Source: Gluconacetobacter takamatsuzukensis
GTDB taxonomy: Bacteria > Pseudomonadota > Alphaproteobacteria > Acetobacterales > Acetobacteraceae
Reading direction: 5' to 3'
DNA length: 64,000 nt
Assembly: GCF_014174275.1 (NCBI RefSeq)
Contig: NZ_JABEQK010000007.1
Location: forward strand, 1-64,000
The position numbers and the translations under genes were made by a program. This document shows positions 1 to 64,000 of the stretch, in pieces. The notes beneath the pieces were generated by a model that was given only the letters and a program-made list of their open reading frames with translations, did no database searches and had not been told where the DNA came from. Numbering within the stretch: the stretch's first letter is position 1; each line of letters starts with the position of its first letter.

Positions 1-1
1 C

Positions 2-2275
2 GCGCGTCCGGCCGCGCGCGGGGCGGCCCGCGTGGCGCGCCCGGCGCGCGCGGTCCCGGCCTCGGCCGAGACGGTCGAGGTCAGTGGCGCGCGCTTCCAT
101 TCGCGCGGCGCGGAAACGGCGGTGACGCGTGCGACGATGGACCAGTTCGTGGCCGGCACCAGCCCGCTTCAGGTGCTGGCACTGACGACCCCGGGCGTCA
201 GCTTCGGCTCGGACGACGCGCTGGGCCTCGATACGGTGGCCAACACGCTGTATATCCGCGGCTTCAACCAGACGCAGATCGGCGCGACGCTGGACGGCAT
301 CCCGATGGGCGGCCAGGGCTTCCATAACTGGAACGGCCTGGGCATCGACCAGATGGAAATCCAGGAGAACCTGGCCGGCATGACGGTGTCGCAGGGTGCC
401 GGCGCGCTCGACACCCCGTCGGCCCAGACGCTGGGCGGCGCGATCACCTATACGTCGGCCGATCCGCTGGACAAGGCCGGCGGCCGCGTCAGCCAGAGCT
501 TCGGCAGCTACGATGCGTTCCGCACCTTCGCGCGGGTCGACAGCGGCGTGCTGAATTCCACCGGCACCAAGTTCTACGCCTCCTACGCCCGCACCGCGCA
601 GGATCTGTGGAAAGGCTTCGGCGACCAGCAGGAGCACCAGGCCAATTTCAAGCTCGTGCAGCCGCTCGGCGACAAGGGCAAGATCACGGCCATCTTCGAT
701 TATTCGAACTTCGCCCAGTACAACTATCTGGGTCTGACCAAGAACATGTGGCAGAAGATGGGCCGCGACACGACCTATCTGAAGCCCAACTACGCGCAGG
801 CCAAGGAATGGGCCGCCGCCGCCCAGGCCGGCACGGTGCCCGGCAGCGTGCAGGGCGTGCTGACGCCCGACGAGGTCGGCGACTACGCCTATGACGGCAC
901 GCAGACGCAGCGCAACTACCTGTCGGCGCTCAAGGCCGACTACCAACTGTTCCCCAACGTGCTGTCCAAGTCCGTGGCCTATGCCCACGTATCCAGCGGC
1001 GATTACAACGGCAGCAATCCGTTCCTGACCTCGCCCACCTCGCAGGTGCCGATGGCGCTGGAAGCCGGGCATGTCGACGTCCGCCGCATCGGCTTCACCC
1101 AGAGCTTCGACATCACCGTCGACAAGAACGACATCAAGACCGGCATCTGGTACGAGAACGACACGTTCGACTACGCGATGCGGATGTACGAAGACGGCGT
1201 GGACCAGGCCCATAATTCCAAGAGCGGCTTCAAATCCTCGCAGGCCACGACCTGGTGGGCCGATTCGTTCAACACCAATACGTTCCAGTATTACCTGCAG
1301 GACACGTATCACATCATCCCGGGCATGACCGTCACCGCCGGCTTCCGCTCGCTGCTGCAGACGACGCATGGCGGCACCAGCGTCGACAATTCCAGCAGCC
1401 TGGGCGACTGGGGCGTCTATTACAGCCACCCCGCATCGGGCAGCATGACGGCGGCCGACGCCTTCCTGCCGCACTTCAATTTCGATTATCACTTCCTGGA
1501 CCACCATGAAGTGTATTTCGACATTGCCGAGAACATGCGCGCCTACGATTACGGCACGCAGAGCGGCAGCGGCAATCCGTGGGGCGGGCTGGGCAATGCC
1601 AGCACCCCGGCGCAGACCGTGTTCAACGCCAACAAGAACAAGCTGAAGCCCGAGCGGACCTGGAACTATGTCGTCGGCTACCGCTACGATTCCAAGCTGT
1701 TCTCGGCCAGCGTCGACTACTACCACACCGATTACTACAACCGCCTGGCAGCGATCACCGCCGGCCCCACCGGCGCGCAGTACAGCTCGATCGAGAATAT
1801 CGGGCGCGAGAGCATGAACGGCGCGGACGTGATGGGCACCATCCGCCCGGTGCGCGGGCTGGAGATTTCCAACAGCTTCAGCTGGAACGACGCGGTCTAC
1901 GAAAACGCGAACCTGCCCTACAAGGGCAAGCACCAGGTCTTCTACCCGAAGTTCATGTACAAGGCGAACCTGTCCTATACCTATCGCCACGCGACCTTCA
2001 ACTTCAACGCGACCTATAACGCCGCGCGGCCGATGACGTACATGAACGACGTCAAGATCCCCGCCTACTGGACGTCGAACCTCAGCGCCGCCTACAATTT
2101 CGGGCGCATCGGCTTCGCCAACAACCTCAAGACGACCTTCGGCATCACCAACCTGTTCAACAAGAACTATATCGGCGGCGTCTACGGCGCGGCATCGGTC
2201 TCGGGCGACGACAACCCGGTCCTGTATGTCGCGGCCCCCCGCGAGTTCTTCGGCACGGTTTCCGCCGAATTCTAA
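2..2275 (+). CDS. TonB-dependent outer-membrane receptor, 5' end cut by window
   Basis: The frame is open from the first base of the window, so the signal peptide and true start lie upstream; the first in-frame start-like codon is a GTG at 32. What is seen: an Ala/Pro/Arg-rich lead, a TonB-box-like ETVEV stretch, a plug domain with TPGVSFGSDDALGLDT and YIRGFNQTQIGATLDGIPM, then a long aromatic-rich beta-barrel ending in phenylalanine (FGTVSAEF), as outer-membrane barrels do. The family imports siderophores, vitamins or other bulky ligands using TonB energy; the substrate cannot be read here. It is clearly paralogous to the receptor at 7062 (shared SQxFGSY, DSGxLNxTGTKFYA). A strong hairpin follows the stop. 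Confidence 0.93.
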   Translation, partial: ARPAARGAARVARPARAVPASAETVEVSGARFHSRGAETAVTRATMDQFVAGTSPLQVLALTTPGVSFGSDDALGLDTVANTLYIRGFNQTQIGATLDGIPMGGQGFHNWNGLGIDQMEIQENLAGMTVSQGAGALDTPSAQTLGGAITYTSADPLDKAGGRVSQSFGSYDAFRTFARVDSGVLNSTGTKFYASYARTAQDLWKGFGDQQEHQANFKLVQPLGDKGKITAIFDYSNFAQYNYLGLTKNMWQKMGRDTTYLKPNYAQAKEWAAAAQAGTVPGSVQGVLTPDEVGDYAYDGTQTQRNYLSALKADYQLFPNVLSKSVAYAHVSSGDYNGSNPFLTSPTSQVPMALEAGHVDVRRIGFTQSFDITVDKNDIKTGIWYENDTFDYAMRMYEDGVDQAHNSKSGFKSSQATTWWADSFNTNTFQYYLQDTYHIIPGMTVTAGFRSLLQTTHGGTSVDNSSSLGDWGVYYSHPASGSMTAADAFLPHFNFDYHFLDHHEVYFDIAENMRAYDYGTQSGSGNPWGGLGNASTPAQTVFNANKNKLKPERTWNYVVGYRYDSKLFSASVDYYHTDYYNRLAAITAGPTGAQYSSIENIGRESMNGADVMGTIRPVRGLEISNSFSWNDAVYENANLPYKGKHQVFYPKFMYKANLSYTYRHATFNFNATYNAARPMTYMNDVKIPAYWTSNLSAAYNFGRIGFANNLKTTFGITNLFNKNYIGGVYGAASVSGDDNPVLYVAAPREFFGTVSAEF

Positions 2276-2286
2276 AAACGCCTGAC

Positions 2287-2314
2287 GCCGGCCGGATATT
2301 TCGATCCGGCCGGC
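2287..2314 (+). terminator. hairpin terminator after TonB receptor
   Basis: Perfect 11-bp inverted repeat, 2287-2297 pairing with 2304-2314, loop of 6 nt, 11 nt after the receptor stop. There is no T-run, so it may act as a terminator or as a 3' stabilising hairpin. Confidence 0.6.
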
Positions 2315-2450
2315 AAGAATCCGGGCCCCGCACCCCGATCATTCGACAGCGAACGGGTTTCCAGGGGGAGCCCTGACCTTCGCTCTCCACGATCGCGCCC
2401 GCCTCCTCTCCGCCGACCCCGGGGCCGCGCCAGCGTCGCCCGTTCGGCCG

Positions 2451-2637
2451 GCACGATCAGCCCACCCAGCAGACAGGACAGGCCTACCCCCGGCCCGGCA
2501 GTGGCGATCGACGCGGAAAAGCCCACGAACAGGCTGGCGCCGATCACCCCGCCGATCAAGGTCATGGCGACATGCCGCCGGTGCAGGAGGCCGGGCGCCG
2601 GCTGTCCGGTCATCGGCTCCTGTCCCCTGCGGGCCAC
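2451..2637 (-). pseudogene. amino-acid permease remnant (N-terminal fragment)
   Basis: The reverse strand encodes LHRRHVAMTLIGGVIGASL followed by FVGFSASIATAGPGVGLSC and a further hydrophobic run. This matches the cytoplasmic lead and first membrane segment of GabP/AnsP-type amino-acid permeases of the APC superfamily, where RHV, GGVIGASLFVG and AGPGV are typical. After about 62 codons the frame turns into Arg-rich sequence with no further membrane segments, and I could not follow the permease into another frame. A full permease is about 460 aa, so this is a decayed or deletion-truncated relic. The rest of the 600-bp gap 2276-2873 holds nothing else I can support. Confidence 0.65.
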
Positions 2638-2873
2638 GGGGACGGGGCCGATTACAGGTATCGATCTCGAAAGGCCATGGGCGGCAACGATCGGCCCGCC
2701 GGGGCGTTGATTCCCTGCGTGCCGCCGCGCGCCCTTGTCGCCTGTTTCCGATCGGTCTTATGGTCGTCGTGCTTCCCGGCCGGGTCCTCCGGCCCCCGAT
2801 CCTCCCGGAAGCCAGCAAGGCGGCAGACCGGCCGCCGGCGCGCCCCAGCGGCGCGGGTATGGAGAAACAAGGC

Positions 2874-3665
2874 ATGGCCCTTCGCAGTCTTTTCGTGACC
2901 GTCATCGTGGGCGCGGCCGTCTCCGCCGCCGCCATCGCGCCGGCATGCGCCCAGTCGCCCCTCTACCAGGGCAAGCGCGGGGCTGCGATCGGCATCGCGG
3001 GGGCCATCGCCGACAAGGACCGGCCGGCCGACGATTTCGCCCGCGACAAGGACCGCAAGCCGGCCGCCCTGCTGGCGTTCGCGGGCCTCAAGCCGGGCAT
3101 GAACGTGGCCGACATCATGCCGGGCAAGGGCTATTTCACCCGCCTGTTCAGCAACGTGGTTGCCGGCCGGGGCCATGTCTGGGCCGTGGTCCCGACCTGG
3201 CTGGTCGAAAAGAAGCCGGCGGCGGCCGACGCGGTCAAGGCCATCGCCGCGACCCCGGCCTTCGCCAATGTCTCCGTGCTGGTCCAGCCGCTGGACGCGC
3301 TCCAGTTCCCCCGCCCGCTCGACCTGGTCTGGACGGCGCAGAATTATCACGATGTCTATTACGGGGCCGGCGCCGACGCGGCGCTGGCGTTCGACAGGTC
3401 GGTCTTCGCCGCGCTGCGCCCGGGCGGCGTGTTCGTGGTGATCGACCATGTGGCCAATCCCGGTGCGGACCCCGACATCGCAAAGCTGCACCGCATCGAC
3501 CCGGCGATCGTCCGCCGGCAGGTCGAGGCCGCGGGCTTCCATTTCGAAAGCCAGAGCACGGTGCTGGCCAATCCCGACGACACCCATACGGTGCCGGTGT
3601 TCGACCCCGCGATCCGCGGCCATACCGACCAGGTCGTGCTGAAATTCCGCAAGCCGGCACGATAA
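2874..3665 (+). CDS. exported SAM-methyltransferase-like protein
   Basis: 263 aa. The start at 2874 has GGAG about 8 nt upstream and opens a clean Sec signal peptide (MALRSLFVTVIVGAAVSAAA, cleavage near ACA-QS); an ATG at 2859 is possible but has a poorer ribosome site. The body resembles the 'predicted methyltransferase' family with a class I Rossmann core: LKPGMNVADIMPGKGYFTRL at the SAM loop, LDLVWTAQNYHD in the middle and LRPGGVFVVIDHV late. The SAM loop reads MPGKG rather than the usual E/DxGxG. A cytosolic-type fold behind a signal peptide is odd, because SAM is not expected in the periplasm. The stop overlaps the next start by one base (TAATG), so the two are probably co-translated. 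Substrate unknown. Confidence 0.8.
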   Translation: MALRSLFVTVIVGAAVSAAAIAPACAQSPLYQGKRGAAIGIAGAIADKDRPADDFARDKDRKPAALLAFAGLKPGMNVADIMPGKGYFTRLFSNVVAGRGHVWAVVPTWLVEKKPAAADAVKAIAATPAFANVSVLVQPLDALQFPRPLDLVWTAQNYHDVYYGAGADAALAFDRSVFAALRPGGVFVVIDHVANPGADPDIAKLHRIDPAIVRRQVEAAGFHFESQSTVLANPDDTHTVPVFDPAIRGHTDQVVLKFRKPAR

Positions 3666-3697
3666 TGTCCGCAACCGCCGCGATCCGGGGCCAGATC

Positions 3698-4942
3698 ATG
3701 AAAATGCGCTCTCTCCTGATGGCGGCGTTCCTGCCCGCCCTGGCCGCCTGCCAGACCGCACCGGTGCGGTCCCCCGCGCCACCCGCCCCGCGCGTCGCGG
3801 GAACGCTGACGGGCCAGGCGCCGCTCGATGCGGCCGACGGCGTGCCGGGCTCGGGGCGGGCGCTGGCCGTGACCTACCTGTCCACCGACGGGGTCACGGG
3901 GTCCGGCCTCGTGCCCGTCACCGGCGAGGTCATCTATCCGCCCGGCCCGCCGCCGCCCGGCGGGTGGCCGATCGTCGCGTGGGCGCACGGCACGGTGGGC
4001 ATCGCGGCGGCCTGCGCGCCGTCGCGCAACCCGCATTCGCTGCGCGACCAGGATTATCTGGGCGCGTGGCTGCGCCGGGGCTTCGCCATCGTGGCGACCG
4101 ACTATCAGGGCCTGGGCGGCGGCGGCACGCACCCCTACCTCAATGCCCGGGCCGAGGCCTACAGCGTGCTGGACGGCGTGCGCGCCGCCCTGTCGGGCCT
4201 GCCGGACCTGCGCGATACGGTCATGATCGTCGGCCAGTCGCAGGGCGCGGGCGCCGCCTTCGCCGCCGCGTCCTACGCGCCCGCCTATGCGCCCACGCTC
4301 GATATAAGGGGCACGGTGGCCACCGGCATCCCCTACATGACGCCCGAAATCGCCAAGAGCCTCATGCATGGCGGGGCAGGGCGGATGCCGAAGGGGCAGG
4401 TCGATCCGGTCGTGGCCTATGCGCTGCTGATCGCGGCATCGGCGGCGGGGCTCGACCCGGCCTTCGACCCGGCGGCGGCCTTCACCCCCCGGGCGATGCG
4501 CGCCTTCCACGCGGCATCGCAGACCTGCCTGTCCGACCTGCTCGACATCGTGCGCGACGACGGGCTGACACGGGCCAACAGCTTCCGCCCCACCCTGCCG
4601 CACGCGCTGGCACCCGCGCTGCGGGCCATGGCCTTCCCGACGCTGAAACTGGCCGCGCCCCTCTTCGTCGGCACGGGGGCCGAGGACCGCGACGTGGCCC
4701 CGCTGGGCCAGCTCCTGCTGGTGCGCGATGCGTGCCGGGCGGGCACGACGGTCCAGGCCCATCTCTACAAGGGGCTGGATCACGGGCAGACGGTCATGGC
4801 ATCGCTGGCCGATTCCGCCGCCTTCACCCGGGCGGTCATGACCGGCGCACCCGTCACGCCCGACTGCGCTCCCGTCGCCCGCGCGCCCGATACCGGCTGG
4901 ACGGAATCCGGCAAGAATATGTCCCCGGTCCCGGTAAAATAG
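3698..4942 (+). CDS. secretory-lipase-type alpha/beta hydrolase lipoprotein
   Basis: 414 aa from the ATG at 3698, which begins a lipoprotein signal (KMRSLLMAAFLPALAAC, lipobox LAAC). An ATG at 3665 overlapping the previous stop would add 11 residues and may be used through coupling. The fold is alpha/beta hydrolase of the secretory lipase (LIP) group: WPIVAWAHGTVG forms the oxyanion region, GQSQGAGAA is the nucleophile elbow with Ser, an acid is expected in LFVGTGAEDRDVAP, and the His lies in YKGLDHGQTV. It should act on esters or lipids at the cell envelope; the substrate is unknown. Confidence 0.85.
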   Translation: MKMRSLLMAAFLPALAACQTAPVRSPAPPAPRVAGTLTGQAPLDAADGVPGSGRALAVTYLSTDGVTGSGLVPVTGEVIYPPGPPPPGGWPIVAWAHGTVGIAAACAPSRNPHSLRDQDYLGAWLRRGFAIVATDYQGLGGGGTHPYLNARAEAYSVLDGVRAALSGLPDLRDTVMIVGQSQGAGAAFAAASYAPAYAPTLDIRGTVATGIPYMTPEIAKSLMHGGAGRMPKGQVDPVVAYALLIAASAAGLDPAFDPAAAFTPRAMRAFHAASQTCLSDLLDIVRDDGLTRANSFRPTLPHALAPALRAMAFPTLKLAAPLFVGTGAEDRDVAPLGQLLLVRDACRAGTTVQAHLYKGLDHGQTVMASLADSAAFTRAVMTGAPVTPDCAPVARAPDTGWTESGKNMSPVPVK

Positions 4943-5082
4943 ACAAAGACCCCGATTCGACGGGGAAATAATTATGTCCAGTCCTACAAATAATTTCCAA
5001 TTGTAACGCGAGGGCACGTACGGGTTTCCGCCATCATTTCCGCTGCTAGATTGCCGCAGCTGTTTCGACCGGAGGAATCACC

Positions 5083-5862
5083 GTGGCCGCTCCACACAAG
5101 ACGATCCTGCCCTCGCATGCGGTCAGGGAGAGCGGCCCGTTCGACCATGTTCCCGTCGCGTCCCTGCCGTCGCGCACCTTCGCGTGCCTGACCCGTCTGG
5201 CGGGTTTCCACCTGCCGACCGACATCCACGAATGGACGGCACGGGCCGGCATCCGCCTGCCCATGGGCGTCAAGCGGCGCGCGCGCATGGCGCTGATCGC
5301 CCGGCGCGGAATCCTGTTCGTCCATGTGCCCAAGAATGCCGGCACCTCGATCGCCACCGCGCTGTACGGCCGCACGCTCTCGCACGAATCCATCCGCTAT
5401 TTCCAGGACGTGGCGCCGGCCCTGGCGCGCGACCTGCCCAGCTTCGCGATCCTGCGCGAACCGGTGGACCGCTTCCTGTCGGCCTACAGCTACGCCCGCA
5501 ACGGCGGCACGCGCGACCGCATGGTGGCCCCCGGCTTCCGCGACCGCTACATGGGCTTCCGCTCGCTGGACGACGCGCTGGACCATGTCGAACAGGCCCG
5601 CTCGGTCTACGGGGTGGACCATATCTTCCGCCCGCAATCCTGGTACGTCACCGACCGGGCCGGCCGGCCGGCGGTGCGCCACCTGCTGCGCATCGAGGAC
5701 GTCGCCCGCCTGTCCACCCTGATGCCGGAACTGGGCTCCGTCAGCCTGCCGCGCCTGAACGAGGGCCGCCCCCACGGTCTGGCCCCGACTCCCCGGCAAC
5801 GCGCGCGCATCCAGGCCATCTACCGCCAGGATATCGCGCTGTTCACCCAGGCCTCTGCCTAG
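5083..5862 (+). CDS. sulfotransferase-family protein
   Basis: 259 aa with a GTG start at 5083; GGAGGA at 5071-5076 gives an ideal ribosome site. FVHVPKNAGTSIATALYG matches the 5'-phosphosulfate-binding loop of the sulfotransferase-2-like family, and ILREPVDRFLSAYSYARNGG is the conserved 3'-phosphate motif (R..R...S). Such enzymes move sulfate from PAPS to carbohydrate or lipid acceptors; no acceptor is suggested by the neighbours. No signal peptide is seen. The stop codon overlaps the stop of the convergent LysR gene by 4 bases, so the two share their 3' end. Confidence 0.85.
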   Translation: MAAPHKTILPSHAVRESGPFDHVPVASLPSRTFACLTRLAGFHLPTDIHEWTARAGIRLPMGVKRRARMALIARRGILFVHVPKNAGTSIATALYGRTLSHESIRYFQDVAPALARDLPSFAILREPVDRFLSAYSYARNGGTRDRMVAPGFRDRYMGFRSLDDALDHVEQARSVYGVDHIFRPQSWYVTDRAGRPAVRHLLRIEDVARLSTLMPELGSVSLPRLNEGRPHGLAPTPRQRARIQAIYRQDIALFTQASA

Positions 5863-6800
5863 CTCTCCCGGGGGCCGACGGGCGCATCGGCAAACGCACC
5901 GGCCACATGCGTCAGCCACGAGCGCAGGCGCACCAGCGCCGGGCGCTCCCAGCTGTTTTCGGGGATGAGCAGCGTATAGGCCCCGATCGCAACACCGTCG
6001 AAGGGCGCCCCCGGCGGCCCCACGCGCACCAGCGTGCCGTTGCGCAGATCGTCTTCCAGCAGAAACGGATTGGCCAGCGCCACCCCCTGTCCCTCGCGGG
6101 CCGAGGCCAGGACCAGATGCGCATGCCACAGCCGCGCCGCAGGGATCATGGATGGCGCGGCCACCCCTTGCCGGGCAAGCCAGGTCAGCCATTCGCTGCT
6201 GTCCTCCTCGGCCAGCAGCGGCTGCGACAGCAGGTCCCCCACGGTGCGGATCGGCCCGGCACGGCGCATGAAATCCGGGCTGGCGACTGGAAAGACCGGC
6301 GGCCGCGCCAGTTCCGCCTGGCGGATGCCCGGCTGCGACTCGTGCGGCTTGCCGTCGATCTGGTAACGGATATCGGCATCCACCCCGTCGGACCAGAAGC
6401 GCGCGCGCGCATCGGTGGGGCGCAGCAGCAGGTCGATATCCGGATATTCGGTCCGGAAGCTGCCCAGCCGGCGCACCAGCCAGTGAAAGGCGAAGCCCGG
6501 CACGCACCATACGCTCAGTTGCGGCAGGTCGCCCGCGCGCAGGGCCTCGGTCGCGCGGGCGATCTCGTCCAGCGCGGTGGCGATCCGGTCGTGATAGATC
6601 CGCCCGGCCTCGGTCAGCCCGCCGCCCGCGCGGTCCAGCAGCGGCACCCCGGCCCATTTTTCCAGGGCACGCAGATGGCGGCTGACGACGGCGTGATCGA
6701 TCTGGAGCCATTCGGCCGCGCGGCGGATGCCGCGCGTGCGGCCGAACGCATCGAAGGCGCGAAGCGGTCCGAAGGGCGGGAAAGGGCGTCTGTCTGCCAT
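5859..6800 (-). CDS. LysR-family transcriptional regulator (GcvA-like)
   Basis: 313 aa. N-terminal winged helix (FGPLRAFDAFGRTRGIRRAA ... DHAVVSRHLRALEKWAGVPLL) with the LTEAG link, then a LysR substrate domain from about residue 90. The 'PFPPFGPLRAFDAFGRT' opening is typical of the GcvA/AmpR subgroup. It is divergent from the TonB receptor at 7062 across a 261-bp gap, so a role in controlling that receptor, and perhaps the amine dehydrogenase genes after it, is plausible but inferred. Confidence 0.9.
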   Translation of the reverse strand: MADRRPFPPFGPLRAFDAFGRTRGIRRAAEWLQIDHAVVSRHLRALEKWAGVPLLDRAGGGLTEAGRIYHDRIATALDEIARATEALRAGDLPQLSVWCVPGFAFHWLVRRLGSFRTEYPDIDLLLRPTDARARFWSDGVDADIRYQIDGKPHESQPGIRQAELARPPVFPVASPDFMRRAGPIRTVGDLLSQPLLAEEDSSEWLTWLARQGVAAPSMIPAARLWHAHLVLASAREGQGVALANPFLLEDDLRNGTLVRVGPPGAPFDGVAIGAYTLLIPENSWERPALVRLRSWLTHVAGAFADAPVGPRES

Positions 6801-7061
6801 GGAATGCCGGAAACCGAGGGAAGCGAGCGGGCGTGACCAACAGGATAGTGGTGCCTTTTGGTCACCACAATGGCAACGAAGGCAACTTTTGCAAATTATT
6901 TCGATGGACTAACGGGTGTGATACGGACGCATCTGTTTCAGGAAAAGCCTGCGTTCCGGAACAAAAGATCTTGTCAACGGAACCGTCTTGTTTCGAGACT
7001 GAATTCAGGCGGACGACCGATGTTACGAACGCGCGACGCGGCGTTGGGGGAAAGACGGCAC

Positions 7062-9665
7062 ATGCGATCAGGACGGGTTTTGGTGCGAAACGGACAATTC
7101 TTGCGTGCCCGACTTCTCGGAACGGCGATGCTGGGCGGTGTCATCGGGGGCGTGATCGGCGCCCCGGCCTTCGCCCAGACGGCGCCCGAACCCGCCACGG
7201 CATCGGCTCCCTCCGCGAAGAAGGCGTCGCCTGTGCGCCACGGCGCGGCCCAGCCGGGCAAGAAGGCGGCGGCACCCTCCGGCACGCATGTCTCCGTCCG
7301 CCCCACCGCAGCGCCCCGCGCGGCCGAGGAAGCGGTCAATGTCGTGGCCAGCCACCACACCTCGCATGGCGCCGAGGCCAGCATCAGCCGCGCGATGCTG
7401 GAATCGCAGGTCGCAGGCACGAACATTCTCAAATCGGTCGGCCAGATGCCGGGCGTCAGCTTCAGCTCCAGCGACCCGCTGGGCCTCGATACCTGGGGTA
7501 CCAGCGTCTATGTGCGCGGCTTCTTCCAGGATTCGATCGGCATGACGCTGGACGGCGTGCCGCTGAACGACCAGACCTACACCAGCGTCAACGGCATCAA
7601 CGTCGCCAATGCGTGGATCTCCGACGACATCCAGGGCGTGGAAACCTCGCAGGGTGCCGGCGGCGTCGACCTGCCGGGCAATTCCAGCCTGGGCGGCACG
7701 ATGCGCTTCCATACGTCCGACCCCAAGGACAAGGCCGGCGCCAAGGTGTCGCAGGTCTTCGGCAGCTACGGCACGCTGCGCACCTATGTCCGCGCCGACA
7801 GCGGCGCGCTGAACCAGACCGGCACCAAGTTCTACGCCGCCTATTCCCGCGCGGACGAGCGGAAATACGATGCCGACACGCCGGGCTTCATGCAGACGGT
7901 CAACGGCAAGCTCGTCCAGCCGATCGGCCATGACAGCCGCATCACCGCCATGTTCAACTGGAACGATGCCGAGGTCTGGGGCTACGCCGACAAATCGCTG
8001 AGCATCCTCAAGAACGCCGGCTGGCGGACCGAATCCTGGGCCCCGAACTACAAGGGCGCCTACAATGCCTCGGAATATGCGTGGGTCAACGATAACGGCC
8101 TGGCCTATACCGGCCCCGGCTCCTACGATGTCGGCAGCGGCACGCCGCTGATCCTGCCGAAAGGCACCACGCCCACCATTCCGGCAACGTGGCAGAACAC
8201 CAACGAGGGCGCGGGTACCGCCTATTACGATGCGGGCCAGTCGACGCAGGATTACCTGGGCAGCATCAACGCCGACCTGGCGCTGACCAACGCCCTGCGC
8301 TGGAACACGGTGTTCTATGCCGGCGCGTCCGACAACCACGCGACCTACGGCGATCCGTGGACCCAGTCGCTGGGCACCGGCGCCCCGCTGTCCGAAGAAG
8401 TGTGGCAGAATTCCTATCGCCGCTTCGGCTTCACCAGCGCCTTCACCTGGCATATCGGGCGCCACACCATCAATGTCGGCGGCTGGTACGAGAACAATTC
8501 CCAGCGCTCGGGCCTGTTCTGGTACAACGAGCCTGTCTACGGCCAGGGCGCCCCGCTCAAGACGATCGGCCCGTACACGACCTACGGCGCCGCGTTCCAG
8601 CAGGGCTACGGTTTCACATGGAACACAAACAGCTTCCAGTTCCATGTCATGGATGCCTGGCGCCCGGTGGAAGGGCTGACGGTCACGTACGGCTTCCGCT
8701 CGATGCTGCAGACCACGTCGGGCGGCGCCTATTACGGCAATGTCGATGCCGGCTACGGCACCGGTGTCGGCGCCGATTCCGGCCTGCCCAGCGGGTCCAT
8801 GACCTCGGCGGCTGCCTTCCTGCCGGCCGTCAACCTCGATTACCATTTCGGACGCGGGCATGAAGTCTATTTCGACTTCGCCGAGAACATGCGCCCGTTC
8901 ATGGTCGCGCCCTCGGGCGGCTCGGTCTCGCCCTGGGCGGTGTCCTCGCAATCCGCGTTCCGCGATCTCCAGCGCAACCTGCCGAACGAGCGCGATTTCA
9001 CCTATGTCGTCGGCTACCGCTATACCTCGCGCAAGATCCAGGCCTCGGTCGACGGCTATCATTCCGACGTCTACAACCGCCTGATCTCGGCCTCGGTCGG
9101 CTCGCTGAACAACCCGATCACCTCGGTGGTCAATTCCAAGCACGCGACGATGTGGGGCGCGGACGCCGCGCTGACCCTGCAACCGTTCGAGGGGCTTGCG
9201 CGCGGCCTGGCCTGGACCAACTCGATCAGCTACAACCATTTCACCTATGGCGACGACGTCAATATCTGCCCGCTCAACGGTGTCTGCGACATCAAGGGCA
9301 AGCAGATGCTCGCCTACCCGGCGCTGATGTACAAGACCAGCCTGTCCTACGAGTACAAGGGCGCATCGGCCCATTTCGACGTCAACTACTACGGCAAGCG
9401 CTATTTCTCGTACATGAACGACACCAGCATCTCGCCGTACTGGATGGCCAATCTGGGCGCCAAATACCGCTTCGGCAATCTGAGCGTGCTGAAGAACGTG
9501 ACCCTGGCGTTCGAGGTCTATAACCTCTTCAACCAGAAATATATCGCGATGATGGGCGAGAACGGCTTCCCGATCGGCGGCCAGTCCGGCGACGGCGGCG
9601 ACTACCAGTCGCTGGAGCGCGGCGCGGTGCGCGAATATTTCGGCACGATCAGCGCCGAATACTGA
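7062..9665 (+). CDS. TonB-dependent outer-membrane receptor
   Basis: 867 aa from the ATG at 7062, chosen because GGGGGAAAG lies about 10 nt upstream and the ATG opens a good signal peptide ending AFA-Q; the frame also has ATGs at 6858 and 7020 without this support. After an Ala/Pro/Lys-rich linker comes a TonB-box-like EEAVNVVAS, a plug (MPGVSFSSSDPLGLDTWGTS, VRGFFQDSIGMTLDGVPLN) and a barrel ending YFGTISAEY. It is a paralogue of the receptor at the window start. It lies 65-80 bp upstream of the TTQ amine dehydrogenase heavy-chain gene on the same strand, so it may deliver a substrate or metal to that system; this is inference. Confidence 0.93.
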   Translation: MRSGRVLVRNGQFLRARLLGTAMLGGVIGGVIGAPAFAQTAPEPATASAPSAKKASPVRHGAAQPGKKAAAPSGTHVSVRPTAAPRAAEEAVNVVASHHTSHGAEASISRAMLESQVAGTNILKSVGQMPGVSFSSSDPLGLDTWGTSVYVRGFFQDSIGMTLDGVPLNDQTYTSVNGINVANAWISDDIQGVETSQGAGGVDLPGNSSLGGTMRFHTSDPKDKAGAKVSQVFGSYGTLRTYVRADSGALNQTGTKFYAAYSRADERKYDADTPGFMQTVNGKLVQPIGHDSRITAMFNWNDAEVWGYADKSLSILKNAGWRTESWAPNYKGAYNASEYAWVNDNGLAYTGPGSYDVGSGTPLILPKGTTPTIPATWQNTNEGAGTAYYDAGQSTQDYLGSINADLALTNALRWNTVFYAGASDNHATYGDPWTQSLGTGAPLSEEVWQNSYRRFGFTSAFTWHIGRHTINVGGWYENNSQRSGLFWYNEPVYGQGAPLKTIGPYTTYGAAFQQGYGFTWNTNSFQFHVMDAWRPVEGLTVTYGFRSMLQTTSGGAYYGNVDAGYGTGVGADSGLPSGSMTSAAAFLPAVNLDYHFGRGHEVYFDFAENMRPFMVAPSGGSVSPWAVSSQSAFRDLQRNLPNERDFTYVVGYRYTSRKIQASVDGYHSDVYNRLISASVGSLNNPITSVVNSKHATMWGADAALTLQPFEGLARGLAWTNSISYNHFTYGDDVNICPLNGVCDIKGKQMLAYPALMYKTSLSYEYKGASAHFDVNYYGKRYFSYMNDTSISPYWMANLGAKYRFGNLSVLKNVTLAFEVYNLFNQKYIAMMGENGFPIGGQSGDGGDYQSLERGAVREYFGTISAEY

Positions 9666-9729
9666 CAGGGGGGCACGTCCGGGCCATGCGGTCCGGACAC
9701 GCCGCGTTCAACAGGGGGCATAAGGCCGG

Positions 9730-10905
9730 ATGCTGGGTTGGAACATGAAGGCCGCGCGGCGCGCGGCAATGGCCGCCATGCTGGCCGCACCGGCCGGCGC
9801 TGCCTTGGCCGCGTCGCCGGTCCTGCAGGCCGAGCAGAGCGACGTGGCAACCCTGCCGCCGGTCGGCGCGCACTGGGTCCTGCCCGCGACCGACCGCGAC
9901 GCCTACACGCTCTACGATGCCGATGCGGGCAGGATCCTGGGCACGCTGCCGGCCAGCATCCTGGGCAATATCGCCCTGTCGCCCGACCGGCGCACCTTCT
10001 ACGTCGCCGACACGATCTGGTCGCGCGTCGACCACGGCACGCGGCAGGACCTGCTGCAGGAATATGACAGCCATACCCTGGCCCTGCGGCGCGAGATCCC
10101 GCTGCCGCCCCGCGCGCTGGCGGTCTACAAGGGGCAGGATTTCGATGTCAGCCCCGATGGAAAATGGGGCTATGTCTTCGACATGAGCCCGGCGACATCG
10201 GTCACGATCGTCGACCTGGCAAAGGGCGCGGTGGCCCGCACGGTCGACATCCCCGGCTGTGCCCTGGTCTTCCCGTGGAAGCAGGGCGGGTTCTCCAGCC
10301 TGTGCGGCGACGGGTCGCTGACCAATGTCGGCTATGCGGGCGACCAGCCCACCGTCACCCACACCGCCCCGTTCTTCGACGCCAACAACGACCCGATCTT
10401 CGAGCAGGGGCTGGTCGACCGCGCGACCGGCCACGCCCTGTTCGTCTCCTATACCGGCAAGGTCTACGAGGCCGCGCTGGGCCAGAAGCCCGACATCGCG
10501 GCCTCCTGGTCGCTCCAGGCGGCGGCCGGCCAGCCCGTGGCCGGCACCGGCGTGCAGGAACAGGCCTGGCGCCCCGGGGGCAAGCAGCCCTTCGCCTGGA
10601 ACCGCGCCACCGGCCACCTGTTCGTGCTGATGCATGTCGGCCCGCACTGGACGCACAAGACCGACGGCACCGAAATCTGGGAATTCGATCCCACCCGCCA
10701 CGCGCTGGTCCGCCGCATCGACCTGCCGCAGCCCGCGCGCGGCATCGCCGTCAGCGGCGACGCCGCCCCGCTGCTCTACGCCACGTCGCCCGACGGCACG
10801 ATGACGGTCATCGACGCCCGCACCGGCACCGTCCGCCGCACGGTCGAGGCCCACGCCCAGTCCATGATCGTGGCCCCCGACCTCCTGCCCGGCCGCAACG
10901 GCTGA
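9730..10905 (+). CDS. mauB: TTQ amine dehydrogenase heavy chain (MauB/AauB type)
   Basis: 391 aa, close to the usual size of methylamine/aromatic amine dehydrogenase heavy chains. A signal peptide (AAMAAMLAAPAGAALAA) is followed by blade-like repeats of a seven-bladed propeller (DRDAYTLYDADAGRILGTLP, LSPDRRTFYVADTIWSR, FDVSPDGKWGYVFDMSPATS, LYATSPDGTMTVIDARTG). The chain scaffolds the quinone-bearing light chain in the periplasm. The start may instead be the ATG at 9745. The stop overlaps the next start (TGATG), so the genes are coupled. Sequence alone does not decide between methylamine and aralkylamine as substrate. Confidence 0.9.
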   Translation: MLGWNMKAARRAAMAAMLAAPAGAALAASPVLQAEQSDVATLPPVGAHWVLPATDRDAYTLYDADAGRILGTLPASILGNIALSPDRRTFYVADTIWSRVDHGTRQDLLQEYDSHTLALRREIPLPPRALAVYKGQDFDVSPDGKWGYVFDMSPATSVTIVDLAKGAVARTVDIPGCALVFPWKQGGFSSLCGDGSLTNVGYAGDQPTVTHTAPFFDANNDPIFEQGLVDRATGHALFVSYTGKVYEAALGQKPDIAASWSLQAAAGQPVAGTGVQEQAWRPGGKQPFAWNRATGHLFVLMHVGPHWTHKTDGTEIWEFDPTRHALVRRIDLPQPARGIAVSGDAAPLLYATSPDGTMTVIDARTGTVRRTVEAHAQSMIVAPDLLPGRNG

Positions 10906-11519
10906 TGGCACCGGCTTCCTCGCTCGCCGTCCTGGCCTGGGCCCAGGCGCTGGACTGGCTGCTGCTGCTGGCGCTGGCGCCGGTTCTGGTCCTGCTGTTC
11001 CGCCGCATGCGCTACCTGTTCGCCAAGGTGGCCCCGGTCGGCGCGCTGATGACGTCGGGCGGCCCGCCCCCCGGCCAGGTGCTGCCGCCCCGGCCGGTGC
11101 GCGCGCTGGACGGCACGGCGCTGACGGTGGGCGGCACGCAGCCCGCGGGCACGCGCACGCTGCTGCTGTTCGTGTCCGGCACCTGCCCGATCTCGCGCAA
11201 GATGCTGCCCATCGCACAGGATTTCGTGCGGCGCGAGGCCATCGCCCTGCTGTGCCTGGGTGACGATACCGACGCGATGCAGCACGAGCTGGTCGCCCGT
11301 TTCGGGCTGGCCCCCGCGCGCTTCGTCAACGACCCCGAGATCGGGCGCGAGCTGGGCATCGACAAGCTGCCCTTCGCCCTGCTGCTCGATGCGTCGGGCA
11401 GGATCGTGGCCAAGGGCCTGGTCAACAATCGCGAACATCTCGAAAGTCTGGTTGTGGCTGGCGAAACCGGCCACGTCTCGGTGCAATCCTATCTGGACGC
11501 GCGGCCCCGCGCGGCATGA
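10905..11519 (+). CDS. MauD-like thioredoxin-fold protein, CPIS variant
   Basis: 204 aa. One N-terminal membrane segment (LDWLLLLALAPVLVLLF) is followed by a thioredoxin-like domain (LLLFVSGTCPISRKMLPIAQ ... GIDKLPFALLLDASGRIVAKG ... NNREHLESL). MauD proteins are thought to act as periplasmic thiol-disulfide helpers for the light chain, which has six disulfides. Here the active site is C-P-I-S, so the second cysteine is gone, unlike the second MauD at 13273 (CPVC). It may be an isomerase-like or chaperone version. It is translationally coupled to the heavy-chain gene and lies immediately before the light-chain gene. Confidence 0.8.
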   Translation: MAPASSLAVLAWAQALDWLLLLALAPVLVLLFRRMRYLFAKVAPVGALMTSGGPPPGQVLPPRPVRALDGTALTVGGTQPAGTRTLLLFVSGTCPISRKMLPIAQDFVRREAIALLCLGDDTDAMQHELVARFGLAPARFVNDPEIGRELGIDKLPFALLLDASGRIVAKGLVNNREHLESLVVAGETGHVSVQSYLDARPRAA

Positions 11520-11558
11520 CAGCGCCGGCCCCCCGGCCTCGCCAGGAGTAACACGCCA

Positions 11559-12110
11559 ATGCCGGTTTCCTTCCTCGACACGCTGGGCGAAGCCGTGACC
11601 CGCCGGCTGGCGGCCCGATCCTCGCGGCGCGGCGTGCTGGGGCGGGTCGGGGCCGCCATCGCGGTGGCGCCTGCCTTCCCCCTGCTGCCGGTCCGCCGGG
11701 CCGACGCCGCGCCCGCCACCCCGGCCCCGACCCTGACGGATTTCGAGCGCAGGGCGCAGAGCACCGACCCCACCAAATGCAATTACTGGCGCCACTGCGC
11801 CATCGACGGCGTGCTGTGCGGCTGCTGCGGCGGCGGCATCCACACCTGCCCCCCGGGCACCGAGCCCTCGCCGGTGTCGTGGATCGGCACCTGCCGCAAC
11901 CCCGACGACGGCCGGTCCTACGTCATCGCCTATCGCGACTGCTGCGGCCGCAATATCTGCGCCGCCCCCAAATCCTGCGGCTGCAACACGGCCGACCGCG
12001 AAATGCCGATCTACCGGCCCCAGGCCAGCAACGACATCATCTGGTGCTTCGGCACGGCGTCGACGGCCTATCACTGCTCGACCGCCGCCATCATCGGCCA
12101 GGCCGGCTGA
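11559..12110 (+). CDS. mauA: TTQ amine dehydrogenase light chain (MauA/AauA type)
   Basis: 183-aa precursor with a twin-arginine-like leader (SSRRGVLGRVGAAIAV), as in known light chains. The mature part carries the family signature: CNYWRHCAIDG, GCCGG, CPPGTEPSPVSWIGTC, AYRDCCG and NDIIWCFG, with many cysteines for disulfides. The two tryptophans that form tryptophan tryptophylquinone are present: W108 (in SWIGTC) and W162 (in IIWCF), as are the Asp of AIDG and AYRD. The central part (CCGG, PSPVSWIGTC) reads more like aromatic amine dehydrogenase, the C-terminal part (YRPQASNDIIWCFG) more like methylamine dehydrogenase. A twin-arginine route fits a light chain exported folded. Confidence 0.95.
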   Translation: MPVSFLDTLGEAVTRRLAARSSRRGVLGRVGAAIAVAPAFPLLPVRRADAAPATPAPTLTDFERRAQSTDPTKCNYWRHCAIDGVLCGCCGGGIHTCPPGTEPSPVSWIGTCRNPDDGRSYVIAYRDCCGRNICAAPKSCGCNTADREMPIYRPQASNDIIWCFGTASTAYHCSTAAIIGQAG

Positions 12111-12148
12111 CGGGCCGGGGCGCCGCCGCAAGGCGGCGCCGTGCGACG

Positions 12149-12667
12149 ATGCGCCATCGCTTCCCGATCCTGTTCCTGGTGGCCCTCCTGCCGGTCCTCG
12201 TCATGCTGGGGCTGGCCCGCGCGGCACCGACGGCCGGCGCCCTGCCGGTCATCCCGGCGGTGCAGGGCCATTACCTGATGGGCTGCGGCGGCTGCCACGG
12301 CGTGCAGGGGCGCTCGGGGCGCGAGGTCGTGCCCGACCTGGCGGGCCAGGTCGGCTATTTCCTCTGCACGCCGCAGGGGCGGGACTATCTGGTCCGCCTG
12401 CCCAACGTGGCCTTCGCCAACCTGTCGTCCGAGGACCTGGCCCGCATGATGAATTTCGTGGTCTTCACCTTCGGCGGCGCCAGCGTACCGGCCAACAGCC
12501 GCCCCTACACGACGGCCGAAATCGCAACCCTGCGCGCCGACCCCCTGCGCGTGGCCGACCTGCATCTCTATCGGCAGCAGGTGGTGCGGGCGGTCGTCCA
12601 GGCCTGCCCGAGGGCCGCGGGGCTGCATGGCTACGATGTGGCGCAGGCCGCGCGCACAGGCCAATAA
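12149..12667 (+). CDS. monohaem c-type cytochrome
   Basis: 172 aa. N-terminal signal/anchor (FPILFLVALLPVLVMLGLA), then one haem-binding motif CGGCH in MGCGGCHGVQGRSG and a possible axial Met in LARMMNFVVF. A product of this kind is expected to take electrons from the amine dehydrogenase or pass them to the terminal oxidase; no amicyanin or azurin gene is in the window, so it may be the direct acceptor (inference). The start at 12149 is preceded by AAGGCGGC. It lies between the light-chain and MauE genes on the same strand. Confidence 0.85.
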   Translation: MRHRFPILFLVALLPVLVMLGLARAAPTAGALPVIPAVQGHYLMGCGGCHGVQGRSGREVVPDLAGQVGYFLCTPQGRDYLVRLPNVAFANLSSEDLARMMNFVVFTFGGASVPANSRPYTTAEIATLRADPLRVADLHLYRQQVVRAVVQACPRAAGLHGYDVAQAARTGQ

Positions 12668-12736
12668 TGGCCCCCACCGGAACGACCGGAAACGGACGAG
12701 GCAGATGACACAGACTTCCCATCGCGGGCCCCGGGC

Positions 12737-13276
12737 ATGACCCACTCCGCCCTCCTGCCGCTGGCCGGCGCCCTGCTGGCCGGCGGCATCGGCACGCTGC
12801 TGCTGGCCGCCGGCATCGCCAAGCTGCGCGACCATGACGGGTTCCTGACCAACCTGGCCGCCTACCGGCTGCTGCCCGATCCGCTGCTGGAACCCGCCGC
12901 ATGGGGCCTCGCGGCGGCCGAAACCGGCGTCGGCGCTGCCCTGCTGGCCGGCATGGCGCCGCTATGGGCCGGCATCGGCGCGGCCCTGCTGTTCGTGCTG
13001 TTCGCGGGGGCCATGGCGATCAACCTGCTGCGCGGCCGGTCCGACCTGTCCTGCGGCTGCCTGCCCGGCATGGATTCCGCCCGCCTGTCGTGGGGTGCCG
13101 TGGCGCGCAGCGCCCTGCTGGCCCCGGCCGCCCTGCTGCCCGCGCTCACGGGCCTGCCCGCCTCCCTGCTGCTGCACTACCAGGCGGCGGCGGCCGGCGC
13201 CTGCCTGCTGGCGCTGGTCCTGGCCCTGTCGCACCTGATATCGGCCGTCCCGGCCCCCGAGGAACATTCCGCATGA
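12737..13276 (+). CDS. mauE: MauE family membrane protein
   Basis: 179 aa with about four membrane helices (GALLAGGIGTLLLAAGIAKL, ALLFVLFAGAMAINLL, ALLAPAALLPALTG, ACLLALVLALSHL) and the characteristic cysteine pair in DLSCGCLPG. MauE/DoxX-like proteins are required, together with MauD, for maturation of the amine dehydrogenase light chain. Its stop overlaps the mauD start (ATGATGA), as in other mau clusters. Confidence 0.9.
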   Translation: MTHSALLPLAGALLAGGIGTLLLAAGIAKLRDHDGFLTNLAAYRLLPDPLLEPAAWGLAAAETGVGAALLAGMAPLWAGIGAALLFVLFAGAMAINLLRGRSDLSCGCLPGMDSARLSWGAVARSALLAPAALLPALTGLPASLLLHYQAAAAGACLLALVLALSHLISAVPAPEEHSA

Positions 13277-13839
13277 TGACTGTCCTGATCGTGTCGCAGG
13301 GGCTGCTGTTCGCCGCCATCGTGGCCCTGGTGCTGGTGGTGCTCGCCCTGGCGCGCCAGATCGGCATCCTGCACGAACGCATCGCCCCCATCGGCCAGCA
13401 GAACCCCCAGCGCGGGCTCGAAGTCGGCCAGCCCGTCCCCCGCATCACCATGCGCACGCTCGACGGCACGCCCTTCCCGGTCGGCGAGCGCCTGCCGGCG
13501 GGCACCATCCGCATGCTCCTCTTCGTCGGCGCCGACTGCCCGGTGTGCAAACGCGTCCTGCCCATCGCGCTCGACGTCGCCCGCGAACGCGGCCTCGACC
13601 CCGTCCTGGTCGGCGACGGCGCCCCGCCCGAACTCGCCGCCATGCGCGACCGCCTCGCCCTGCCCGATATCCCCTTCGTCACCGGCGTCGAACTCGGCTT
13701 GGTCCTCCAGGTCAACCGCCTCCCCACCCTGGTCCTGCTCGACGATAACGGCACCATCCTCGCCCGCGACGTCGTCAACACCCGCCGCCAGGTCGAAGCC
13801 CTGCTCCCCACCGTCGCCAGCCGCCCAGCGGCGGCGTGA
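13273..13839 (+). CDS. mauD: MauD thioredoxin-fold maturation protein
   Basis: 188 aa. One N-terminal membrane anchor (GLLFAAIVALVLVVLALA), then a thioredoxin-like domain with the intact redox motif CPVC (VGADCPVCKRVLPIALD) and a cis-proline loop (VNRLPTLVLLDDNG). It is expected to form or shuffle disulfides of the light chain in the periplasm. It is translationally coupled to mauE and closes the cluster: no mauG follows, the next gene being an acyltransferase 75 bp on. Confidence 0.9.
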   Translation: MMTVLIVSQGLLFAAIVALVLVVLALARQIGILHERIAPIGQQNPQRGLEVGQPVPRITMRTLDGTPFPVGERLPAGTIRMLLFVGADCPVCKRVLPIALDVARERGLDPVLVGDGAPPELAAMRDRLALPDIPFVTGVELGLVLQVNRLPTLVLLDDNGTILARDVVNTRRQVEALLPTVASRPAAA

Positions 13840-13914
13840 GGGGGTAGTTTCCAAAGAGCGACTTCCAGCTTTCCCGAATTGACGGTGGCCGGCGATCTGG
13901 TTTGAATTCGATAT

Positions 13915-15084
13915 GTGATCCAGGACAGAAACCGGGCCTTGGACGCCCTTCGGCTTTGCGTGACCATGCTGGTCCTGCTGCATCACACGATCCTCGCCTA
14001 TTGCCGGTACGGCCATTTCGATCGCGCGCATTATCTCTGGTCCAGTGCCCCGATCGTCGATCCGCAACGCTGGATCGGCTTCGACATTCTTCAGGATTTC
14101 AACGACACCTATTTCATGTCCCTCATGTTTCTGGTGTCGGGGGTGTTCGTCCTGCCCAGCCTCCGGCGCAAAGGGGCCTGGCGCTATGCCCGGGACCGCA
14201 TCAGGCGGCTCGGGCTTCCCTTCGCCCTCTGCGTCACGCTGATCATGCCCCTGGCCTACTACCCCTCGATCCGGCAGACGGGCCTGGATCTCTCGCCGGG
14301 GCAATACTGGTTCGGGTATTTCACGCGCTTCGGATGGCCAGGCGGTCCCGCATGGTTCATCTGGTTCCTGCTGGCACTCGATCTGCTCGGCAGCGCCCTG
14401 ATGCGGCGATGGCCGACCCTGCCGGAAAAGCTCGCCGCGGTACCGGACCTGATCGTCGCCCACCCGGCACGATGCCTGCTCGCATTCCTGGCCGCAGCGT
14501 GGGCGGCCTACCTCCCAGCATGGGCGATAGCGGGACCGGATCGCTGGTTCAGCCTGGGACCATTCGCCGTGCAGGAAAGCCGGGTCGGTCTCTACACATT
14601 ATTCTTCATCACCGGCGCCGCCGCCGGCGTGGCCGGAGTCCATCACCCATTGTTCAGCCGAAACGGGCCCCTTGCCCGCCACTGGACCGGTTGCGGCCTG
14701 CTGGCCGGTACGGGCTTTGGGCTTCTTCTCGGGCTGCAACTTGCATCGCTGCACCATCTCCGGCTGCTGCCTGCCCCTTCCTGGCAAGCCGCCGCCATCG
14801 CGCTTCTATTCGTGCTGTGCTGCGTATCGTCCAGCATGGCGCTGACCGGCCTGTTCCTCCGCCTCATCGAACAGGGCCCACGCTGGATGGATAGCCTGGT
14901 CGATAACGCCTACGGCATCTACCTCCTTCACTACGTCTTCCTGACCTGGACCCAGACGGCGCTCCTGTCGCGCCAATGGGGCGCATTGCCCAAAGCCGCC
15001 ACCGTCTTCATGGCGGTTCTGCTCTCAAGCTGGGCGCTGACGGCCTTTCTGCGACGCAGCCGGATGGCCAGATCCGTGCTGTAA
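13915..15084 (+). CDS. acyltransferase family 3 membrane protein
   Basis: 389 aa with about ten hydrophobic segments and the acyltransferase-3 layout: RNRALDALRLCVTMLVLLHH at the N-terminus (the conserved R-x10-HH), FMSLMFLVSGVFVLPSL, and YGIYLLHYVFL near the C-terminus. Such enzymes O-acylate exopolysaccharide, peptidoglycan or lipid sugars in the inner membrane. The start is a GTG at 13915, directly after an in-frame stop at 13903, and lacks a clear ribosome site; an internal start is possible. Base composition is somewhat less GC-rich than the genes on either side. Confidence 0.85.
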   Translation: MIQDRNRALDALRLCVTMLVLLHHTILAYCRYGHFDRAHYLWSSAPIVDPQRWIGFDILQDFNDTYFMSLMFLVSGVFVLPSLRRKGAWRYARDRIRRLGLPFALCVTLIMPLAYYPSIRQTGLDLSPGQYWFGYFTRFGWPGGPAWFIWFLLALDLLGSALMRRWPTLPEKLAAVPDLIVAHPARCLLAFLAAAWAAYLPAWAIAGPDRWFSLGPFAVQESRVGLYTLFFITGAAAGVAGVHHPLFSRNGPLARHWTGCGLLAGTGFGLLLGLQLASLHHLRLLPAPSWQAAAIALLFVLCCVSSSMALTGLFLRLIEQGPRWMDSLVDNAYGIYLLHYVFLTWTQTALLSRQWGALPKAATVFMAVLLSSWALTAFLRRSRMARSVL

Positions 15085-15719
15085 ATTGTTCGACTCCATC
15101 AAGCGCATCATGTCGCCCGATCCGGCCCAAAATACAGTCAGGTATGCGTGTAAATCATAGGTAAGCCGACCCATATCGAGCCCGCCTGTCATAAACCTCC
15201 GGAATAGTCTGATGGATTGCTTTTTTATATTATAGATTGAGAAAATTTTGCCGAAATCCCCGATTCTATCAAGGAAAAAGCAGAATTTCCGCTTTGCGTT
15301 TTTCGTCTGTTCCCGGGAGAAAGCATTCAAAAGGTATCGAATATCAATTGAAGACTATCGCATGACCGATCGTTTTCCGACATGCCGGCTAGTCTGCTTT
15401 CAGTCTCTGTGATGAGTCGTGCCGATAGATTGCCAGTGCCGGAAAATTGACATGACAAAGGCTGCGTCATCCGTCAGATCGAGAAACAACAGTGGGGTAA
15501 AGTTGGTGATTTGCCTATTCCAGTCCAATTGGCATGCAGGTCGCCATTTTCAAGCCATCAACACTGAATTCAAAGGACTATTCTGCTGAAATGCCGTGTC
15601 TTGTCAGTCAGGAGGGGTTGGCGTAACCGGGGTTTGTCAGAACCTCGGGCCGCCTTGACCATGTCCGGTCTGCGGGGCCGCGTTTCGGGTCCATACACAT
15701 CAATGACGTTGGGATTGCG
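15085..15719 (+). other. 635-bp gap upstream of acnB
   Basis: No gene I can support. About 15180-15350 is AT-rich, unlike the surrounding DNA, and probably carries promoter or regulatory sites for acnB. A TTGACA lies near 15447 without a convincing -10 box. No riboswitch or tRNA was recognised; the short reverse ORF over 15025-15330 has no recognisable features. Confidence 0.4.
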
Positions 15720-18509
15720 ATGAAAGCCTATTCAGATTACCTGACCGAAATCAAGGACAGAGCAAATCAAGGGCTCGCTCCCAAGCCGATCGACGACGGT
15801 GCGCTCGTCCAGGACATCATCACCCTGATCCAGGACGCCGGTAACGAACACCGGCCCGAGGCCCTCAAGTTCTTCATCTACAACACGCTGCCCGGCACCA
15901 CGAGCGCCGCCGACGTCAAGGCGGCCTTCCTGAAGAAGATCGTGCTGGGCGAAGCGGTCGTCCCCGAGATCACCCCCGCCTTCGCTCTCGAGCTGCTGTC
16001 GCACATGAAGGGCGGCCCCTCGATCAAGGTGCTGCTCGACATCGCGCTGGGCGATGCCGGCCCGCTCGCGAAGCAGGCGGGCGAGGTGCTGAAGACCCAG
16101 GTCTTCCTCTACGACGCCGACATGTTCCGCCTGCGCGACGCCTTCAAGGCGGGCAACCCCATCGCCAAGGACGTGCTCGAAAGTTACGCCAAGGCCGAAT
16201 TCTTCACCAAGCTTCCCGATGTCGAGGACGAGATCAAGGTCGTGACCTTCGTCGCGGCCGAGGGCGATATCTCGACCGACCTTCTGTCGCCGGGCAACCA
16301 GGCGCATTCGCGCTCGGACCGCGAGCTGCACGGCAAATGCATGATTTCGCCGGAAGCCCAGCAGGAAATCGTCGCGCTGCAGAAGCAGCACCCCGACAAG
16401 CGGGTGATGATGATCGCCGAAAAGGGCACGATGGGCGTCGGCTCGTCGCGCATGTCGGGCGTCAACAACGTGGCGCTGTGGACCGGCAAGCAGGCCAGCC
16501 CCTACGTTCCGTTCGTCAATTTCGCCCCGATCGTCGCGGGCACCAACGGCATCTCGCCGATCTTCGCGACCACGGTCGACGTGACCGGCGGCATCGGCCT
16601 GAACCTGAAGAACTGGGTCAAGAAGACCGGCGCGGACGGCAAGCCGATCCTCAATAACGACGGCAACCCGATCCTCGAGCAGAAATACTCGGTCGAGACC
16701 GGCACGGTCCTGAAGATCGACGTGAAGGGCAAGCAGCTCCGCGACGAAAACGGCAAGGAACTGGTCGACGTCGCCGCCGCGTTCACGCCGCAGAAGATGG
16801 AGTTCATGAAGGCGGGCAGCTCCTACGCCATCGTCTTCGGCAAGAAGCTCCAGACCTTCGCGGCCCAGACGCTGGGGATCGAACCGACCCCGGTCTTCGC
16901 CCCGAACAAGGAAATCACGGTCAAGGACCAGGGCCTGACCGCGGTCGAGAAGATCTTCAATCGCAACGCCGTCGGCGTCACGCCGGGCAAGGTCCTGCAT
17001 GCCGGGTCCGATGTCCGCGTGAAGGTGAACATCGTCGGCTCGCAGGACACGACCGGCCTGATGACGGCGCAGGAGCTCGAGGCGATGGCGGCCACCGTCA
17101 TTTCGCCGCTCGTGGACGGTGCCTACCAGTCGGGCTGCCATACGGCATCCGTGTGGGACAAGAAGGCCCAGGCGAACATCCCGAAGCTCATGAAGTTCAT
17201 GAACGATTTCGGCCTGATCACCGCGCGCGACCCCAAGGGCGTCTATCACGCGATGACGGACGTGATCCACAAGGTGCTGAACGACATCACCGTGGATGAC
17301 TGGGCGATCATCATCGGCGGCGACAGCCATACCCGCATGTCCAAGGGCGTGGCCTTCGGCGCCGACTCCGGCACCGTGGCGCTGGCCCTGGCCACGGGCC
17401 AGGCGACGATGCCGATCCCGCAGTCGGTCAAGGTCACGTTCAAGGGCAAGATGCAGCCGCACATGGATTTCCGTGACGTGGTGCACGCGACCCAGGCGCA
17501 GATGCTCAAGCAGTGCGGCGACAACGTCTTCCAGGGCCGCGTCATCGAGGTGCATCTGGGCACGCTGCTGGCCGACCAGGCCTTCACCTTCACCGACTGG
17601 ACGGCGGAGATGAAGGCCAAGGCCTCCATCTGCATCTCGCAGGACGAGCCGCTGATCGAATCGCTGGAAATCGCCAAGTCGCGCATCCAGATCATGATCG
17701 ACAAGGGCATGGAAAATGCCGCGGGCACGCTGAAGGGCCTGATCGCCAAGGCCGACGCCCGCATTGCCGAGATCCGTTCGGGCGAAAAGCCCGCGCTGGC
17801 CCCCGATGACAATGCGAAATATTTTGCCGAAGTCGTGGTCGATCTCGATATCATCGACGAGCCGATGATCGCTGATCCGGATGTGAACAACCCCGACGTG
17901 TCCAAGCGCTACACCCACGACACGATCCGCCCGGTTTCGTACTATGGCGGCACCAAGAAGGTGGACCTCGGTTTCGTGGGCTCGTGCATGGTGCACAAGG
18001 GCGACATGAAGATCGTGGCCCAGATGCTCAAGAATCTGGAGAAGGCAGCCGGAAAGGTGGAGTTCAAGGCACCGCTGGTCGTCGCCGCACCCACCTACAA
18101 CATCATCGACGAGCTGAAGGCCGAAGGCGACTGGGAAATTCTGGAGCGCTATTCGGGCTTCGAATTCAACGACCTGCTGCCGAAGGCCAACGCGCGGACC
18201 GAGTACGAGAACATCCTCTATCTCGAGCGTCCGGGCTGCAACCTGTGCATGGGCAACCAGGAGAAGGCCGAAAAGGGCGATACCGTCCTGGCGACCTCGA
18301 CCCGCCTGTTCCAGGGACGCGTCGTCGAGGATTCCAGCGAGAAGAAGGGTGAATCGCTTCTGGCCTCGACCCCGGTCGTGGTGCTGTCGGCCATCCTCGG
18401 CCGGATGCCGAGCAATGACGAATACAAGGCCGCCGTCGAAGGGATCGATCTCACCACCTTCGCTCCGCCGAAGGCGACCCCGCTCGACTCCCGCTCCGTC
18501 CACTACTAA
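15720..18509 (+). CDS. acnB: aconitate hydratase B
   Basis: 929 aa; AcnB proteins are about 850-930 aa. It has the N-terminal HEAT-like domain (DYLTEIKDRANQGLAPKPID) that marks AcnB, then the swivel and catalytic domains (NQAHSRSDRELHGKCMISP, GGDSHTRMSKGVAFGADSG, TSTRLFQGRVVEDSS). The [4Fe-4S] ligands are C756 (VGSCMVHKG), C840 and C843 (PGCNLCMGNQ). It interconverts citrate and isocitrate in the TCA cycle. It stands alone with its own hairpin terminator. The ribosome site is weak. Confidence 0.97.
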   Translation: MKAYSDYLTEIKDRANQGLAPKPIDDGALVQDIITLIQDAGNEHRPEALKFFIYNTLPGTTSAADVKAAFLKKIVLGEAVVPEITPAFALELLSHMKGGPSIKVLLDIALGDAGPLAKQAGEVLKTQVFLYDADMFRLRDAFKAGNPIAKDVLESYAKAEFFTKLPDVEDEIKVVTFVAAEGDISTDLLSPGNQAHSRSDRELHGKCMISPEAQQEIVALQKQHPDKRVMMIAEKGTMGVGSSRMSGVNNVALWTGKQASPYVPFVNFAPIVAGTNGISPIFATTVDVTGGIGLNLKNWVKKTGADGKPILNNDGNPILEQKYSVETGTVLKIDVKGKQLRDENGKELVDVAAAFTPQKMEFMKAGSSYAIVFGKKLQTFAAQTLGIEPTPVFAPNKEITVKDQGLTAVEKIFNRNAVGVTPGKVLHAGSDVRVKVNIVGSQDTTGLMTAQELEAMAATVISPLVDGAYQSGCHTASVWDKKAQANIPKLMKFMNDFGLITARDPKGVYHAMTDVIHKVLNDITVDDWAIIIGGDSHTRMSKGVAFGADSGTVALALATGQATMPIPQSVKVTFKGKMQPHMDFRDVVHATQAQMLKQCGDNVFQGRVIEVHLGTLLADQAFTFTDWTAEMKAKASICISQDEPLIESLEIAKSRIQIMIDKGMENAAGTLKGLIAKADARIAEIRSGEKPALAPDDNAKYFAEVVVDLDIIDEPMIADPDVNNPDVSKRYTHDTIRPVSYYGGTKKVDLGFVGSCMVHKGDMKIVAQMLKNLEKAAGKVEFKAPLVVAAPTYNIIDELKAEGDWEILERYSGFEFNDLLPKANARTEYENILYLERPGCNLCMGNQEKAEKGDTVLATSTRLFQGRVVEDSSEKKGESLLASTPVVVLSAILGRMPSNDEYKAAVEGIDLTTFAPPKATPLDSRSVHY

Positions 18510-18516
18510 GGCGTCC

Positions 18517-18547
18517 GGGCAAACGGGCCTTCCAGGCCCGTTTGCCC
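18517..18547 (+). terminator. acnB terminator hairpin
   Basis: Perfect 13-bp stem (18517-18529 with 18535-18547), 5-nt loop, 7 nt after the acnB stop. A second perfect hairpin follows at once: 18552-18562 with 18565-18575, 11 bp with a 2-nt loop. Neither has a T-run. Confidence 0.75.
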
Positions 18548-18643
18548 TGTGACGTTTCCCCCTCGGGGGAAACGTGAACGCGCCGGCCCAATCCGGGCTC
18601 TGCCCGGACCCGGCAGGGCCCGAGGCCCTCGTGAAACAGCCCC

Positions 18644-18703
18644 AAAACGAACAGGGGTGAAGGGGACGACCGTCCCCTTCCGGCTCCAGGGTGGAACCCT
18701 GGA
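18644..18703 (+). repeat. bipartite hairpin intergenic repeat, copy 1
   Basis: Hairpin A pairs 18659-18668 with 18671-18680 (10 bp, 2-nt loop) and hairpin B pairs 18685-18692 with 18696-18703. The 39 bases from about 18645 to 18683 recur identically at 34843-34881. It lies between the convergent acnB and gabT genes. Confidence 0.8.
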
Positions 18704-18722
18704 CCTGCCTTCACGCAGGCAA

Positions 18723-19994
18723 TTACGCCCCCAGCACCCGCTCGATAATCGCCAGCCCTTCCTCGATCACGCTATCGGGCGCGGTCAGCGGCACCAGAAT
18801 ACGCACGGTCTCGCCCAGCACGCCGCAGGACAGCAGGATCAGGCCGTGCTCGGCGGCACGGGCGCAGATGGCGCCGGCACCACCCTTGCGGGGGGTCTTG
18901 CCGTCGGCTTCCAGAATATCGAAGCCGATCATCGCACCGGGCCCGCGCGCGGCGCTGAAGGGCACCAGGCCCGGCTTGCCGCGCAGCGCGTCCAGCCGGT
19001 TGCGGATGCGCGCGCCGATCACGTTGGCACGTTCCACCAGCCCTTCCTCGGCGATCACATCCAGCACCGCCAGCCCGGCGGCACAGGCCAGCGGCGCGCC
19101 GGCATAGGTACCGCCCAGCCCGCCGGGGCCCACTGCATCCATCAGCTCGGCCCGGCCGATCACGCCCGACAGCGGCAGCCCGCCGCCCAGCGACTTGGCC
19201 ACGCACACCAGGTCGGGCGCGACGCCGGACAGTTCGATGCCGAACAGCTTGCCGGTGCGGGCAAAGCCGGTCTGCACCTCGTCGGCGATCAGCTTGATCC
19301 CGTGCGTGTCGCAGATGGCGCGCAGGGCCTGCAGCAAGGCGGTGGGGGCGGGGCGGAAGCCGCCTTCGCCCTGCACGGGCTCGATGATGATGGCGGCGAC
19401 GTGCGAGGGGTCGATATCCGCCGCGAAAAGCAGGTCGAGCGCGCGCAGGCTGTCGGCAACCGCGATATCGCCGGCCGGGAAGGGCAGGTGATAGACCCCG
19501 CCGGGCATGGTGCCGAACGGCGCCTTGTAGGGCAGCACCTTGCCCGTCAGGGCCGAGGCCAGCAGCGTGCGGCCGTGGAAGCCGCCGGTAAAGGCGATCA
19601 CGCCGCTGCGCCCGGTGGCGGCACGGGCGATCTTCACCGCGTTCTCGGTGGCTTCGGCGCCGGTGGTGAACAGGATGGTCTTGGCCGGGCCGGGGAAGGG
19701 GGCCAGCGCATTCAGCCGCTCGGCCAGCGCGATATAGGATTCGTAGGGCGCGACCTGGAAGGCGGTGTGGGTAAACAGGTCCAGCTGCCGCCGCACCGCC
19801 GCCATCACCTTCGGGTGACGATGGCCCACGTTCAGCACCGCGATGCCGCCGGCGAAATCGATGTACCGCTTGCCCTCGACATCCCACAATTCGGCATTTT
19901 CCGCCCGGGCGGCATGGATGGTGGTGGCCGAGCCGACGCCGCGCGGCACAGCCGCCTCGCGCCGCGCCTGAAGGGCGGAATTGGTGGATGACAT
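18723..19994 (-). CDS. gabT: 4-aminobutyrate aminotransferase (class III)
   Basis: 423 aa, the usual GabT length. PLP-dependent class III features: FTTGAEATENAVKIAR, FTGGFHGRT, IIIEPVQGEGGFRP, LIADEVQTGFARTG and the Schiff-base lysine K267 in CVAKSLGGGLPLSG. It moves the amino group of 4-aminobutyrate, or a related omega-amino acid, to 2-oxoglutarate giving succinate semialdehyde. No gabD lies beside it. Convergent with acnB. Confidence 0.9.
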   Translation of the reverse strand: MSSTNSALQARREAAVPRGVGSATTIHAARAENAELWDVEGKRYIDFAGGIAVLNVGHRHPKVMAAVRRQLDLFTHTAFQVAPYESYIALAERLNALAPFPGPAKTILFTTGAEATENAVKIARAATGRSGVIAFTGGFHGRTLLASALTGKVLPYKAPFGTMPGGVYHLPFPAGDIAVADSLRALDLLFAADIDPSHVAAIIIEPVQGEGGFRPAPTALLQALRAICDTHGIKLIADEVQTGFARTGKLFGIELSGVAPDLVCVAKSLGGGLPLSGVIGRAELMDAVGPGGLGGTYAGAPLACAAGLAVLDVIAEEGLVERANVIGARIRNRLDALRGKPGLVPFSAARGPGAMIGFDILEADGKTPRKGGAGAICARAAEHGLILLSCGVLGETVRILVPLTAPDSVIEEGLAIIERVLGA

Positions 19995-20255
19995 GGTCGC
20001 CTGTCCTCGTTGTCTGATGGGCCCGGTCGCGGGGGGAGGGGCCGCCGTCGCCGGCGCCGTACCGATGGGTTGTACCGCCCGCGCCCCCGGGGCGGGAGAC
20101 GCCTTGTCGGTCGTCGGTGGTGCCTTTCTGTCACCATCCTGTCATGGCGCCTCAGGTGGTCAGTCGGGGGGGGCGTGTGTATGGTGCGCCCACTTCGGAC
20201 CGGGGGCGGTGCATGCCTCGCGCGCCGAAGGGGGGGAACAAGTCGAACACCGCCC

Positions 20256-21938
20256 ATGCATGACGTCATCCTCAGCCTGATCCTGTTGTTTGTCGCCGCT
20301 TTCAGCAGTCTGGCCGCCCGCCTGCTTCCGGTAACCGTCCCCTTGCCGCTGTTGCAGATCGGCCTGGGCGTGCTGGGGTCGATCGCCGGGCTGCATGTCG
20401 CGCTGGACCCCGACATGTTCATGCTGCTGTTCATCCCGCCGCTGCTGTTCCGCGACGCGTTCCATATGCCGATGCGCGAATTCGGGCAGCTGCGCACGAT
20501 CATCTTCGCCCTGGCGGGCCCGATGGTGCTCGCGACGACCATCCTGTGCGGCTACGCGATTCACCTCATGCTGCCGCCCTTGCCGCTGCCGGTCTGCTTC
20601 GCGCTGGCGGCGGTGCTGTCGCCGACCGACGCGGTGGCCGTCGGCGGCATGCTGGGCACCTCGGTGCCGCGCACCATCGTCCATATGCTCGAAGGCGAAT
20701 CCCTGCTCAACGACGCCTCGGGCCTCGTCTGCTTCCGCTTCGCCACCGTCGCGGCCATGACCGGCGCGTTCTCGCTGCGCGGCGCGCTGACCACGTTCAG
20801 CCTGCTGTCGCTGGGCGGCATCGCCATCGGCGTGCTGGTCTGCCTGGCGGCGGCGCGGCTGGACAAGATCCTGCTCGCCCGGGGCTACGACGATCCGCCG
20901 ACGCAGATCACCTTCATGCTGCTGCTGCCCTTCGCCGCCTACATGTCGGCCGAGGCTATCGGCTGCTCGGGCATCCTGGCGGCGGTGGCGGGCGGCATGA
21001 CCATCAAGCTGACGGGCGTGCTGCAGGAAACCCAGATCACCACCCGCCTCCAGGCCCGCACGATGTGGGACATGGTGGGGTTCATCTTCAACTCCGTCAT
21101 CTTCCTGCTGCTGGGCCTGCAACTGCCGGCGCTGGCGACCAACGGCATGGCGCTGGTGCGCGCCGCCGACCGCTCGCCATGGCTGCTGCTGCTGCTGATC
21201 GTGGCCATCCACCTGGCGATGTGCATCCTGCGGGTGGCCGGGCTGGCGCTGATCCTGGGCATCGCGGCCTGGCGCGCCCGGCATGATCACGGGGTGTTCC
21301 GCTGGCCCGGCTGGCGCGGCCTGCTCGTCACCACCGTCGCGGGCGTGCGCGGCGCCGTCACGCTGGCGGCGGTGCTGTCGCTGCCCCAGGCGGCGGACGG
21401 CGTGGCGGGCTTTCCCGCGCGCGACCTGCTGGTGACGGTGGCGGTGGGGGTCATCCTGGTGTCGCTGCTGACGGCCAGCTTCTCGCTGCCCTGGCTGACC
21501 AGGGGCCTGATGGACGGCCTGGTCGACCCCCAGGCGCGCGAGGTCAGCTGGGCCCGCCTGGTCCTGGTGCGCACGATGCTGCGCGCGATGCGCGAGGAGC
21601 AGCAGGGCCTGACCACCCGCGCCAAGGCCCGCGACGAGGCCGGCGAAATGCGGATCGAGATCATCGCCCGGCTGATGCAGGAATATGAAAACCGGCTGAA
21701 CCAGCTCCGCCGCAACAGCAATGGCGAGGCCAGCGCCGCCCAGATCGTCTCCATCCGCCGCATGCGCCTGGAACTGGCGCTGAGGCTGAACAACCTGCGC
21801 ACCTCGCGGATCGAACTGCGCAACCTGCGCGACGCGCAATATATCAATGACGAGACCGAATCCGTCCTGATGCAGGAAATGGATTACGAGGAGCAGGTGC
21901 TGAGGAACCGCGCCCGCAGCCTCCCCCGCGTCGGCTAA
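20256..21938 (+). CDS. CPA1-family Na+/H+ antiporter
   Basis: 560 aa from the ATG at 20256, chosen because the protein then opens directly into the first membrane helix (MHDVILSLILLFVAAFSSLA); the frame is open further upstream but that part is not membrane-like. About twelve hydrophobic helices, with the exchanger motifs LSPTDAVAVGGML and LEGESLLNDASGL, where Asp carries the ions. A charged, alpha-helical cytoplasmic tail of roughly 140 residues follows (from about residue 420). It exchanges protons for Na+ or K+ at the inner membrane. The ribosome site is poor. A palindromic repeat element begins inside its stop codon. Confidence 0.88.
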   Translation: MHDVILSLILLFVAAFSSLAARLLPVTVPLPLLQIGLGVLGSIAGLHVALDPDMFMLLFIPPLLFRDAFHMPMREFGQLRTIIFALAGPMVLATTILCGYAIHLMLPPLPLPVCFALAAVLSPTDAVAVGGMLGTSVPRTIVHMLEGESLLNDASGLVCFRFATVAAMTGAFSLRGALTTFSLLSLGGIAIGVLVCLAAARLDKILLARGYDDPPTQITFMLLLPFAAYMSAEAIGCSGILAAVAGGMTIKLTGVLQETQITTRLQARTMWDMVGFIFNSVIFLLLGLQLPALATNGMALVRAADRSPWLLLLLIVAIHLAMCILRVAGLALILGIAAWRARHDHGVFRWPGWRGLLVTTVAGVRGAVTLAAVLSLPQAADGVAGFPARDLLVTVAVGVILVSLLTASFSLPWLTRGLMDGLVDPQAREVSWARLVLVRTMLRAMREEQQGLTTRAKARDEAGEMRIEIIARLMQEYENRLNQLRRNSNGEASAAQIVSIRRMRLELALRLNNLRTSRIELRNLRDAQYINDETESVLMQEMDYEEQVLRNRARSLPRVG

Positions 21939-22102
21939 ATCCTGCCCGTCACCGCGCGCTGGCGGCGGTCCGACGCGCATTTCCTGCGCTTCGCTGCTCA
22001 CGGCCCATCAGGCCGCTCCGCTGCGATGCTCGGAAACGCACGCCGGCCGCGGCCCGTGCCGGGCCGCTCCCACTCACCAGCCCACGGTGCCGGGCAGGAT
22101 TT
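21937..22102 (+). repeat. stop-codon-abutting palindromic element, copy 1
   Basis: 166 bp with terminal inverted repeats 21937-21962 and 22077-22102 (23 of 26 bases match). It begins within the antiporter TAA. The internal core GGCCGCTCCGCTGCGATGCT lies at 22011-22030. A degenerate half copy (GCGCTTCGATGTTCGGAAAC and on) follows at about 22165-22240. No gene lies in 21939-22278. Confidence 0.8.
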
Positions 22103-22278
22103 CCCACCGGTCGGGTCGATAGCGGTCCGTCTGGATCTGGGGGCGCCCTGCGGGCACTTTCCGCGCTTCGATGTTCGGAAACGCATGCCGGGCGCGGTCA
22201 TTGCGGGCCGCGCCCGTTCGCAGGCCCTATGCCGGGCCGGCGTTGGTGCCGGGGGGCCGGCACCGGGTCGCGCTGATA

Positions 22279-22578
22279 TCAGATCGAGCGCGGGCGGCGC
22301 GGCGTGCCGCCGGTGGGGCGGGGACCGCGGCCCTCGGGGCGCGGGCTGCGCGGGCCGGGCCCGGCATCCTTCAGCACCGGGGCGGCGGCCAGCTCGGCTT
22401 CGAGCTGGCGGATACGCTTCTGCACGCTCTCGCGCAGCGTGGGCGCGGTGTGCGACTTCATGGTCGCGAGCGTCTCGCGCAGGTCGCGCAACTGCTTCTG
22501 CTTTTCCGCGTGCGTGCGCCGGATCGGCTGGTTGTCGGACATCTGGCCGTGAAATGCGCGCATGATGGTGGTGTCCAT
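22279..22578 (-). CDS. small basic protein with coiled coil, hypothetical
   Basis: 99 aa if started at 22578; starts at 22563 or at the later MSDNQPIRRT are equally possible because no clear ribosome site is seen. The middle (AEKQKQLRDLRETLATMKSH, TLRESVQKRIRQLEAEL) is a strongly predicted coiled coil; the tail is Pro/Arg/Gly-rich. No known family is recognised. The heptad pattern and non-random composition argue for a real gene, but it could be chance in GC-rich DNA. Confidence 0.45.
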   Translation of the reverse strand: MDTTIMRAFHGQMSDNQPIRRTHAEKQKQLRDLRETLATMKSHTAPTLRESVQKRIRQLEAELAAAPVLKDAGPGPRSPRPEGRGPRPTGGTPRRPRSI

Positions 22579-22727
22579 GTGAGAAAATGAAATGGCCCGG
22601 GCACGCCCGGACAGAGGTGAAGAAACGCGCCAGACGCGCGAACGGCCACAAGCGGGCACAAGAAGCCCCTGGCCGCACGGCGCCCCCGCCGGGGGCCAGA
22701 GGCCCGTATCCGGTGGAGGATCGGCGG

Positions 22728-23798
22728 TCAGTCCGCGTTTCGGTTCAGGATGGCTTTCAGCGCCTCGGCCAGGCTCCGACATTCCTCGTCGGTGCCCACC
22801 GTGATGCGCAGCCATTCCGCGATCCGGGGTGTCCTGAAGTGACGCACGATGATCGACCGCTCCCGCAGGGCGGCGGCCAGAGCGGCGGCGTCACGGTCAG
22901 GGTGGCGGGCGAACACGAAATTCGCCTGCGAGGGCAAGACCTCGAACCCCAGATTCTTCAGGCTGGATACCAGCCCGCTTCGCGTTTCTATGATCTTTCC
23001 CGTGGTTCGCGCAAGCCATTCCCGATCCGCGATCGCCGCTTCCGCGCCCGCCTGCGCCAGACGGTCCAGCGGATAGGAATTGAAGCTGTCCTTCACGCGG
23101 TTCAGCGCCTCGATCAGGTCCGCCTGGCCGATCGCATAGCCCACGCGCAGCCCCGCCAGCCCGTGCGACTTGGACAGGGTGCGCACCACCAGCAGGTTCG
23201 CATGCCGGCGCACCAGCCCGATCGCGCTGTCGGCGCCGAAATCGACATAGGCTTCGTCGATCACCACCACCCGCTCGGGGTGGGCGCGCAGCAGAGTCGC
23301 GATCTCGTCCAGCCCCAGCGCGATGCCGGTGGGCGCGTTGGGGTTCGGCAGCACGATCCCGCCGCATGGCCGGCGATAGGCCTCGACATCCACCCGCATC
23401 GCCGCGTCCAGCGGCACCGGCTCGTGCGCGATGCCGTACAGGCCGCAATAGACAGGGTAGAAACTGTAGGTGATGTCGGGCGTCAGCAGCGGCGCGTCGT
23501 GCTGCAACAGGGCCTGGAACGTATGGGCCAGCACCTCGTCCGACCCGTTGCCGACGAAGACCTGCTCCATCTCCACTTCATGCGCCCGCGCGATGGCGGC
23601 GCGCAGCCGGTCGGCGGCCGGGTCGGGATACAGGCGCAGCGTCTCGTCGGCGGCGGCGCGAATCGCGGCCAGTGCGGCGGGCGAGGGCCCATAGGGCGAT
23701 TCGTTGGTGTTGAGCTTGATCAGGTTCGCCAGCTTCGGCTGCTCGCCGGGAACATACGGCGTCAGGCTGTGGACGATCGGGCTCCAGAAACGGCTCAT
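22728..23798 (-). CDS. hisC: histidinol-phosphate aminotransferase
   Basis: 356 aa, the normal HisC length. Class I/II PLP enzyme: [13 protein letters not shown] at the N-terminus, [25 protein letters not shown], and the lysine K210 in [17 protein letters not shown]. It makes histidinol phosphate from imidazole-acetol phosphate and glutamate, and may also serve aromatic amino acids. It is not in a his operon here. Confidence 0.93.
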
Positions 23799-23827
23799 GA
23801 CGGGTTCCGCTGACGCAAGGCATGGGA

Positions 23828-23851
23828 CGGCCCGGCAGGGATGCCGGGCCG
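23828..23851 (-). terminator. hairpin between ankyrin gene and hisC
   Basis: Perfect 10-bp stem (23828-23837 with 23842-23851), 4-nt loop, in the 106-bp gap downstream of the minus-strand ankyrin gene and upstream of hisC. Probably terminates the former. Confidence 0.6.
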
Positions 23852-23904
23852 CGTTCGTTCTAGTCCAACGCGCGCCGGACGGAAACGCCCGTCCGGCATG
23901 GCCG

Positions 23905-24453
23905 TCAGGCGGTGGGCAGGGCCGGCATCAGGGCCGTGACCTCGGTCAGGCCCAGCTGCGCCGCCAGCAGCCGCGCGCTGTTGCCCTCGCCGTCGCGCAG
24001 GTCCGGGTCGGCCCCGCTTTCCAGCAGGAAGGCCGCCATGGCGCCGCGGTTGAACATCACGGCAAAGATCAGCGGCGTGCGCCCGGCATGGTTCGGCGCA
24101 TCGATCGCGGCCCCGGCCGCGATCAGCTGCCGCGCCACCGCCAGGTCGCCCTTGAAGGCCACGCCGGCCAGCGCCGTCGCCCCCTTGTCGTCGCGCAGGT
24201 CCACGCTGGCGCCCCCGGCCAGCAGGGCGGCCACGGTGTCGGCATGGCTGTTATAGGCCGCCAGGATCAGCGCCGAATGCCCGCGCTCGTTGCGCAGGTC
24301 CGGGTCCATCCCGGCTTCCAGGAAACTGGCGACCAGGTCGGCCTGCCCGTCGCGCGCGGCGTCCAGAAACAGGCGGACGATCTGCTCGGGGGTGAAGGAC
24401 GCGGCGTCTTCATCCACCGGGGCGGTCGGGGTGTCGGGATCGGTGTGGGTCAT
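23905..24453 (-). CDS. ankyrin-repeat protein
   Basis: 182 aa made of about four ankyrin repeats ([74 protein letters not shown]) with the usual LLAGGA / LIAAGA / LLESGAD turns. There is no signal peptide, so it should be cytosolic and bind a protein partner that cannot be named. Same strand as hisC, which follows it. Confidence 0.85.
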
Positions 24454-24499
24454 CGCGGCCTCGCTGAGGGTGGTCTGGGCGGGTGATCTGGTTCGGGTT

Positions 24500-25570
24500 C
24501 TAGCCGCTGATTCCCTCCCGCGCGAGGTCGCGATGCGCGCGGGCGCGGCGCCCTGGCGTCATGACACGGCATTCCCCATGGCCCAGCCCGACGAAACGCG
24601 CCTCCGCCAGCCCGGCGGCGGCACGGGCGGCGGCCATCCGGCGCAGCGGCTCGTCATACGCCTCGTCGGTCAGGCGGAAGGTGCCGTAATGCATGCCCAC
24701 CGCCTGCTCCGCATCCAGGTCGATCATGGCCGCGACCGCCTCCTCGGGCGTGACATGGACCGGCTCCATCAGAAAACGCGGGTCATACGCCCCCACCGGC
24801 AGCAGCGCGATATCCGGCGCCCCCAGCCGGGCGCGGATCTGCGCCCAGTGCCGGCCATGGCCGCTATCCCCGGCGAAGAAGACCGACGGCGCCGGCCCGT
24901 CCCCCGCCGGGCGGATGTCGAATCCGCACCACAGCGCCCGGTTGGCGTCGAAGGGCGTGCGGGCCGATCCATGCCGCGCCGGGGTGGCGGTCACGCGCAG
25001 GCCGTCGATATCGTGCCCCTCCCACCAGTCGCATTCCACGATCGCGCGCAGCCCGGCCTTGCGGATGTGCCGCGCATTGCCCGGCGGGGTGATGACGATG
25101 GGCGCGTCCCGCCGGGCCAGGGCGGCCAGGCTGGGCAGGTCCAGATGGTCGTAATGGCAGTGCGACACCAGCACCAGGTCCACCCGGGGCAGGGCATCCA
25201 GGCTGCGCCCCGGCGGCAGCGCGCGGCGCGGCCCCGCCCAGCCGACGGGCGAGCAGCGGTCGGAGAAGATCGGGTCGGTCAGCACCGTCAGCGCCCGTCC
25301 GTCGCCGCGCGGCAGGCGCAGCAGGAAGGTACTGTGCCCGATGAAGGTGACATGCACGGTCCCGGGCGCGGGCAGGGCATGCGGGTCGCCGGCGGGCGGC
25401 GGCATGGCCGGGGCGGCCCAGGCCGGCAGCCGGCGGCGGCGCCACTGCCAGCGCAGGATCTCGGCCAGCCCGACCCGCTCGCGCCGGGGGGCGAGGGGCA
25501 GGATGGAGGGCGGGTTGAAGAATCGGCGCCCGTCGCAATGATCCGACATCGGCAGCGTGGATGGCGGCAT
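24500..25570 (-). CDS. metallo-beta-lactamase-fold hydrolase (NAPE-PLD/UlaG-like)
   Basis: 356 aa from the ATG at 25570, preceded by AGGAGA 7 nt upstream; the frame stays open to 25909 but without a better site. Seen: VHVTFIGHSTFLL, the zinc motif SHCHYDHLD, TPARHGS, FFAGDSGHGRH and MHYGTFRLTDE near the end. This order fits the UlaG / NAPE-hydrolysing phospholipase D-like branch of the superfamily, which hydrolyses phosphodiester or lactone bonds. The substrate is unknown. Confidence 0.85.
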   Translation of the reverse strand: MPPSTLPMSDHCDGRRFFNPPSILPLAPRRERVGLAEILRWQWRRRRLPAWAAPAMPPPAGDPHALPAPGTVHVTFIGHSTFLLRLPRGDGRALTVLTDPIFSDRCSPVGWAGPRRALPPGRSLDALPRVDLVLVSHCHYDHLDLPSLAALARRDAPIVITPPGNARHIRKAGLRAIVECDWWEGHDIDGLRVTATPARHGSARTPFDANRALWCGFDIRPAGDGPAPSVFFAGDSGHGRHWAQIRARLGAPDIALLPVGAYDPRFLMEPVHVTPEEAVAAMIDLDAEQAVGMHYGTFRLTDEAYDEPLRRMAAARAAAGLAEARFVGLGHGECRVMTPGRRARAHRDLAREGISG

Positions 25571-25982
25571 GGGCAGATCTCCTGTTGCCGGCTTTCTTAT
25601 GGCCTGTCCGGCCGGCGGGGAAAAAGCGTGTTTCGGGATGTGCCGGGAAAATCGGTCGAGGATTCGTGAAAATCCCGTACTGGAAACCTGCGGCCGCGAG
25701 GCGTTGTAATGGCGGCAGCCGCCTCCGTGCGGGCGTGGCGACTTGCCCAGGAAGGGGAGACCGTGACAAGGTCGCCCCGGTTCTTCATCCGGTCCGACCG
25801 TCAGGACCTTAACCGGATGACAAAAACATGAAGAACAGGGTCCCAGTGGACGGGTCATCCCCCGCCCATCTGTGACGAAGCTTGTCCGCCTCCATGCGCG
25901 CTGCCGCATGAGGCGGCTATCGGGCGCGGAGCCCGGTCAGATGAGCGAGACAGGGTCACCCTCATACGGAGAAGATGGTTTA
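25571..25982 (+). other. 412-bp gap with a structured tkt leader
   Basis: No protein gene is supported. It carries nested inverted repeats: 25780-25788 with 25828-25836 (9 bp), 25789-25793 with 25812-25816, and 25791-25795 with 25804-25808 as an alternative inner pairing. They sit about 150 nt before the tkt start and could form a regulatory hairpin in its leader RNA. Confidence 0.4.
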
Positions 25983-28091
25983 ATGCGTTCTATGATCACC
26001 CAGCCCGTCCGGGCGTTCGAGGGTGGGGCGGCTGGGCCGTCCGCCGAGGACCTGCTGTGCATCGACACCATTCGCACCCTGTCGATGGATGCCGTCCAGA
26101 AGGCGAATTCGGGGCACCCGGGCACGCCGATGGCGATGGCCGCGCCTGCGTTCGCACTGTGGCAGAACGTTCTGAACTACGACCCGGCCGACCCGCTCTG
26201 GCCGAATCGCGACCGTTTCGTGCTCTCCATCGGCCATGCGTCGATGCTGATCTATTCGCTGATCTACCTGGCCGGCGTGCGCGACGTGAAGCACGGCAAG
26301 GTGCTGGACGCCCCGGCGCTGACGCTGGAAGACCTCAAGCAGTTCCGCCAGCTCGATTCCCGCACCCCCGGCCACCCGGAATACCACCACACGGCGGGCG
26401 TCGAGACCACGACCGGCCCGCTGGGCCAGGGCTGCGGCAATTCCGTCGGCATGGCGATGGCCGAGAAATGGCTGGCCACCCGCTTCAACAAGCCGGGCTT
26501 CGACCTGTTCGACTATCATGTCTACACCTTCTGCGGTGACGGCGACATGATGGAAGGCGTGGCCAGCGAGGCCGCGTCGACCGCCGGCCACCTGAAGCTG
26601 GGCAACCTGACCTGGATCTACGACAGCAACCAGATCTCGATCGAAGGCTCGACCAACATCGCCTTCACCGAGAATGTCGGCAAGCGCTTCGAGGGCTATG
26701 GCTGGCACGTGCTGGAAGTCCGCAACGCCAACGACCAGCAGGCGTTCCTCGCCGCCCTGGCCGATGCCAAGGCCGAGACCACCCGCCCGACCCTGATCAT
26801 CGTCCATTCCGTCATCGGCTTCGGCGCACCCAAGAAGGCCGGCACCGCCTCGGCCCATGGCGAGCCGCTGGGCGACGAGGAAATCCGCGGCGCCAAGAAG
26901 GCCTATGGCTGGACCGAGGACGAACCCTTCTACGTCCCCCCCGGCGTGCAGGCCATCTTCCAGAAGGGCCTGGGCGCCCGCGGTGCCGAAGCCAGCGCGC
27001 AGTGGAAGACGCTGTACGCGGCCTACGCCAAGGAATATCCCGACCTGGCGGCAGAGCTGGACGCCATCCTGTCCGCCCGCCTGCCGGCCGGGTGGGACAA
27101 GGACATCCCGGTCTACGACGCCAGCGCCAAGGGCGTGGCCTCGCGCCAGAGCTCGGGCGAGGTGCTGAACGCCATCGCGCCGAACCTGCCGTGGCTGATC
27201 GGCGGCTCGGCCGACCTGTCGCCCTCGACCAAGACCAACCTGACCTTCCAGGGCGCGGGCGCGTTCCAGCCGCCGGAATGGAACGGCACCTATGGCGGGC
27301 GCAACCTGCATTTCGGCGTGCGCGAGCACGCGATGGGTTCGATCTGCAACGGCATCTCGCTGTCGGGCATCCGCGCCTATTGCTCGGGCTTCCTGATCTT
27401 CTCCGATTACATGAAGCCGCCGATCCGCCTCTCGGCGCTGATGAACCAGCCGGTGGTGTATATCTTCACCCATGATTCGATCGGCGTGGGCGAAGACGGC
27501 CCGACCCACCAGCCGATCGAACAGCTGGTACAGCTTCGTGCCACGCCGGGCGTGACCACCATCCGCCCCGCCGACGCCAACGAGGTCGCCGAGGCCTGGC
27601 GCACCCTGATCCCGCTGACCGACTGTCCGTCGGTGCTGATCCTCAGCCGCCAGAACCTGCCGACGCTGGACCGCACCGTCTACGCCCCGGCCTCGGGCCT
27701 GGCCAAGGGCGCCTACGTGCTGGCCGACAGCGACGGCACGCCCGACATCATCCTGATGGCGACGGGCAGCGAAGTCGGGCTGGTGGTCTCGGCCTACGAG
27801 ACGCTGAAGGCCGAAGGGGTCAAGGCGCGCGTGGTGTCCATGCCGTCGTGGGACCTGTTCGAGGCCCAGCCGCAGGACTACCGCGACAGCGTGCTGCCGC
27901 CCTCCGTCACCGCCCGCGTGGCGGTCGAAATGGCGTCCCCGATCGGGTGGGACCGCTATGTCGGCCTCCAGGGCGCGATCATCGCGATGCATTCCTTCGG
28001 CGCCTCCGCCCCGCTGGCGGCCCTGCTGAAGAAGTTCGGCTTCACGGTCGACGCCGTGCTGGCCCAGGCCCGCGCGCTGCTGGCCAAATGA
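25983..28091 (+). CDS. tkt: transketolase
   Basis: 702 aa from the ATG at 25983 (GGAGAA about 9 nt upstream). Thiamine-diphosphate enzyme moving two-carbon units between ketose and aldose phosphates. Seen: DAVQKANSGHPGTPMAMA, the TPP motif GDGDMMEGVASEA ... N, GGSADLSPSTKTNL, FGVREHAMGSICNG, and THDSIGVGEDGPTHQPIEQL. First gene of the pentose-phosphate locus; the next gene follows after 123 bp that include an imperfect GC hairpin at 28100-28131. Confidence 0.96.
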   Translation: MRSMITQPVRAFEGGAAGPSAEDLLCIDTIRTLSMDAVQKANSGHPGTPMAMAAPAFALWQNVLNYDPADPLWPNRDRFVLSIGHASMLIYSLIYLAGVRDVKHGKVLDAPALTLEDLKQFRQLDSRTPGHPEYHHTAGVETTTGPLGQGCGNSVGMAMAEKWLATRFNKPGFDLFDYHVYTFCGDGDMMEGVASEAASTAGHLKLGNLTWIYDSNQISIEGSTNIAFTENVGKRFEGYGWHVLEVRNANDQQAFLAALADAKAETTRPTLIIVHSVIGFGAPKKAGTASAHGEPLGDEEIRGAKKAYGWTEDEPFYVPPGVQAIFQKGLGARGAEASAQWKTLYAAYAKEYPDLAAELDAILSARLPAGWDKDIPVYDASAKGVASRQSSGEVLNAIAPNLPWLIGGSADLSPSTKTNLTFQGAGAFQPPEWNGTYGGRNLHFGVREHAMGSICNGISLSGIRAYCSGFLIFSDYMKPPIRLSALMNQPVVYIFTHDSIGVGEDGPTHQPIEQLVQLRATPGVTTIRPADANEVAEAWRTLIPLTDCPSVLILSRQNLPTLDRTVYAPASGLAKGAYVLADSDGTPDIILMATGSEVGLVVSAYETLKAEGVKARVVSMPSWDLFEAQPQDYRDSVLPPSVTARVAVEMASPIGWDRYVGLQGAIIAMHSFGASAPLAALLKKFGFTVDAVLAQARALLAK

Positions 28092-28099
28092 TCACCCGC

Positions 28100-28131
28100 G
28101 CCGCCCCCCGCGCCTGGCGCGCGGGGGCGGC
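28100..28131 (+). terminator. imperfect GC hairpin between tkt and tal-pgi
   Basis: 28100-28108 pairs with 28123-28131, and the inner GCGC tracts can pair, with small bulges. No T-run. May attenuate read-through from tkt or protect its 3' end. Confidence 0.4.
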
Positions 28132-28214
28132 CGGCCCGGATTGACCGGAAAGCAGACGGTAACCGCAGGCCCCGCGCCGGCCGTCACCGTCATGAAATCT
28201 GAAGGAGCAACACC

Positions 28215-31082
28215 ATGAACGTCGTACACAAGGCGGGTGTGCAGGGCAGCGCCAATCCGCTGAAGGCACTGGAATCGTTCGGCCAGTCCCCTTGGCTGGA
28301 CTTCATCCAGCGGTCGTACACCGACAATGGCAGCCTGAAGAAGCTGGTGGACGAGGACGGGCTGAAGGGCGTGACCTCCAACCCCGCCATCTTCCAGAAG
28401 GCGATGGGCCAGGGCACGGATTACGACCCGCAATACAAGGACATCCTGGCCCATCGCATCGTCGATGCCGGTACCTTGTACGAGACGATGGCCATCGACG
28501 ACATCAAGGCGGCGGCGAAGGTCCTATATCCGGTCTACGAGGCAACCAAGGGCCTGGACGGCTATGTCAGCCTCGAAGTCTCGCCCTACCTGGCGCGCGA
28601 CACGCACGGCACGGTCGACGAGGCACGGCGCCTGTGGAAGGCCGTCGACGCCCGCAACCTGATGATCAAGATCCCCGGCACCGACGAGGGCGCGCCGGCG
28701 GTGCGCACCGTGATCGCCGACGGGCTGAACATCAACGTCACGCTGCTGTTCTCGCTCGACGCCTACAAGGACGTGCTGGAAGCCTATATCGCGGGCCTGG
28801 AAGACCGGCACGCCAAGGGGCTACCGGTCTCGGGCATCGCCAGCGTCGCCTCGTTCTTCGTCAGCCGCATCGACGGCAAGATCGACAAGAAGATCGACCA
28901 GCGCGTGGCCGCCGGCGACAAGGACGCCGATTCCCTCAAGGCCCTGCGCGGCAAGGTCGCCATCGCCAACGCCAAGCTGGCCTACCTGCACTGGCAGGAA
29001 GTGACGAAATCCGAGCGCTGGCAGAAGCTGGCGGCCCTGGGCGCGCAGACGCAGCGCCTGCTGTGGGCCAGCACCGGCACCAAGGACAAGGCCTACAGCG
29101 ACGTGCTGTATGTCGAGGAACTGATCGGCCCCGACACGGTCAACACCATCCCGCCGGCAACGTTCGACGCCTTCCGCGACCACGGCAAGGTCCGCGCCTC
29201 GCTGACCGAGGATGTCGAGGGCGCGCGCCACGTGCTGGCCGAGGCCAAGCGCCTGGGGCTGGACCTGGCGGGCGTGACGGTCACGCTGGTCGATGAAGGC
29301 GTGGCTTCGTTCGCCGACGCGTTCGACGATCTGCTGGGCTCGGTCGCGCGCAAGCAGAACGTGCTGCTGGGCGACAGGCTGACCGAAACGACGCTGGACC
29401 TCCCCGCCGATATCGACGCGGCGGTCAAGGCCAGCCTGGAATCCTGGCGCCAGGACGGCACGGTGCGCCGCATCTGGGCGCGCGACGCCAAGGTCTGGAC
29501 CGGCAAGGACGAGGCCAAATGGCTGAAATGGCTGGGCATCGTCGACGACCGCCTGGCCGACCTGCCGGCGCTGGAGGCCTTCCAGGCCGAAGTGAAGCAG
29601 AAGGGCTTCAAGGACATCCTGCTGCTGGGCATGGGCGGATCGAGCCTGGGCCCCGAGGTGCTGGCCGAAACCTTCGGCAAGCATGAGGGCTTCCCGCATC
29701 TCTACGTGCTCGACAGCACCGACCCGCAGCAGATCCGCGCGTTCGAAAAAAAGATCGATCTGGCGAAGACGCTCTTCATCGTCTCCTCCAAATCCGGCGG
29801 CACGCTGGAGCCCAACATCCTCAAGGCCTATTTCTTCGAGGCCGCGAAGAAGGTCCTGGGCGACAAGGTGGGCGGCCATTTCGTGGCCGTGACCGATCCC
29901 GGCTCGCATATGGAAGAGGTCGCGAAGAAGGACGGGTTCTGGAAGATCTTCTACGGCGAGAAGGAAATCGGCGGCCGCTACTCCGTGCTGTCCAATTTCG
30001 GCATCGTCCCGGCCGCCGCCTCCGGCGTGCCGCTCAAGCCGTTCCTGGACAGCGCGCTGTACGGCGCCCGCGCCTCCGCCGCCTCGGTGCCGCCCGCGCT
30101 CAACCCGGGCGTGCAGCTCGGCACCGTGCTGGGCGTGGCCGGCACCCAGTTCGGCCGCGACAAGGTGACGATCGTCGCCTCGCCCGGCATCCACGATCTG
30201 GGCGCGTGGCTGGAACAGCTGATCGCGGAATCGACCGGCAAGATCGGCAAGGGCCTGGTCCCGATCGACCAGGAAACGCTGGGCGCCCCCGCGCTCTACG
30301 GCAAGGACCGCGTCTTCGCCTATCTGCGCCTGGCCGCAAAGCCCGATGCGGAGCAGGACGAGGCGATCAAGGCCCTGGTCGCGGCCGGCGAACCGGTGGT
30401 GACGATCACGCTGCACCACCCGCTCCAGATCGCGCAGGAATTCTTCCACTGGGAATTCGCAACCGCCGTCGCGGGGTCGATCCTGGGCATCGATCCGTTC
30501 GACCAGCCGGATGTCGAGGCCTCCAAGATCGAAACCAAGAAGCTGACGACGGCCTATAACGAAACCGGCACCCTGCCGGCGGAAACCCCGTTCGCGACCG
30601 ACGGCGCCTTCGCCTTCTTCGCCGACCCGGCCAACGCGGCGGCGCTGAAGGGCGGCTCTACGGCCGAGATCCTCAAGGCCCATTTCGGCCGGGTGAAGGC
30701 AGGCGATTATGTCGGCCTGCTGGCCTATGTCGAACGCGACGCCGCCACCATCGCGTGGATCCAGGCCACCCGCCTGGCCATCCGCGACGCGCTGAAGGTG
30801 GCGACGGCGGCCGAATTCGGGCCGCGCTTCCTGCACTCCACCGGGCAGGCCTACAAGGGCGGACCCAACAGCGGCGTGTTCCTGCAGATCACGGCCGACG
30901 ACGTGGCCGACCTGCCGGTACCGGGCGAGAAATACACGTTCGGCGTGGTCAAGGCCGCGCAGGCGCGGGGCGATTTCGACGTGCTGGCCGAACGCGGCCG
31001 GCGCGCGCTGCGGGTGCATGTCTCGGGCGACCTGGCATCGGGCCTGCGGGCCCTGGGCCAGGCGATCGACGCCGCCCTCTGA
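28215..31082 (+). CDS. tal-pgi: bifunctional transaldolase/glucose-6-phosphate isomerase
   Basis: 955 aa, a fusion known from acetic acid bacteria. Residues 1 to about 370 are transaldolase: GLKGVTSNPAIFQKAMGQG, the Schiff-base lysine K152 in NLMIKIPGTDEG, NINVTLLFSLDAY, SVASFFVSRIDG. Residues about 400-950 are phosphoglucose isomerase: LLLGMGGSSLGPEVLAETFG, FIVSSKSGGTLEPN, VAVTDPGSHMEEVAKKDGFW, GGRYSVLSNFGIVPAA. One chain thus joins two steps of hexose-phosphate recycling. A 10-nt GAAGGAGCAA region supplies the ribosome site. Confidence 0.96.
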   Translation: MNVVHKAGVQGSANPLKALESFGQSPWLDFIQRSYTDNGSLKKLVDEDGLKGVTSNPAIFQKAMGQGTDYDPQYKDILAHRIVDAGTLYETMAIDDIKAAAKVLYPVYEATKGLDGYVSLEVSPYLARDTHGTVDEARRLWKAVDARNLMIKIPGTDEGAPAVRTVIADGLNINVTLLFSLDAYKDVLEAYIAGLEDRHAKGLPVSGIASVASFFVSRIDGKIDKKIDQRVAAGDKDADSLKALRGKVAIANAKLAYLHWQEVTKSERWQKLAALGAQTQRLLWASTGTKDKAYSDVLYVEELIGPDTVNTIPPATFDAFRDHGKVRASLTEDVEGARHVLAEAKRLGLDLAGVTVTLVDEGVASFADAFDDLLGSVARKQNVLLGDRLTETTLDLPADIDAAVKASLESWRQDGTVRRIWARDAKVWTGKDEAKWLKWLGIVDDRLADLPALEAFQAEVKQKGFKDILLLGMGGSSLGPEVLAETFGKHEGFPHLYVLDSTDPQQIRAFEKKIDLAKTLFIVSSKSGGTLEPNILKAYFFEAAKKVLGDKVGGHFVAVTDPGSHMEEVAKKDGFWKIFYGEKEIGGRYSVLSNFGIVPAAASGVPLKPFLDSALYGARASAASVPPALNPGVQLGTVLGVAGTQFGRDKVTIVASPGIHDLGAWLEQLIAESTGKIGKGLVPIDQETLGAPALYGKDRVFAYLRLAAKPDAEQDEAIKALVAAGEPVVTITLHHPLQIAQEFFHWEFATAVAGSILGIDPFDQPDVEASKIETKKLTTAYNETGTLPAETPFATDGAFAFFADPANAAALKGGSTAEILKAHFGRVKAGDYVGLLAYVERDAATIAWIQATRLAIRDALKVATAAEFGPRFLHSTGQAYKGGPNSGVFLQITADDVADLPVPGEKYTFGVVKAAQARGDFDVLAERGRRALRVHVSGDLASGLRALGQAIDAAL

Positions 31083-31090
31083 TCTGGACG

Positions 31091-31115
31091 GCCCCGCCCG
31101 CCGCGCGGGCGGGGC
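31091..31115 (+). terminator. hairpin between tal-pgi and gnd
   Basis: Perfect 11-bp GC-only stem (31091-31101 with 31105-31115), 3-nt loop, 8 nt after the tal-pgi stop and 75 nt before gnd. No T-run; it may only partly terminate. Confidence 0.6.
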
Positions 31116-31190
31116 ACCCCCGGTTTCATGAAGGATCTCCGGGGGCTGGCTTACGCGCGGCGTGGTGCCGCGCCATGGAGACGGAACATT

Positions 31191-32186
31191 ATGCAAATCG
31201 GCATCATCGGCCTGGGTCGCATGGGCGGCAACATCGCTGTCCGCCTGTCGCGCCATGGGCATGAGGTGGTCCTGTTCGACCGCGATCCCGCCACTGTGGG
31301 CAAGGTCCGCGACCGGATCGAGGGCGGCCGCGGCATCGCCGCCGACAGCGTCCCCGACCTGGTGGGCAAGCTGACGGCCGCGCGCAAGATCGTGTGGGTC
31401 ATGCTGCCCGCCGGCGAAATCACCGAGGCCGCGGTGCAGGAACTGTCCGGCCTGCTGGGCAAGGACGACATCCTGATCGACGGCGGCAATACCTATTACA
31501 AGGACGATATCCGCCGCGCCGCCCAGCTCGCGCAAAAGGGCATCCACTATATCGACGTCGGCACCTCCGGCGGCGTGTGGGGGCTGGAGCGCGGCTACTG
31601 CATGATGTACGGCGGCACCAAGGATTCGGCCGACCATATCGACCCGATCCTCGAAGCCCTGGCCCCAGGCAAGGGCGACGTTCCCCCGACGCCCGACCGT
31701 AACAAGCCGGACCTCGATCCCCGCGCCGAGAAGGGCTACCTGCATTGCGGCCCCGCCGGCTCGGGCCATTTCGTGAAAATGGTCCATAACGGCATCGAAT
31801 ACGGCATGATGCAGGCCTTCGCCGAAGGCTTCGACATCATGAAGACCAAGAATTCGCCGCTGCTGCCCGAAGATCAGCGCTTCGACCTCAACATGGCCGA
31901 TATCGCCGAAGTCTGGCGCCGCGGCAGCGTCGTCTCCTCCTGGCTGCTGGACCTGACGGCGGAAGCCCTGGCCAAGAACGCGTCCCTGTCCGAATTCACC
32001 GGCGAGGTCGCGGATTCCGGCGAAGGCCGCTGGACGCTGGAAGCCGCGATCGAGGAATCGGTGCCGGCCCCTGTCATCACCGCATCCCTGTTCACGCGCT
32101 TCCGCTCGCGCACCGGCAATAATTACGCCGAGAAGATCCTCTCCGCCATGCGCTTCGGCTTCGGCGGACATGTCGAGAAAAAGTAA
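31191..32186 (+). CDS. gnd: 6-phosphogluconate dehydrogenase, short decarboxylating form
   Basis: 331 aa, against about 470 for the classical enzyme; this is the short form, whose characterised members mostly prefer NAD+. The start at 31191 is directly followed by the Rossmann loop ([15 protein letters not shown]). Further: [11 protein letters not shown], the substrate motif [20 protein letters not shown], and [21 protein letters not shown] with the catalytic Lys and the downstream Glu. It oxidatively decarboxylates 6-phosphogluconate to ribulose 5-phosphate. Confidence 0.95.
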
Positions 32187-32212
32187 GGATATTTCGTCGG
32201 TAACGGTAAAGT

Positions 32213-32242
32213 CTTGTCCGTGGAACGCGTTCCACGGACAAG
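32213..32242 (+). promoter_or_regulatory. perfect 30-bp palindrome, candidate operator
   Basis: Both halves match exactly over 15 bases, centre between 32227 and 32228; the core is GAACGCGTTC, of the kind bound by LacI/GalR-type repressors with a central CG. It lies 27 nt after gnd and about 170 nt before zwf. No T-run follows, so an operator is favoured over a terminator, though a hairpin is also possible. Confidence 0.5.
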
Positions 32243-32282
32243 TATCGAAAGCGTGATCGTGTCGTGGGCAGGTTTCGTTCTT

Positions 32283-32372
32283 TTTGATTCGGTCAGGTGC
32301 CTCGCATTTGCGCCAGACAATGTCCCTGAACGAATCAAAGTCTTTTTGCTTCTTTTTCTTCGGAAAAAGAAG
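32283..32372 (+). promoter_or_regulatory. structured zwf leader (inverted repeat and UUCG hairpin)
   Basis: A 9-bp inverted repeat (32283-32291 with 32331-32339) encloses 39 nt. It is followed by a hairpin with a 10-bp A/T-rich stem, 32349-32358 with 32363-32372, closing a C-UUCG-G tetraloop, the most stable tetraloop class. The stem ends 38 nt before the zwf start. Base composition is strikingly A/T-rich for this genome. Confidence 0.5.
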
Positions 32373-32410
32373 AGATCCAGGACACCAAACAGTACAGGGA
32401 AACGTCCGAC

Positions 32411-33943
32411 ATGGATGGAATCATCGCGTCCGCGTCCTCCGAGGTCGAAGGGAGCAGCCATCCGCCCCGGCGTGCCCCGTCATGCGTCTTCGTCATTTTC
32501 GGCGGCGGCGGCGACCTGACGAAGCGGCTGCTGGTGCCCGCCATCTACAACCTGGCCTGTGCCGGCCTGCTGGATGACGGATTCTCGATCGTCGCCGTGG
32601 ACTGGGCGGACCTGTCCGACGACGTGCTGCGCGCGCAGTTCAACGAGGCATTGCAGGAATTCGTGGCCCGGCGCGGCACGGCCGCCACCACTCTGCGCGA
32701 GGATATCTGGACCTGGCTGAGCAGCCGGATTTCCTACCTGCGCGGCTCGTTCGACGAGGCCTCGACCTATGCCAGCCTGGCCGAGCGGATCGGCACGGGC
32801 AATGCGGTGTTCTACCTGGCCGTCGCCGCCCGTTTCTTCGGGCCCATCGGCGACCGTCTGGGCGAGGCCGGCCTGGTGGCCGAGCCCAACGGCACGTTCC
32901 GCCGCGTGATCGTCGAAAAACCCTTCGGCCACGACCTGGCCTCGGCGCGGGAACTCAACCGCCGCCTGCTGGGCGTGCTGCGCGAGCGGCAGATCTACCG
33001 GATCGACCATTACCTGGGCAAGGAAACGGTCCAGAACATCCTGGCCCTGCGCTTTTCCAACGGGTTCTTCGAACCGCTGTGGAACCGCCAGAATATCGAC
33101 CATGTCCAGATCACGGCGGCCGAAACCGTGGGGGTGGAGCGGCGCGGCCGCTTCTACGAGGGCACGGGCGCCCTGCGCGACATGGTGCCCAACCACCTGA
33201 TGCAGCTCCTGGCCATGACGGCGATGGAGGCCCCGGTCTCCTTCGACGCCGACGCGGTGCGCGACGAAAAATCCAAGGTGCTGAAGGCCGCGCACTGCGT
33301 GGGGTCCGAGGACGTGGTGCGCGGCCAGTACGTGGCCGGCATGCTGGGCGGCGAGGACGTCCCCGCCTATCGCGACGAGCCCGACGTGGCGCCCGATTCG
33401 CAGACCGAAACCTATGTCGCGATGAAGCTGGCGGTCGATAACTGGCGCTGGGCGGGCGTGCCGTTCTACCTGCGCACCGGCAAGCGGCTGGCCGAACGCC
33501 GGACCGAAATCGCGATCCATTTCCGCCACGCCCCCTACGCGCTGTTCCGCGACACGCCGGTCGAGCGGCTGACCCCCAACATCATGACCATGCACATCCA
33601 GCCGACCGAGGGCGTGACCCTGCAATTCGGCGCCAAGGTGCCGGGCCCGACCGTGCGCCTGGGCGGGGTGCGGATGAAGTTCGATTATTCCGAATGGTTC
33701 AGCGACGGGCCCAGCACCGGGTACGAAACGCTGATCTACGATTGCCTGATCGGGGACGCGACCCTGTTCCAGCGCGCCGACAATATCGAGGCCGGGTGGC
33801 AGGTCGTGCAGCCGGCGCTCGACTGGGGCGGCCATGGCGGCACGGCGCCGCTCTGCGCCTACGCCGCCGGCTCGTCCGGCCCGGTCGAGGCCGATGCCCT
33901 GCTGGCCCGCGACGGCCGCCACTGGCTGGCGCTGGGCGCATGA
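32411..33943 (+). CDS. zwf: glucose-6-phosphate 1-dehydrogenase
   Basis: 510 aa. The cofactor loop [15 protein letters not shown] sits at residues 30-44 after an N-terminal extension of about 25 residues; [14 protein letters not shown], the active-site signature [13 protein letters not shown] near residue 200, and [19 protein letters not shown] in the substrate domain complete the family pattern. It oxidises glucose 6-phosphate to 6-phosphogluconolactone. The stop overlaps the next start (ATGA). Confidence 0.96.
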
Positions 33944-34782
33944 GCACGCCGGGCTCGCAGGGGCGCCCCGGCCCGTCGGGGCGCGTGCGCATGGTGGTGT
34001 CGGACATCGACGGCACGCTGGTCACGCCCGACAAGCGCCTGACGCACGGGGTGCTGGATGCGGCGCGGGCCCTCCGCGCGGCCGGCATCACCCTGTGCCT
34101 GGTCAGCAGCCGCGCCCCGCGCGGAATGGAGATGTTCCTCGGCCCGCTGGAAAACAATACGCCCTATGCCGGGCTCAATGGCGGGCTGGTGGCCCGCGCC
34201 GACGGCACCATCCTCTCCCGCCTGTCGCTGGCCCCGGCCACGACGCGCGAGGCGGTCGGGGCCTTGCAGGAGGACGATGTCAGCGCCTGGCTGTTCATCG
34301 GCCGCGACTGGCTGGTGACCGACCCGCACGGCCCCTATGTGGCGCGCGAGCGCGAAACGGTGCAGACCGAGCCGCTGGTGGTGCCCGATTTCACCGGCCA
34401 TTACCACGATGTCGGCAAGATCATGGGCGCATCGACCGATTTCCCCCGCCTGGCCCAGGCCGAGGCCCGGCTGGCCGCCCTGCTGGCCGGCCATGCCAGC
34501 GTGCACCGCTCGTCGGACTATTATCTCGACATCACCCACCCCCAGGCCAACAAGGGCTACGCGGCCATGGAACTGGCCCGCCTGATGGGGGTGGATATCA
34601 GCGAGGTCGCGTGCATCGGCGACATGAACAACGACGTACCGATGCTCGACGAAGCCGGCGTCGCCATCGCCATGGGCAACGCCCCCGACGCGGTCAAGAC
34701 CCACGCCCATTTCGTGACCGGCGCCAACACGCATGACGGCTGGGCCCAGGCGATGCACGATTATGTCTTGCCCAGAGCCTAA
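33940..34782 (+). CDS. Cof-type HAD phosphatase, first of two
   Basis: 280 aa. HAD superfamily with a Cof/C2 cap: motif [16 protein letters not shown] (nucleophile Asp), motif [13 protein letters not shown], motif III lysine in [14 protein letters not shown], motif [24 protein letters not shown]. These enzymes dephosphorylate sugar phosphates or similar metabolites. Coupled to zwf by a 4-base overlap and paralogous to the next gene, so it probably acts on a pentose-phosphate intermediate (inference). Confidence 0.9.
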
Positions 34783-34783
34783 C

Positions 34784-34898
34784 GCGGGGCTTTGCCCCGC
34801 ACCCCGCCAAAGGCAGTCGCCTTTGGAAACCAGTCGTTGGGGAAACGAACAGGGGTGAAGGGGACGACCGTCCCCTTCCGGGTTCGGGCAGAGCCCGA
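34784..34898 (+). repeat. two bipartite hairpin repeats, head to head
   Basis: First unit: 34784-34790 with 34794-34800, and 34807-34814 with 34819-34826; read on the reverse strand it matches the unit at 58369. Second unit: 34857-34866 with 34869-34878, and 34884-34889 with 34893-34898; 34843-34881 is identical to the copy near 18645. The array fills the 141-bp gap between the two HAD genes and starts right after the first stop. Confidence 0.8.
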
Positions 34899-34923
34899 CC
34901 TTCATTGAGAAAAGGATAACGGA

Positions 34924-35745
34924 ATGGGCACTGAAGCGGACCAAATCCGGCTGGTGCTGGCCGATGTCGACGGCACCCTGGTGACGCGGGAGAAGATCTT
35001 GACCCCGCGCGCCATCCGCGCCGTGGAACGCCTGCGGGCACGGGGCATCCTGTTCACCATCACCAGCGGCCGCCCGCCGCTGGGCATGAAGATGGTCATC
35101 GACCCGCTGCATATCGACCAGCCGATCGCGGGCTTCAATGGCGGGCTGATCGTACGGCCCGATTATTCGGTGATCGAATCCCACACGCTGACGCCCGAGA
35201 TCGCCCGCCGCACATTGCAGATCCTGCGCGACCACAAGGTCGATCCATGGGTCTATAACGGCAATGACTGGATCGTCTCCGACGCCGCGGCGCCGCATGT
35301 GGCGCGCGAGCAATGGACGGTGAAATTCCCGCCCAAGGTCGCGGCCGATGTCGGCGCGGCGCTGGACCAGGTGATCAAGATCACCGGCGTCTCCGACGAT
35401 CTGGAGTTGATGAAGCGCGTCGAGCACGATCTGCAACAGGCGCTGGGCGACGCGGCCTCCGCCGCGCGGTCGCAGCCTTATTATGTCGATGTCACCCATC
35501 ACGATGCCAACAAGGGCGGCGTGGTGGCGGCGCTGGAACGGCTGCTGGGCATCCCGGCGGCACAGATGGCGACACTGGGCGACCAGCCCAACGATGTGCT
35601 GATGTTCCGCCCCAGCGGCCTGTCCATCGCGATGGGGCAGGCATCGGACGAGGTCAAGGCGCAGGCCACCCACGTCACCACGTCCTCGGAAGAGGAAGGG
35701 TTCGCGATCGGGGTCGAGCGCTATATTCTGGGGGAGGATTCCTGA
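34924..35745 (+). CDS. Cof-type HAD phosphatase, second of two
   Basis: 273 aa, paralogue of the preceding HAD gene. Motifs: LVLADVDGTLVTREK, FTITSGRPPLGM, HHDANKGGVVAALERLLG, and TLGDQPNDVLMFRPSGLSIAMG. Motif IV is GDQPNDV, so the usual GD-N-ND becomes GD-Q-ND but the acidic pair is kept. AAAGGATAAC gives the ribosome site. Its stop overlaps the pgl start (TGATG). Likely a sugar-phosphate phosphatase; exact substrate unknown. Confidence 0.88.
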   Translation: MGTEADQIRLVLADVDGTLVTREKILTPRAIRAVERLRARGILFTITSGRPPLGMKMVIDPLHIDQPIAGFNGGLIVRPDYSVIESHTLTPEIARRTLQILRDHKVDPWVYNGNDWIVSDAAAPHVAREQWTVKFPPKVAADVGAALDQVIKITGVSDDLELMKRVEHDLQQALGDAASAARSQPYYVDVTHHDANKGGVVAALERLLGIPAAQMATLGDQPNDVLMFRPSGLSIAMGQASDEVKAQATHVTTSSEEEGFAIGVERYILGEDS

Positions 35746-36479
35746 TGGGTCACGACGTGACAACCGGCCGCGTGGTGGTGCTGGACGACGGCGAGGCCAT
35801 TGCCCGCCACATGGCCGAATGGCTGACCGAACAGGCGCTGGCCAAGACAGGCGGCCCGTTCGTGGTCGCCCTGTCCGGCGGCTCCACGCCCAAGCGACTG
35901 TACGAGATCCTGGGCTCGGCCGACTACGCCATCCGCTTCCCATGGGCACGCACCCACCTGTTCTTCGGCGACGAGCGGTTCGTGCCGCCCTCCGACCCGG
36001 CCAGCAACTACGCCATGACGCAGGCGGCCCTGCTGTCGCATGTCGCGATTCCGCCGGCACAGGTGCACCCCATGCCCACCGACGGCGACCCGGCCCAGGC
36101 GGCCGCCCGCTACCAGGCGGAATTGCAGGCGCTGTACGGGGCCGCGGACCTGCAACCCGGCCGGCCGCTGTTCGACGTCGTGCTGCTGGGGCTGGGCGAC
36201 AACGGCCACACCGCCTCGCTGTTCCCGCGCCAGCCGGTGCTGGAGGAGCGCAAATTGTGGGTCTCCACCTGCGTGCCCGACGACGCGCCGCATACGCGGC
36301 TGACGCTGACCTACCCGGCCATCCATTCCAGCCGGCATGTGGTCTTCATGCTGGCCGGGGCGGGCAAGCGCGCGGTCTTCGCCCGGGTGCGCGCCGGCGA
36401 CCCGGTGGAACCGGCCAGCCACATCACGACCGAAGGCGACCTGACATGGCTGGTCGACAAGGCGGCTGCCGGCGTATGA
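35745..36479 (+). CDS. pgl: 6-phosphogluconolactonase
   Basis: 244 aa, DevB/Pgl type. Motifs: FVVALSGGSTPKRLYEIL, THLFFGDERFVPPSDPASNY, VVLLGLGDNGHTASLFP. It hydrolyses 6-phosphogluconolactone made by Zwf. The start at 35745 overlaps the stop of the HAD gene; GGGGGAGGA lies upstream. rpiA follows after 63 bp. Confidence 0.95.
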   Translation: MGHDVTTGRVVVLDDGEAIARHMAEWLTEQALAKTGGPFVVALSGGSTPKRLYEILGSADYAIRFPWARTHLFFGDERFVPPSDPASNYAMTQAALLSHVAIPPAQVHPMPTDGDPAQAAARYQAELQALYGAADLQPGRPLFDVVLLGLGDNGHTASLFPRQPVLEERKLWVSTCVPDDAPHTRLTLTYPAIHSSRHVVFMLAGAGKRAVFARVRAGDPVEPASHITTEGDLTWLVDKAAAGV

Positions 36480-36542
36480 GGATCGGCGGATAAAAACGAG
36501 TGGACCGCCGGCAGTCCCGGTAGGTCCCGGAAAGGGAACAGG

Positions 36543-37247
36543 ATGAGCGGCCAGAATTCCGACCCGATGGTCGAGCTGAAACGCCGTGCGGCCGAGGAAG
36601 CCGCGGCAATGGTGCAGGACGGCATGGCGGTGGGCCTGGGCACGGGCAGCACGGCGGCGCTGATGATCGACGCGCTGGGCCGCCGCTGGGCAGAGGGGCT
36701 GCGCTTCGTCGGCATCCCGACTTCCGAGCGTTCGGCGGAACAGGCCCGCGCGCTGGGCATCGAACTGGTCGATTTCGGCACCCATGCGCAGCTCGACCTG
36801 GCCATCGACGGCGCGGACGAGGTCGAGCGCGGCTCGCTGGACCTGATCAAGGGCCTGGGCGGCGCCCTGCTGCGCGAGAAGATCGTGGCGGCGGCGGCCC
36901 GGCGCTTCGTCATCATCGTCGACGAGGGCAAGCTGGTCGACCATCTGGGCAGCCGCTCCCCGGTCCCGGTCGAGGTCACGCCCTTCGGGTGGGAAAGCAC
37001 GGCCCGCCAGCTGGGCGACCTCGGCGCGCGGGTGGCGCTGCGCATCAAGCGCGACGGCGAACTGTTCGTCACCGACGGCGGCAATCTTATCCTCGACTGC
37101 ACCTTCGGCCCCATCGCAAACCCCAGGGCGCTGGAGGCCGAAATCGGCGACATCGTCGGCGTGATCGACAGCGGCCTGTTCGTCGGCCGCACGTCCGAGG
37201 TCATCGTGGCCGGCCGCCAGGGCCTGACCCGCCTGGTGGCGGCATGA
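36543..37247 (+). CDS. rpiA: ribose-5-phosphate isomerase A
   Basis: 234 aa, the usual RpiA length. Motifs: VGLGTGSTAALMIDAL, GIPTSERSAEQAR, DLAIDGADEVERGSLDLIKG with the catalytic Asp, GGALLREKIVAAAA, VEVTPFGWESTARQL and the late GGNLILDCTFG. It interconverts ribulose 5-phosphate and ribose 5-phosphate. The stop overlaps the gntK start (ATGA). Confidence 0.95.
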   Translation: MSGQNSDPMVELKRRAAEEAAAMVQDGMAVGLGTGSTAALMIDALGRRWAEGLRFVGIPTSERSAEQARALGIELVDFGTHAQLDLAIDGADEVERGSLDLIKGLGGALLREKIVAAAARRFVIIVDEGKLVDHLGSRSPVPVEVTPFGWESTARQLGDLGARVALRIKRDGELFVTDGGNLILDCTFGPIANPRALEAEIGDIVGVIDSGLFVGRTSEVIVAGRQGLTRLVAA

Positions 37248-37822
37248 GCGCGCAGGAGGCCGGGCGGCACGCGCCGCTGCCGGTGGCGCAGGGCATCCCC
37301 CCGCATGTCATCGTGCTGATGGGCGTGTCGGGCAGCGGCAAGACCTCGGTGGCCGAGGGCCTGCACAACCTGCTGGGCTGGCCGTATCAGGAGGGCGATT
37401 ACCTCCACCCGCAGGCCAATGTCGACAAGATGTCCGCCGGCATCCCCCTGACCGACGAGGACCGCCTGCCGTGGCTGGAGCGCTGCCACGCCTGGATCGC
37501 GGAGCGCCTGGCCGATGGCGGCGGCGGCATCCTCACCTGCTCGGCGCTCAAGCGTTCCTATCGCGACATCCTGCGTCAGGGCTCGCACCGGGTAACGTTC
37601 ATCTATCTGGAGGTCTCGCGGCCGATCCTGGAGGCCCGGCTGTCCCGCCGCCAGGGGCATTACATGCCGCCCACCCTGCTGCCCAGCCAGCTTGCGACCC
37701 TGGAAGTGCCGACCCCCGACGAGCACGCGCTGGTGGTGGAATGCGAGGGCCCCCCGGCCGAGGTCATCGCCCGCGTGCTCACCGAAATCCGCTACCATAT
37801 CGACCGCCAGGGCAGGGCGTGA
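37244..37822 (+). CDS. gntK: gluconokinase
   Basis: 192 aa, GntK (thermoresistant gluconokinase) type: P-loop GVSGSGKTS at residues 27-35, EGDYLHPQANVDKMSAGIPL, DRLPWLERCHAWIAER, CSALKRSYRDILRQ, and RQGHYMPPTLLPSQLATLE. It phosphorylates gluconate to 6-phosphogluconate, so oxidised glucose taken up as gluconate can enter the same pathway. It is coupled to rpiA and is the last gene of the locus. Confidence 0.95.
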   Translation: MSAQEAGRHAPLPVAQGIPPHVIVLMGVSGSGKTSVAEGLHNLLGWPYQEGDYLHPQANVDKMSAGIPLTDEDRLPWLERCHAWIAERLADGGGGILTCSALKRSYRDILRQGSHRVTFIYLEVSRPILEARLSRRQGHYMPPTLLPSQLATLEVPTPDEHALVVECEGPPAEVIARVLTEIRYHIDRQGRA

Positions 37823-37890
37823 GACCCTGAGGCACCAGGGCGGGGAAACGGGGCAGGGGATCATGTCGGGACGATGATGTGGGCCCTGTG

Positions 37891-39054
37891 ATGTCGGCAT
37901 TGCGGCGCGCGGCGCAATCCGGCCGCGCCCTGCGGCCGGTCCTGCCGCTGGCAATGCTGCCGCTGCTGCCGATGCTGCCGACGGCGCCGGCGCGCGCCCA
38001 GCCCACCGCGCAGCCCGCGACCCAACCCGCGACATCGCCCGCCGCCGCACCGCCGGTCGCGGACGACGCGCCGCCGGCCCCGCGGAACGGCCGCTGCATC
38101 GCCCATGTGCTGTCCCTGCCGCTGCTGACGGGCGAGGGCAGCCCCGGCGTGCCGATCACGCTCGACGCGGCCAGGGGCATGGCCTTCCTCAGCCTGTCGC
38201 AGGAAATGCTGGGCGTTTTCGAACGGCCCGACATGCGCTACGACCGTGGCCAGAAGATCCGCATGCAGACCGTCACCGGCGCGGGGGAAACGACCGAGAC
38301 CATCATCGACCGGCTGGAGCTCGATCGCGGCACGGCCCACCACGTCCCGGCCGTCATCATGGGCTATATAGGCGAGAGAAAGGTGGCGGGCCGCCCGATC
38401 CTGGGCGTGGTGGGCTACGATATCCTGGGCAATTACGACGTGCTGATGGATTTCCCCGGCCATGTCGTCACCCTGTTCAAGGAAACGGGGGCCGCGCCAT
38501 GCCCGTCCCTGCCGGCGCTGGTGGGCGCGCACGCCTATTCGGCGCTGCTGATGCCCAACCCGCTGGGCATGGATGTCACGGTGCAGGTCATGCTCGATGG
38601 CGCGCCGGTCGGCATGCAGGTCGAACCGGGGTCCAACGCCTCGATCGTGCGCACGGCCGACGCGGCCGATATCGGGGTCGGCAGCACGGTGCTGGACGCC
38701 GACCCCCGCTCGCGCACCGAGGCCGGAAATGCCATCATCGGCCACAGGCACCGCTTCACCCAAGCCGCGATCGGCACCTGGCACACCGACACGCTGGCCG
38801 CGGACGTGACCGATGCGCAGTTCAACGTGCTGGGCATGGATTTCTTCCGCGGCCGCCGGGTGCTGTTCGCGTTCCCCACCCGCATGCTCTATTTCTCCGA
38901 CGCCCGGCCGGACGCCGCAGGCCAGGCCACCCGCACCGCCAGCCTCGCCCAGTCGCGCCTGGCCGACGCCGAAGTCCAGGACGACGCCGCCCCGGCCGTA
39001 CCGTCCCCCACCGCCACACCCACGCCGACGCCCCCATCCGCACCGGCACACTGA
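37891..39054 (+). CDS. exported retropepsin-like protein lacking catalytic Asp
   Basis: 387 aa from the ATG at 37891; a GTG at 37879 would add four residues. Signal peptide with LPLAMLPLLPMLPTAPARA, then a Pro/Ala/Thr-rich linker. Two beta-rich repeats resemble the aspartyl protease-like (retropepsin) fold of bacterial periplasmic proteins: about residues 80-200 (VPITLDAARGMAFLSLSQEM ... ILGVVGYDILGNYDVLMDF) and 210-340 (VQVMLDGAPVGMQVEPGSNA ... FNVLGMDFFRGRRVLFAF). The 'GxDxL' and 'DF' strands are kept, but the D-T/S-G triad is absent in both: the second reads EPGS. The C-terminus is Pro/Thr-rich. Probably non-catalytic; the fold call is moderate. Confidence 0.65.
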   Translation: MSALRRAAQSGRALRPVLPLAMLPLLPMLPTAPARAQPTAQPATQPATSPAAAPPVADDAPPAPRNGRCIAHVLSLPLLTGEGSPGVPITLDAARGMAFLSLSQEMLGVFERPDMRYDRGQKIRMQTVTGAGETTETIIDRLELDRGTAHHVPAVIMGYIGERKVAGRPILGVVGYDILGNYDVLMDFPGHVVTLFKETGAAPCPSLPALVGAHAYSALLMPNPLGMDVTVQVMLDGAPVGMQVEPGSNASIVRTADAADIGVGSTVLDADPRSRTEAGNAIIGHRHRFTQAAIGTWHTDTLAADVTDAQFNVLGMDFFRGRRVLFAFPTRMLYFSDARPDAAGQATRTASLAQSRLADAEVQDDAAPAVPSPTATPTPTPPSAPAH

Positions 39055-39116
39055 CCACCACGGAAACTTCGGGCACCGAAGACGTTCTATCCTCACGAAA
39101 AACAAGAGGATTACCA

Positions 39117-39305
39117 ATGCGTCTGTTCGTCCACGCGGCCCTGGCCACCGCCCTGTGCTGCGTCGCCCTGACGGGGTGCAAGAAGAAGCCCGAGACCCTG
39201 GGCCAGAAGATCGACAATCTGGGCAACAAGGTGCAGGACACGGTGGACCCGCCAAAGGGCCCGGCCGAGAAACTGGGCCGCGAGGTCGACCGCGCGACGC
39301 AGTAG
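39117..39305 (+). CDS. small lipoprotein
   Basis: 62 aa. Signal and lipobox LTGC (HAALATALCCVALTGCKKKP), then a charged helical tail (TLGQKIDNLGNKVQDTVDPP). GAGGA lies upstream of the ATG. Conserved small lipoproteins of this kind are common in alphaproteobacteria; the function is unknown. It lies between the retropepsin-like gene and the YitT gene on the same strand. Confidence 0.75.
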   Translation: MRLFVHAALATALCCVALTGCKKKPETLGQKIDNLGNKVQDTVDPPKGPAEKLGREVDRATQ

Positions 39306-39394
39306 CGACCCCGGGCAAGGACTATGGCATGGCCGCCCTTTACAGGCCGGAGCGGGCTTTCTAGGAGAAAGTTCCATCCCCCGATCCGTGATCC

Positions 39395-40027
39395 ATGGCC
39401 GCCATGCCCAGCCCGTCTTCCCGCGAATCCTCAGCCCTTCGTCACTCTTTGTTCGAGGACGCCTATGCGCTGGTGATCGGCTGCTCGCTGATCGTGCTGG
39501 GCCTGGCCTGCCTGCACCGGGCGGGGCTGGTCACGGGTGGCGTGGCGGGGGTGGCGCTGCTGCTGTCCTATATCCTGCCGCTGTCGGCGGGCACGCTGTT
39601 CACGCTGATCAACATCCCCTTCCTCGTGTTCGCCAGCCGTACGATGGGCTGGGCCTTCACGGTCAAGACCTTCCTGGTCAGCAGCAGCATCACCCTGTTC
39701 GCGCTGCTGTTCCCCCACATCATGGCCCTGGGCTTCATCGCCCCCCTCTGGGCCGCCTTCTTCGGCGGCACCGTCATCGGCATGGGCATCCTCTCCCTGG
39801 CCCGCCACCAGGCCGGCGTCGGCGGCACCGGCGTGGTCACGCTGTGGCTCTACAAGAACCGGGGCTGGAACGTGGGCAAGGTCCAGCTCGGGATCGACTG
39901 CTTCATCCTGGCCCTGTCGACCCTCAAGATCGACCTCGCCCATGTCGGCCTCTCGGCCATCAGCGCCATCGCCATCAGCGGCGTTGTCGCCACCTTCCAC
40001 CGCCCCGGCCGCTACACCGGCTACTGA
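39395..40027 (+). CDS. YitT-family membrane protein
   Basis: 210 aa with five to six hydrophobic segments (ALVIGCSLIVLGLACLHRAG, VAGVALLLSYILPLSAGTL, ITLFALLFPHIM, APLWAAFFGGTVIGMGILSL, CFILALSTLKI) and the family's TGGVAG turn. YitT/DUF161 proteins are inner-membrane proteins of unknown transport role. AGGAG about 27 nt upstream is far; a nearer start at the internal MPSPSSRESS is possible. Confidence 0.85.
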   Translation: MAAMPSPSSRESSALRHSLFEDAYALVIGCSLIVLGLACLHRAGLVTGGVAGVALLLSYILPLSAGTLFTLINIPFLVFASRTMGWAFTVKTFLVSSSITLFALLFPHIMALGFIAPLWAAFFGGTVIGMGILSLARHQAGVGGTGVVTLWLYKNRGWNVGKVQLGIDCFILALSTLKIDLAHVGLSAISAIAISGVVATFHRPGRYTGY

Positions 40028-40226
40028 AAGCCACCGACCCCGCCCGCAACCACATCCTGGTCGCGATCCAGAAGCGATCCGACGCGGGAAAGTTCGTGGT
40101 TGCACCCCGACGTCAATCGATGCCGCAGATCGGCAAAAGATCGGGAACGCATGCGTGTTCCTCAGTCGGGGTTCAGCCCAGAACAGGCACCTGCCTGGGC
40201 ACAGGCACGAGCATGGTCGGGAGGGT

Positions 40227-40670
40227 CTATTTGGATGGCTCGTCAATATCGAGCCATAGCAAGTGACCGTTGACAGGATTGCTCAGAACGGCGCGAGTCG
40301 CATCGCGTGCCTTTAGCGGAATATCCGAGCAGGTGCTTGCACCTTTGCTTTTCGCACATGCGAACAGGTGGATGCTGGCGAGAGATGATTCAGCCCAAAG
40401 CGCGACATCATATTCGGCCTCCTGATTTTCAAACTTAAATGTGGTTGGTCCGTTATCGACGAACACACGCTGGACTGTCGACTCCGTTCGACCCGCAAAG
40501 CTGGCATGGACAGAAATCATCCCATGGTCGACATGCCGATCCTGGAACACTTTGACGCCGAACGCGGTGGTAATGCTCTCCGTTGCCGAGGGAAAAGGCT
40601 TGTTCGGCGCAGCCATGACCGCGCTGGCCGCGAAAAGAAGAGTCGCCGAACCCATGAACAAGATGCGCAT
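40227..40670 (-). CDS. exported hypothetical protein
   Basis: 147 aa from the ATG at 40670 with GGAAAG 9 nt upstream; it opens a signal peptide (MRILFMGSATLLFAASAVMA-A). The body is small, beta-rich, with two cysteines (LFACAKSKGASTCSD) that may pair in the periplasm. No family recognised. Codon use is less GC-rich than that of genes before 40 kb, as in the region that follows. Confidence 0.7.
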   Translation of the reverse strand: MRILFMGSATLLFAASAVMAAPNKPFPSATESITTAFGVKVFQDRHVDHGMISVHASFAGRTESTVQRVFVDNGPTTFKFENQEAEYDVALWAESSLASIHLFACAKSKGASTCSDIPLKARDATRAVLSNPVNGHLLWLDIDEPSK

Positions 40671-41039
40671 GCGGTAGATCTTTCCATAATCCTTCAGACC
40701 GTCTTCCCCGTTCACCCGGGGAAAGTGACGGGCTTGGGTGACCGATGATCAAGACGAACGGCAGAACATTACGGGCAAGTATGATGCCCGTCCCGTTCGC
40801 CGCAGTCGGCTACGTAAGGCGGACCACCATGACGGAAATATTGCGGCAAGGGCCGACCTGTCGTTCCCCGGAGAAACGGCCATTACGCGGCCTATCAGCC
40901 CGGGCATAACAACGCCGGCGCACGGAAAGCCGCCTATGACAAACGGCCGCATCATTTGCCTCGTCTCTCATTTCCATCAGAGCGGTGCGCTCAAGTGCGC
41001 CTGTCCTCCGAGCCCCCATGTCTCTCGATACAGTCCGGA
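40671..41039. other. 369-bp gap, no gene supported
   Basis: Short ORFs on both strands here (for example + strand 40738-41103) lack a ribosome site or recognisable sequence. Nothing else is seen; it lies downstream of the NepR-like gene. Confidence 0.5.
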
Positions 41040-41267
41040 TTATGGTGGAGAATTTTCATCTCCGGAATCCAGAGTATTTGTATTGATCCGCGTGCCTTCC
41101 TGACAGACCGCGCCACGCTCCTGTTCAGCGGTCAGGAGATCGCTCCCTTCCTTATCGGATGGTTCCAGAAGCCGGACCAGGGTATCCGGAATGGGAGAAA
41201 AAAGAGAATCGTCGTACAATCGCTTCAGATTTTCTCTCAAGAAAAAAGAAAATGCGCTATCGGTCAT
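41040..41267 (-). CDS. nepR: NepR-like anti-sigma factor
   Basis: 75 aa from the ATG at 41267 (a GTG directly before it is also possible); GAGGT lies just upstream on the coding strand. The segment FFLRENLKRLYDDSLFSPIP followed by DTLVRLLEPSDKEG matches the NepR core (L-R-x-x-Y-D-D...P-x-P-D-x-L...LL). NepR holds the EcfG sigma factor of the alphaproteobacterial general stress response until phosphorylated PhyR removes it. Neither ecfG nor phyR lies in this window, so it is an orphan here. Recognition rests on a short motif. Confidence 0.7.
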   Translation of the reverse strand: MTDSAFSFFLRENLKRLYDDSLFSPIPDTLVRLLEPSDKEGSDLLTAEQERGAVCQEGTRINTNTLDSGDENSPP

Positions 41268-42006
41268 CACGCACCTCTGACGGGGAGAATAGAGAAAAGA
41301 TTCACCCGAGCGGAGAAAAATACAGAAACCAACGCAGCAAGATGATCACCTCCAGTAACGTTCAATCGAACGGCCGCGGCTAAAATCTATTGCAGGCCAG
41401 GCCAACGGAATGCGGGACGAAGACGTATATTCCGGTCAGGTCTGACATATGAATATCTTCAGCCCTGATAATAACATGAAAGCCTGCGGCTCAGGATTGC
41501 CGGATAATCGTCATCCAGGAAATGCGGCAGGATCGGTAGCCCAGACCCAAAATTCCAGCTCACCTGCATTTCCGCCTTTCCGGTCCAGACGAAGCATCGG
41601 TCATTGATCGATCGATCCTGCCCGCGACAGAACGGCAAACCCGGGGCTCGATATCAATAAGCATTCCCGGGAACATTAATCATTTTCATGATATTTCAAG
41701 AATACCCTCTCCTCTCCAGACTTCCCTCATTCAGACCTCGGGCAGAAGCCATCTATAACGTCCCCCCATCTCGGAATTGCGCCAGAAATGTCCCAATGAT
41801 GGGATATTTCTCCACGCCGTGGAGATCTGGGCGCCGGAAATGGCCTTAAGGGGTTCGGTTTTCAGGAGATTTTGTTGATTCCCGAGCGGCGATGGACGCA
41901 TCGGAAATAACTCAAGCCGGTATGGTGTGGATCCCTGGGTGGGGATTTCCTCACTGTGCATAACCCAACATTGCATGCGGCACATAAAAGAGAGATATTA
42001 TAGAGC
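41268..42006. other. 739-bp A/T-rich gap between divergent nepR and response regulator
   Basis: No gene supported; a reverse ORF at 41731-41985 has no recognisable feature. The stretch is much richer in A/T than the chromosome around it and must hold the promoters of nepR (leftward) and of the two-component genes (rightward). I did not find a clean EcfG-type GGAAC-N17-CGTT promoter for nepR. Confidence 0.4.
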
Positions 42007-42723
42007 ATGATGCCCAATCGTTCCTCAGTCCATCTTCTATTAGTCGAAGACGATGAAATAACTCGCGATATCTACAGCGCGGTACTGATCGGTGCCGGGT
42101 TCGCCGTCACGGTTGTCGGAACCTTGTCCGGGCTGCGGCAACAGATCGTCCAGGCCCGCTTCGACGTCATCCTGCTTGATCTTTGCCTTCCGGACGGGAA
42201 TGCCCTTGAACTGGTGTCGGAGCTGCGGACCACCAGTTCCGCGGGCATTATCGTGATCACCTCCAGCCGTGAGGCAACGGACCGGTTGAAGGGCCTTGAA
42301 AGCGGGGCCGACCAATATCTACAGAAGCCGCTCCATCCACGGGAGCTTATCGCCAGCATCCGCAACCTCTCGACACGCATGCGCAAGGATGCTGTCGAGA
42401 ACAAGCCCGCGCCTATTTATCATTTTGAAGGCTGGTCGGTAGACCTGAGTGCGCGAAAAATATCTGCTGCCAATGGCAAATATATTTACATTACCGAAAA
42501 CGAATACCGTATTCTGGAGGCCATGATAAGAAACGGCACCAAACCGCTTCATCGTGATCGCTTGCTCATTCTACTGAATGATGATGAAGAGATCACAACA
42601 CGTGCGGTTGACAAGGCCATCTATCGTATGCGCCTCAAATTACATAATACTCTCGATATCTCTACGCCGCTGATCGAGACCGTGCATGGCTTTGGCTACC
42701 GTTTGACTGCAAGGCGATTATAG
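42007..42723 (+). CDS. OmpR-family response regulator
   Basis: 238 aa. Receiver domain 1 to about 125: acidic pair in LLVEDDEITRDIYS, phosphoacceptor D58 in ILLDLCLPDGN, Thr/Ser in IVITSSREATDR, and the Lys in QYLQKPLHPREL. The winged-helix DNA-binding domain covers about 140-238 (ITENEYRILEAMIRNGTKPL, AVDKAIYRMRLKLH, IETVHGFGYRLTARR). It is followed on the same strand by a hybrid kinase, its probable partner through the kinase's phosphotransfer domain. Confidence 0.92.
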   Translation: MMPNRSSVHLLLVEDDEITRDIYSAVLIGAGFAVTVVGTLSGLRQQIVQARFDVILLDLCLPDGNALELVSELRTTSSAGIIVITSSREATDRLKGLESGADQYLQKPLHPRELIASIRNLSTRMRKDAVENKPAPIYHFEGWSVDLSARKISAANGKYIYITENEYRILEAMIRNGTKPLHRDRLLILLNDDEEITTRAVDKAIYRMRLKLHNTLDISTPLIETVHGFGYRLTARRL

Positions 42724-42814
42724 ATCGCTTCAGATACGCGACGAAGATTCGAAGAAGCATTCCATGCGCTTCCATTTCTGATAACATGGGCCGGTTCATA
42801 CAGGAGAGACTTCG

Positions 42815-45472
42815 CTGTTTGACCATGCCGTAGACGCCATCGCATTCGGCATCCTTACACCAGAGGGTGTCGTTGCCTATTGCAGCTCACGTTTTACGCG
42901 CATTATACACGCCCCTCGAAACGGCTCCGTCGCTGGAGCTTCGATTGAGGCTTGGCTTGAACCTGTCTCCGATTCCGGGTTGTCGCCATGGTTTTCCTGC
43001 ACTTCCACCGTGGAGGGAATGCTTCGCCTGACAGGAGGCCGGAAGACCGTTCACTATCGGCTGGAGCCGATGACACCGACCAGGGATGGGATAGGGAACG
43101 GCGCCATCATCTTCCTGGGCGATGACACCCTGACTCTGGATCTGATCCATGCGCAGGCTTTTCAACTCAATCCCGGTCTCACGGCCATTTCCGTTCTGGA
43201 AACGGGCGAGCATCTGGACGTCAATCCAGCGTGGCTCACAGCCATGGAATATCAGCGCGGTGATGTCATCGGAAAAACCGCGCGAGACATGAATATCTGG
43301 GAACATGACTCGTTCCGTTCCGAGGTTGTGCGCCAGTTGACGAAATATGGCCGCGTCGAGAATCTGGAAGGGAGAATGCGAACCAGAACCGGAAAACTGC
43401 GCGATATCATCGTCAGCGCTAAACGCGTCTCATATTCGGGCCGGACACTGGCAGTTTTCGCTTCTCACGATATTACCGAAATCAAGAAATCACACGCCGA
43501 ACTGGAAGCGCTCAACCGGCAACTGGAAGCTCGGGTTACCCAGCGCACGGCTCAATTGGAGGCAAAGAACAGGCAGCTCCTCGATGCCGTGAAACACGCC
43601 GAAGCCACCAATGACGCCAAGAGCCGTTTTCTTGCGACGATGAGCCACGAAATCCGTACTCCGCTGAATGCCATCATCAATATGGCAGAACTACTGGCAG
43701 AGGAAACCAGAGGCGGTCTCAACGCCAATTATTTGTCCAATATCGTCGATTCGGCACAAGCTCTGGCCGCCATCGTAAGCGATACACTTGATTTTGCCAG
43801 AATCGAGGAAAAGTCCCTCAAGATTGTTCCAGTCGAAGTCGATGTCGAGGCTATTGTCGAAGAGGTCATCCGAAGCCTCGCCCCCTTGGGGCACCGCAAA
43901 GGCATCGAACTGGTTCTTGTGATTGCGCCGGGATTGCCAAAAAATATCTCTGTTGATCCCACTCGTCTTCGGCAGATCTTGTACAATCTGATAGGCAATG
44001 CCATCAAGTATACGCGCGTTGGATGGATTGGCGTCGATGTCGGTCTCGCGCGAACAAACGGCTCTCACGAGCTCGTCCTGTCCATCCGCGACACCGGAAT
44101 TGGCATCGCATCGGCCGACCAGAATCGAATTTTTGATCGATTTTCCAAGATCAGCCCAGGCTCTGATGACTCGACGAGCGGGACCGGTCTCGGGCTGAAC
44201 ATTGCGCAGGGTCTGGTCCAAGCCATGGGCGGTGCGATTGCTGTAGAGAGCCGTCCAAACCATGGAAGCATATTCCGTGTAACTCTGCCGACAAGCGCCT
44301 TTGGCGTGCCGCCACCCGCCCCTCCGATGAACGAAGTCATCATAGTGGGACCGGGCAGCAATACGCGCTCCGCCCTGGAAGCTGTCTGCGTCGGGTCAGG
44401 CGTTGCGACACGGGTCGTGGATGAACCGACTGCCATATCGGCCCCTTCGCAGCATTCCACAGCGTTGGTTGTCCTTCCATTATCCGCTTGCAAGACATCG
44501 ATCGAAATGTGGTATCGTCTTGCCTGTTCACTATGTTCCCGCGTTATCGTCCTGACTCCCATAGGTCAGTCAGCCGGCACTCTTGCTCGCTTGTTACTTG
44601 GGAATGGCCAGTTGGAATTCTATCCCATAGGGCGGTCCAGCCTCTTTTCGATCCTCAATGGACACCCTCTCGCGGCACACGCCGCCCGCCCATCTCAGGG
44701 CGCGCTTTCCCTTGCTGGTATACGTGTGTTGATCGCCGACGACGTGGAGGAAAACAGGCTCGTCGTCGAATGGGGCCTGAGAGCATCCGGGGCCGATATC
44801 ACTACCATAGACAATGGCGCAGACGCGATCCGCCTGATCGGGCAAAGCTCGTTTGATATCTTGTTATTGGATCTTCGTATGCCTGGACTTGACGGATATG
44901 AAACGGCGGCAAGGATCAGATCCCTTGGCGGAAGGGTCGGCATGACGCCAATTATTGCGGTCTCCGCCAACGTGACGCCTGACGCGCAAAAAATGATGGC
45001 ATCGGGGATCGACAGTTTCCTGGCCAAGCCTTTCGGGCCATCGAGCCTGCGATCAGCCGTTTTAGAGACCCTGGGCCGCTCCCACACCAGCGAGGACGAG
45101 GACGGGGAGGACGACATGGCCCAGATCCGGCATCCGCTTCTCGACACAGCCTTCTTATCCGCCCAACTGGACTATGCTGGCGCAGACGCCATGTGCAAGG
45201 CGATCGACATCTTCAACCAGTCTCTGGAACAACGTCTACACAGCATTGAAACGACCAGGGACGACACCGCCTGTATTGAAGCGATTCACCGCCTCGCTGG
45301 CGCCGCCTCATCTCTCGGTCTTTCAAGGCTTTTCAACTTGTGCACCCAGCTTGAAAGCTCGTTCAATAACGATGATCCGGGCACTCGCGCTAACAAGATT
45401 GTTGGAATTCGATCCACCGGCGAGAATAGTAGGCGTCATCTGAACAAGTATAGAAAGGATATGAGGCGATAA
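42815..45472 (+). CDS. hybrid histidine kinase (PAS-HisKA-REC-HPt), CTG start likely
   Basis: 885 aa if started at the CTG at 42815, which has AGGAGAG at 42802-42808, 6 nt upstream; the next usable start is a TTG at 42980 without a comparable site. The added 55 residues (LFDHAVDAIAFGILTPEGVV...) read like the start of a PAS domain, which supports the CTG. Then a second PAS (about 115-225), a coiled coil, HisKA with H278 in SHEIRTPLNAI, HATPase (NLIGNAIKYTRVG, DTGIGIA, GTGLGLNIAQGLVQ), a receiver with D686 in LLLDLRMPGLDG, and a C-terminal HPt with H825 in IHRLAGAASSLG. It has no membrane segment, so it is cytosolic. A TorS/EvgS-like His-Asp-His-Asp relay to the preceding regulator is likely. 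Confidence 0.88.
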   Translation: MFDHAVDAIAFGILTPEGVVAYCSSRFTRIIHAPRNGSVAGASIEAWLEPVSDSGLSPWFSCTSTVEGMLRLTGGRKTVHYRLEPMTPTRDGIGNGAIIFLGDDTLTLDLIHAQAFQLNPGLTAISVLETGEHLDVNPAWLTAMEYQRGDVIGKTARDMNIWEHDSFRSEVVRQLTKYGRVENLEGRMRTRTGKLRDIIVSAKRVSYSGRTLAVFASHDITEIKKSHAELEALNRQLEARVTQRTAQLEAKNRQLLDAVKHAEATNDAKSRFLATMSHEIRTPLNAIINMAELLAEETRGGLNANYLSNIVDSAQALAAIVSDTLDFARIEEKSLKIVPVEVDVEAIVEEVIRSLAPLGHRKGIELVLVIAPGLPKNISVDPTRLRQILYNLIGNAIKYTRVGWIGVDVGLARTNGSHELVLSIRDTGIGIASADQNRIFDRFSKISPGSDDSTSGTGLGLNIAQGLVQAMGGAIAVESRPNHGSIFRVTLPTSAFGVPPPAPPMNEVIIVGPGSNTRSALEAVCVGSGVATRVVDEPTAISAPSQHSTALVVLPLSACKTSIEMWYRLACSLCSRVIVLTPIGQSAGTLARLLLGNGQLEFYPIGRSSLFSILNGHPLAAHAARPSQGALSLAGIRVLIADDVEENRLVVEWGLRASGADITTIDNGADAIRLIGQSSFDILLLDLRMPGLDGYETAARIRSLGGRVGMTPIIAVSANVTPDAQKMMASGIDSFLAKPFGPSSLRSAVLETLGRSHTSEDEDGEDDMAQIRHPLLDTAFLSAQLDYAGADAMCKAIDIFNQSLEQRLHSIETTRDDTACIEAIHRLAGAASSLGLSRLFNLCTQLESSFNNDDPGTRANKIVGIRSTGENSRRHLNKYRKDMRR

Positions 45473-45630
45473 ATCTACTGGCCGTCCCCCGGGCGTGCCC
45501 CGCTTCCAAGCCTATCCATGAATAGATTGATTCAGGTGAATCTGTCGTGATTCCATCGTCCTGCCTGCGCTTCACAATATGACCGCAGACAACACTGGAA
45601 CAAGGGCGGAAGTGTCCCCGGTCGATCTGG

Positions 45631-45690
45631 TAACGAATGGGGGTGAAGGGAGGGCGCCCGCCCTTCCGGGTGCAGGACAGAGCCCTGCGA
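45631..45690 (+). repeat. bipartite hairpin repeat, diverged copy
   Basis: Same layout as the copies near 18645 and 34843: lead AACGAATGGGGGTGAAGG, hairpin A (45651-45656 with 45659-45664), spacer, hairpin B (45672-45676 with 45684-45688). It lies between the convergent kinase and TonB receptor genes. Confidence 0.6.
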
Positions 45691-45745
45691 ACCCCTCCCA
45701 ACCACACACCCGGCCTCTCCCGAAGGAGAAGCCGGACAGATCCGC

Positions 45746-48163
45746 TCAGAAAGCGGTCGAAACAGTCCCCGTCATGCTGAAGCGCGGCTCGACCATGAAG
45801 GAGTTGCCGTAGCCCAGCGTGGGCGCCAGGTTGCCGCTATACACGTTGTGGCTGTTCAGGTCGCTGCCGCGATAGACCACGCCCATGGGCCCGGTGCGGA
45901 CGATCGAACCGGTCAGGTTCGTGAAGTTCAGCCGGAAGGTCGGCGACTTGGCGAACATGAAGGCGGGGAAGTGATAGCCGAGCGACAGCGTGTCGGTCAC
46001 ATAGCCGGGCATGCGCTGGTCGCCGGCGATGCTGACCGATTGCGGGCCGGTATAATGCACGCTGCCGTTGGCGAAGAAGCCTTTGTAGGTATAGGTCAGG
46101 CCGAAATTCGCCATCACGTGCGGCGCCATCACCGCCTGCGTGCCTTTCGAGTGGATCAGCGTGTTGGTGTACGGATCCATCACGTTGCTGTCCTGCCGCG
46201 CGTTCAGATACTCGAACGACGCATAGGGGCTGAACCCGTGGATCGAACGGCCCGACACCATGACGTCGAAGCCACGCATCGTCTGGTTGCCGATCGATAT
46301 GGGCGCGAAGCTGTTCATGCCCACATACTGGTTCACGATGCGGTTGGTGACATTGTAGTTGAACAGCGCCAGGTCGACCATCACGTATTTGTCGTGATAG
46401 CGATATCCCAGCTCTTCCTTGATGGAATACTGGTTTTTCAGGAAATTGGGGCCCGAGGGCAGCCAGCCCATGTCCACCGCGCTGGGCTGGCGATAATCGC
46501 CCTCGGCGTTGACATAGATCTGGTGATGCTCGTTGAACGTGTAGCCGATCGAAAGCTGCGGCAGCGGCTCGGTGCGGTTGTTGCTGCAATGCTGGAAATT
46601 GTCGCTGTTGTCGCAGACCGACCCTTTGACCTTGGTACCGTCGATGTTCGCAAAGCTGGACGTCCAGCTGTTGATCATGGCGAACTTGAAGCCCGCATGG
46701 ATCACTAGCCGGTCATGCAGGTATTTCGCGGTATCCTGCACGAACAGCGAATGGATTTCGTACCCGGCATTCTGGCCGAAGGTGAAATCGCCGGTCTTGT
46801 ACAGGTACCACGGGCTGGGCGGGTTGCCGTTGGCCTGGGTGTTGCCGGTGGGATAGGACTGGTTGGTATAGGTATTCTCGTACCAGTACCCGACCGAGAA
46901 CGCATTATGCGGGTCGATCTGGTAGCCCAGCTTGGCCACCGTGCCCACCCCGCGCGTGTCGTTCTGCAGGAAGAAGCCGGTCTGGTTGGGCCCGCTATAG
47001 GGCGTGCCGTCGTCGTTCGAAATCGGGTTGTTCGGCGACGCGTCCCAGCCCTGGCCGAAGGTGAAATAGGGTTGCAGGTCCAGGCTGAAGCGCGCGGGCA
47101 GCACGATATGCACCGGCGCGGTCAGGAAGACCTGGTTCCAGTGGTCCTTGCTGTTGTTCCAGTAATTGTCGTTGCTGCGGTCGGCGGTGCGGCCCCAGCC
47201 CTGGCCGGTATGCTTGTAGGTGTAGAATTCCTGCGCGGTCGGGTAATTGTCGATGGTGAAGTTCTCGTTGTTCCACGACACGAAGACCTTGGCGGTCGAC
47301 CCGTTCTGCCAGTCCTTCTGGATGCCGAAATCCAGATGCCGTCGCTCGTTGATGCCCGCCCCCATCCACGACCGGTTATGGGTGTTGGAGAACGAGATGT
47401 AGCTGCGCACGCCGGTATTGCCGATCTCGCCCGATTCCAGGCGCAGGAATTCGCGCGACAGGTTGTTGGTGCCATAGGAGAAATCCATCAGCCCGCCGAA
47501 CTTGTGCGCCGCCGTGTGGCTGCGCTCGTCCATCACGCCGCCGGCGGCGGACATGACGGGCAGGTCGGTCCCCGAACTGCCGGGGGTCACGTTGACCTCT
47601 TCCAGGTTTTCGGAATCGATGTCCTCGGCCATGTATTTGGCCGCCGCCGCCGGGGCGCCGTCGACCATCAGCCCCATGTCCAGGTCGGTCAGGCCGCGCA
47701 CCTGGATCATGCCGCCCTGCATGCCGGCGGTGTCGGGGGTCGAGACGCTGAGGCTGGGCAGGTTCTTGATCAGGTCCAGCGCCGTGCTCGTCGGCGCGCG
47801 CATGTCGATATATTCCTTGGCGACGGTCTGCACGGTGTGCGGCGCCGTCTCCAGCCGCATCATGCCGCCGCCGCCGTTCAGCGCCTGCCGGGACGAAGTG
47901 ACCGAGATATCTTCCGCCGCGGCGCGCGGGGCGGCGCGGACCGGCGTGCGCGCGGCCGGCACCGCGCGGGCGGGGGCCTGCGTCGGGGCGGCGGCCGGGG
48001 CCGGGCTGGTCGCGGTGGGCGTGGTCGAGGCATGACGCTGCTGCTGGCCGGTCGCCGCCCGCGCTCCCTGGTGCGGCGCCGTGGCGATACAGAACACGCC
48101 GGCCAGGCAGGTCATGGCCTGCAACCGGCCCCGCAATCCGGGCGTGCGGGAGAGATACGTCAT
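45746..48163 (-). CDS. TonB-dependent outer-membrane receptor
   Basis: 805 aa from the ATG at 48163; AAGGA lies about 8 nt upstream on the coding strand. A signal peptide (AMTCLAGVFCIATAPHQGARA) is followed by an Ala/Pro/Thr-rich linker, a TonB-box-like EDISVTSSR, a plug (LIKNLPSLSVSTPDTAGMQG, IQVRGLTDLDMGLMVDGAPA) and a barrel ending MTGTVSTAF. It is of a different subgroup from the two receptors before 10 kb. Ligand unknown. Convergent with the kinase gene. Confidence 0.93.
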   Translation of the reverse strand: MTYLSRTPGLRGRLQAMTCLAGVFCIATAPHQGARAATGQQQRHASTTPTATSPAPAAAPTQAPARAVPAARTPVRAAPRAAAEDISVTSSRQALNGGGGMMRLETAPHTVQTVAKEYIDMRAPTSTALDLIKNLPSLSVSTPDTAGMQGGMIQVRGLTDLDMGLMVDGAPAAAAKYMAEDIDSENLEEVNVTPGSSGTDLPVMSAAGGVMDERSHTAAHKFGGLMDFSYGTNNLSREFLRLESGEIGNTGVRSYISFSNTHNRSWMGAGINERRHLDFGIQKDWQNGSTAKVFVSWNNENFTIDNYPTAQEFYTYKHTGQGWGRTADRSNDNYWNNSKDHWNQVFLTAPVHIVLPARFSLDLQPYFTFGQGWDASPNNPISNDDGTPYSGPNQTGFFLQNDTRGVGTVAKLGYQIDPHNAFSVGYWYENTYTNQSYPTGNTQANGNPPSPWYLYKTGDFTFGQNAGYEIHSLFVQDTAKYLHDRLVIHAGFKFAMINSWTSSFANIDGTKVKGSVCDNSDNFQHCSNNRTEPLPQLSIGYTFNEHHQIYVNAEGDYRQPSAVDMGWLPSGPNFLKNQYSIKEELGYRYHDKYVMVDLALFNYNVTNRIVNQYVGMNSFAPISIGNQTMRGFDVMVSGRSIHGFSPYASFEYLNARQDSNVMDPYTNTLIHSKGTQAVMAPHVMANFGLTYTYKGFFANGSVHYTGPQSVSIAGDQRMPGYVTDTLSLGYHFPAFMFAKSPTFRLNFTNLTGSIVRTGPMGVVYRGSDLNSHNVYSGNLAPTLGYGNSFMVEPRFSMTGTVSTAF

Positions 48164-48399
48164 TCCTCGATCCTTTTCACTTCGTCCTTCGCGCGTCCGG
48201 TTCGTGCCGGGCGCGGTTCGCGCCACGCATGATGCCGAGACGGGCGAGCCTGATAGCCCGTCTTACTACGAAAGACGAATGATCGCCTCCCGGATCGGTT
48301 CGTCATCGAAATTACGGAGGCGTGGCAGGCACCTCAAGGATAAAAGAAACATCAGTCTGTTGCCGTTTTGAGCACGCCCGCCGGCCCCGGGCGGGGCCT

Positions 48400-48417
48400 C
48401 CGGGCGCCCGCGCCCGG
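48400..48417 (-). terminator. hairpin downstream of mgtC-like gene
   Basis: 7-bp perfect GC stem (48400-48406 with 48411-48417), 4-nt loop, about 45 nt past the stop of the minus-strand gene. No T-run. Confidence 0.4.
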
Positions 48418-48461
48418 CCTGCCGCGCGGCATGCTGCCGATTCGCGGCGCCTCCGGCCCGG

Positions 48462-49178
48462 TCACGATTCGGGCGTGACCAGCCAGCTTGCATGCGCCAC
48501 CGCCTGCGTGGCGCCCAGATGCGCGATGACGCGTTGCAGTTCGGCCCGGTCGACGGCGGTACTGGTCAGGGTGGCGGCGATTTCCACCTGGTCCGCGCCC
48601 CGGTCGGTCAGCTCGACGTCGGCCACGGGAAAGCGCGCCTGTTCCAGATGCGCCACCAGCAGGTCGCGCAGCGCGTCCACATGCGCGCGGTCGGTCAGCA
48701 GGCTGACGGTATAGCTCGCCTCCACCCCGCGCCCCTGGAGCGGAATACGGTCGATGGCATTGACCAGCGGCCGCAGCAGCGTATTGCCGGCAATGACGAA
48801 GATCGTCAGCAATCCGCCCTCGGCCACCATGTCGCACCCGGTGCAGGCCCCGACCGCGGCCGAGCACCACAGGGTGGCGGCGGTGTTCAGCCCCTGCACG
48901 TTGGTGCCGTCCTTCATGATCACGCCGGCCCCCAGGAAGCCGATGCCCGACACGACGTAGGAAATCACGCGCACCGCCTCCACATCGCCCGCGATCCGCT
49001 GCGCCAGGTCCACGAAGGCCGCCGCCCCCACCGCGACCAGCACATTGGTCCGCAGCCCCGCCGTGCGCTGCCGGTACTGGCGCTCGGCCCCGATCAGCGT
49101 GCCGAACAGAAAGGCCGAGAGATAGCTGACGATGGTATCGAGAAAGGCCGGCCCGTTGAATGTCTGGATGAAATGCAT
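48462..49178 (-). CDS. MgtC/SapB family membrane protein
   Basis: 238 aa. N-terminal membrane domain with the family motifs LFGTLIGAERQYRQRTAGLR and SGIGFLGAGVIMKDG and GLNTAATLWCSAAVG; from about residue 150 a soluble ACT-like domain (SLLTDRAHVDALRDLLVAHL). MgtC proteins affect Mg2+ homeostasis and acid or phosphate stress, in some cases by acting on the F-type ATPase. AGGAGG of its ribosome site overlaps the stop of the upstream TauE-family gene, 4 bp away, so the two form one operon. Confidence 0.88.
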   Translation of the reverse strand: MHFIQTFNGPAFLDTIVSYLSAFLFGTLIGAERQYRQRTAGLRTNVLVAVGAAAFVDLAQRIAGDVEAVRVISYVVSGIGFLGAGVIMKDGTNVQGLNTAATLWCSAAVGACTGCDMVAEGGLLTIFVIAGNTLLRPLVNAIDRIPLQGRGVEASYTVSLLTDRAHVDALRDLLVAHLEQARFPVADVELTDRGADQVEIAATLTSTAVDRAELQRVIAHLGATQAVAHASWLVTPES

Positions 49179-49182
49179 CGCA

Positions 49183-50229
49183 TCAGGCCTCCTGAAGACG
49201 GTCCCGGTCGAAAGACCCGCCCGCCTGCGTGCTCAGGCCGGCCGCGCGCGACAGGCGGCGGGTCACGAAGATGCCCTGCGCCGGCGACAGATGCAGGACC
49301 GAGGTCCGGTACCACCCATTGCCCTGCCGTGGAACCCGTCCCGACCCGAAAGCGGGGTGGATATGGCGGAATTCGATATCCACCGGGCTCTCGACCTCGA
49401 TCGAGAAGACATGCTGGCGCCAGACCAGCGCGGCCTCCACGTCGTCGCCCGCGACGGCATAGCGCGCGGCCATATGGTCCTGCCGCGTGATCTGCTGGCC
49501 GGCCTGGACCAGCATGGCCACCCCGGCGGCACAGGCGGCGGCATGCCCCACATGGCGGAACAATGCGTCATGCAGCCGATGGATCACGGCACGCACCAGC
49601 AGCGTGGCGGCAATGGCGGCGGCGGCCACCACCAGCCCCACCCGCAGCGCGGGCCCGGTAAGCATCCCGTAGGACAGATAGAGCCCCAGCTTGGTCAGGT
49701 GCAGCAGCACGTCATTGGCCGCGCGGGTGGCGACGATCTGCTCCTTTTGCAGCCCCATCCGGTGATAGAACCCGTTGAACAGCAGCCCCACCGCCCCGGT
49801 AAAGCCGGATACGAACCCCGCCGCCGCCCCCAGCGCGGGCAGCAGCGCGGGGCGGACCGGCCGCGCGGCACCCGCCGCCCCGCCACCCCGGCGCAGCAGC
49901 AACGGCAGGTTGCCGATCAGGAACAGGCCCAGCAGCAGGTCCAGATAGACCGGCTGCAACCGGCTGAGCATCCACACCCCGCCCCACGCGGCCGGCAGGG
50001 CCGGCGGCACGAAGCGGACCACGACATCCCAGCGTATGGACCGGAAAAAGGAGAGAATGCGCGAAAGCGCACTCAGCGCCGTCCCCACCGACAGCGCCGC
50101 CGGCACCTGCGCCGGCGCCAGCAGCAGCCCCAGCACCGGCAGGATCATCAGCCCCGCCCCGCCACCCGACACGGCGCTCAGGGCAAAGGCGGCAACAGCA
50201 ACGATGAACAGCAGCGCGGCGATAGCCAT
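49183..50229 (-). CDS. TauE/SafE-family permease
   Basis: 348 aa from the ATG at 50229. About eight helices in the N-terminal 250 residues (AIAALLFIVAVAAFALSAVS, GGGAGLMILPVLGLLLA, LDLLLGLFLIGNLPLLL, LGAAAGFVSGFTGAVGLLFN) match the sulfite/sulfonate exporter-like family. A soluble tail of about 100 residues (RQHVFSIEVESPVDIEFRHI ...) is unusual for it. Together with the MgtC-type gene it is transcribed in the same direction as the efflux genes; function inferred only at family level. Confidence 0.82.
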   Translation of the reverse strand: MAIAALLFIVAVAAFALSAVSGGGAGLMILPVLGLLLAPAQVPAALSVGTALSALSRILSFFRSIRWDVVVRFVPPALPAAWGGVWMLSRLQPVYLDLLLGLFLIGNLPLLLRRGGGAAGAARPVRPALLPALGAAAGFVSGFTGAVGLLFNGFYHRMGLQKEQIVATRAANDVLLHLTKLGLYLSYGMLTGPALRVGLVVAAAAIAATLLVRAVIHRLHDALFRHVGHAAACAAGVAMLVQAGQQITRQDHMAARYAVAGDDVEAALVWRQHVFSIEVESPVDIEFRHIHPAFGSGRVPRQGNGWYRTSVLHLSPAQGIFVTRRLSRAAGLSTQAGGSFDRDRLQEA

Positions 50230-50316
50230 GGGTCCCCCCGGTGACGGTGCGGCGCGAGCGTACGCGATTTTCCCGTCGCCTTCCACGACACACGGGCCCG
50301 CCGGCCCGAAGCCCTG

Positions 50317-51078
50317 TCAGCCGGCCGCGATATCCGCCAGCAGGATCACGGAATCCTCGCTCGCCACGACGATGAATTGCGTCTCGCCGTCGATCCGTGC
50401 CCCATCGCCGGGGCCCAGGCACGCGCTGTCCAGCGTGACGGTGCCCCGCACCACCACCAGATAGAGCGCGCGGCCCGGCGTGGTCCGGTAACACGCGCCT
50501 TCACCCTGCGGGATCGCCGCATGCAGCAGCCGGGCGCGGGCACGCAGCACCACCGGCGCGCCATCGGCAATGGTGCCGACATCCTCCGGGTCATCCTCGG
50601 GAAAGCCGGAGGCCAGAATGCGGAAACCCCCATCCTCCAGCCCGGCAAAGGCCGGCCGCGCCTCCTGCGCCGGGGTGCCCCCCTCCTCGTCGGGCAGAAA
50701 CCAGAATTGCAGGAAAGACGCCCCGGCCGAACCCGCCCGCCAGCCCATCGACCGGCACCCGGCGGCGGCCGAGACCAGATGCAGCCCCCCGGTCCCGATG
50801 GTCTCGTCCGCAAACAGCGCGCTGTGCGCCACAAGCGCGCCGTCGATCACCCAGCTTGCGATATCGACATCCTGTTCCGGCCCCAGCCCATAATCGGCAT
50901 CGGCGGCCAGCTGCACCCTGTTGACCACGCGCAGGCGGCCGTCATGGACATGCAGCGGGTCCTGGTACGGCCCGAAGGCGAAATGGCAGTGCAGCACCGC
51001 ATCGCCCTGCCGCACTTCGCCCAGGCTGCCGGCACGCCGGATCGCGATCATCGGCTCCAGATCCTTCTCCTCAGCCAT
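50317..51078 (-). CDS. pirin-like cupin protein lacking metal ligands
   Basis: 253 aa; the start at 51078 overlaps the stop of the outer-membrane factor gene by 8 bases. The pattern is that of YhhW-type pirins (HCHFAFGPYQDPLHVHDGRL, ASWVIDGALVAHSALF, LQFWFLPDEEGG). In YhhW the metal site is made by HPHRDMEI; here the same place reads GPEQDVDI, and the later conserved HS-E site reads CRSMG. The enzyme site is therefore probably lost. It may be a regulatory pirin. Function in the efflux operon unknown. Confidence 0.75.
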   Translation of the reverse strand: MAEEKDLEPMIAIRRAGSLGEVRQGDAVLHCHFAFGPYQDPLHVHDGRLRVVNRVQLAADADYGLGPEQDVDIASWVIDGALVAHSALFADETIGTGGLHLVSAAAGCRSMGWRAGSAGASFLQFWFLPDEEGGTPAQEARPAFAGLEDGGFRILASGFPEDDPEDVGTIADGAPVVLRARARLLHAAIPQGEGACYRTTPGRALYLVVVRGTVTLDSACLGPGDGARIDGETQFIVVASEDSVILLADIAAG

Positions 51079-52606
51079 GCGATGGCGGGGCGTCAGGATA
51101 GGTCCCCTCCCACCCGCCGCCAAGCGCGCGGTAAAGCTGCGTCACGGCGCGCGAGATTTCCGTCGTCGCATCCACAAAGCGCGCCTGCGACGCCAGAAGC
51201 TGGTTCTGCACCGTCAGCACGGTCAGGAAGTCCGAAGACCCGGCCTTGTATTGTGCCCGCGCGGTCTCGACCGCGATCTCGTTCTCCCGCACCGCCTCGC
51301 GCAGCCGGTCGCGCTCGGACTGCGCGGTCGCCAGGTCGGCCATCGCATCGTCGACCTCCTGCCACGCCTTCAGCACGGTCCGCCGCAGCATGATCGCGGC
51401 CTCCTTCTGCTGCGCCTTGCGCAGGCGAAGCTGCCCGGTCAGCCGCCCGCCCTCGAACAGCGGCAGGGTGGCGGTCGGCCCGAACCCGTACTGGCGCGAC
51501 GCCCACGATCCCAGCCCGCTGAACTGCAACGCCTGGATATCCAGGCTCCCCGACAGCGTGATGCGCGGGAAGAAATCGGCCACCGCCACGCCCACGCTGG
51601 CGGTGGCGACATGCAGCCGCTCCTCCGCCATGCGGATATCCGGCCGCCGCTCGGCCAGTTGCGACGGCAGCCCCACCGGCAACTCGGCCGGCACGGGCGG
51701 AATGGGCGCCGGCCTGCCCAGCTGCGCATTCAGCGCCCCGGGCTCCCGCGCCACCAGAAAGCTCAGCGCATTGAGCAAATGTACCTGCTGCCGCTCCAGC
51801 GGCGAACGCTGGGCCTCGAAACCGCGCAACTGCCCCGTCGAATCCGCCACGTCCAGCCGCGTCGCGGCCCCCTGGTCGAAACGCATCGTCGTCAGCCGCA
51901 CGCTGTCGCGCGCGATGGCGATATTGTGGTCCAGAATGGCCATCCGCGCCTGCACGCCGCGCAGGTCGATATAATCCTGCGCGGTCTCGGCCATCAGCGA
52001 CACCAGCACGTCGCGGCGCATATCCTCGCTGGCCTGCATCGCCGCCGTGGCCGCCTCGACCTGCCGGCGCACATGCCCCCACAGATCGACTTCCCACGAG
52101 GCATTCATGCCGTATTGCGGCAGGTTGAACGACGGGTTGCCGATGCTGCCGGGCAGCGCGGTGGGGCCGAACCCCTGCGTGCCGCTGGCAATCGTGCCCG
52201 CCTGCTCGCGCTCCATGGTGCCCAGCAGGCCCAGAATGCCGTTGGTGCTGGCCCGTTCGCGGGCATAGGACGCATTGGCCTCGACATGCGGAAACTGCGC
52301 CGCGCTGGCAATCCGCCGCTCGGCCGCACTTTCCATCAACCGCAGCGACGCGGCCTGAAGGTCGAGATTCGCCGCCGCGACATCCTGCTCCAGCGCCGTC
52401 AGCACCGGGTCGTCGAACTGCCGCCACCAGCGCGGATCGGTCGAGGCCACGACCGGATGGCTGGCCCCCGGCGCCACGCTCTGGTGCCACGCGACGGCAC
52501 TCCCGACCGCCGGCTTGCGATAATCGGGCCCAACCGTGCAGGCACCCAGCGCCGCCAGGCAAAGGCCCGCCAGCGCCCCGCGCGCAGTCCATCCGACGCA
52601 ACGCAT
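51071..52606 (-). CDS. outer-membrane efflux lipoprotein (NodT/OprM type)
   Basis: 511 aa from the ATG at 52606, which opens a lipoprotein signal (ALAGLCLAALGAC-T). VGPDYRKPAVGSAVAWHQ just after the lipid site and the two long TolC-like alpha-hairpin repeats (QDYIDLRGVQARMAILDHNI, DDAMADLATAQSERDRLREA) mark the RND/MFS outer-membrane factor family. It is the exit duct for the EmrA/EmrB-like pair upstream in the same operon. The frame is open to 52804 but that part is the palindromic element, not gene. Confidence 0.93.
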   Translation of the reverse strand: MRCVGWTARGALAGLCLAALGACTVGPDYRKPAVGSAVAWHQSVAPGASHPVVASTDPRWWRQFDDPVLTALEQDVAAANLDLQAASLRLMESAAERRIASAAQFPHVEANASYARERASTNGILGLLGTMEREQAGTIASGTQGFGPTALPGSIGNPSFNLPQYGMNASWEVDLWGHVRRQVEAATAAMQASEDMRRDVLVSLMAETAQDYIDLRGVQARMAILDHNIAIARDSVRLTTMRFDQGAATRLDVADSTGQLRGFEAQRSPLERQQVHLLNALSFLVAREPGALNAQLGRPAPIPPVPAELPVGLPSQLAERRPDIRMAEERLHVATASVGVAVADFFPRITLSGSLDIQALQFSGLGSWASRQYGFGPTATLPLFEGGRLTGQLRLRKAQQKEAAIMLRRTVLKAWQEVDDAMADLATAQSERDRLREAVRENEIAVETARAQYKAGSSDFLTVLTVQNQLLASQARFVDATTEISRAVTQLYRALGGGWEGTYPDAPPSHG

Positions 52607-52609
52607 GGC

Positions 52610-52773
52610 AAAACCTGCCGGGACATGCGGGCGGGCGAGCGAGAGCGGCCCAACGGGCCGCGCCCGTCGTGTGTTTCCGAGCACCGGAGCGGAGCGGCCT
52701 AAATGGCCGTGAGCACCGGAGCACAGGAAACGCGCGTCGGATCGCCGCCCGCCCGCATGTCCCGGCAGGTTTT
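52610..52773 (-). repeat. stop-codon-abutting palindromic element, copy 2
   Basis: 164 bp with a perfect 28-bp terminal inverted repeat (52610-52637 with 52746-52773). It runs from the last base of the HlyD gene stop to 4 nt before the outer-membrane factor start. The core 20-mer, read on the minus strand, is at 52680-52699. In the sense of the operon its orientation is the same as copy 1 to its upstream gene. Confidence 0.85.
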
Positions 52774-53849
52774 CAGCGCCAGACATAGCGGGCATCGTCG
52801 GCATGGGGGCCAGAGGGCTGCGACGCGGTATCGATGCTGACTTCCACCGACATGCCGACGCGCACCCGGGCGGCCAGCTTCTGGCCGGGGTCGAAGGTCA
52901 GCTTGACCGGCACACGCTGCACGACCTTGGTGAAATTGCCCGTCGCATTGTCCGGCTGGATCGGCGCAAAGGCCACGCCGGTCGCAGGCGCCAGCGAATC
53001 CACATGCGCCTTCAGCGGATGGCCGGGAAAGGTATCGACCCACACGGTCGCACTCTGCCCCGTCTGCACCTTCGTCAATTGCGTTTCCTGGTAATTCGCC
53101 AGCACATACGCCGCTTGCGTGGGCACGACGGCCAGGATGGCGGTGCCGGGATGCACATAGGCACCCACCCGCACCCCGCGCTCGCCGACAATGCCGGCGA
53201 CGGGGGCAGGGATCGTGCAGTAGGACAGGTTCAGCTCCGCCTGCCGCGCATCGCCCTGCGCCTGCAACAATTCGCCCTGCGCGCGCGCAAGCTGGGCCTT
53301 CAGCACGTCCACCTGGCGGACGGCGCTGTCGGTCGCGGCCTCGTCGCGCGCCATGGCGGCCTCGGTTTCCTTCTCGCGCGCCTCGGTGGCCTGCTTCTGC
53401 TCCACCGTGCCCGCCCCGCCCGACGACAGGTCGCGATAGCGCGCCATGTTCTGGCGCGCGAATTGCAGCGTCGCCCGGTCGGCCTGCACCGCCGCCCGCG
53501 CCCCCGCGATCACCGAATCCTGCCGCGCCAGCTCGGCCTCCAGGTTGCGCACCGCCCCCTGCGCGGCCATCAGCCGGCCGCGCGCGACATCCAGCGCGGC
53601 GTGGTAATCGTCGTCCTCGATATGGGCCAGCTCGTCGCCCGCATGCACGGCCTCGTTATCCTCGGCCAGCACCCGGTCGATGCGGCCGGACACCTTAGGG
53701 GCAACGGCGGTGAAATCGGCGGTGACGTAAGCATCGTTGGTGTACTGGTCGACACCGTTGCCCAGCACCAGCCGACTGCCGCCCCAGGCGGCAAGCGCAA
53801 GCACGATGGCGGTACTGCCGGCGTAAAGCAGGGGTTTTCTGTAGATCAT
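52773..53849 (-). CDS. HlyD/EmrA-type membrane fusion protein
   Basis: 358 aa. N-terminal membrane anchor (LLYAGSTAIVLALAAWGG), then the lipoyl/barrel halves TNDAYVTADFTAVAPKVSGR and IPAPVAGIVGERGVRVGAYV around a long coiled coil with LSSGGAGTVEQKQATEAREK, and the C-terminal barrel. It links the MFS pump to the outer-membrane factor. The MFS gene lies 21 bp upstream, so they are co-transcribed. Confidence 0.93.
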   Translation of the reverse strand: MIYRKPLLYAGSTAIVLALAAWGGSRLVLGNGVDQYTNDAYVTADFTAVAPKVSGRIDRVLAEDNEAVHAGDELAHIEDDDYHAALDVARGRLMAAQGAVRNLEAELARQDSVIAGARAAVQADRATLQFARQNMARYRDLSSGGAGTVEQKQATEAREKETEAAMARDEAATDSAVRQVDVLKAQLARAQGELLQAQGDARQAELNLSYCTIPAPVAGIVGERGVRVGAYVHPGTAILAVVPTQAAYVLANYQETQLTKVQTGQSATVWVDTFPGHPLKAHVDSLAPATGVAFAPIQPDNATGNFTKVVQRVPVKLTFDPGQKLAARVRVGMSVEVSIDTASQPSGPHADDARYVWR

Positions 53850-53870
53850 GCGATAGGGGTCCGCGAAAGT

Positions 53871-55577
53871 TCAGTGGGCGGGAGCCGTCGCCGAAGGCGC
53901 GCGGGGCGGATAGACGCGGCGGGGCAGCACAAGGTTGAGCACGGCGTAGAACAGGCAGACCCAGATCAGGATGAAATAGATATCCGCCAGCCCCAGCACG
54001 AGCGCCTGCTCGTGGACAAAGGTGTGAAAGACCTCCAGCGCATTGCGCGCCACATGCCCGGCATCGGGCGAGGTACCGGCAAGCTGCTGGCCGATCGGCT
54101 CGCCCAGCCCCTGCAACGCCAGCCCGTGCGTGCCGTGATGGTCCAGCAGCATGGTGGAGTGATATTGCTCCCGCCGCCGCGTCAGCGCGGCGAACAGCGC
54201 GAAGGCCACGGCATTGGCCAGCCCCTTGAGCATGTTGACCATGCCGGAAATGAACGGCCCGTCCGCCGGCCCCAGCGCCAGCGTCGCCAGCATCAGGGTC
54301 GGGATCACCGTCATCGGCTGGCCGAACACCTGCAGGATCTGGATGACGTAGAAATTGTCCCGCACCCAGTCGGGCGTCAGCCAGGTGCCGCACCACGCCG
54401 CCAGCGCCAGCAACAGCATGCCGCCGGCCAGCACATACCGGCAATCGACCCGACGGCTGTTGCAGATGGCGGCGATCAGCGGAAGCATGATCAATTGCGG
54501 CAGCGCCACGACCAGCGAGATCGGCGCGGTCTGGATCGGCCGATAGCCCCGCACCGCTTCCAGATAGGTCGCCGGCAGCTCGGCCATCAGCCCGCAGATC
54601 GCCAGGATGCCCACCAGCGACAGCAGCGAGGCCTGGATATTGCGCGACAGCCAGTAATGAATCTTGAAATACGGGCTGGGATGGAACGATTCGTTGATCA
54701 GGAAGACGACGAACGCGGCCCCGCCCCACAGCGCCAGATGCGTGATGACGGGCGAGCGGAACCAGTCCAGCCGGTCGCCCTGGTACAGCACGATCACCAG
54801 CGAACAGATGGCAGGCAGCCCGACCAGCAGCCCGAACCAGTTGAACTTCGCGAACCGCTCCAGATGCATCGGGTCGCGCGGCAGCCCATAGGCCAGCATC
54901 GCGATCGAAAGCGCGGCCAGGGGAATGATCTCCCAGTACAGCCAGTGCCACCCGACATGCTCGAACCAGAAAGCCTCCAGCGGCAGGCCCAGATTGGGGC
55001 CGAAAGTGGCACTCATGGCATAGCCGCCGATGCCGAAGACACGGATCTCCGCCGGCAGGTATTTCAGCATCACGGTCATCAGCACCGGCGGCAGGCACCC
55101 CGCCGCCGTCCCCTGAAAGGCCCGCAGCACGCACAGCGAGGCGATGTCGGGCATGAAGGGTGCGGGAACGGCCAGCAGCGCCATGACCGCGGTGATGAAG
55201 ATCGAAAACCGGTAGATCGAAAACGTCATGTAGAACCACGGCGTGAACGCCATGGCGGCGATGTTGAACGCCTCGTAGATCGTGGTGAACCAGGTCCCCT
55301 CGTCGTGCCCGATATGCATGGCGCCGCGAATGTCGGACAGGCCGATTTCCGTCACATGCTCGTTGAAGCCCGCCACATGCACCGCCAGCAGCATGCCCAG
55401 GCAGCCGATGACGGTGCGCAGCCCGAAGGGCGGGATGTACGATGGCACGGGCGGCGCGCCATGGATCACCGGCGCTCCCGCCGCGGGCGCATGCGCGGGC
55501 AAGGGCGCGGGTGCCGGCATGGCCGGCCCGTCCGGGGCCGCCGCGTCGCCGCGCGGTGCAGGGGGGGCGGAAATCAT
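53871..55577 (-). CDS. EmrB-type MFS (DHA2) drug efflux pump
   Basis: 568 aa from the ATG at 55577. A cytosolic Pro/Ala-rich lead of about 50 residues precedes 14 membrane helices, e.g. TVIGCLGMLLAVHVAGFNEH, FNIAAMAFTPWFYMTFSIYR, CVLRAFQGTAAGCLPPVLMT and LADIYFILIWVCLFYAVLNL. The 14-helix layout and the paired EmrA-like and outer-membrane genes indicate a proton-driven tripartite exporter of drugs or fatty-acid-like compounds. Divergent from the LysR gene at 55696 across 118 bp. Confidence 0.92.
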   Translation of the reverse strand: MISAPPAPRGDAAAPDGPAMPAPAPLPAHAPAAGAPVIHGAPPVPSYIPPFGLRTVIGCLGMLLAVHVAGFNEHVTEIGLSDIRGAMHIGHDEGTWFTTIYEAFNIAAMAFTPWFYMTFSIYRFSIFITAVMALLAVPAPFMPDIASLCVLRAFQGTAAGCLPPVLMTVMLKYLPAEIRVFGIGGYAMSATFGPNLGLPLEAFWFEHVGWHWLYWEIIPLAALSIAMLAYGLPRDPMHLERFAKFNWFGLLVGLPAICSLVIVLYQGDRLDWFRSPVITHLALWGGAAFVVFLINESFHPSPYFKIHYWLSRNIQASLLSLVGILAICGLMAELPATYLEAVRGYRPIQTAPISLVVALPQLIMLPLIAAICNSRRVDCRYVLAGGMLLLALAAWCGTWLTPDWVRDNFYVIQILQVFGQPMTVIPTLMLATLALGPADGPFISGMVNMLKGLANAVAFALFAALTRRREQYHSTMLLDHHGTHGLALQGLGEPIGQQLAGTSPDAGHVARNALEVFHTFVHEQALVLGLADIYFILIWVCLFYAVLNLVLPRRVYPPRAPSATAPAH

Positions 55578-55695
55578 GGCGGGATGTTCAGCGAAATCGA
55601 AACGCGCGAAACCTCCATTCCGATCAGGCCAGGCTTCCACTTTCCGGAAGCGTTTCCGCTGGCCTTTTCCCGATGCGAAAAGATAGGGTGCGCGG

Positions 55696-56616
55696 ATGCG
55701 TGGATACGATCTCGACCTGCTGCGCTTCCTTCAGGTCCTGGTGGAAGAACAGAGCGTGTCCGGCGCGGCACGGCGCATGCATGTCAGCGAACCGGCGATG
55801 AGCCGCCACCTGGCCAAATTGCGCACCGTGTTCGGCGACCCGATCCTGGTGCCCTCGGGCCGGCACCTCATCGCCTCGGCCTTCGCGCTGGGCATCCGCG
55901 ACCGGGTGCAGGAGGTCGTGCGCGCCGCCGACGGGCTGATCGAAACCCGGGCACTGGCCGACCTGCGCAACATGGCGCCCAAATTCACCATCCGCGCCAA
56001 CGACGTCGTCATCGCCCCGCTGGCGCTGCCGCTGATGCGGGCGCTGCGGCACGACTGCCCGAACTGCGAACTGGTCTTCGCGCCCGAAGTCGACGACGCC
56101 GCCAACCAGGCCCTGCGCGAGGACGCGATCGACCTCTATATCGGCGCGACCGACATGCTGAAGCCGGAAATCCGCCGCCAGACCATTTTCTACAACATCA
56201 TGAAGGCGCTGGTCCGCAAGGACCACCCGATCTTCGCCCAGGGCATCACGCCGGAAACCCTGACCCGCTACGACCATATCAGCATCTCGCGCCGCGGCCG
56301 TGCCCACGGCCCGATCGACCGCATCCTGCGCGACCAGCATGGCCTGTCCCGCCGCGTCGTCCTGGTCGTGCCCCACTACAAGGCGATGATCGACAGCATG
56401 CGCGACACGGACCTGATCGTGACCCTGCCCGACATGGCCCTCTACCGGGTACCGCTGGCCGAACGCGGCCTGGCGCTGTTCGACTACCCGTTCCCGCTGC
56501 CTCGCGTCGAAGCCTTCCAGGCCTGGCACCCCAGGCGCGACAACGACCCGGTCCACCGCTGGCTGCGCGAAACCACCTTCCGCGTCGCCCGCCAGATCCA
56601 GAGCGAACTGAATTGA
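55696..56616 (+). CDS. LysR-family regulator (NodD-like) of the efflux operon
   Basis: 306 aa. Winged helix DLDLLRFLQVLVEEQSVSGAARRMHVSEPAMSRHLAKLR with FGDPILVPSGR; the ligand domain has IRANDVVIAPLALPLMRAL and LYIGATDML. The 'LDLLxxLxVLxEExSVSxAA' type opening is that of the NodD/NahR/PcpR subgroup, which answers to aromatic compounds. Its divergence from the efflux pump gene suggests it controls that operon (inference). A palindromic element begins 2 bp after its stop. Confidence 0.9.
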   Translation: MRGYDLDLLRFLQVLVEEQSVSGAARRMHVSEPAMSRHLAKLRTVFGDPILVPSGRHLIASAFALGIRDRVQEVVRAADGLIETRALADLRNMAPKFTIRANDVVIAPLALPLMRALRHDCPNCELVFAPEVDDAANQALREDAIDLYIGATDMLKPEIRRQTIFYNIMKALVRKDHPIFAQGITPETLTRYDHISISRRGRAHGPIDRILRDQHGLSRRVVLVVPHYKAMIDSMRDTDLIVTLPDMALYRVPLAERGLALFDYPFPLPRVEAFQAWHPRRDNDPVHRWLRETTFRVARQIQSELN

Positions 56617-56618
56617 CC

Positions 56619-56756
56619 AAAGTCACCCTGCCGGCGATCCGACACGCATTTTCTGCGCTTCGCGGCGGGCGGCCATCAAGGCCGCTCCGCTCCGATGCTC
56701 GAAAATACACGCCGGCCGTGCCGCTACGCGGCACTCTCACTCGGCAGGCCGACTTT
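56619..56756 (+). repeat. stop-codon-abutting palindromic element, copy 3
   Basis: 138-bp core from AAAGTC to GACTTT, two bases after the LysR stop. The arms pair as AAAGTC..CCTGCCG with CGGCAGG..GACTTT. The core 20-mer GGCCGCTCCGCTCCGATGCT is at 56680-56699. It separates the convergent LysR and GntR genes. Confidence 0.85.
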
Positions 56757-56832
56757 GAAACACCCTCATGCCCGGCCGACCCCCGTCGCCCTCAGCCCGC
56801 GCGCACGCGCCGGCCACGCAACGGGTCGCCCG

Positions 56833-57561
56833 TCAGCGCTTCGCGTCCGTCGCGATCCCGTCGGAACCGACATCCTTGATCAATGCCAGGTACCGCTCGA
56901 CCGCCTTGTCGAATTTCGCCTGCCAGATGCGCTGCGCGGCGGCCAGGTCCCGGTCGCGGATCGCGTGGTACAGCGCGACGACATACCGCTCCGCATCGGT
57001 GGACCGGTCGGTATAGACCGCGCCCAGCAGGCAGTTGAACCGGCGCACATCGCCCGTCAGTTCGGAAAAGCAACGGATCGTCCTCTGCAACCCGGTCGCA
57101 TCGATGATCGCCTGCTGGAACTTCAGGTCGTTCTGGATGGTCTCTTCCTGCTTCTCCATCTGCGCGAAACGGGTCGCGTTCTGGCTCAGCTTCTCCAGGA
57201 CACGCAGGTTGCGCGCATCCATCCCCCCCAGTTCCTCGATCAGATAGGTCAGGGCGATTTTGCCCAGTGCCATGCGGATCTTGTAGACTTCCAGAACATC
57301 CGCCGCATCGACGGCACTGACGATGGCGCCCCGGTTGCGCCGAAGCTCGACAAAGCCTTCCCGCGCCAGCACCCGCAGCGCCTCGCGGATCGGATGGCGC
57401 GACACGTCCAGCATTTCGGTCAGCTGCTGTTCCACGAGGCGGTCGCCCGGCTGGAATTCGCCGGAGATGATCGCGTTCCTGATCTGTTCAGAAGCGAATT
57501 CCGAGCTTTCCAGCGTCCTGATGGGTACAAGCGGCGTCTTGGCTTTCCCCAGAACGGCCAC
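56833..57561 (-). CDS. GntR-family regulator, FCD/FadR subgroup
   Basis: 242 aa. Winged helix ASEQIRNAIISGEFQPGDRL ... VSRHPIREALRVLAREGFVE with the two arginines used for DNA contact, then an all-helical FCD domain (about 95-225) with ALYHAIRDRDLAAAQ. Such proteins repress catabolic operons until a small organic acid binds. It precedes the Rid-SDR-flavoprotein genes in reverse order and is likely the regulator that binds the ATTGT-N2-ACAAT sites between 60526 and 60677. Confidence 0.9.
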   Translation of the reverse strand: MAVLGKAKTPLVPIRTLESSEFASEQIRNAIISGEFQPGDRLVEQQLTEMLDVSRHPIREALRVLAREGFVELRRNRGAIVSAVDAADVLEVYKIRMALGKIALTYLIEELGGMDARNLRVLEKLSQNATRFAQMEKQEETIQNDLKFQQAIIDATGLQRTIRCFSELTGDVRRFNCLLGAVYTDRSTDAERYVVALYHAIRDRDLAAAQRIWQAKFDKAVERYLALIKDVGSDGIATDAKR

Positions 57562-57727
57562 ATCTCTCTCCTCTAGGCTGGCTTTCGAAGAGACATATTA
57601 CATCCGCGCACCCCTGTCGACGCACCGGCGGGGCAGGGACCAGGCCCGATATGGCAAAAGACGCGCAAAAATGCGGCCGGAACACCCGATCGAACCCGAC
57701 GGGCACCCCGGCCGGCACGGCCCCCTT

Positions 57728-57891
57728 AGAGGCTGTTTGCAAAGTCACCCTGCTGGCGATCCGACGCGCATTTTCTCCGCTTCGGTACTCACGGCCATCA
57801 AGGCCGCTCCGTTCCGATGCTCAAAAATACACGCCGGCCATGCCGCTGCGCGGCACTCTCGCTCAGCAGGCCGACTTTTCAAACAGCCTCT
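57728..57891 (+). repeat. stop-codon-abutting palindromic element, copy 4
   Basis: 164 bp; outer terminal repeats 57728-57746 and 57873-57891 match at 18 of 19 bases. The 138-bp core 57741-57878 has the same length as copy 3. Its right end meets the stop codon of the Rid-family gene, whose TAA begins here. The core 20-mer is at 57802-57821 with one change. Confidence 0.85.
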
Positions 57892-58322
57892 TACAGCGAA
57901 ATCCGGATATGCTTCGTTTCCAGCGATCCCGCGCCGCGATAGGCGGTAATCTCGATCTCGAAGAGGTATTCCGGCCCGCCGAGCGGCGCGCAGGTGACGC
58001 AGCTCGTGGGGTCGATGCCGCGATATTTCTCCCCGATCAGTTCCATGACCTCCTTCACGTCCTCCTGGCGCGGAATGAAGACGCGCGAGCGGATCACGTC
58101 GGCCAGCGACGACCCCACCGCCGCCAGCGCGCCCTCGACATTGCGGAACGCCTGCTCGGCCTGCGCCCGCGCCGTCTCCGGCATCCGGCGTGTCTTGTAG
58201 TCGCGCCCCGCCGTCAGCGACATGAAAATCCACTCGCCCAGCACCGTAACGCGCGAATAGCTTTCCTTGTCTTCAAGGATACTACCCGATTTTACCTTGA
58301 TGATTTCCTTGATCACACTCAT
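57891..58322 (-). CDS. Rid-family (YjgF/YER057c/UK114) protein, Arg-less type
   Basis: 143 aa. Starts may be the ATG at 58322, or the GTG two codons on, which has a better spaced GAGGAG. The RidA fold is seen (GEWIFMSLTAGRDYKTRRMP, QAEQAFRNVEGALAAVGSSL, VRSR-like VIRSRVFIPRQEDVKEVME, EYLFEIEITAYRG). RidA itself has a catalytic Arg in the ARSCV motif; here the place reads PTSCVTCAP, so imine deaminase activity is not expected. Members lacking this Arg are known in other Rid subfamilies. It shares a minus-strand operon with the SDR and LLM genes. Confidence 0.88.
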   Translation of the reverse strand: MSVIKEIIKVKSGSILEDKESYSRVTVLGEWIFMSLTAGRDYKTRRMPETARAQAEQAFRNVEGALAAVGSSLADVIRSRVFIPRQEDVKEVMELIGEKYRGIDPTSCVTCAPLGGPEYLFEIEITAYRGAGSLETKHIRISL

Positions 58323-58368
58323 CTCCTCACCCGACCAAGCGACGCCGGCACCCAACACGAATGGGTTT

Positions 58369-58407
58369 CCAAAGGGCGACCGCCCTTTGGTGGGTCAAGG
58401 GCAAAGC
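58369..58407 (+). repeat. bipartite hairpin repeat
   Basis: Perfect 10-bp hairpin 58369-58378 with 58381-58390 (2-nt loop), then CAAGGGC/GCCCTTG around a 3-nt loop at about 58396-58412. It lies between the SDR and Rid genes and matches the reversed unit at 34784-34826. Confidence 0.7.
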
Positions 58408-58452
58408 CCTTGTCTGCATCCCCCACGCACCAGGCTTCCGGCAAACGGCCCA

Positions 58453-59223
58453 TCACATGAAAATACCGCCATCGATCGCGACCGTCTGGCCGGTAATCAT
58501 CCGCCCGCCGAACCCCAGATACACGATCAGCTCGGCTACATCGCGGGTCGAGCAGATCCGCCGCAGCGGGGTGGCCTCGATCGTGCTGGCGGCCTTTTCC
58601 GGCGACCATTCGATGCTCCACGAGCTTTCGACGCAGCCCGGCGCCACCGCATTCACCCGGACATCGGGCGCCAGCGCCCGGGCCAGGTTCTTGGTCAGGT
58701 TGATGACGGCGGCCTTCGACGCGCTATAGGCGATGGAACTCGCAACCGCGCCGAACCCGGCGATCGAGGCGGTATTGACGATGGCCCCGCCGCTTTCCTT
58801 CAGCGCGCCGGCGGCGGCCTTGGAACAGCGGAACACGCTCATCAGGTTCACATTCAGCAGGGTCGCCCAAAGCTCTTCGGTAATCCCGTCCAGATCGCCG
58901 ATCGGCACCGGCAGCTTCAACCCGGGCGTGCCGGCATTGTTGACGAGCAGGTCCAGCCGCCCCAGCTCGCCGACCGCCTTGCGCACCATTTCGGCGGCCT
59001 GTTCGGCATCGCCCAGATCGGCCGGGGCGCCGACCGCGTCATACCCGTCCGCCTTCAGGGCGGCCAGCGCCTCCGCCCCGCGCGGATCGCCCGGCAGGTA
59101 ATTGATCGCGACCTTCGCGCCGAATTCGCCCAGCATCCTGGCCGTCGCCAGGCCAATGCCCGAAGCGCCCCCGGTGACAAGGGCCGTCCGACCGGCAAGG
59201 GAAAAAACCATCGACATGCTCAT
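58453..59223 (-). CDS. short-chain dehydrogenase/reductase
   Basis: 256 aa, classical SDR. Cofactor loop TGGASGIGLATARML (residues about 16-30), NNAG in LLVNNAGTPG, catalytic YSASK in SIAYSASKAAVINLTKNLAR with the upstream Ser, and VNAVAPGCVES. AINYLPG in place of a charged Arg suggests NAD or NADP cannot be decided. It probably oxidises or reduces a hydroxy/oxo intermediate made by the flavoprotein encoded just upstream (24 bp). Confidence 0.92.
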   Translation of the reverse strand: MSMSMVFSLAGRTALVTGGASGIGLATARMLGEFGAKVAINYLPGDPRGAEALAALKADGYDAVGAPADLGDAEQAAEMVRKAVGELGRLDLLVNNAGTPGLKLPVPIGDLDGITEELWATLLNVNLMSVFRCSKAAAGALKESGGAIVNTASIAGFGAVASSIAYSASKAAVINLTKNLARALAPDVRVNAVAPGCVESSWSIEWSPEKAASTIEATPLRRICSTRDVAELIVYLGFGGRMITGQTVAIDGGIFM

Positions 59224-59247
59224 GATCCTCCTGGTCTGTGTGCCCGG

Positions 59248-60342
59248 TCAGTTACCCGCCGCAACGGCCCCGCGCCGCGCGGCGCCGATCGCGCCGATGG
59301 GGCCGACTTCCCGCTCCACAAGCGGCAGCACCTCGCTGCGGAAACGCTGAAGCGACTTCATCGCGCTGTCCAGCGGCATGCAGCCGAACTGGAAATTGCA
59401 GGTATAATTGGTCGGGTTCAGGCGCTTGATGTCGGCCACCATCTTTTCGGCGACCACATGCGGGTCCCCGACGACCATGTTGTTCGCAAAGCCTTCCAGC
59501 GTATTCTCCCCCGGAAAGGCCTCGTTGCGGATAAAGCCCGACTCGTCCAGCGGCAGTTCCGCCTGGCGGAGAAAATGCGCCATCCGGCCGACGTAACGCG
59601 CACGCTCGGCCGCCGCCAGCGCCTCGGCATGCGTATCGACGATATGGACATATTGCATGATCGCAAGCGGCTTCGTCGCCGGGTCCTCGTCGATGGCCTG
59701 CCAGCCCGCATCCAGCCCGTCGGCCATCTTGTACAGCACGGGCGAGCCCAGCGTGCTGGCCGCGATAAACGGCGTGCCGCCCCAGCGCTTGAACCGCTCC
59801 AGAAGCCTGGGATGCGACGAGGTGACAAACAGTTCCGGCAGGGGCTTCTGCTGCGGCGAAATCGCAAATGTCGTCTTCGGCACCGAAAAATGCCGGCCCT
59901 TGTATTCGACCACGCCTTTCGTCAGCGCCGTCTCGATCACATCCCAATATTCCAGAAAGACATCGACCTTGTCTTCCAGTCGCGTCCCGTAGCGGTCGAA
60001 TTCGTATTGCTGGTATCCGGTGCCCAGCCCCACGACCAGCCGCCCTTCCGACTGCACGTCGGCAACCGCGATTTCCTGGGCAACCCGCAGCGGGTTGTAC
60101 AGCGGCAGCACGATGACCCCGGGCCCGAGCTTGATCCGGCTGGTCCACCCGGACGCATAGGACACCATCATCAGCGGCGAGGGGGAGCTGGAATAGTTCG
60201 CGAAATGATGCTCGGCGAACCAGGCGATGTCGAAGCCCAGTTCCTCCGCCGCTTCGACCATCTTGCGGGTATCGGACATCACGCCGGCCGCGCCGTTGGG
60301 ATGATCCCGCAATGTCATCAGACTAAAGAGACCCAGTTCCAC
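59248..60342 (-). CDS. LLM-class (luciferase-like) flavin-dependent oxidoreductase
   Basis: 364 aa from a GTG at 60342 (GGGAG 7 nt upstream on the coding strand); the frame is open to 60384. TIM-barrel luciferase-like features: VELGLFSLMTLRDHPNGAAG, FDIAWFAEHHFANYSSSPSP, LGPGVIVLPLYNPLRVAQEI, GRLVVGLGTGYQQYEFDRYG and VVGDPHVVAEKMVADI near the C-terminus. Such enzymes use reduced FMN and O2 to open or hydroxylate C-N, C-S or ring bonds; RutA in the Rut uracil pathway is one. First gene of the minus-strand operon. Confidence 0.88.
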   Translation of the reverse strand: MELGLFSLMTLRDHPNGAAGVMSDTRKMVEAAEELGFDIAWFAEHHFANYSSSPSPLMMVSYASGWTSRIKLGPGVIVLPLYNPLRVAQEIAVADVQSEGRLVVGLGTGYQQYEFDRYGTRLEDKVDVFLEYWDVIETALTKGVVEYKGRHFSVPKTTFAISPQQKPLPELFVTSSHPRLLERFKRWGGTPFIAASTLGSPVLYKMADGLDAGWQAIDEDPATKPLAIMQYVHIVDTHAEALAAAERARYVGRMAHFLRQAELPLDESGFIRNEAFPGENTLEGFANNMVVGDPHVVAEKMVADIKRLNPTNYTCNFQFGCMPLDSAMKSLQRFRSEVLPLVEREVGPIGAIGAARRGAVAAGN

Positions 60343-60525
60343 GATCTTGCTCCCAATTGATAAAGATACGATCCCCGAATTCACGTCGGCGGCACGGGCA
60401 CGACAGCCGGCCTCATCGGGATCGCTCCCGGCACGTCACATCCGCCAATCTGTCCGGACGAAGGGCTCTCCCATGCCCCGCGGGCCGGGCCTGCGCGTAT
60501 CCGATCCGTCGCGGTGAGCGTAAAA

Positions 60526-60550
60526 TTGACGATTGTCTACAATATGTCAA
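60526..60550 (-). promoter_or_regulatory. leftward promoter-operator module
   Basis: Read on the minus strand it starts with TTGACA (a perfect -35 box) followed by ATTGTAGACAAT in the spacer, the palindromic type of site used by FCD-GntR regulators. A possible -10 begins after 17-18 nt and is weak. It shares 20 of 25 bases with the rightward module at 60653. It should drive the LLM-SDR-Rid operon. Confidence 0.6.
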
Positions 60551-60652
60551 GCGGCGAAAAGGCACGCTCCAAGCGGTTTCATCATGTCGGGGCGAGATAT
60601 TTTTGCAGAAGGGCGCTGGAACAATACGTTGCGAATCAGGATCGTTCCGCTG

Positions 60653-60677
60653 TTGACCGATCGTAGACAATCTGCAA
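60653..60677 (+). promoter_or_regulatory. rightward promoter-operator module
   Basis: TTGACC (-35-like) at 60653-60658 followed by ATCGTAGACAAT at 60660-60671 in the spacer; AATCAATA-like -10 region after it. Same order and spacing as the leftward module, as if duplicated in opposite orientation. It should drive the ABC importer genes. Confidence 0.6.
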
Positions 60678-60829
60678 TCAATATGCGGCATCACGGCAAT
60701 CGTCATGGTCGGCGATGCATCTGTCCTTGCGTTGTAAACAGGTTGTGCGGGCCGGTATGATGGTCCGGGATCGCTCCGTTTCGCGATGTATCGGCGGCGG
60801 AATCCGCAGTCCGCACATGCAGGTGGTTC

Positions 60830-61657
60830 ATGCTGAAAAGAATTCTGGCGGCCGGTGTCGGTGTCTGGATGGGGGCGGTCAACATGCCGGGCGCCCGGGC
60901 GGCGGATTCCGCGCTCGACACGGTGGTCGACAGGGGGGTGCTGCGCTGCGGCGTCGTCCTCGACTCGCCCCCCTCCGGTTACCGCAACGCACGCAACGAG
61001 CCCGATGGTTTCGATGTCGCCTATTGCCGCGACATGGCGCAGGTCATGGGCGTGCGGGCCGACATCATCGAAACCCCGGCCAGCAATCGCATTCCAGCAT
61101 TGGTGGCCCGGCGCATCGACGTGCTGATCGCATCGACCACGGGCACGCCCCAGCGCGGCCTGACGATCGCCTTCAGCCGCCCGTATATGAGCTACGCGAC
61201 CATCATCATCACCCGGCGCGGCAGCGGCATCAGCAGTTTCGCGGACCTGGCCGACAAGCGGCTGGGCGGCGTCGCCGGCACGACCAACGAGGCCCTGCTG
61301 AAAAAGGAAATGGCCGGGTCCTGGGCGGGCAGGGGCGCCACCTACACCGCCTATGGCGGCGACAACGAGGCCTTCATGGCGCTGGAGGAAGGCAAGGTCG
61401 ACGCGATCCTGCAAGCAGTCGGCGTCTTCAAGACCCTCCAGGACAGCGGCATGTTCCCCGATTTCGTCAATTCCGGCTCCGTCCCGCTCAACGACCTGGT
61501 ATCCATCGGCGTCCGGCGCGACGACGTGCAGTTCCTGAACTGGGTCAACCAGTTCATCTGGAGCCAGAATGCCAGCGGCCGGTTCGCGCAACTGTACCGC
61601 ACCTATTTCGGCAACGGTCCGCTCCCCGACCTGTCGACCGATACCGTCGCGCCCTGA
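60830..61657 (+). CDS. ABC transporter periplasmic amino-acid-type binding protein
   Basis: 275 aa, SBP family 3. Signal peptide ending ARA-A, then GVLRCGVVLDSPPSGYRNAR, GFDVAYCRDMAQVMG, TPASNRIPALVARRIDVLIA with the Arg that binds the ligand carboxylate, and TTGTPQRGLTIAFSRPYMSY. It captures an amino acid or related zwitterion in the periplasm. The GTTCATG start lacks a strong ribosome site. First gene of the importer operon. Confidence 0.92.
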   Translation: MLKRILAAGVGVWMGAVNMPGARAADSALDTVVDRGVLRCGVVLDSPPSGYRNARNEPDGFDVAYCRDMAQVMGVRADIIETPASNRIPALVARRIDVLIASTTGTPQRGLTIAFSRPYMSYATIIITRRGSGISSFADLADKRLGGVAGTTNEALLKKEMAGSWAGRGATYTAYGGDNEAFMALEEGKVDAILQAVGVFKTLQDSGMFPDFVNSGSVPLNDLVSIGVRRDDVQFLNWVNQFIWSQNASGRFAQLYRTYFGNGPLPDLSTDTVAP

Positions 61658-61711
61658 CGCATGTCCCGTCCCGATCCAGGTTGGAAATAGCGTAATGGAT
61701 TGTCGTCCCTG

Positions 61712-62377
61712 ATGTCGGATTACCATTTCCACTGGGCCATGGCGCTGCGGGACCTGCCCGCCCTGTTGCAGGGGTCGCTGGTCACGCTCCAGCTCACCAT
61801 CCTGTCCATGGTCATCGGCGTGGCGGTGTCCGTCCCGCTGGCGGTCATGCGCTGGCAGGGCAGCGGCATCTGGTCCGCCGTGGCCGGCGGCTGGGTCGAT
61901 ATCGCGCGCAACACGCCCGTCCTGCTCCAGGTCTATGCGGTCTATTTCGGCCTGGGCGCATACGGCCTCAACGTCTCCAGCTACATGGCCACCCTGCTGG
62001 CGATCTCCTTCAACAATATCGGCTATCTGATCGAGGTCTTTCGCGGCGGCCTGGCATCGGTGCCGCGCTATCAATACATCTCCGGCCGCGCGCTCGGCAT
62101 GTCGGCCACCCAGGCCTATGCGTGGATCGTGTGGCCTCAGCTGCTGCGCATCGTCTTCTATTCGGTCATGACCCAGATGGTGTGGGCCATGCTCAACACA
62201 TCGCTGGGCCTGCTGATCGGCCTGCGGGAACTGGCGGGCGCGGCCCAGCAGGCCCAGTCGGTCAATTACCGCACGCTGGAGACCTTCACGATGGCGGCGG
62301 TGCTGTATTACCTGATGGCCAAATTGCTGATTCTGGGCGCGGAACGTCTCTATACGCGCCTGTACGGGCGGAGATAG
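61712..62377 (+). CDS. ABC transporter permease (HisM/GlnP-type), first
   Basis: 221 aa from the ATG at 61712; a TTG at 61700 in the same frame is an alternative and neither has a strong ribosome site. Helices LLQGSLVTLQLTILSMVIGV, VAGGWVDIARNTPVLLQVYA and the EAA loop EVFRGGLASVPRYQYISGRA ... LGMSATQAY mark the polar amino-acid permease family. It pairs with the second permease to form the inner-membrane pore. Confidence 0.92.
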   Translation: MSDYHFHWAMALRDLPALLQGSLVTLQLTILSMVIGVAVSVPLAVMRWQGSGIWSAVAGGWVDIARNTPVLLQVYAVYFGLGAYGLNVSSYMATLLAISFNNIGYLIEVFRGGLASVPRYQYISGRALGMSATQAYAWIVWPQLLRIVFYSVMTQMVWAMLNTSLGLLIGLRELAGAAQQAQSVNYRTLETFTMAAVLYYLMAKLLILGAERLYTRLYGRR

Positions 62378-62379
62378 CC

Positions 62380-63036
62380 ATGCACTACACCGCAGCGTGG
62401 CAGCAGCTTCACTGGAGCGACGCGACATACGTGCTGATGGCGTCGGTGCGCACGCTCCAGCTCTCCTTCACGGCGGTCCTGCTCGGCACGCTGCTGGGCA
62501 TTCCGCTGGGGCTGGCGCGGGCACTCAGCCCGGTGATGCGGGTCCTGACCGCACCCCTGGTCGACGTGGTGCGCAGCGTGCCGATGATCATCCAGCTCAT
62601 CATCTTCGATACCTGCCTCTCCATTTCGGGCTGGCCCCTGTCCGCCTTCCAGCTCGGCACGCTGGCGCTGGGCGCATGGATGGCGATGGTGACGGCGGAA
62701 ATCGTCCGTGGCGCCTACGAGGCGGTCACCCCCAGCCTGCGGCGGGCCGCGCGGTCGCTCGGGATGTCGTCGTGGCAGGAACTGCGCGTGGTGTCGCTGC
62801 CGCTCACCCTGCGCGGCGGCTTCCCGGCCTGGGTCGGCGCGGCGCTCTGCCTCGTCAAGGACAGCGCCCTGGTCGGTATCTTCGGCTATATCGAGCTGAC
62901 CAAGGCCGGCCAGATCCTCAACGCCCGGACCCACCGCACCTTCCTGGTGCTGGGCGGCATCGGCGCCACCTATTTCTTCATCTGTCACGTCATCACGTTC
63001 TGCACACGCAGAATAGAGCGAAGGATGGCCGAATGA
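62380..63036 (+). CDS. ABC transporter permease (HisQ/GlnP-type), second
   Basis: 218 aa from the ATG at 62380 with GGAG about 8 nt upstream, 2 bp after the previous stop. Family features: VRTLQLSFTAVLLGTLLGIP, DVVRSVPMIIQLIIFDTCLS, EAA loop EIVRGAYEAVTPSLRRAARS with LGMSSWQEL. Its stop overlaps the ATPase start (ATGA). Confidence 0.92.
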   Translation: MHYTAAWQQLHWSDATYVLMASVRTLQLSFTAVLLGTLLGIPLGLARALSPVMRVLTAPLVDVVRSVPMIIQLIIFDTCLSISGWPLSAFQLGTLALGAWMAMVTAEIVRGAYEAVTPSLRRAARSLGMSSWQELRVVSLPLTLRGGFPAWVGAALCLVKDSALVGIFGYIELTKAGQILNARTHRTFLVLGGIGATYFFICHVITFCTRRIERRMAE

Positions 63037-63761
63037 TCGAAATCAGAAATGTCCGCAAATCGTTCGGCGAGACGACGATTCTCGACGGTATCAGCCTGGA
63101 CGTCCATCAGGGGGAACTGCTCTGCCTGATCGGCGGAAGCGGGTCGGGCAAATCGACGCTCCTGCAATGTATCAACGGGCTGGAGCCGATTCAGGGCGGC
63201 GAAATCCATGTCGACGGCGTCGATATCCGTTCAAAGTCGGTCAGCATCAATCACCTCCGGCGCAAGATCGGCATGGTGTTCCAGCAATACGAGGCCTTTC
63301 CCCACCTGACCGCGCTCGAAAACGTGGCCCTGGCGCCCAGGGTCGTGGCCAGGGTCCCCAGGCGCCAGGCGCTGGAAGACGCGCACAGGCACCTGGCGCA
63401 TGTCGGACTGGGCGACAAGGCCGCGTCCTACCCCAGGAACCTGTCGGGCGGCCAGCAGCAGCGCCTGGCGATCGCACGCGCCCTGGCCATGGAACCGCGC
63501 TACATGCTGTTCGACGAAGTCACCTCGGCGCTGGACCCGGAACTGGTGGCCGAGGTGCTGGACACAATGCGCACCCTCAAGCGCGAGGGCATGACCATGG
63601 TCGTGGTCACGCACGACATGGATTTCGTGCGCGAATCGGCCGATCGCGTCGCGTTCCTCAGCAAGGGCACGATCTGCGAAATCGGCAGCGTGCAGCAGGT
63701 CATGCTCGATCCGCAGACCGACATCGTCCGGAAATTCCTCTCGCGCCGCTCGTCGTCCTGA
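63033..63761 (+). CDS. ABC transporter ATP-binding protein (HisP/GlnQ-type)
   Basis: 242 aa, a full-length GlnQ-type ATPase: Walker A GGSGSGKST at residues 34-42, Q-loop VFQQYEAFPHLTALENV, signature LSGGQQQRLAIARAL, Walker B YMLFDEVTSALDPE and H-loop VVTHDMDFV. It powers the importer. It completes a four-gene set, so the system should be functional. Confidence 0.95.
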   Translation: MIEIRNVRKSFGETTILDGISLDVHQGELLCLIGGSGSGKSTLLQCINGLEPIQGGEIHVDGVDIRSKSVSINHLRRKIGMVFQQYEAFPHLTALENVALAPRVVARVPRRQALEDAHRHLAHVGLGDKAASYPRNLSGGQQQRLAIARALAMEPRYMLFDEVTSALDPELVAEVLDTMRTLKREGMTMVVVTHDMDFVRESADRVAFLSKGTICEIGSVQQVMLDPQTDIVRKFLSRRSSS

Positions 63762-64000
63762 CCGCACGCGCCGCCACGCCCGCCGCACGGCCGCGCCGTG
63801 CCCAGAATAAATGTCGATTATCGACAATCCGGCACCGAATCGTATTGCGACTCGAAAAAGACGAGGATATAAGCGGAAAAGTCATTCTGATAACGGAACC
63901 ATAAGGAACGGACTCCGGAAAAGCCTGTCGATACCAGACCTTTTCCGGACCATCGTCCGGTCTCCTGTCTTTCGACTGACGGTTCGTGATGCCCTCGGGC
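63762..64000 (+). other. 3' end of window, no gene
   Basis: 239 bp with no gene. A perfect 7-bp inverted repeat around one base (63812-63818 with 63820-63826, TGTCGAT/ATCGACA) extends on the right into GACAATC, a piece shared with the operator modules near 60.5 kb. It may control a gene beyond the window. Confidence 0.35.

Follow-up and report, generated by a model that had tools for sequence, protein, structure and literature searches.

Palindromic elements of about 164 bp in Gluconacetobacter lie mainly at stop codons in one orientation, and some carry IS5-like ends

Several families of small dispersed repeats have been described in bacteria. REP sequences are palindromes of 20–40 bp associated with a GTAG/CGTC tag (PMC3733652). 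Like the elements reported here, RUP of Streptococcus pneumoniae (IS630-Spn1) and the Correia/NEMIS elements are small and have IS-like terminal repeats, a short target duplication and about 100 copies (PMC2229807, PMC10969869). The enterobacterial elements YPAL (RU-2, 168 bp) and ERIC (RU-1) are similar in size and palindromy; further points of likeness are, for YPAL, expression together with upstream genes and the existence of empty and filled sites and, for ERIC, an orientation-dependent effect on upstream transcripts (PMC2229807). In the titles and abstract openings listed from one open-licence library we found no report of the Gluconacetobacter family.

The window analysed here, the whole stretch of 64,000 nucleotides at the start of a contig of Gluconacetobacter takamatsuzukensis, contains four copies. 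The initial annotation, made from the letters alone, had recognised them by a common 20-mer, which indeed occurs four times at ≤3 mismatches against 0.02 occurrences expected from shuffled sequences. Copy 1 (21937..22102, + strand, strands being given as that of the motif GGCCGCTCCG...) starts inside the stop codon (TAA, ending at 21938) of a cation/proton antiporter-like gene (20256-21938, +), and its better-folding strand is the opposite one. Copy 2 (52610..52773, – strand) separates the TGA of an HlyD-like gene (52773-53849, complement) from the start of the gene that follows (51071-52606, complement); its outer arms match at 28/28 positions, as had been stated. For the other two copies the boundaries needed revision. 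Copy 3 (56617..56768, +) stands directly 3′ of the stop codon (TGA) of a LysR-type gene (55696-56616, +) and no longer has an outer 5′ arm. Copy 4 proper (57729..57890, +) belongs to a subtype with IS5-like ends, GAGGCTGTTTGCAAAG / CTTTTCAAACAGCCTC, and is flanked by TTA target-site duplications at 57726..57728 and 57891..57893, the right one being also the complement of the TAA stop of a Rid-like gene. A stop codon thus adjoins all four copies, as annotated; relative to the adjoining gene copies 1–3 are oriented alike and copy 4 is reversed, a rare type whose 3′ edge adjoins the stop, here that of the Rid-like gene (complement strand, ending at 57891). The gene names used here come from reading the translations and from the initial annotation. 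In an alignment of 139 nt, copy 3 is 89% identical to copy 4, copy 1 aligns at 65%, and the double change CCTGCCG / CCTGCTG between copies 3 and 4 is present in the sequence. A probable fragment of a further copy (22164..22207, +, 44 nt, 82% identity to part of copy 1) is absent from the covariance-model matches described below. An Rfam scan of the window gave 0 matches above the gathering score.

Other repeats occur in the same DNA. A dispersed repeat of the AAACGAACAGGGGTGAAGGGGACGACCGTCCCCTTCCGG type is found at 18645-18690, 34843-34888 and 45631-45676 (72-93% alike), and a AAACGAACAGGGGTGAAGGGGACGACCGTCCCCTTCCGG-like sequence follows the element in L148/L098. An inverted 43-nt pair (GGGCTTTGCCCCGCACCCCGCCAAAGG..., 34787-34829 and 58367-58409, 74% complementary) possibly represents a further small repeat family.

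The four window repeats are part of a much larger palindromic family with a unit of about 164 bp. A motif pattern found 67 places in the same genome, and the reversed-pattern control found 0. The covariance-model search that had been suggested was run with a model built from alignment A1 (48 own copies, of 51 listed); it gave 101 matches at 96 distinct places, recovering 64 of the 67 pattern places and adding 32 not found by the pattern, among them a subtype of about 132 nt and shorter remnants. Beyond this genome, the motif was present in 13/13 searched congeneric genomes and in 4 genomes of other genera of the family Acetobacteraceae, that is in 18 of 80 searched genomes with the own genome counted, and the pattern matched several hundred times across the genus. 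Among the matches listed, named records with the exact motif were Gluconacetobacter species and one Rhodospirillales MAG. Copies 2 and 4 had no match in plasmid records; three stretches matched in viral contigs, which were included in the BLAST set. That the element carries no transposase or other gene is taken from its length, and ORFs spanning it do occur in the ORF lists. Tandem arrays exist, in which the unit recurs about every 162-168 bp. In the arrays L091, L047, L060 and L013, later copies have a mismatched 5′ arm and a repeated 3′ arm, and these arrays are possible VNTR markers.

The consensus is a long hairpin with a 29-pair outer stem, a side hairpin, inner stems and a small apical loop. 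In 54 of 56 copies (the 67 pattern places less 3 and then 8 more) the strand opposite the GGCCGCTCCG motif, antisense to the adjoining gene, folds better, because A.C mismatches of the motif strand are G.U pairs there. At the A1 column pairs 20/149, 64/128, 66/126 and 88/104, G.U is the commonest pair, in every case on the strand antisense to the adjoining gene. Coreless hairpins of about 60 bp whose ends resemble GAGGCTGTTT (L195/L215, L222/L223, L203) may be minimal family members or products of internal deletion, and at one orthologous site (L183 vs L161) one species retains mainly the outer stem, without the core.

We examined the position of the copies with a symmetric edge test, which counts a coding-supported stop whose last base falls between 6 bases outside and 11 bases inside an edge; stops at the motif-5′ edge were sought on the motif strand, those at the opposite edge on its complement. 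The gene calls came from a home-made caller based on codon usage and were not free of noise, the 3′ edge being called differently in L421 and L422, which are identical copies. The test covered 198 copies: places lying 300 bases or less from a locus end had been excluded beforehand, and 27 of the resulting 225 were dropped as later array members or because no edges were found. One further analysis of this set took in 170 of the 198. A stop was detected at the motif-5′ edge in 138 of the 198 copies and at the other edge in 13 (5′ only 129, 3′ only 4, both 9, neither 56). Among 792 control offsets there were 2 plus-strand and 51 minus-strand stops, so 3′-edge stops are at background level (13/198 vs 51/792). 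The 63 copies of the own genome split into 47 with a stop at the 5′ edge only, 1 at the 3′ edge only, 1 at both and 14 at neither; held-out model-only copies from the same genome, not used in setting the edge rule (29 of 32 read), gave 16, 3, 2 and 8, a weaker bias of 16:3. In 30 loci of the near-identical genomes G003 and G012 the counts were 17 vs 2, with 3 at both edges and 8 at neither, and of 67 copies between convergent genes, where each side offers a stop, 54 adjoined the left one and 7 the right one, 5 of these adjoining both. Cross-species counts are not independent, because the copies are partly orthologous and share ancestry; those from the own genome and the held-out set are the safest. 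The relation to stop codons first noticed in four copies is thus strong both genome-wide and in other species.

Comparison of loci with and without the insertion, another check proposed at the outset, was made for copies 2, 3 and 4 (2, 13 and 9 loci read from three sets of orthologous matches); at the empty sites read, the stop codon was already present. At the copy 2 site the stop falls at the same codon in 13/13 congeners, of which 2 have a core with other arms and 1 a remnant. At the copy 3 site it falls at the same codon in 6/6 congeners with 91-95% identity, all without the core, two of them (L286, L287) with remnant-like sequence. For copy 4 a single close orthologous site was found, L254, with the stop and no core. 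A comparison of further sites (13 rows) added L015 against L167, and L100, L108 and L177 against L060/L091, as sites where the stop was already there; the remaining rows were uninformative about the stop. A stop codon brought in by the element itself is ruled out at the sites read.

The initial annotation had also suggested looking for a transposase with matching ends, and one was found in the same genome. The resident IS5-family element is 883 bp long, with ends GAG.CTGTTTGG.AAATC and TTA on both sides, and encodes an intact transposase of 274 aa that matches NF033580 and PF13340/PF01609. Some copies of the small element share its terminal repeats (GAGNCTGTTT...): copy ends GAGGCTGTTTGCAAAG and GAGCCTGTTTGGAAAT are, in some copies, like the IS ends GAGACTGTTTGGAAAATC / GAGCCTGTTTGGGAAATC. 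Mobilisation by the resident IS is putative; only 16 of 198 copies match the IS end within 2 of 18 positions, and for the others it is inferred. Among 30 PF13340 loci, matching ends an IS length apart were seen in one, that of the own genome; further IS copies with matching ends occur in G003 and G012, where an IS that ends in GAGCCTGTTTGGAAAGTC is present many times with near-identical ends. The IS1031 group has a TNA target habit. An equal trinucleotide flanked 17 of 22 IS end pairs, own copy counted, as judged by eye with a pattern that itself demanded TNA. For the small element, exact TNA duplications flank 12 of 59 eligible copies, against a permuted mean of 6.8, and 0 of 5000 shuffles reach 12. 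The family therefore has the marks of IS5-family MITEs: it is short and multi-copy (about 164 bp, 96 places), its terminal repeats resemble in some copies those of a resident autonomous IS, and the target duplication is TNA in both. The suggestion of a non-autonomous mobile element is borne out by these ends and duplications, by the empty sites and by the resident autonomous IS. REP/BIME repeats or integron attC sites share with the family palindromy, a mostly intergenic location directly 3′ of stops and tandem copies, but the unit of about 164 bp, far from the 20–40 bp of REP, together with the IS5-like ends, TNA duplications and dispersed copies makes such an assignment highly improbable.

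The IS served as a control for targeting. Of 52 IS-like ends in 30 loci, 26 were read, identical flanks being counted once; one proved to be a small element, and among the other 25 a stop lay at the edge in 3, against 138 of 198 small copies (p = 3e-8, relatedness ignored). The stop-codon habit is not seen in the resident-type IS's own copies, which probably arose more recently than most small copies, making age a confounder. Target preference of the transposase, as initially envisaged, finds no backing here, and since stops are not clearly in excess at an IS that shares these ends, the source of the bias must lie in retention or in a property peculiar to the small element. Copies with exact duplications are already at stops in 11 of 16 cases (11 at the 5′ edge vs 2 at the 3′ edge, 3 neither), although their polarity is weaker, 11:2 vs 118:2, a borderline difference (p = 0.048). 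Because these copies stand mostly at stops, fast retention and true targeting are not separable by this comparison.

Two alternatives bear on these counts. An ordinary neutral MITE, with TNA targets and loss of damaging insertions accounting for everything, would agree with the TNA duplications and with the fact that TGA and TAA are TNA sites restored by insertion. However, stops make up only 467 of 4435 permitted TNA sites (10.5%) where 138 of 198 copies adjoin one, neutrality predicts no polarity, and 22 of 25 IS ends persist at non-stop sites; we regard this account as distinctly improbable. The second is polar insertion directed to stop codons by the small element's own targeting, coupled for example to transcription or translation termination. 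It fits the contrast between 5′ and 3′ edges, the unbiased IS with the same ends and the presence of the bias in exact-duplication copies, but some of the latter occupy non-stop TNA sites (L141 TCA, L145 TTA) or adjoin the stop with their 3′ edge (L185 and copy 4 of the window), and 5 of 29 held-out copies have a 3′-edge stop. Such directed insertion appears unlikely.

On balance we find it probable that the family consists of IS5-type MITEs retained at stops in one orientation, with arms kept paired by template switching. When the TNA target is part of a TGA or TAA stop codon, insertion would rebuild the stop at no cost to the gene, which makes the site safe and leaves the polarity in need of a further cause. 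Copies would then be retained mainly at stops with the motif strand as the coding strand, probably because they are harmless there or form a useful 3′-UTR hairpin, and selective retention is our preferred reading of both the stop bias and the orientation bias. After insertion, the ends may drift from the sequence used by the transposase, while template switching between the arms (quasi-palindrome correction) would maintain their complementarity and some core exchange between copies may take place. One observation sits poorly with this explanation: the better-folding strand and the mismatches lean antisense, and a sense 3′-UTR role predicts neither.

The outer arms vary more between copies than the inner core, yet remain complementary. 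In A1, 98.4% of cells are paired and 40 of 64 pairs have both-sided changes; because the edge setting required the first three outer pairs to match, those three columns prove nothing by themselves. Double-changed cells number 377 against 97 in shuffled data, and sliding the partner abolishes the signal, so the arms covary well beyond chance. Of 358 double changes in A1, 185 are transitional and 173 transversional, and the latter cannot have passed through a single G.U step. In 67 compared pairs, including 12 in which one copy was seen in two loci, there were 128 double changes vs 97 one-sided ones (21 G.T, 34 A.C, 42 other). Some orthologous pairs differ by whole blocks, with double/one-sided changes of 11/0 (L034/L110), 8/0 (L166/L169) and 8/1 (L027/L155) at a flank identity of 93-98%; many others differ by a few small one-sided changes. 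The own copy L040 is a mosaic, its 5′ arm like that of one species (L166) and its 3′ arm like that of two others (L169/L135), each of which has matching arms; a switch of template between quasi-palindrome arms would produce such a copy. The compensatory change first noted between copies 3 and 4 is therefore real, but it resembles block rewriting of arms more than RNA covariation of the classical kind. A gradual route with G.U intermediates alone is disfavoured by block double changes and by the fact that about half of the double changes are transversional. In the histories of RNA genes, template switching has produced multi-base compensatory changes that re-match a stem in one event (PMC8794818). 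The block-wise, half-transversional pattern seen in these alignments points to such template-switch rewriting rather than to stepwise RNA compensation. Instead of arm rewriting, different elements could have inserted in turn at one stop; the common innermost and outermost bases and the mosaic copy L040 speak against this. Rewriting events would be at most occasional, since 14 matched copies of near-identical genomes differed at three single bases, one of which falls just beyond the element, and had undergone no rewriting. Outer-arm mismatches on the motif strand are A.C rather than G.T in a ratio of 14:7 in own copies and 28:9 in others (pooled A.C 42, G.T 16, p = 0.0009, the species not being independent).

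A function of the hairpin in RNA has to be weighed separately. A role as intrinsic terminator, one of the initial proposals, is ruled out by the lack of a U-tract excess after the hairpin: a T-rich stretch follows 8 of 198 copies on the motif strand, vs 31 of 594 control positions, and 4 of 198 on the opposite strand. A domesticated structured RNA, either a 3′-UTR hairpin that protects or processes the upstream mRNA in the manner of REP or ERIC, or a C-richer strand that aids Rho, is a serious candidate that we would place somewhat short of probable. Stop-codon proximity and polarity are strong, the fold is very stable and the covariation strong; the motif strand, with C/G = 1.24, would suit the Rho variant, and ERIC is described as destabilising upstream transcripts with orientation crucial (PMC2229807). 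Against it stand the missing U-tract, the antisense location of the G.U-pair strand and the occurrence of the copy 2 core in just 2 of 13 congeners. This reading is compatible with an IS5-type origin, and from the sequence a 3′-UTR role of the hairpin is possible. A further, more tentative idea, which we hold to be doubtful, is that of a mobile element with an inbuilt stop-codon polarity, inserted or kept 3′ of the stop in sense orientation and spreading as a modular 3′-UTR hairpin over hundreds of genes of the genus, with its arms rewritten jointly by template switching.

With 96 places in a single genome and several hundred pattern matches in the genus, the family offers a natural experiment on how small mobile elements settle harmlessly at the 3′ ends of genes. 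It also addresses a second question, whether compensatory base changes are invariably a sign that RNA structure is under selection. The double changes at orthologous sites, multi-base and half of them transversional, suggest that mutation alone can yield strong covariation, which is a caution for covariance-based RNA discovery; if the polar-element reading is true, covariation in such elements would be a mutational signature, not proof of RNA function.

The stop-codon polarity and the variable arms that stay complementary set the family apart from an ordinary MITE. Mycobacterial MIRU are dispersed units that occur at DTGA stop/start junctions in operons, also as tandem copies; unlike the Gluconacetobacter family they are not known to be palindromic in this way, they belong to another taxon, and the likeness is one of description only. 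YPAL differs in having duplications of 3 to 26 bp and internal inverted repeats, and the available part of its description, like that of ERIC, gives no stop-codon polarity (PMC2229807; compared by description, not by sequence). With the RNA hairpins attributed to template switching our elements share multi-base compensation and the re-matching of a stem in a single event, but those cases come from RNA gene histories (PMC8794818), whereas here several orthologous cases belong to a dispersed bacterial repeat family. Unlike RUP and Correia elements, the Gluconacetobacter family combines IS5-type ends, a TNA duplication and stop-codon polarity, and in most of its copies the altered arms no longer carry the IS ends.
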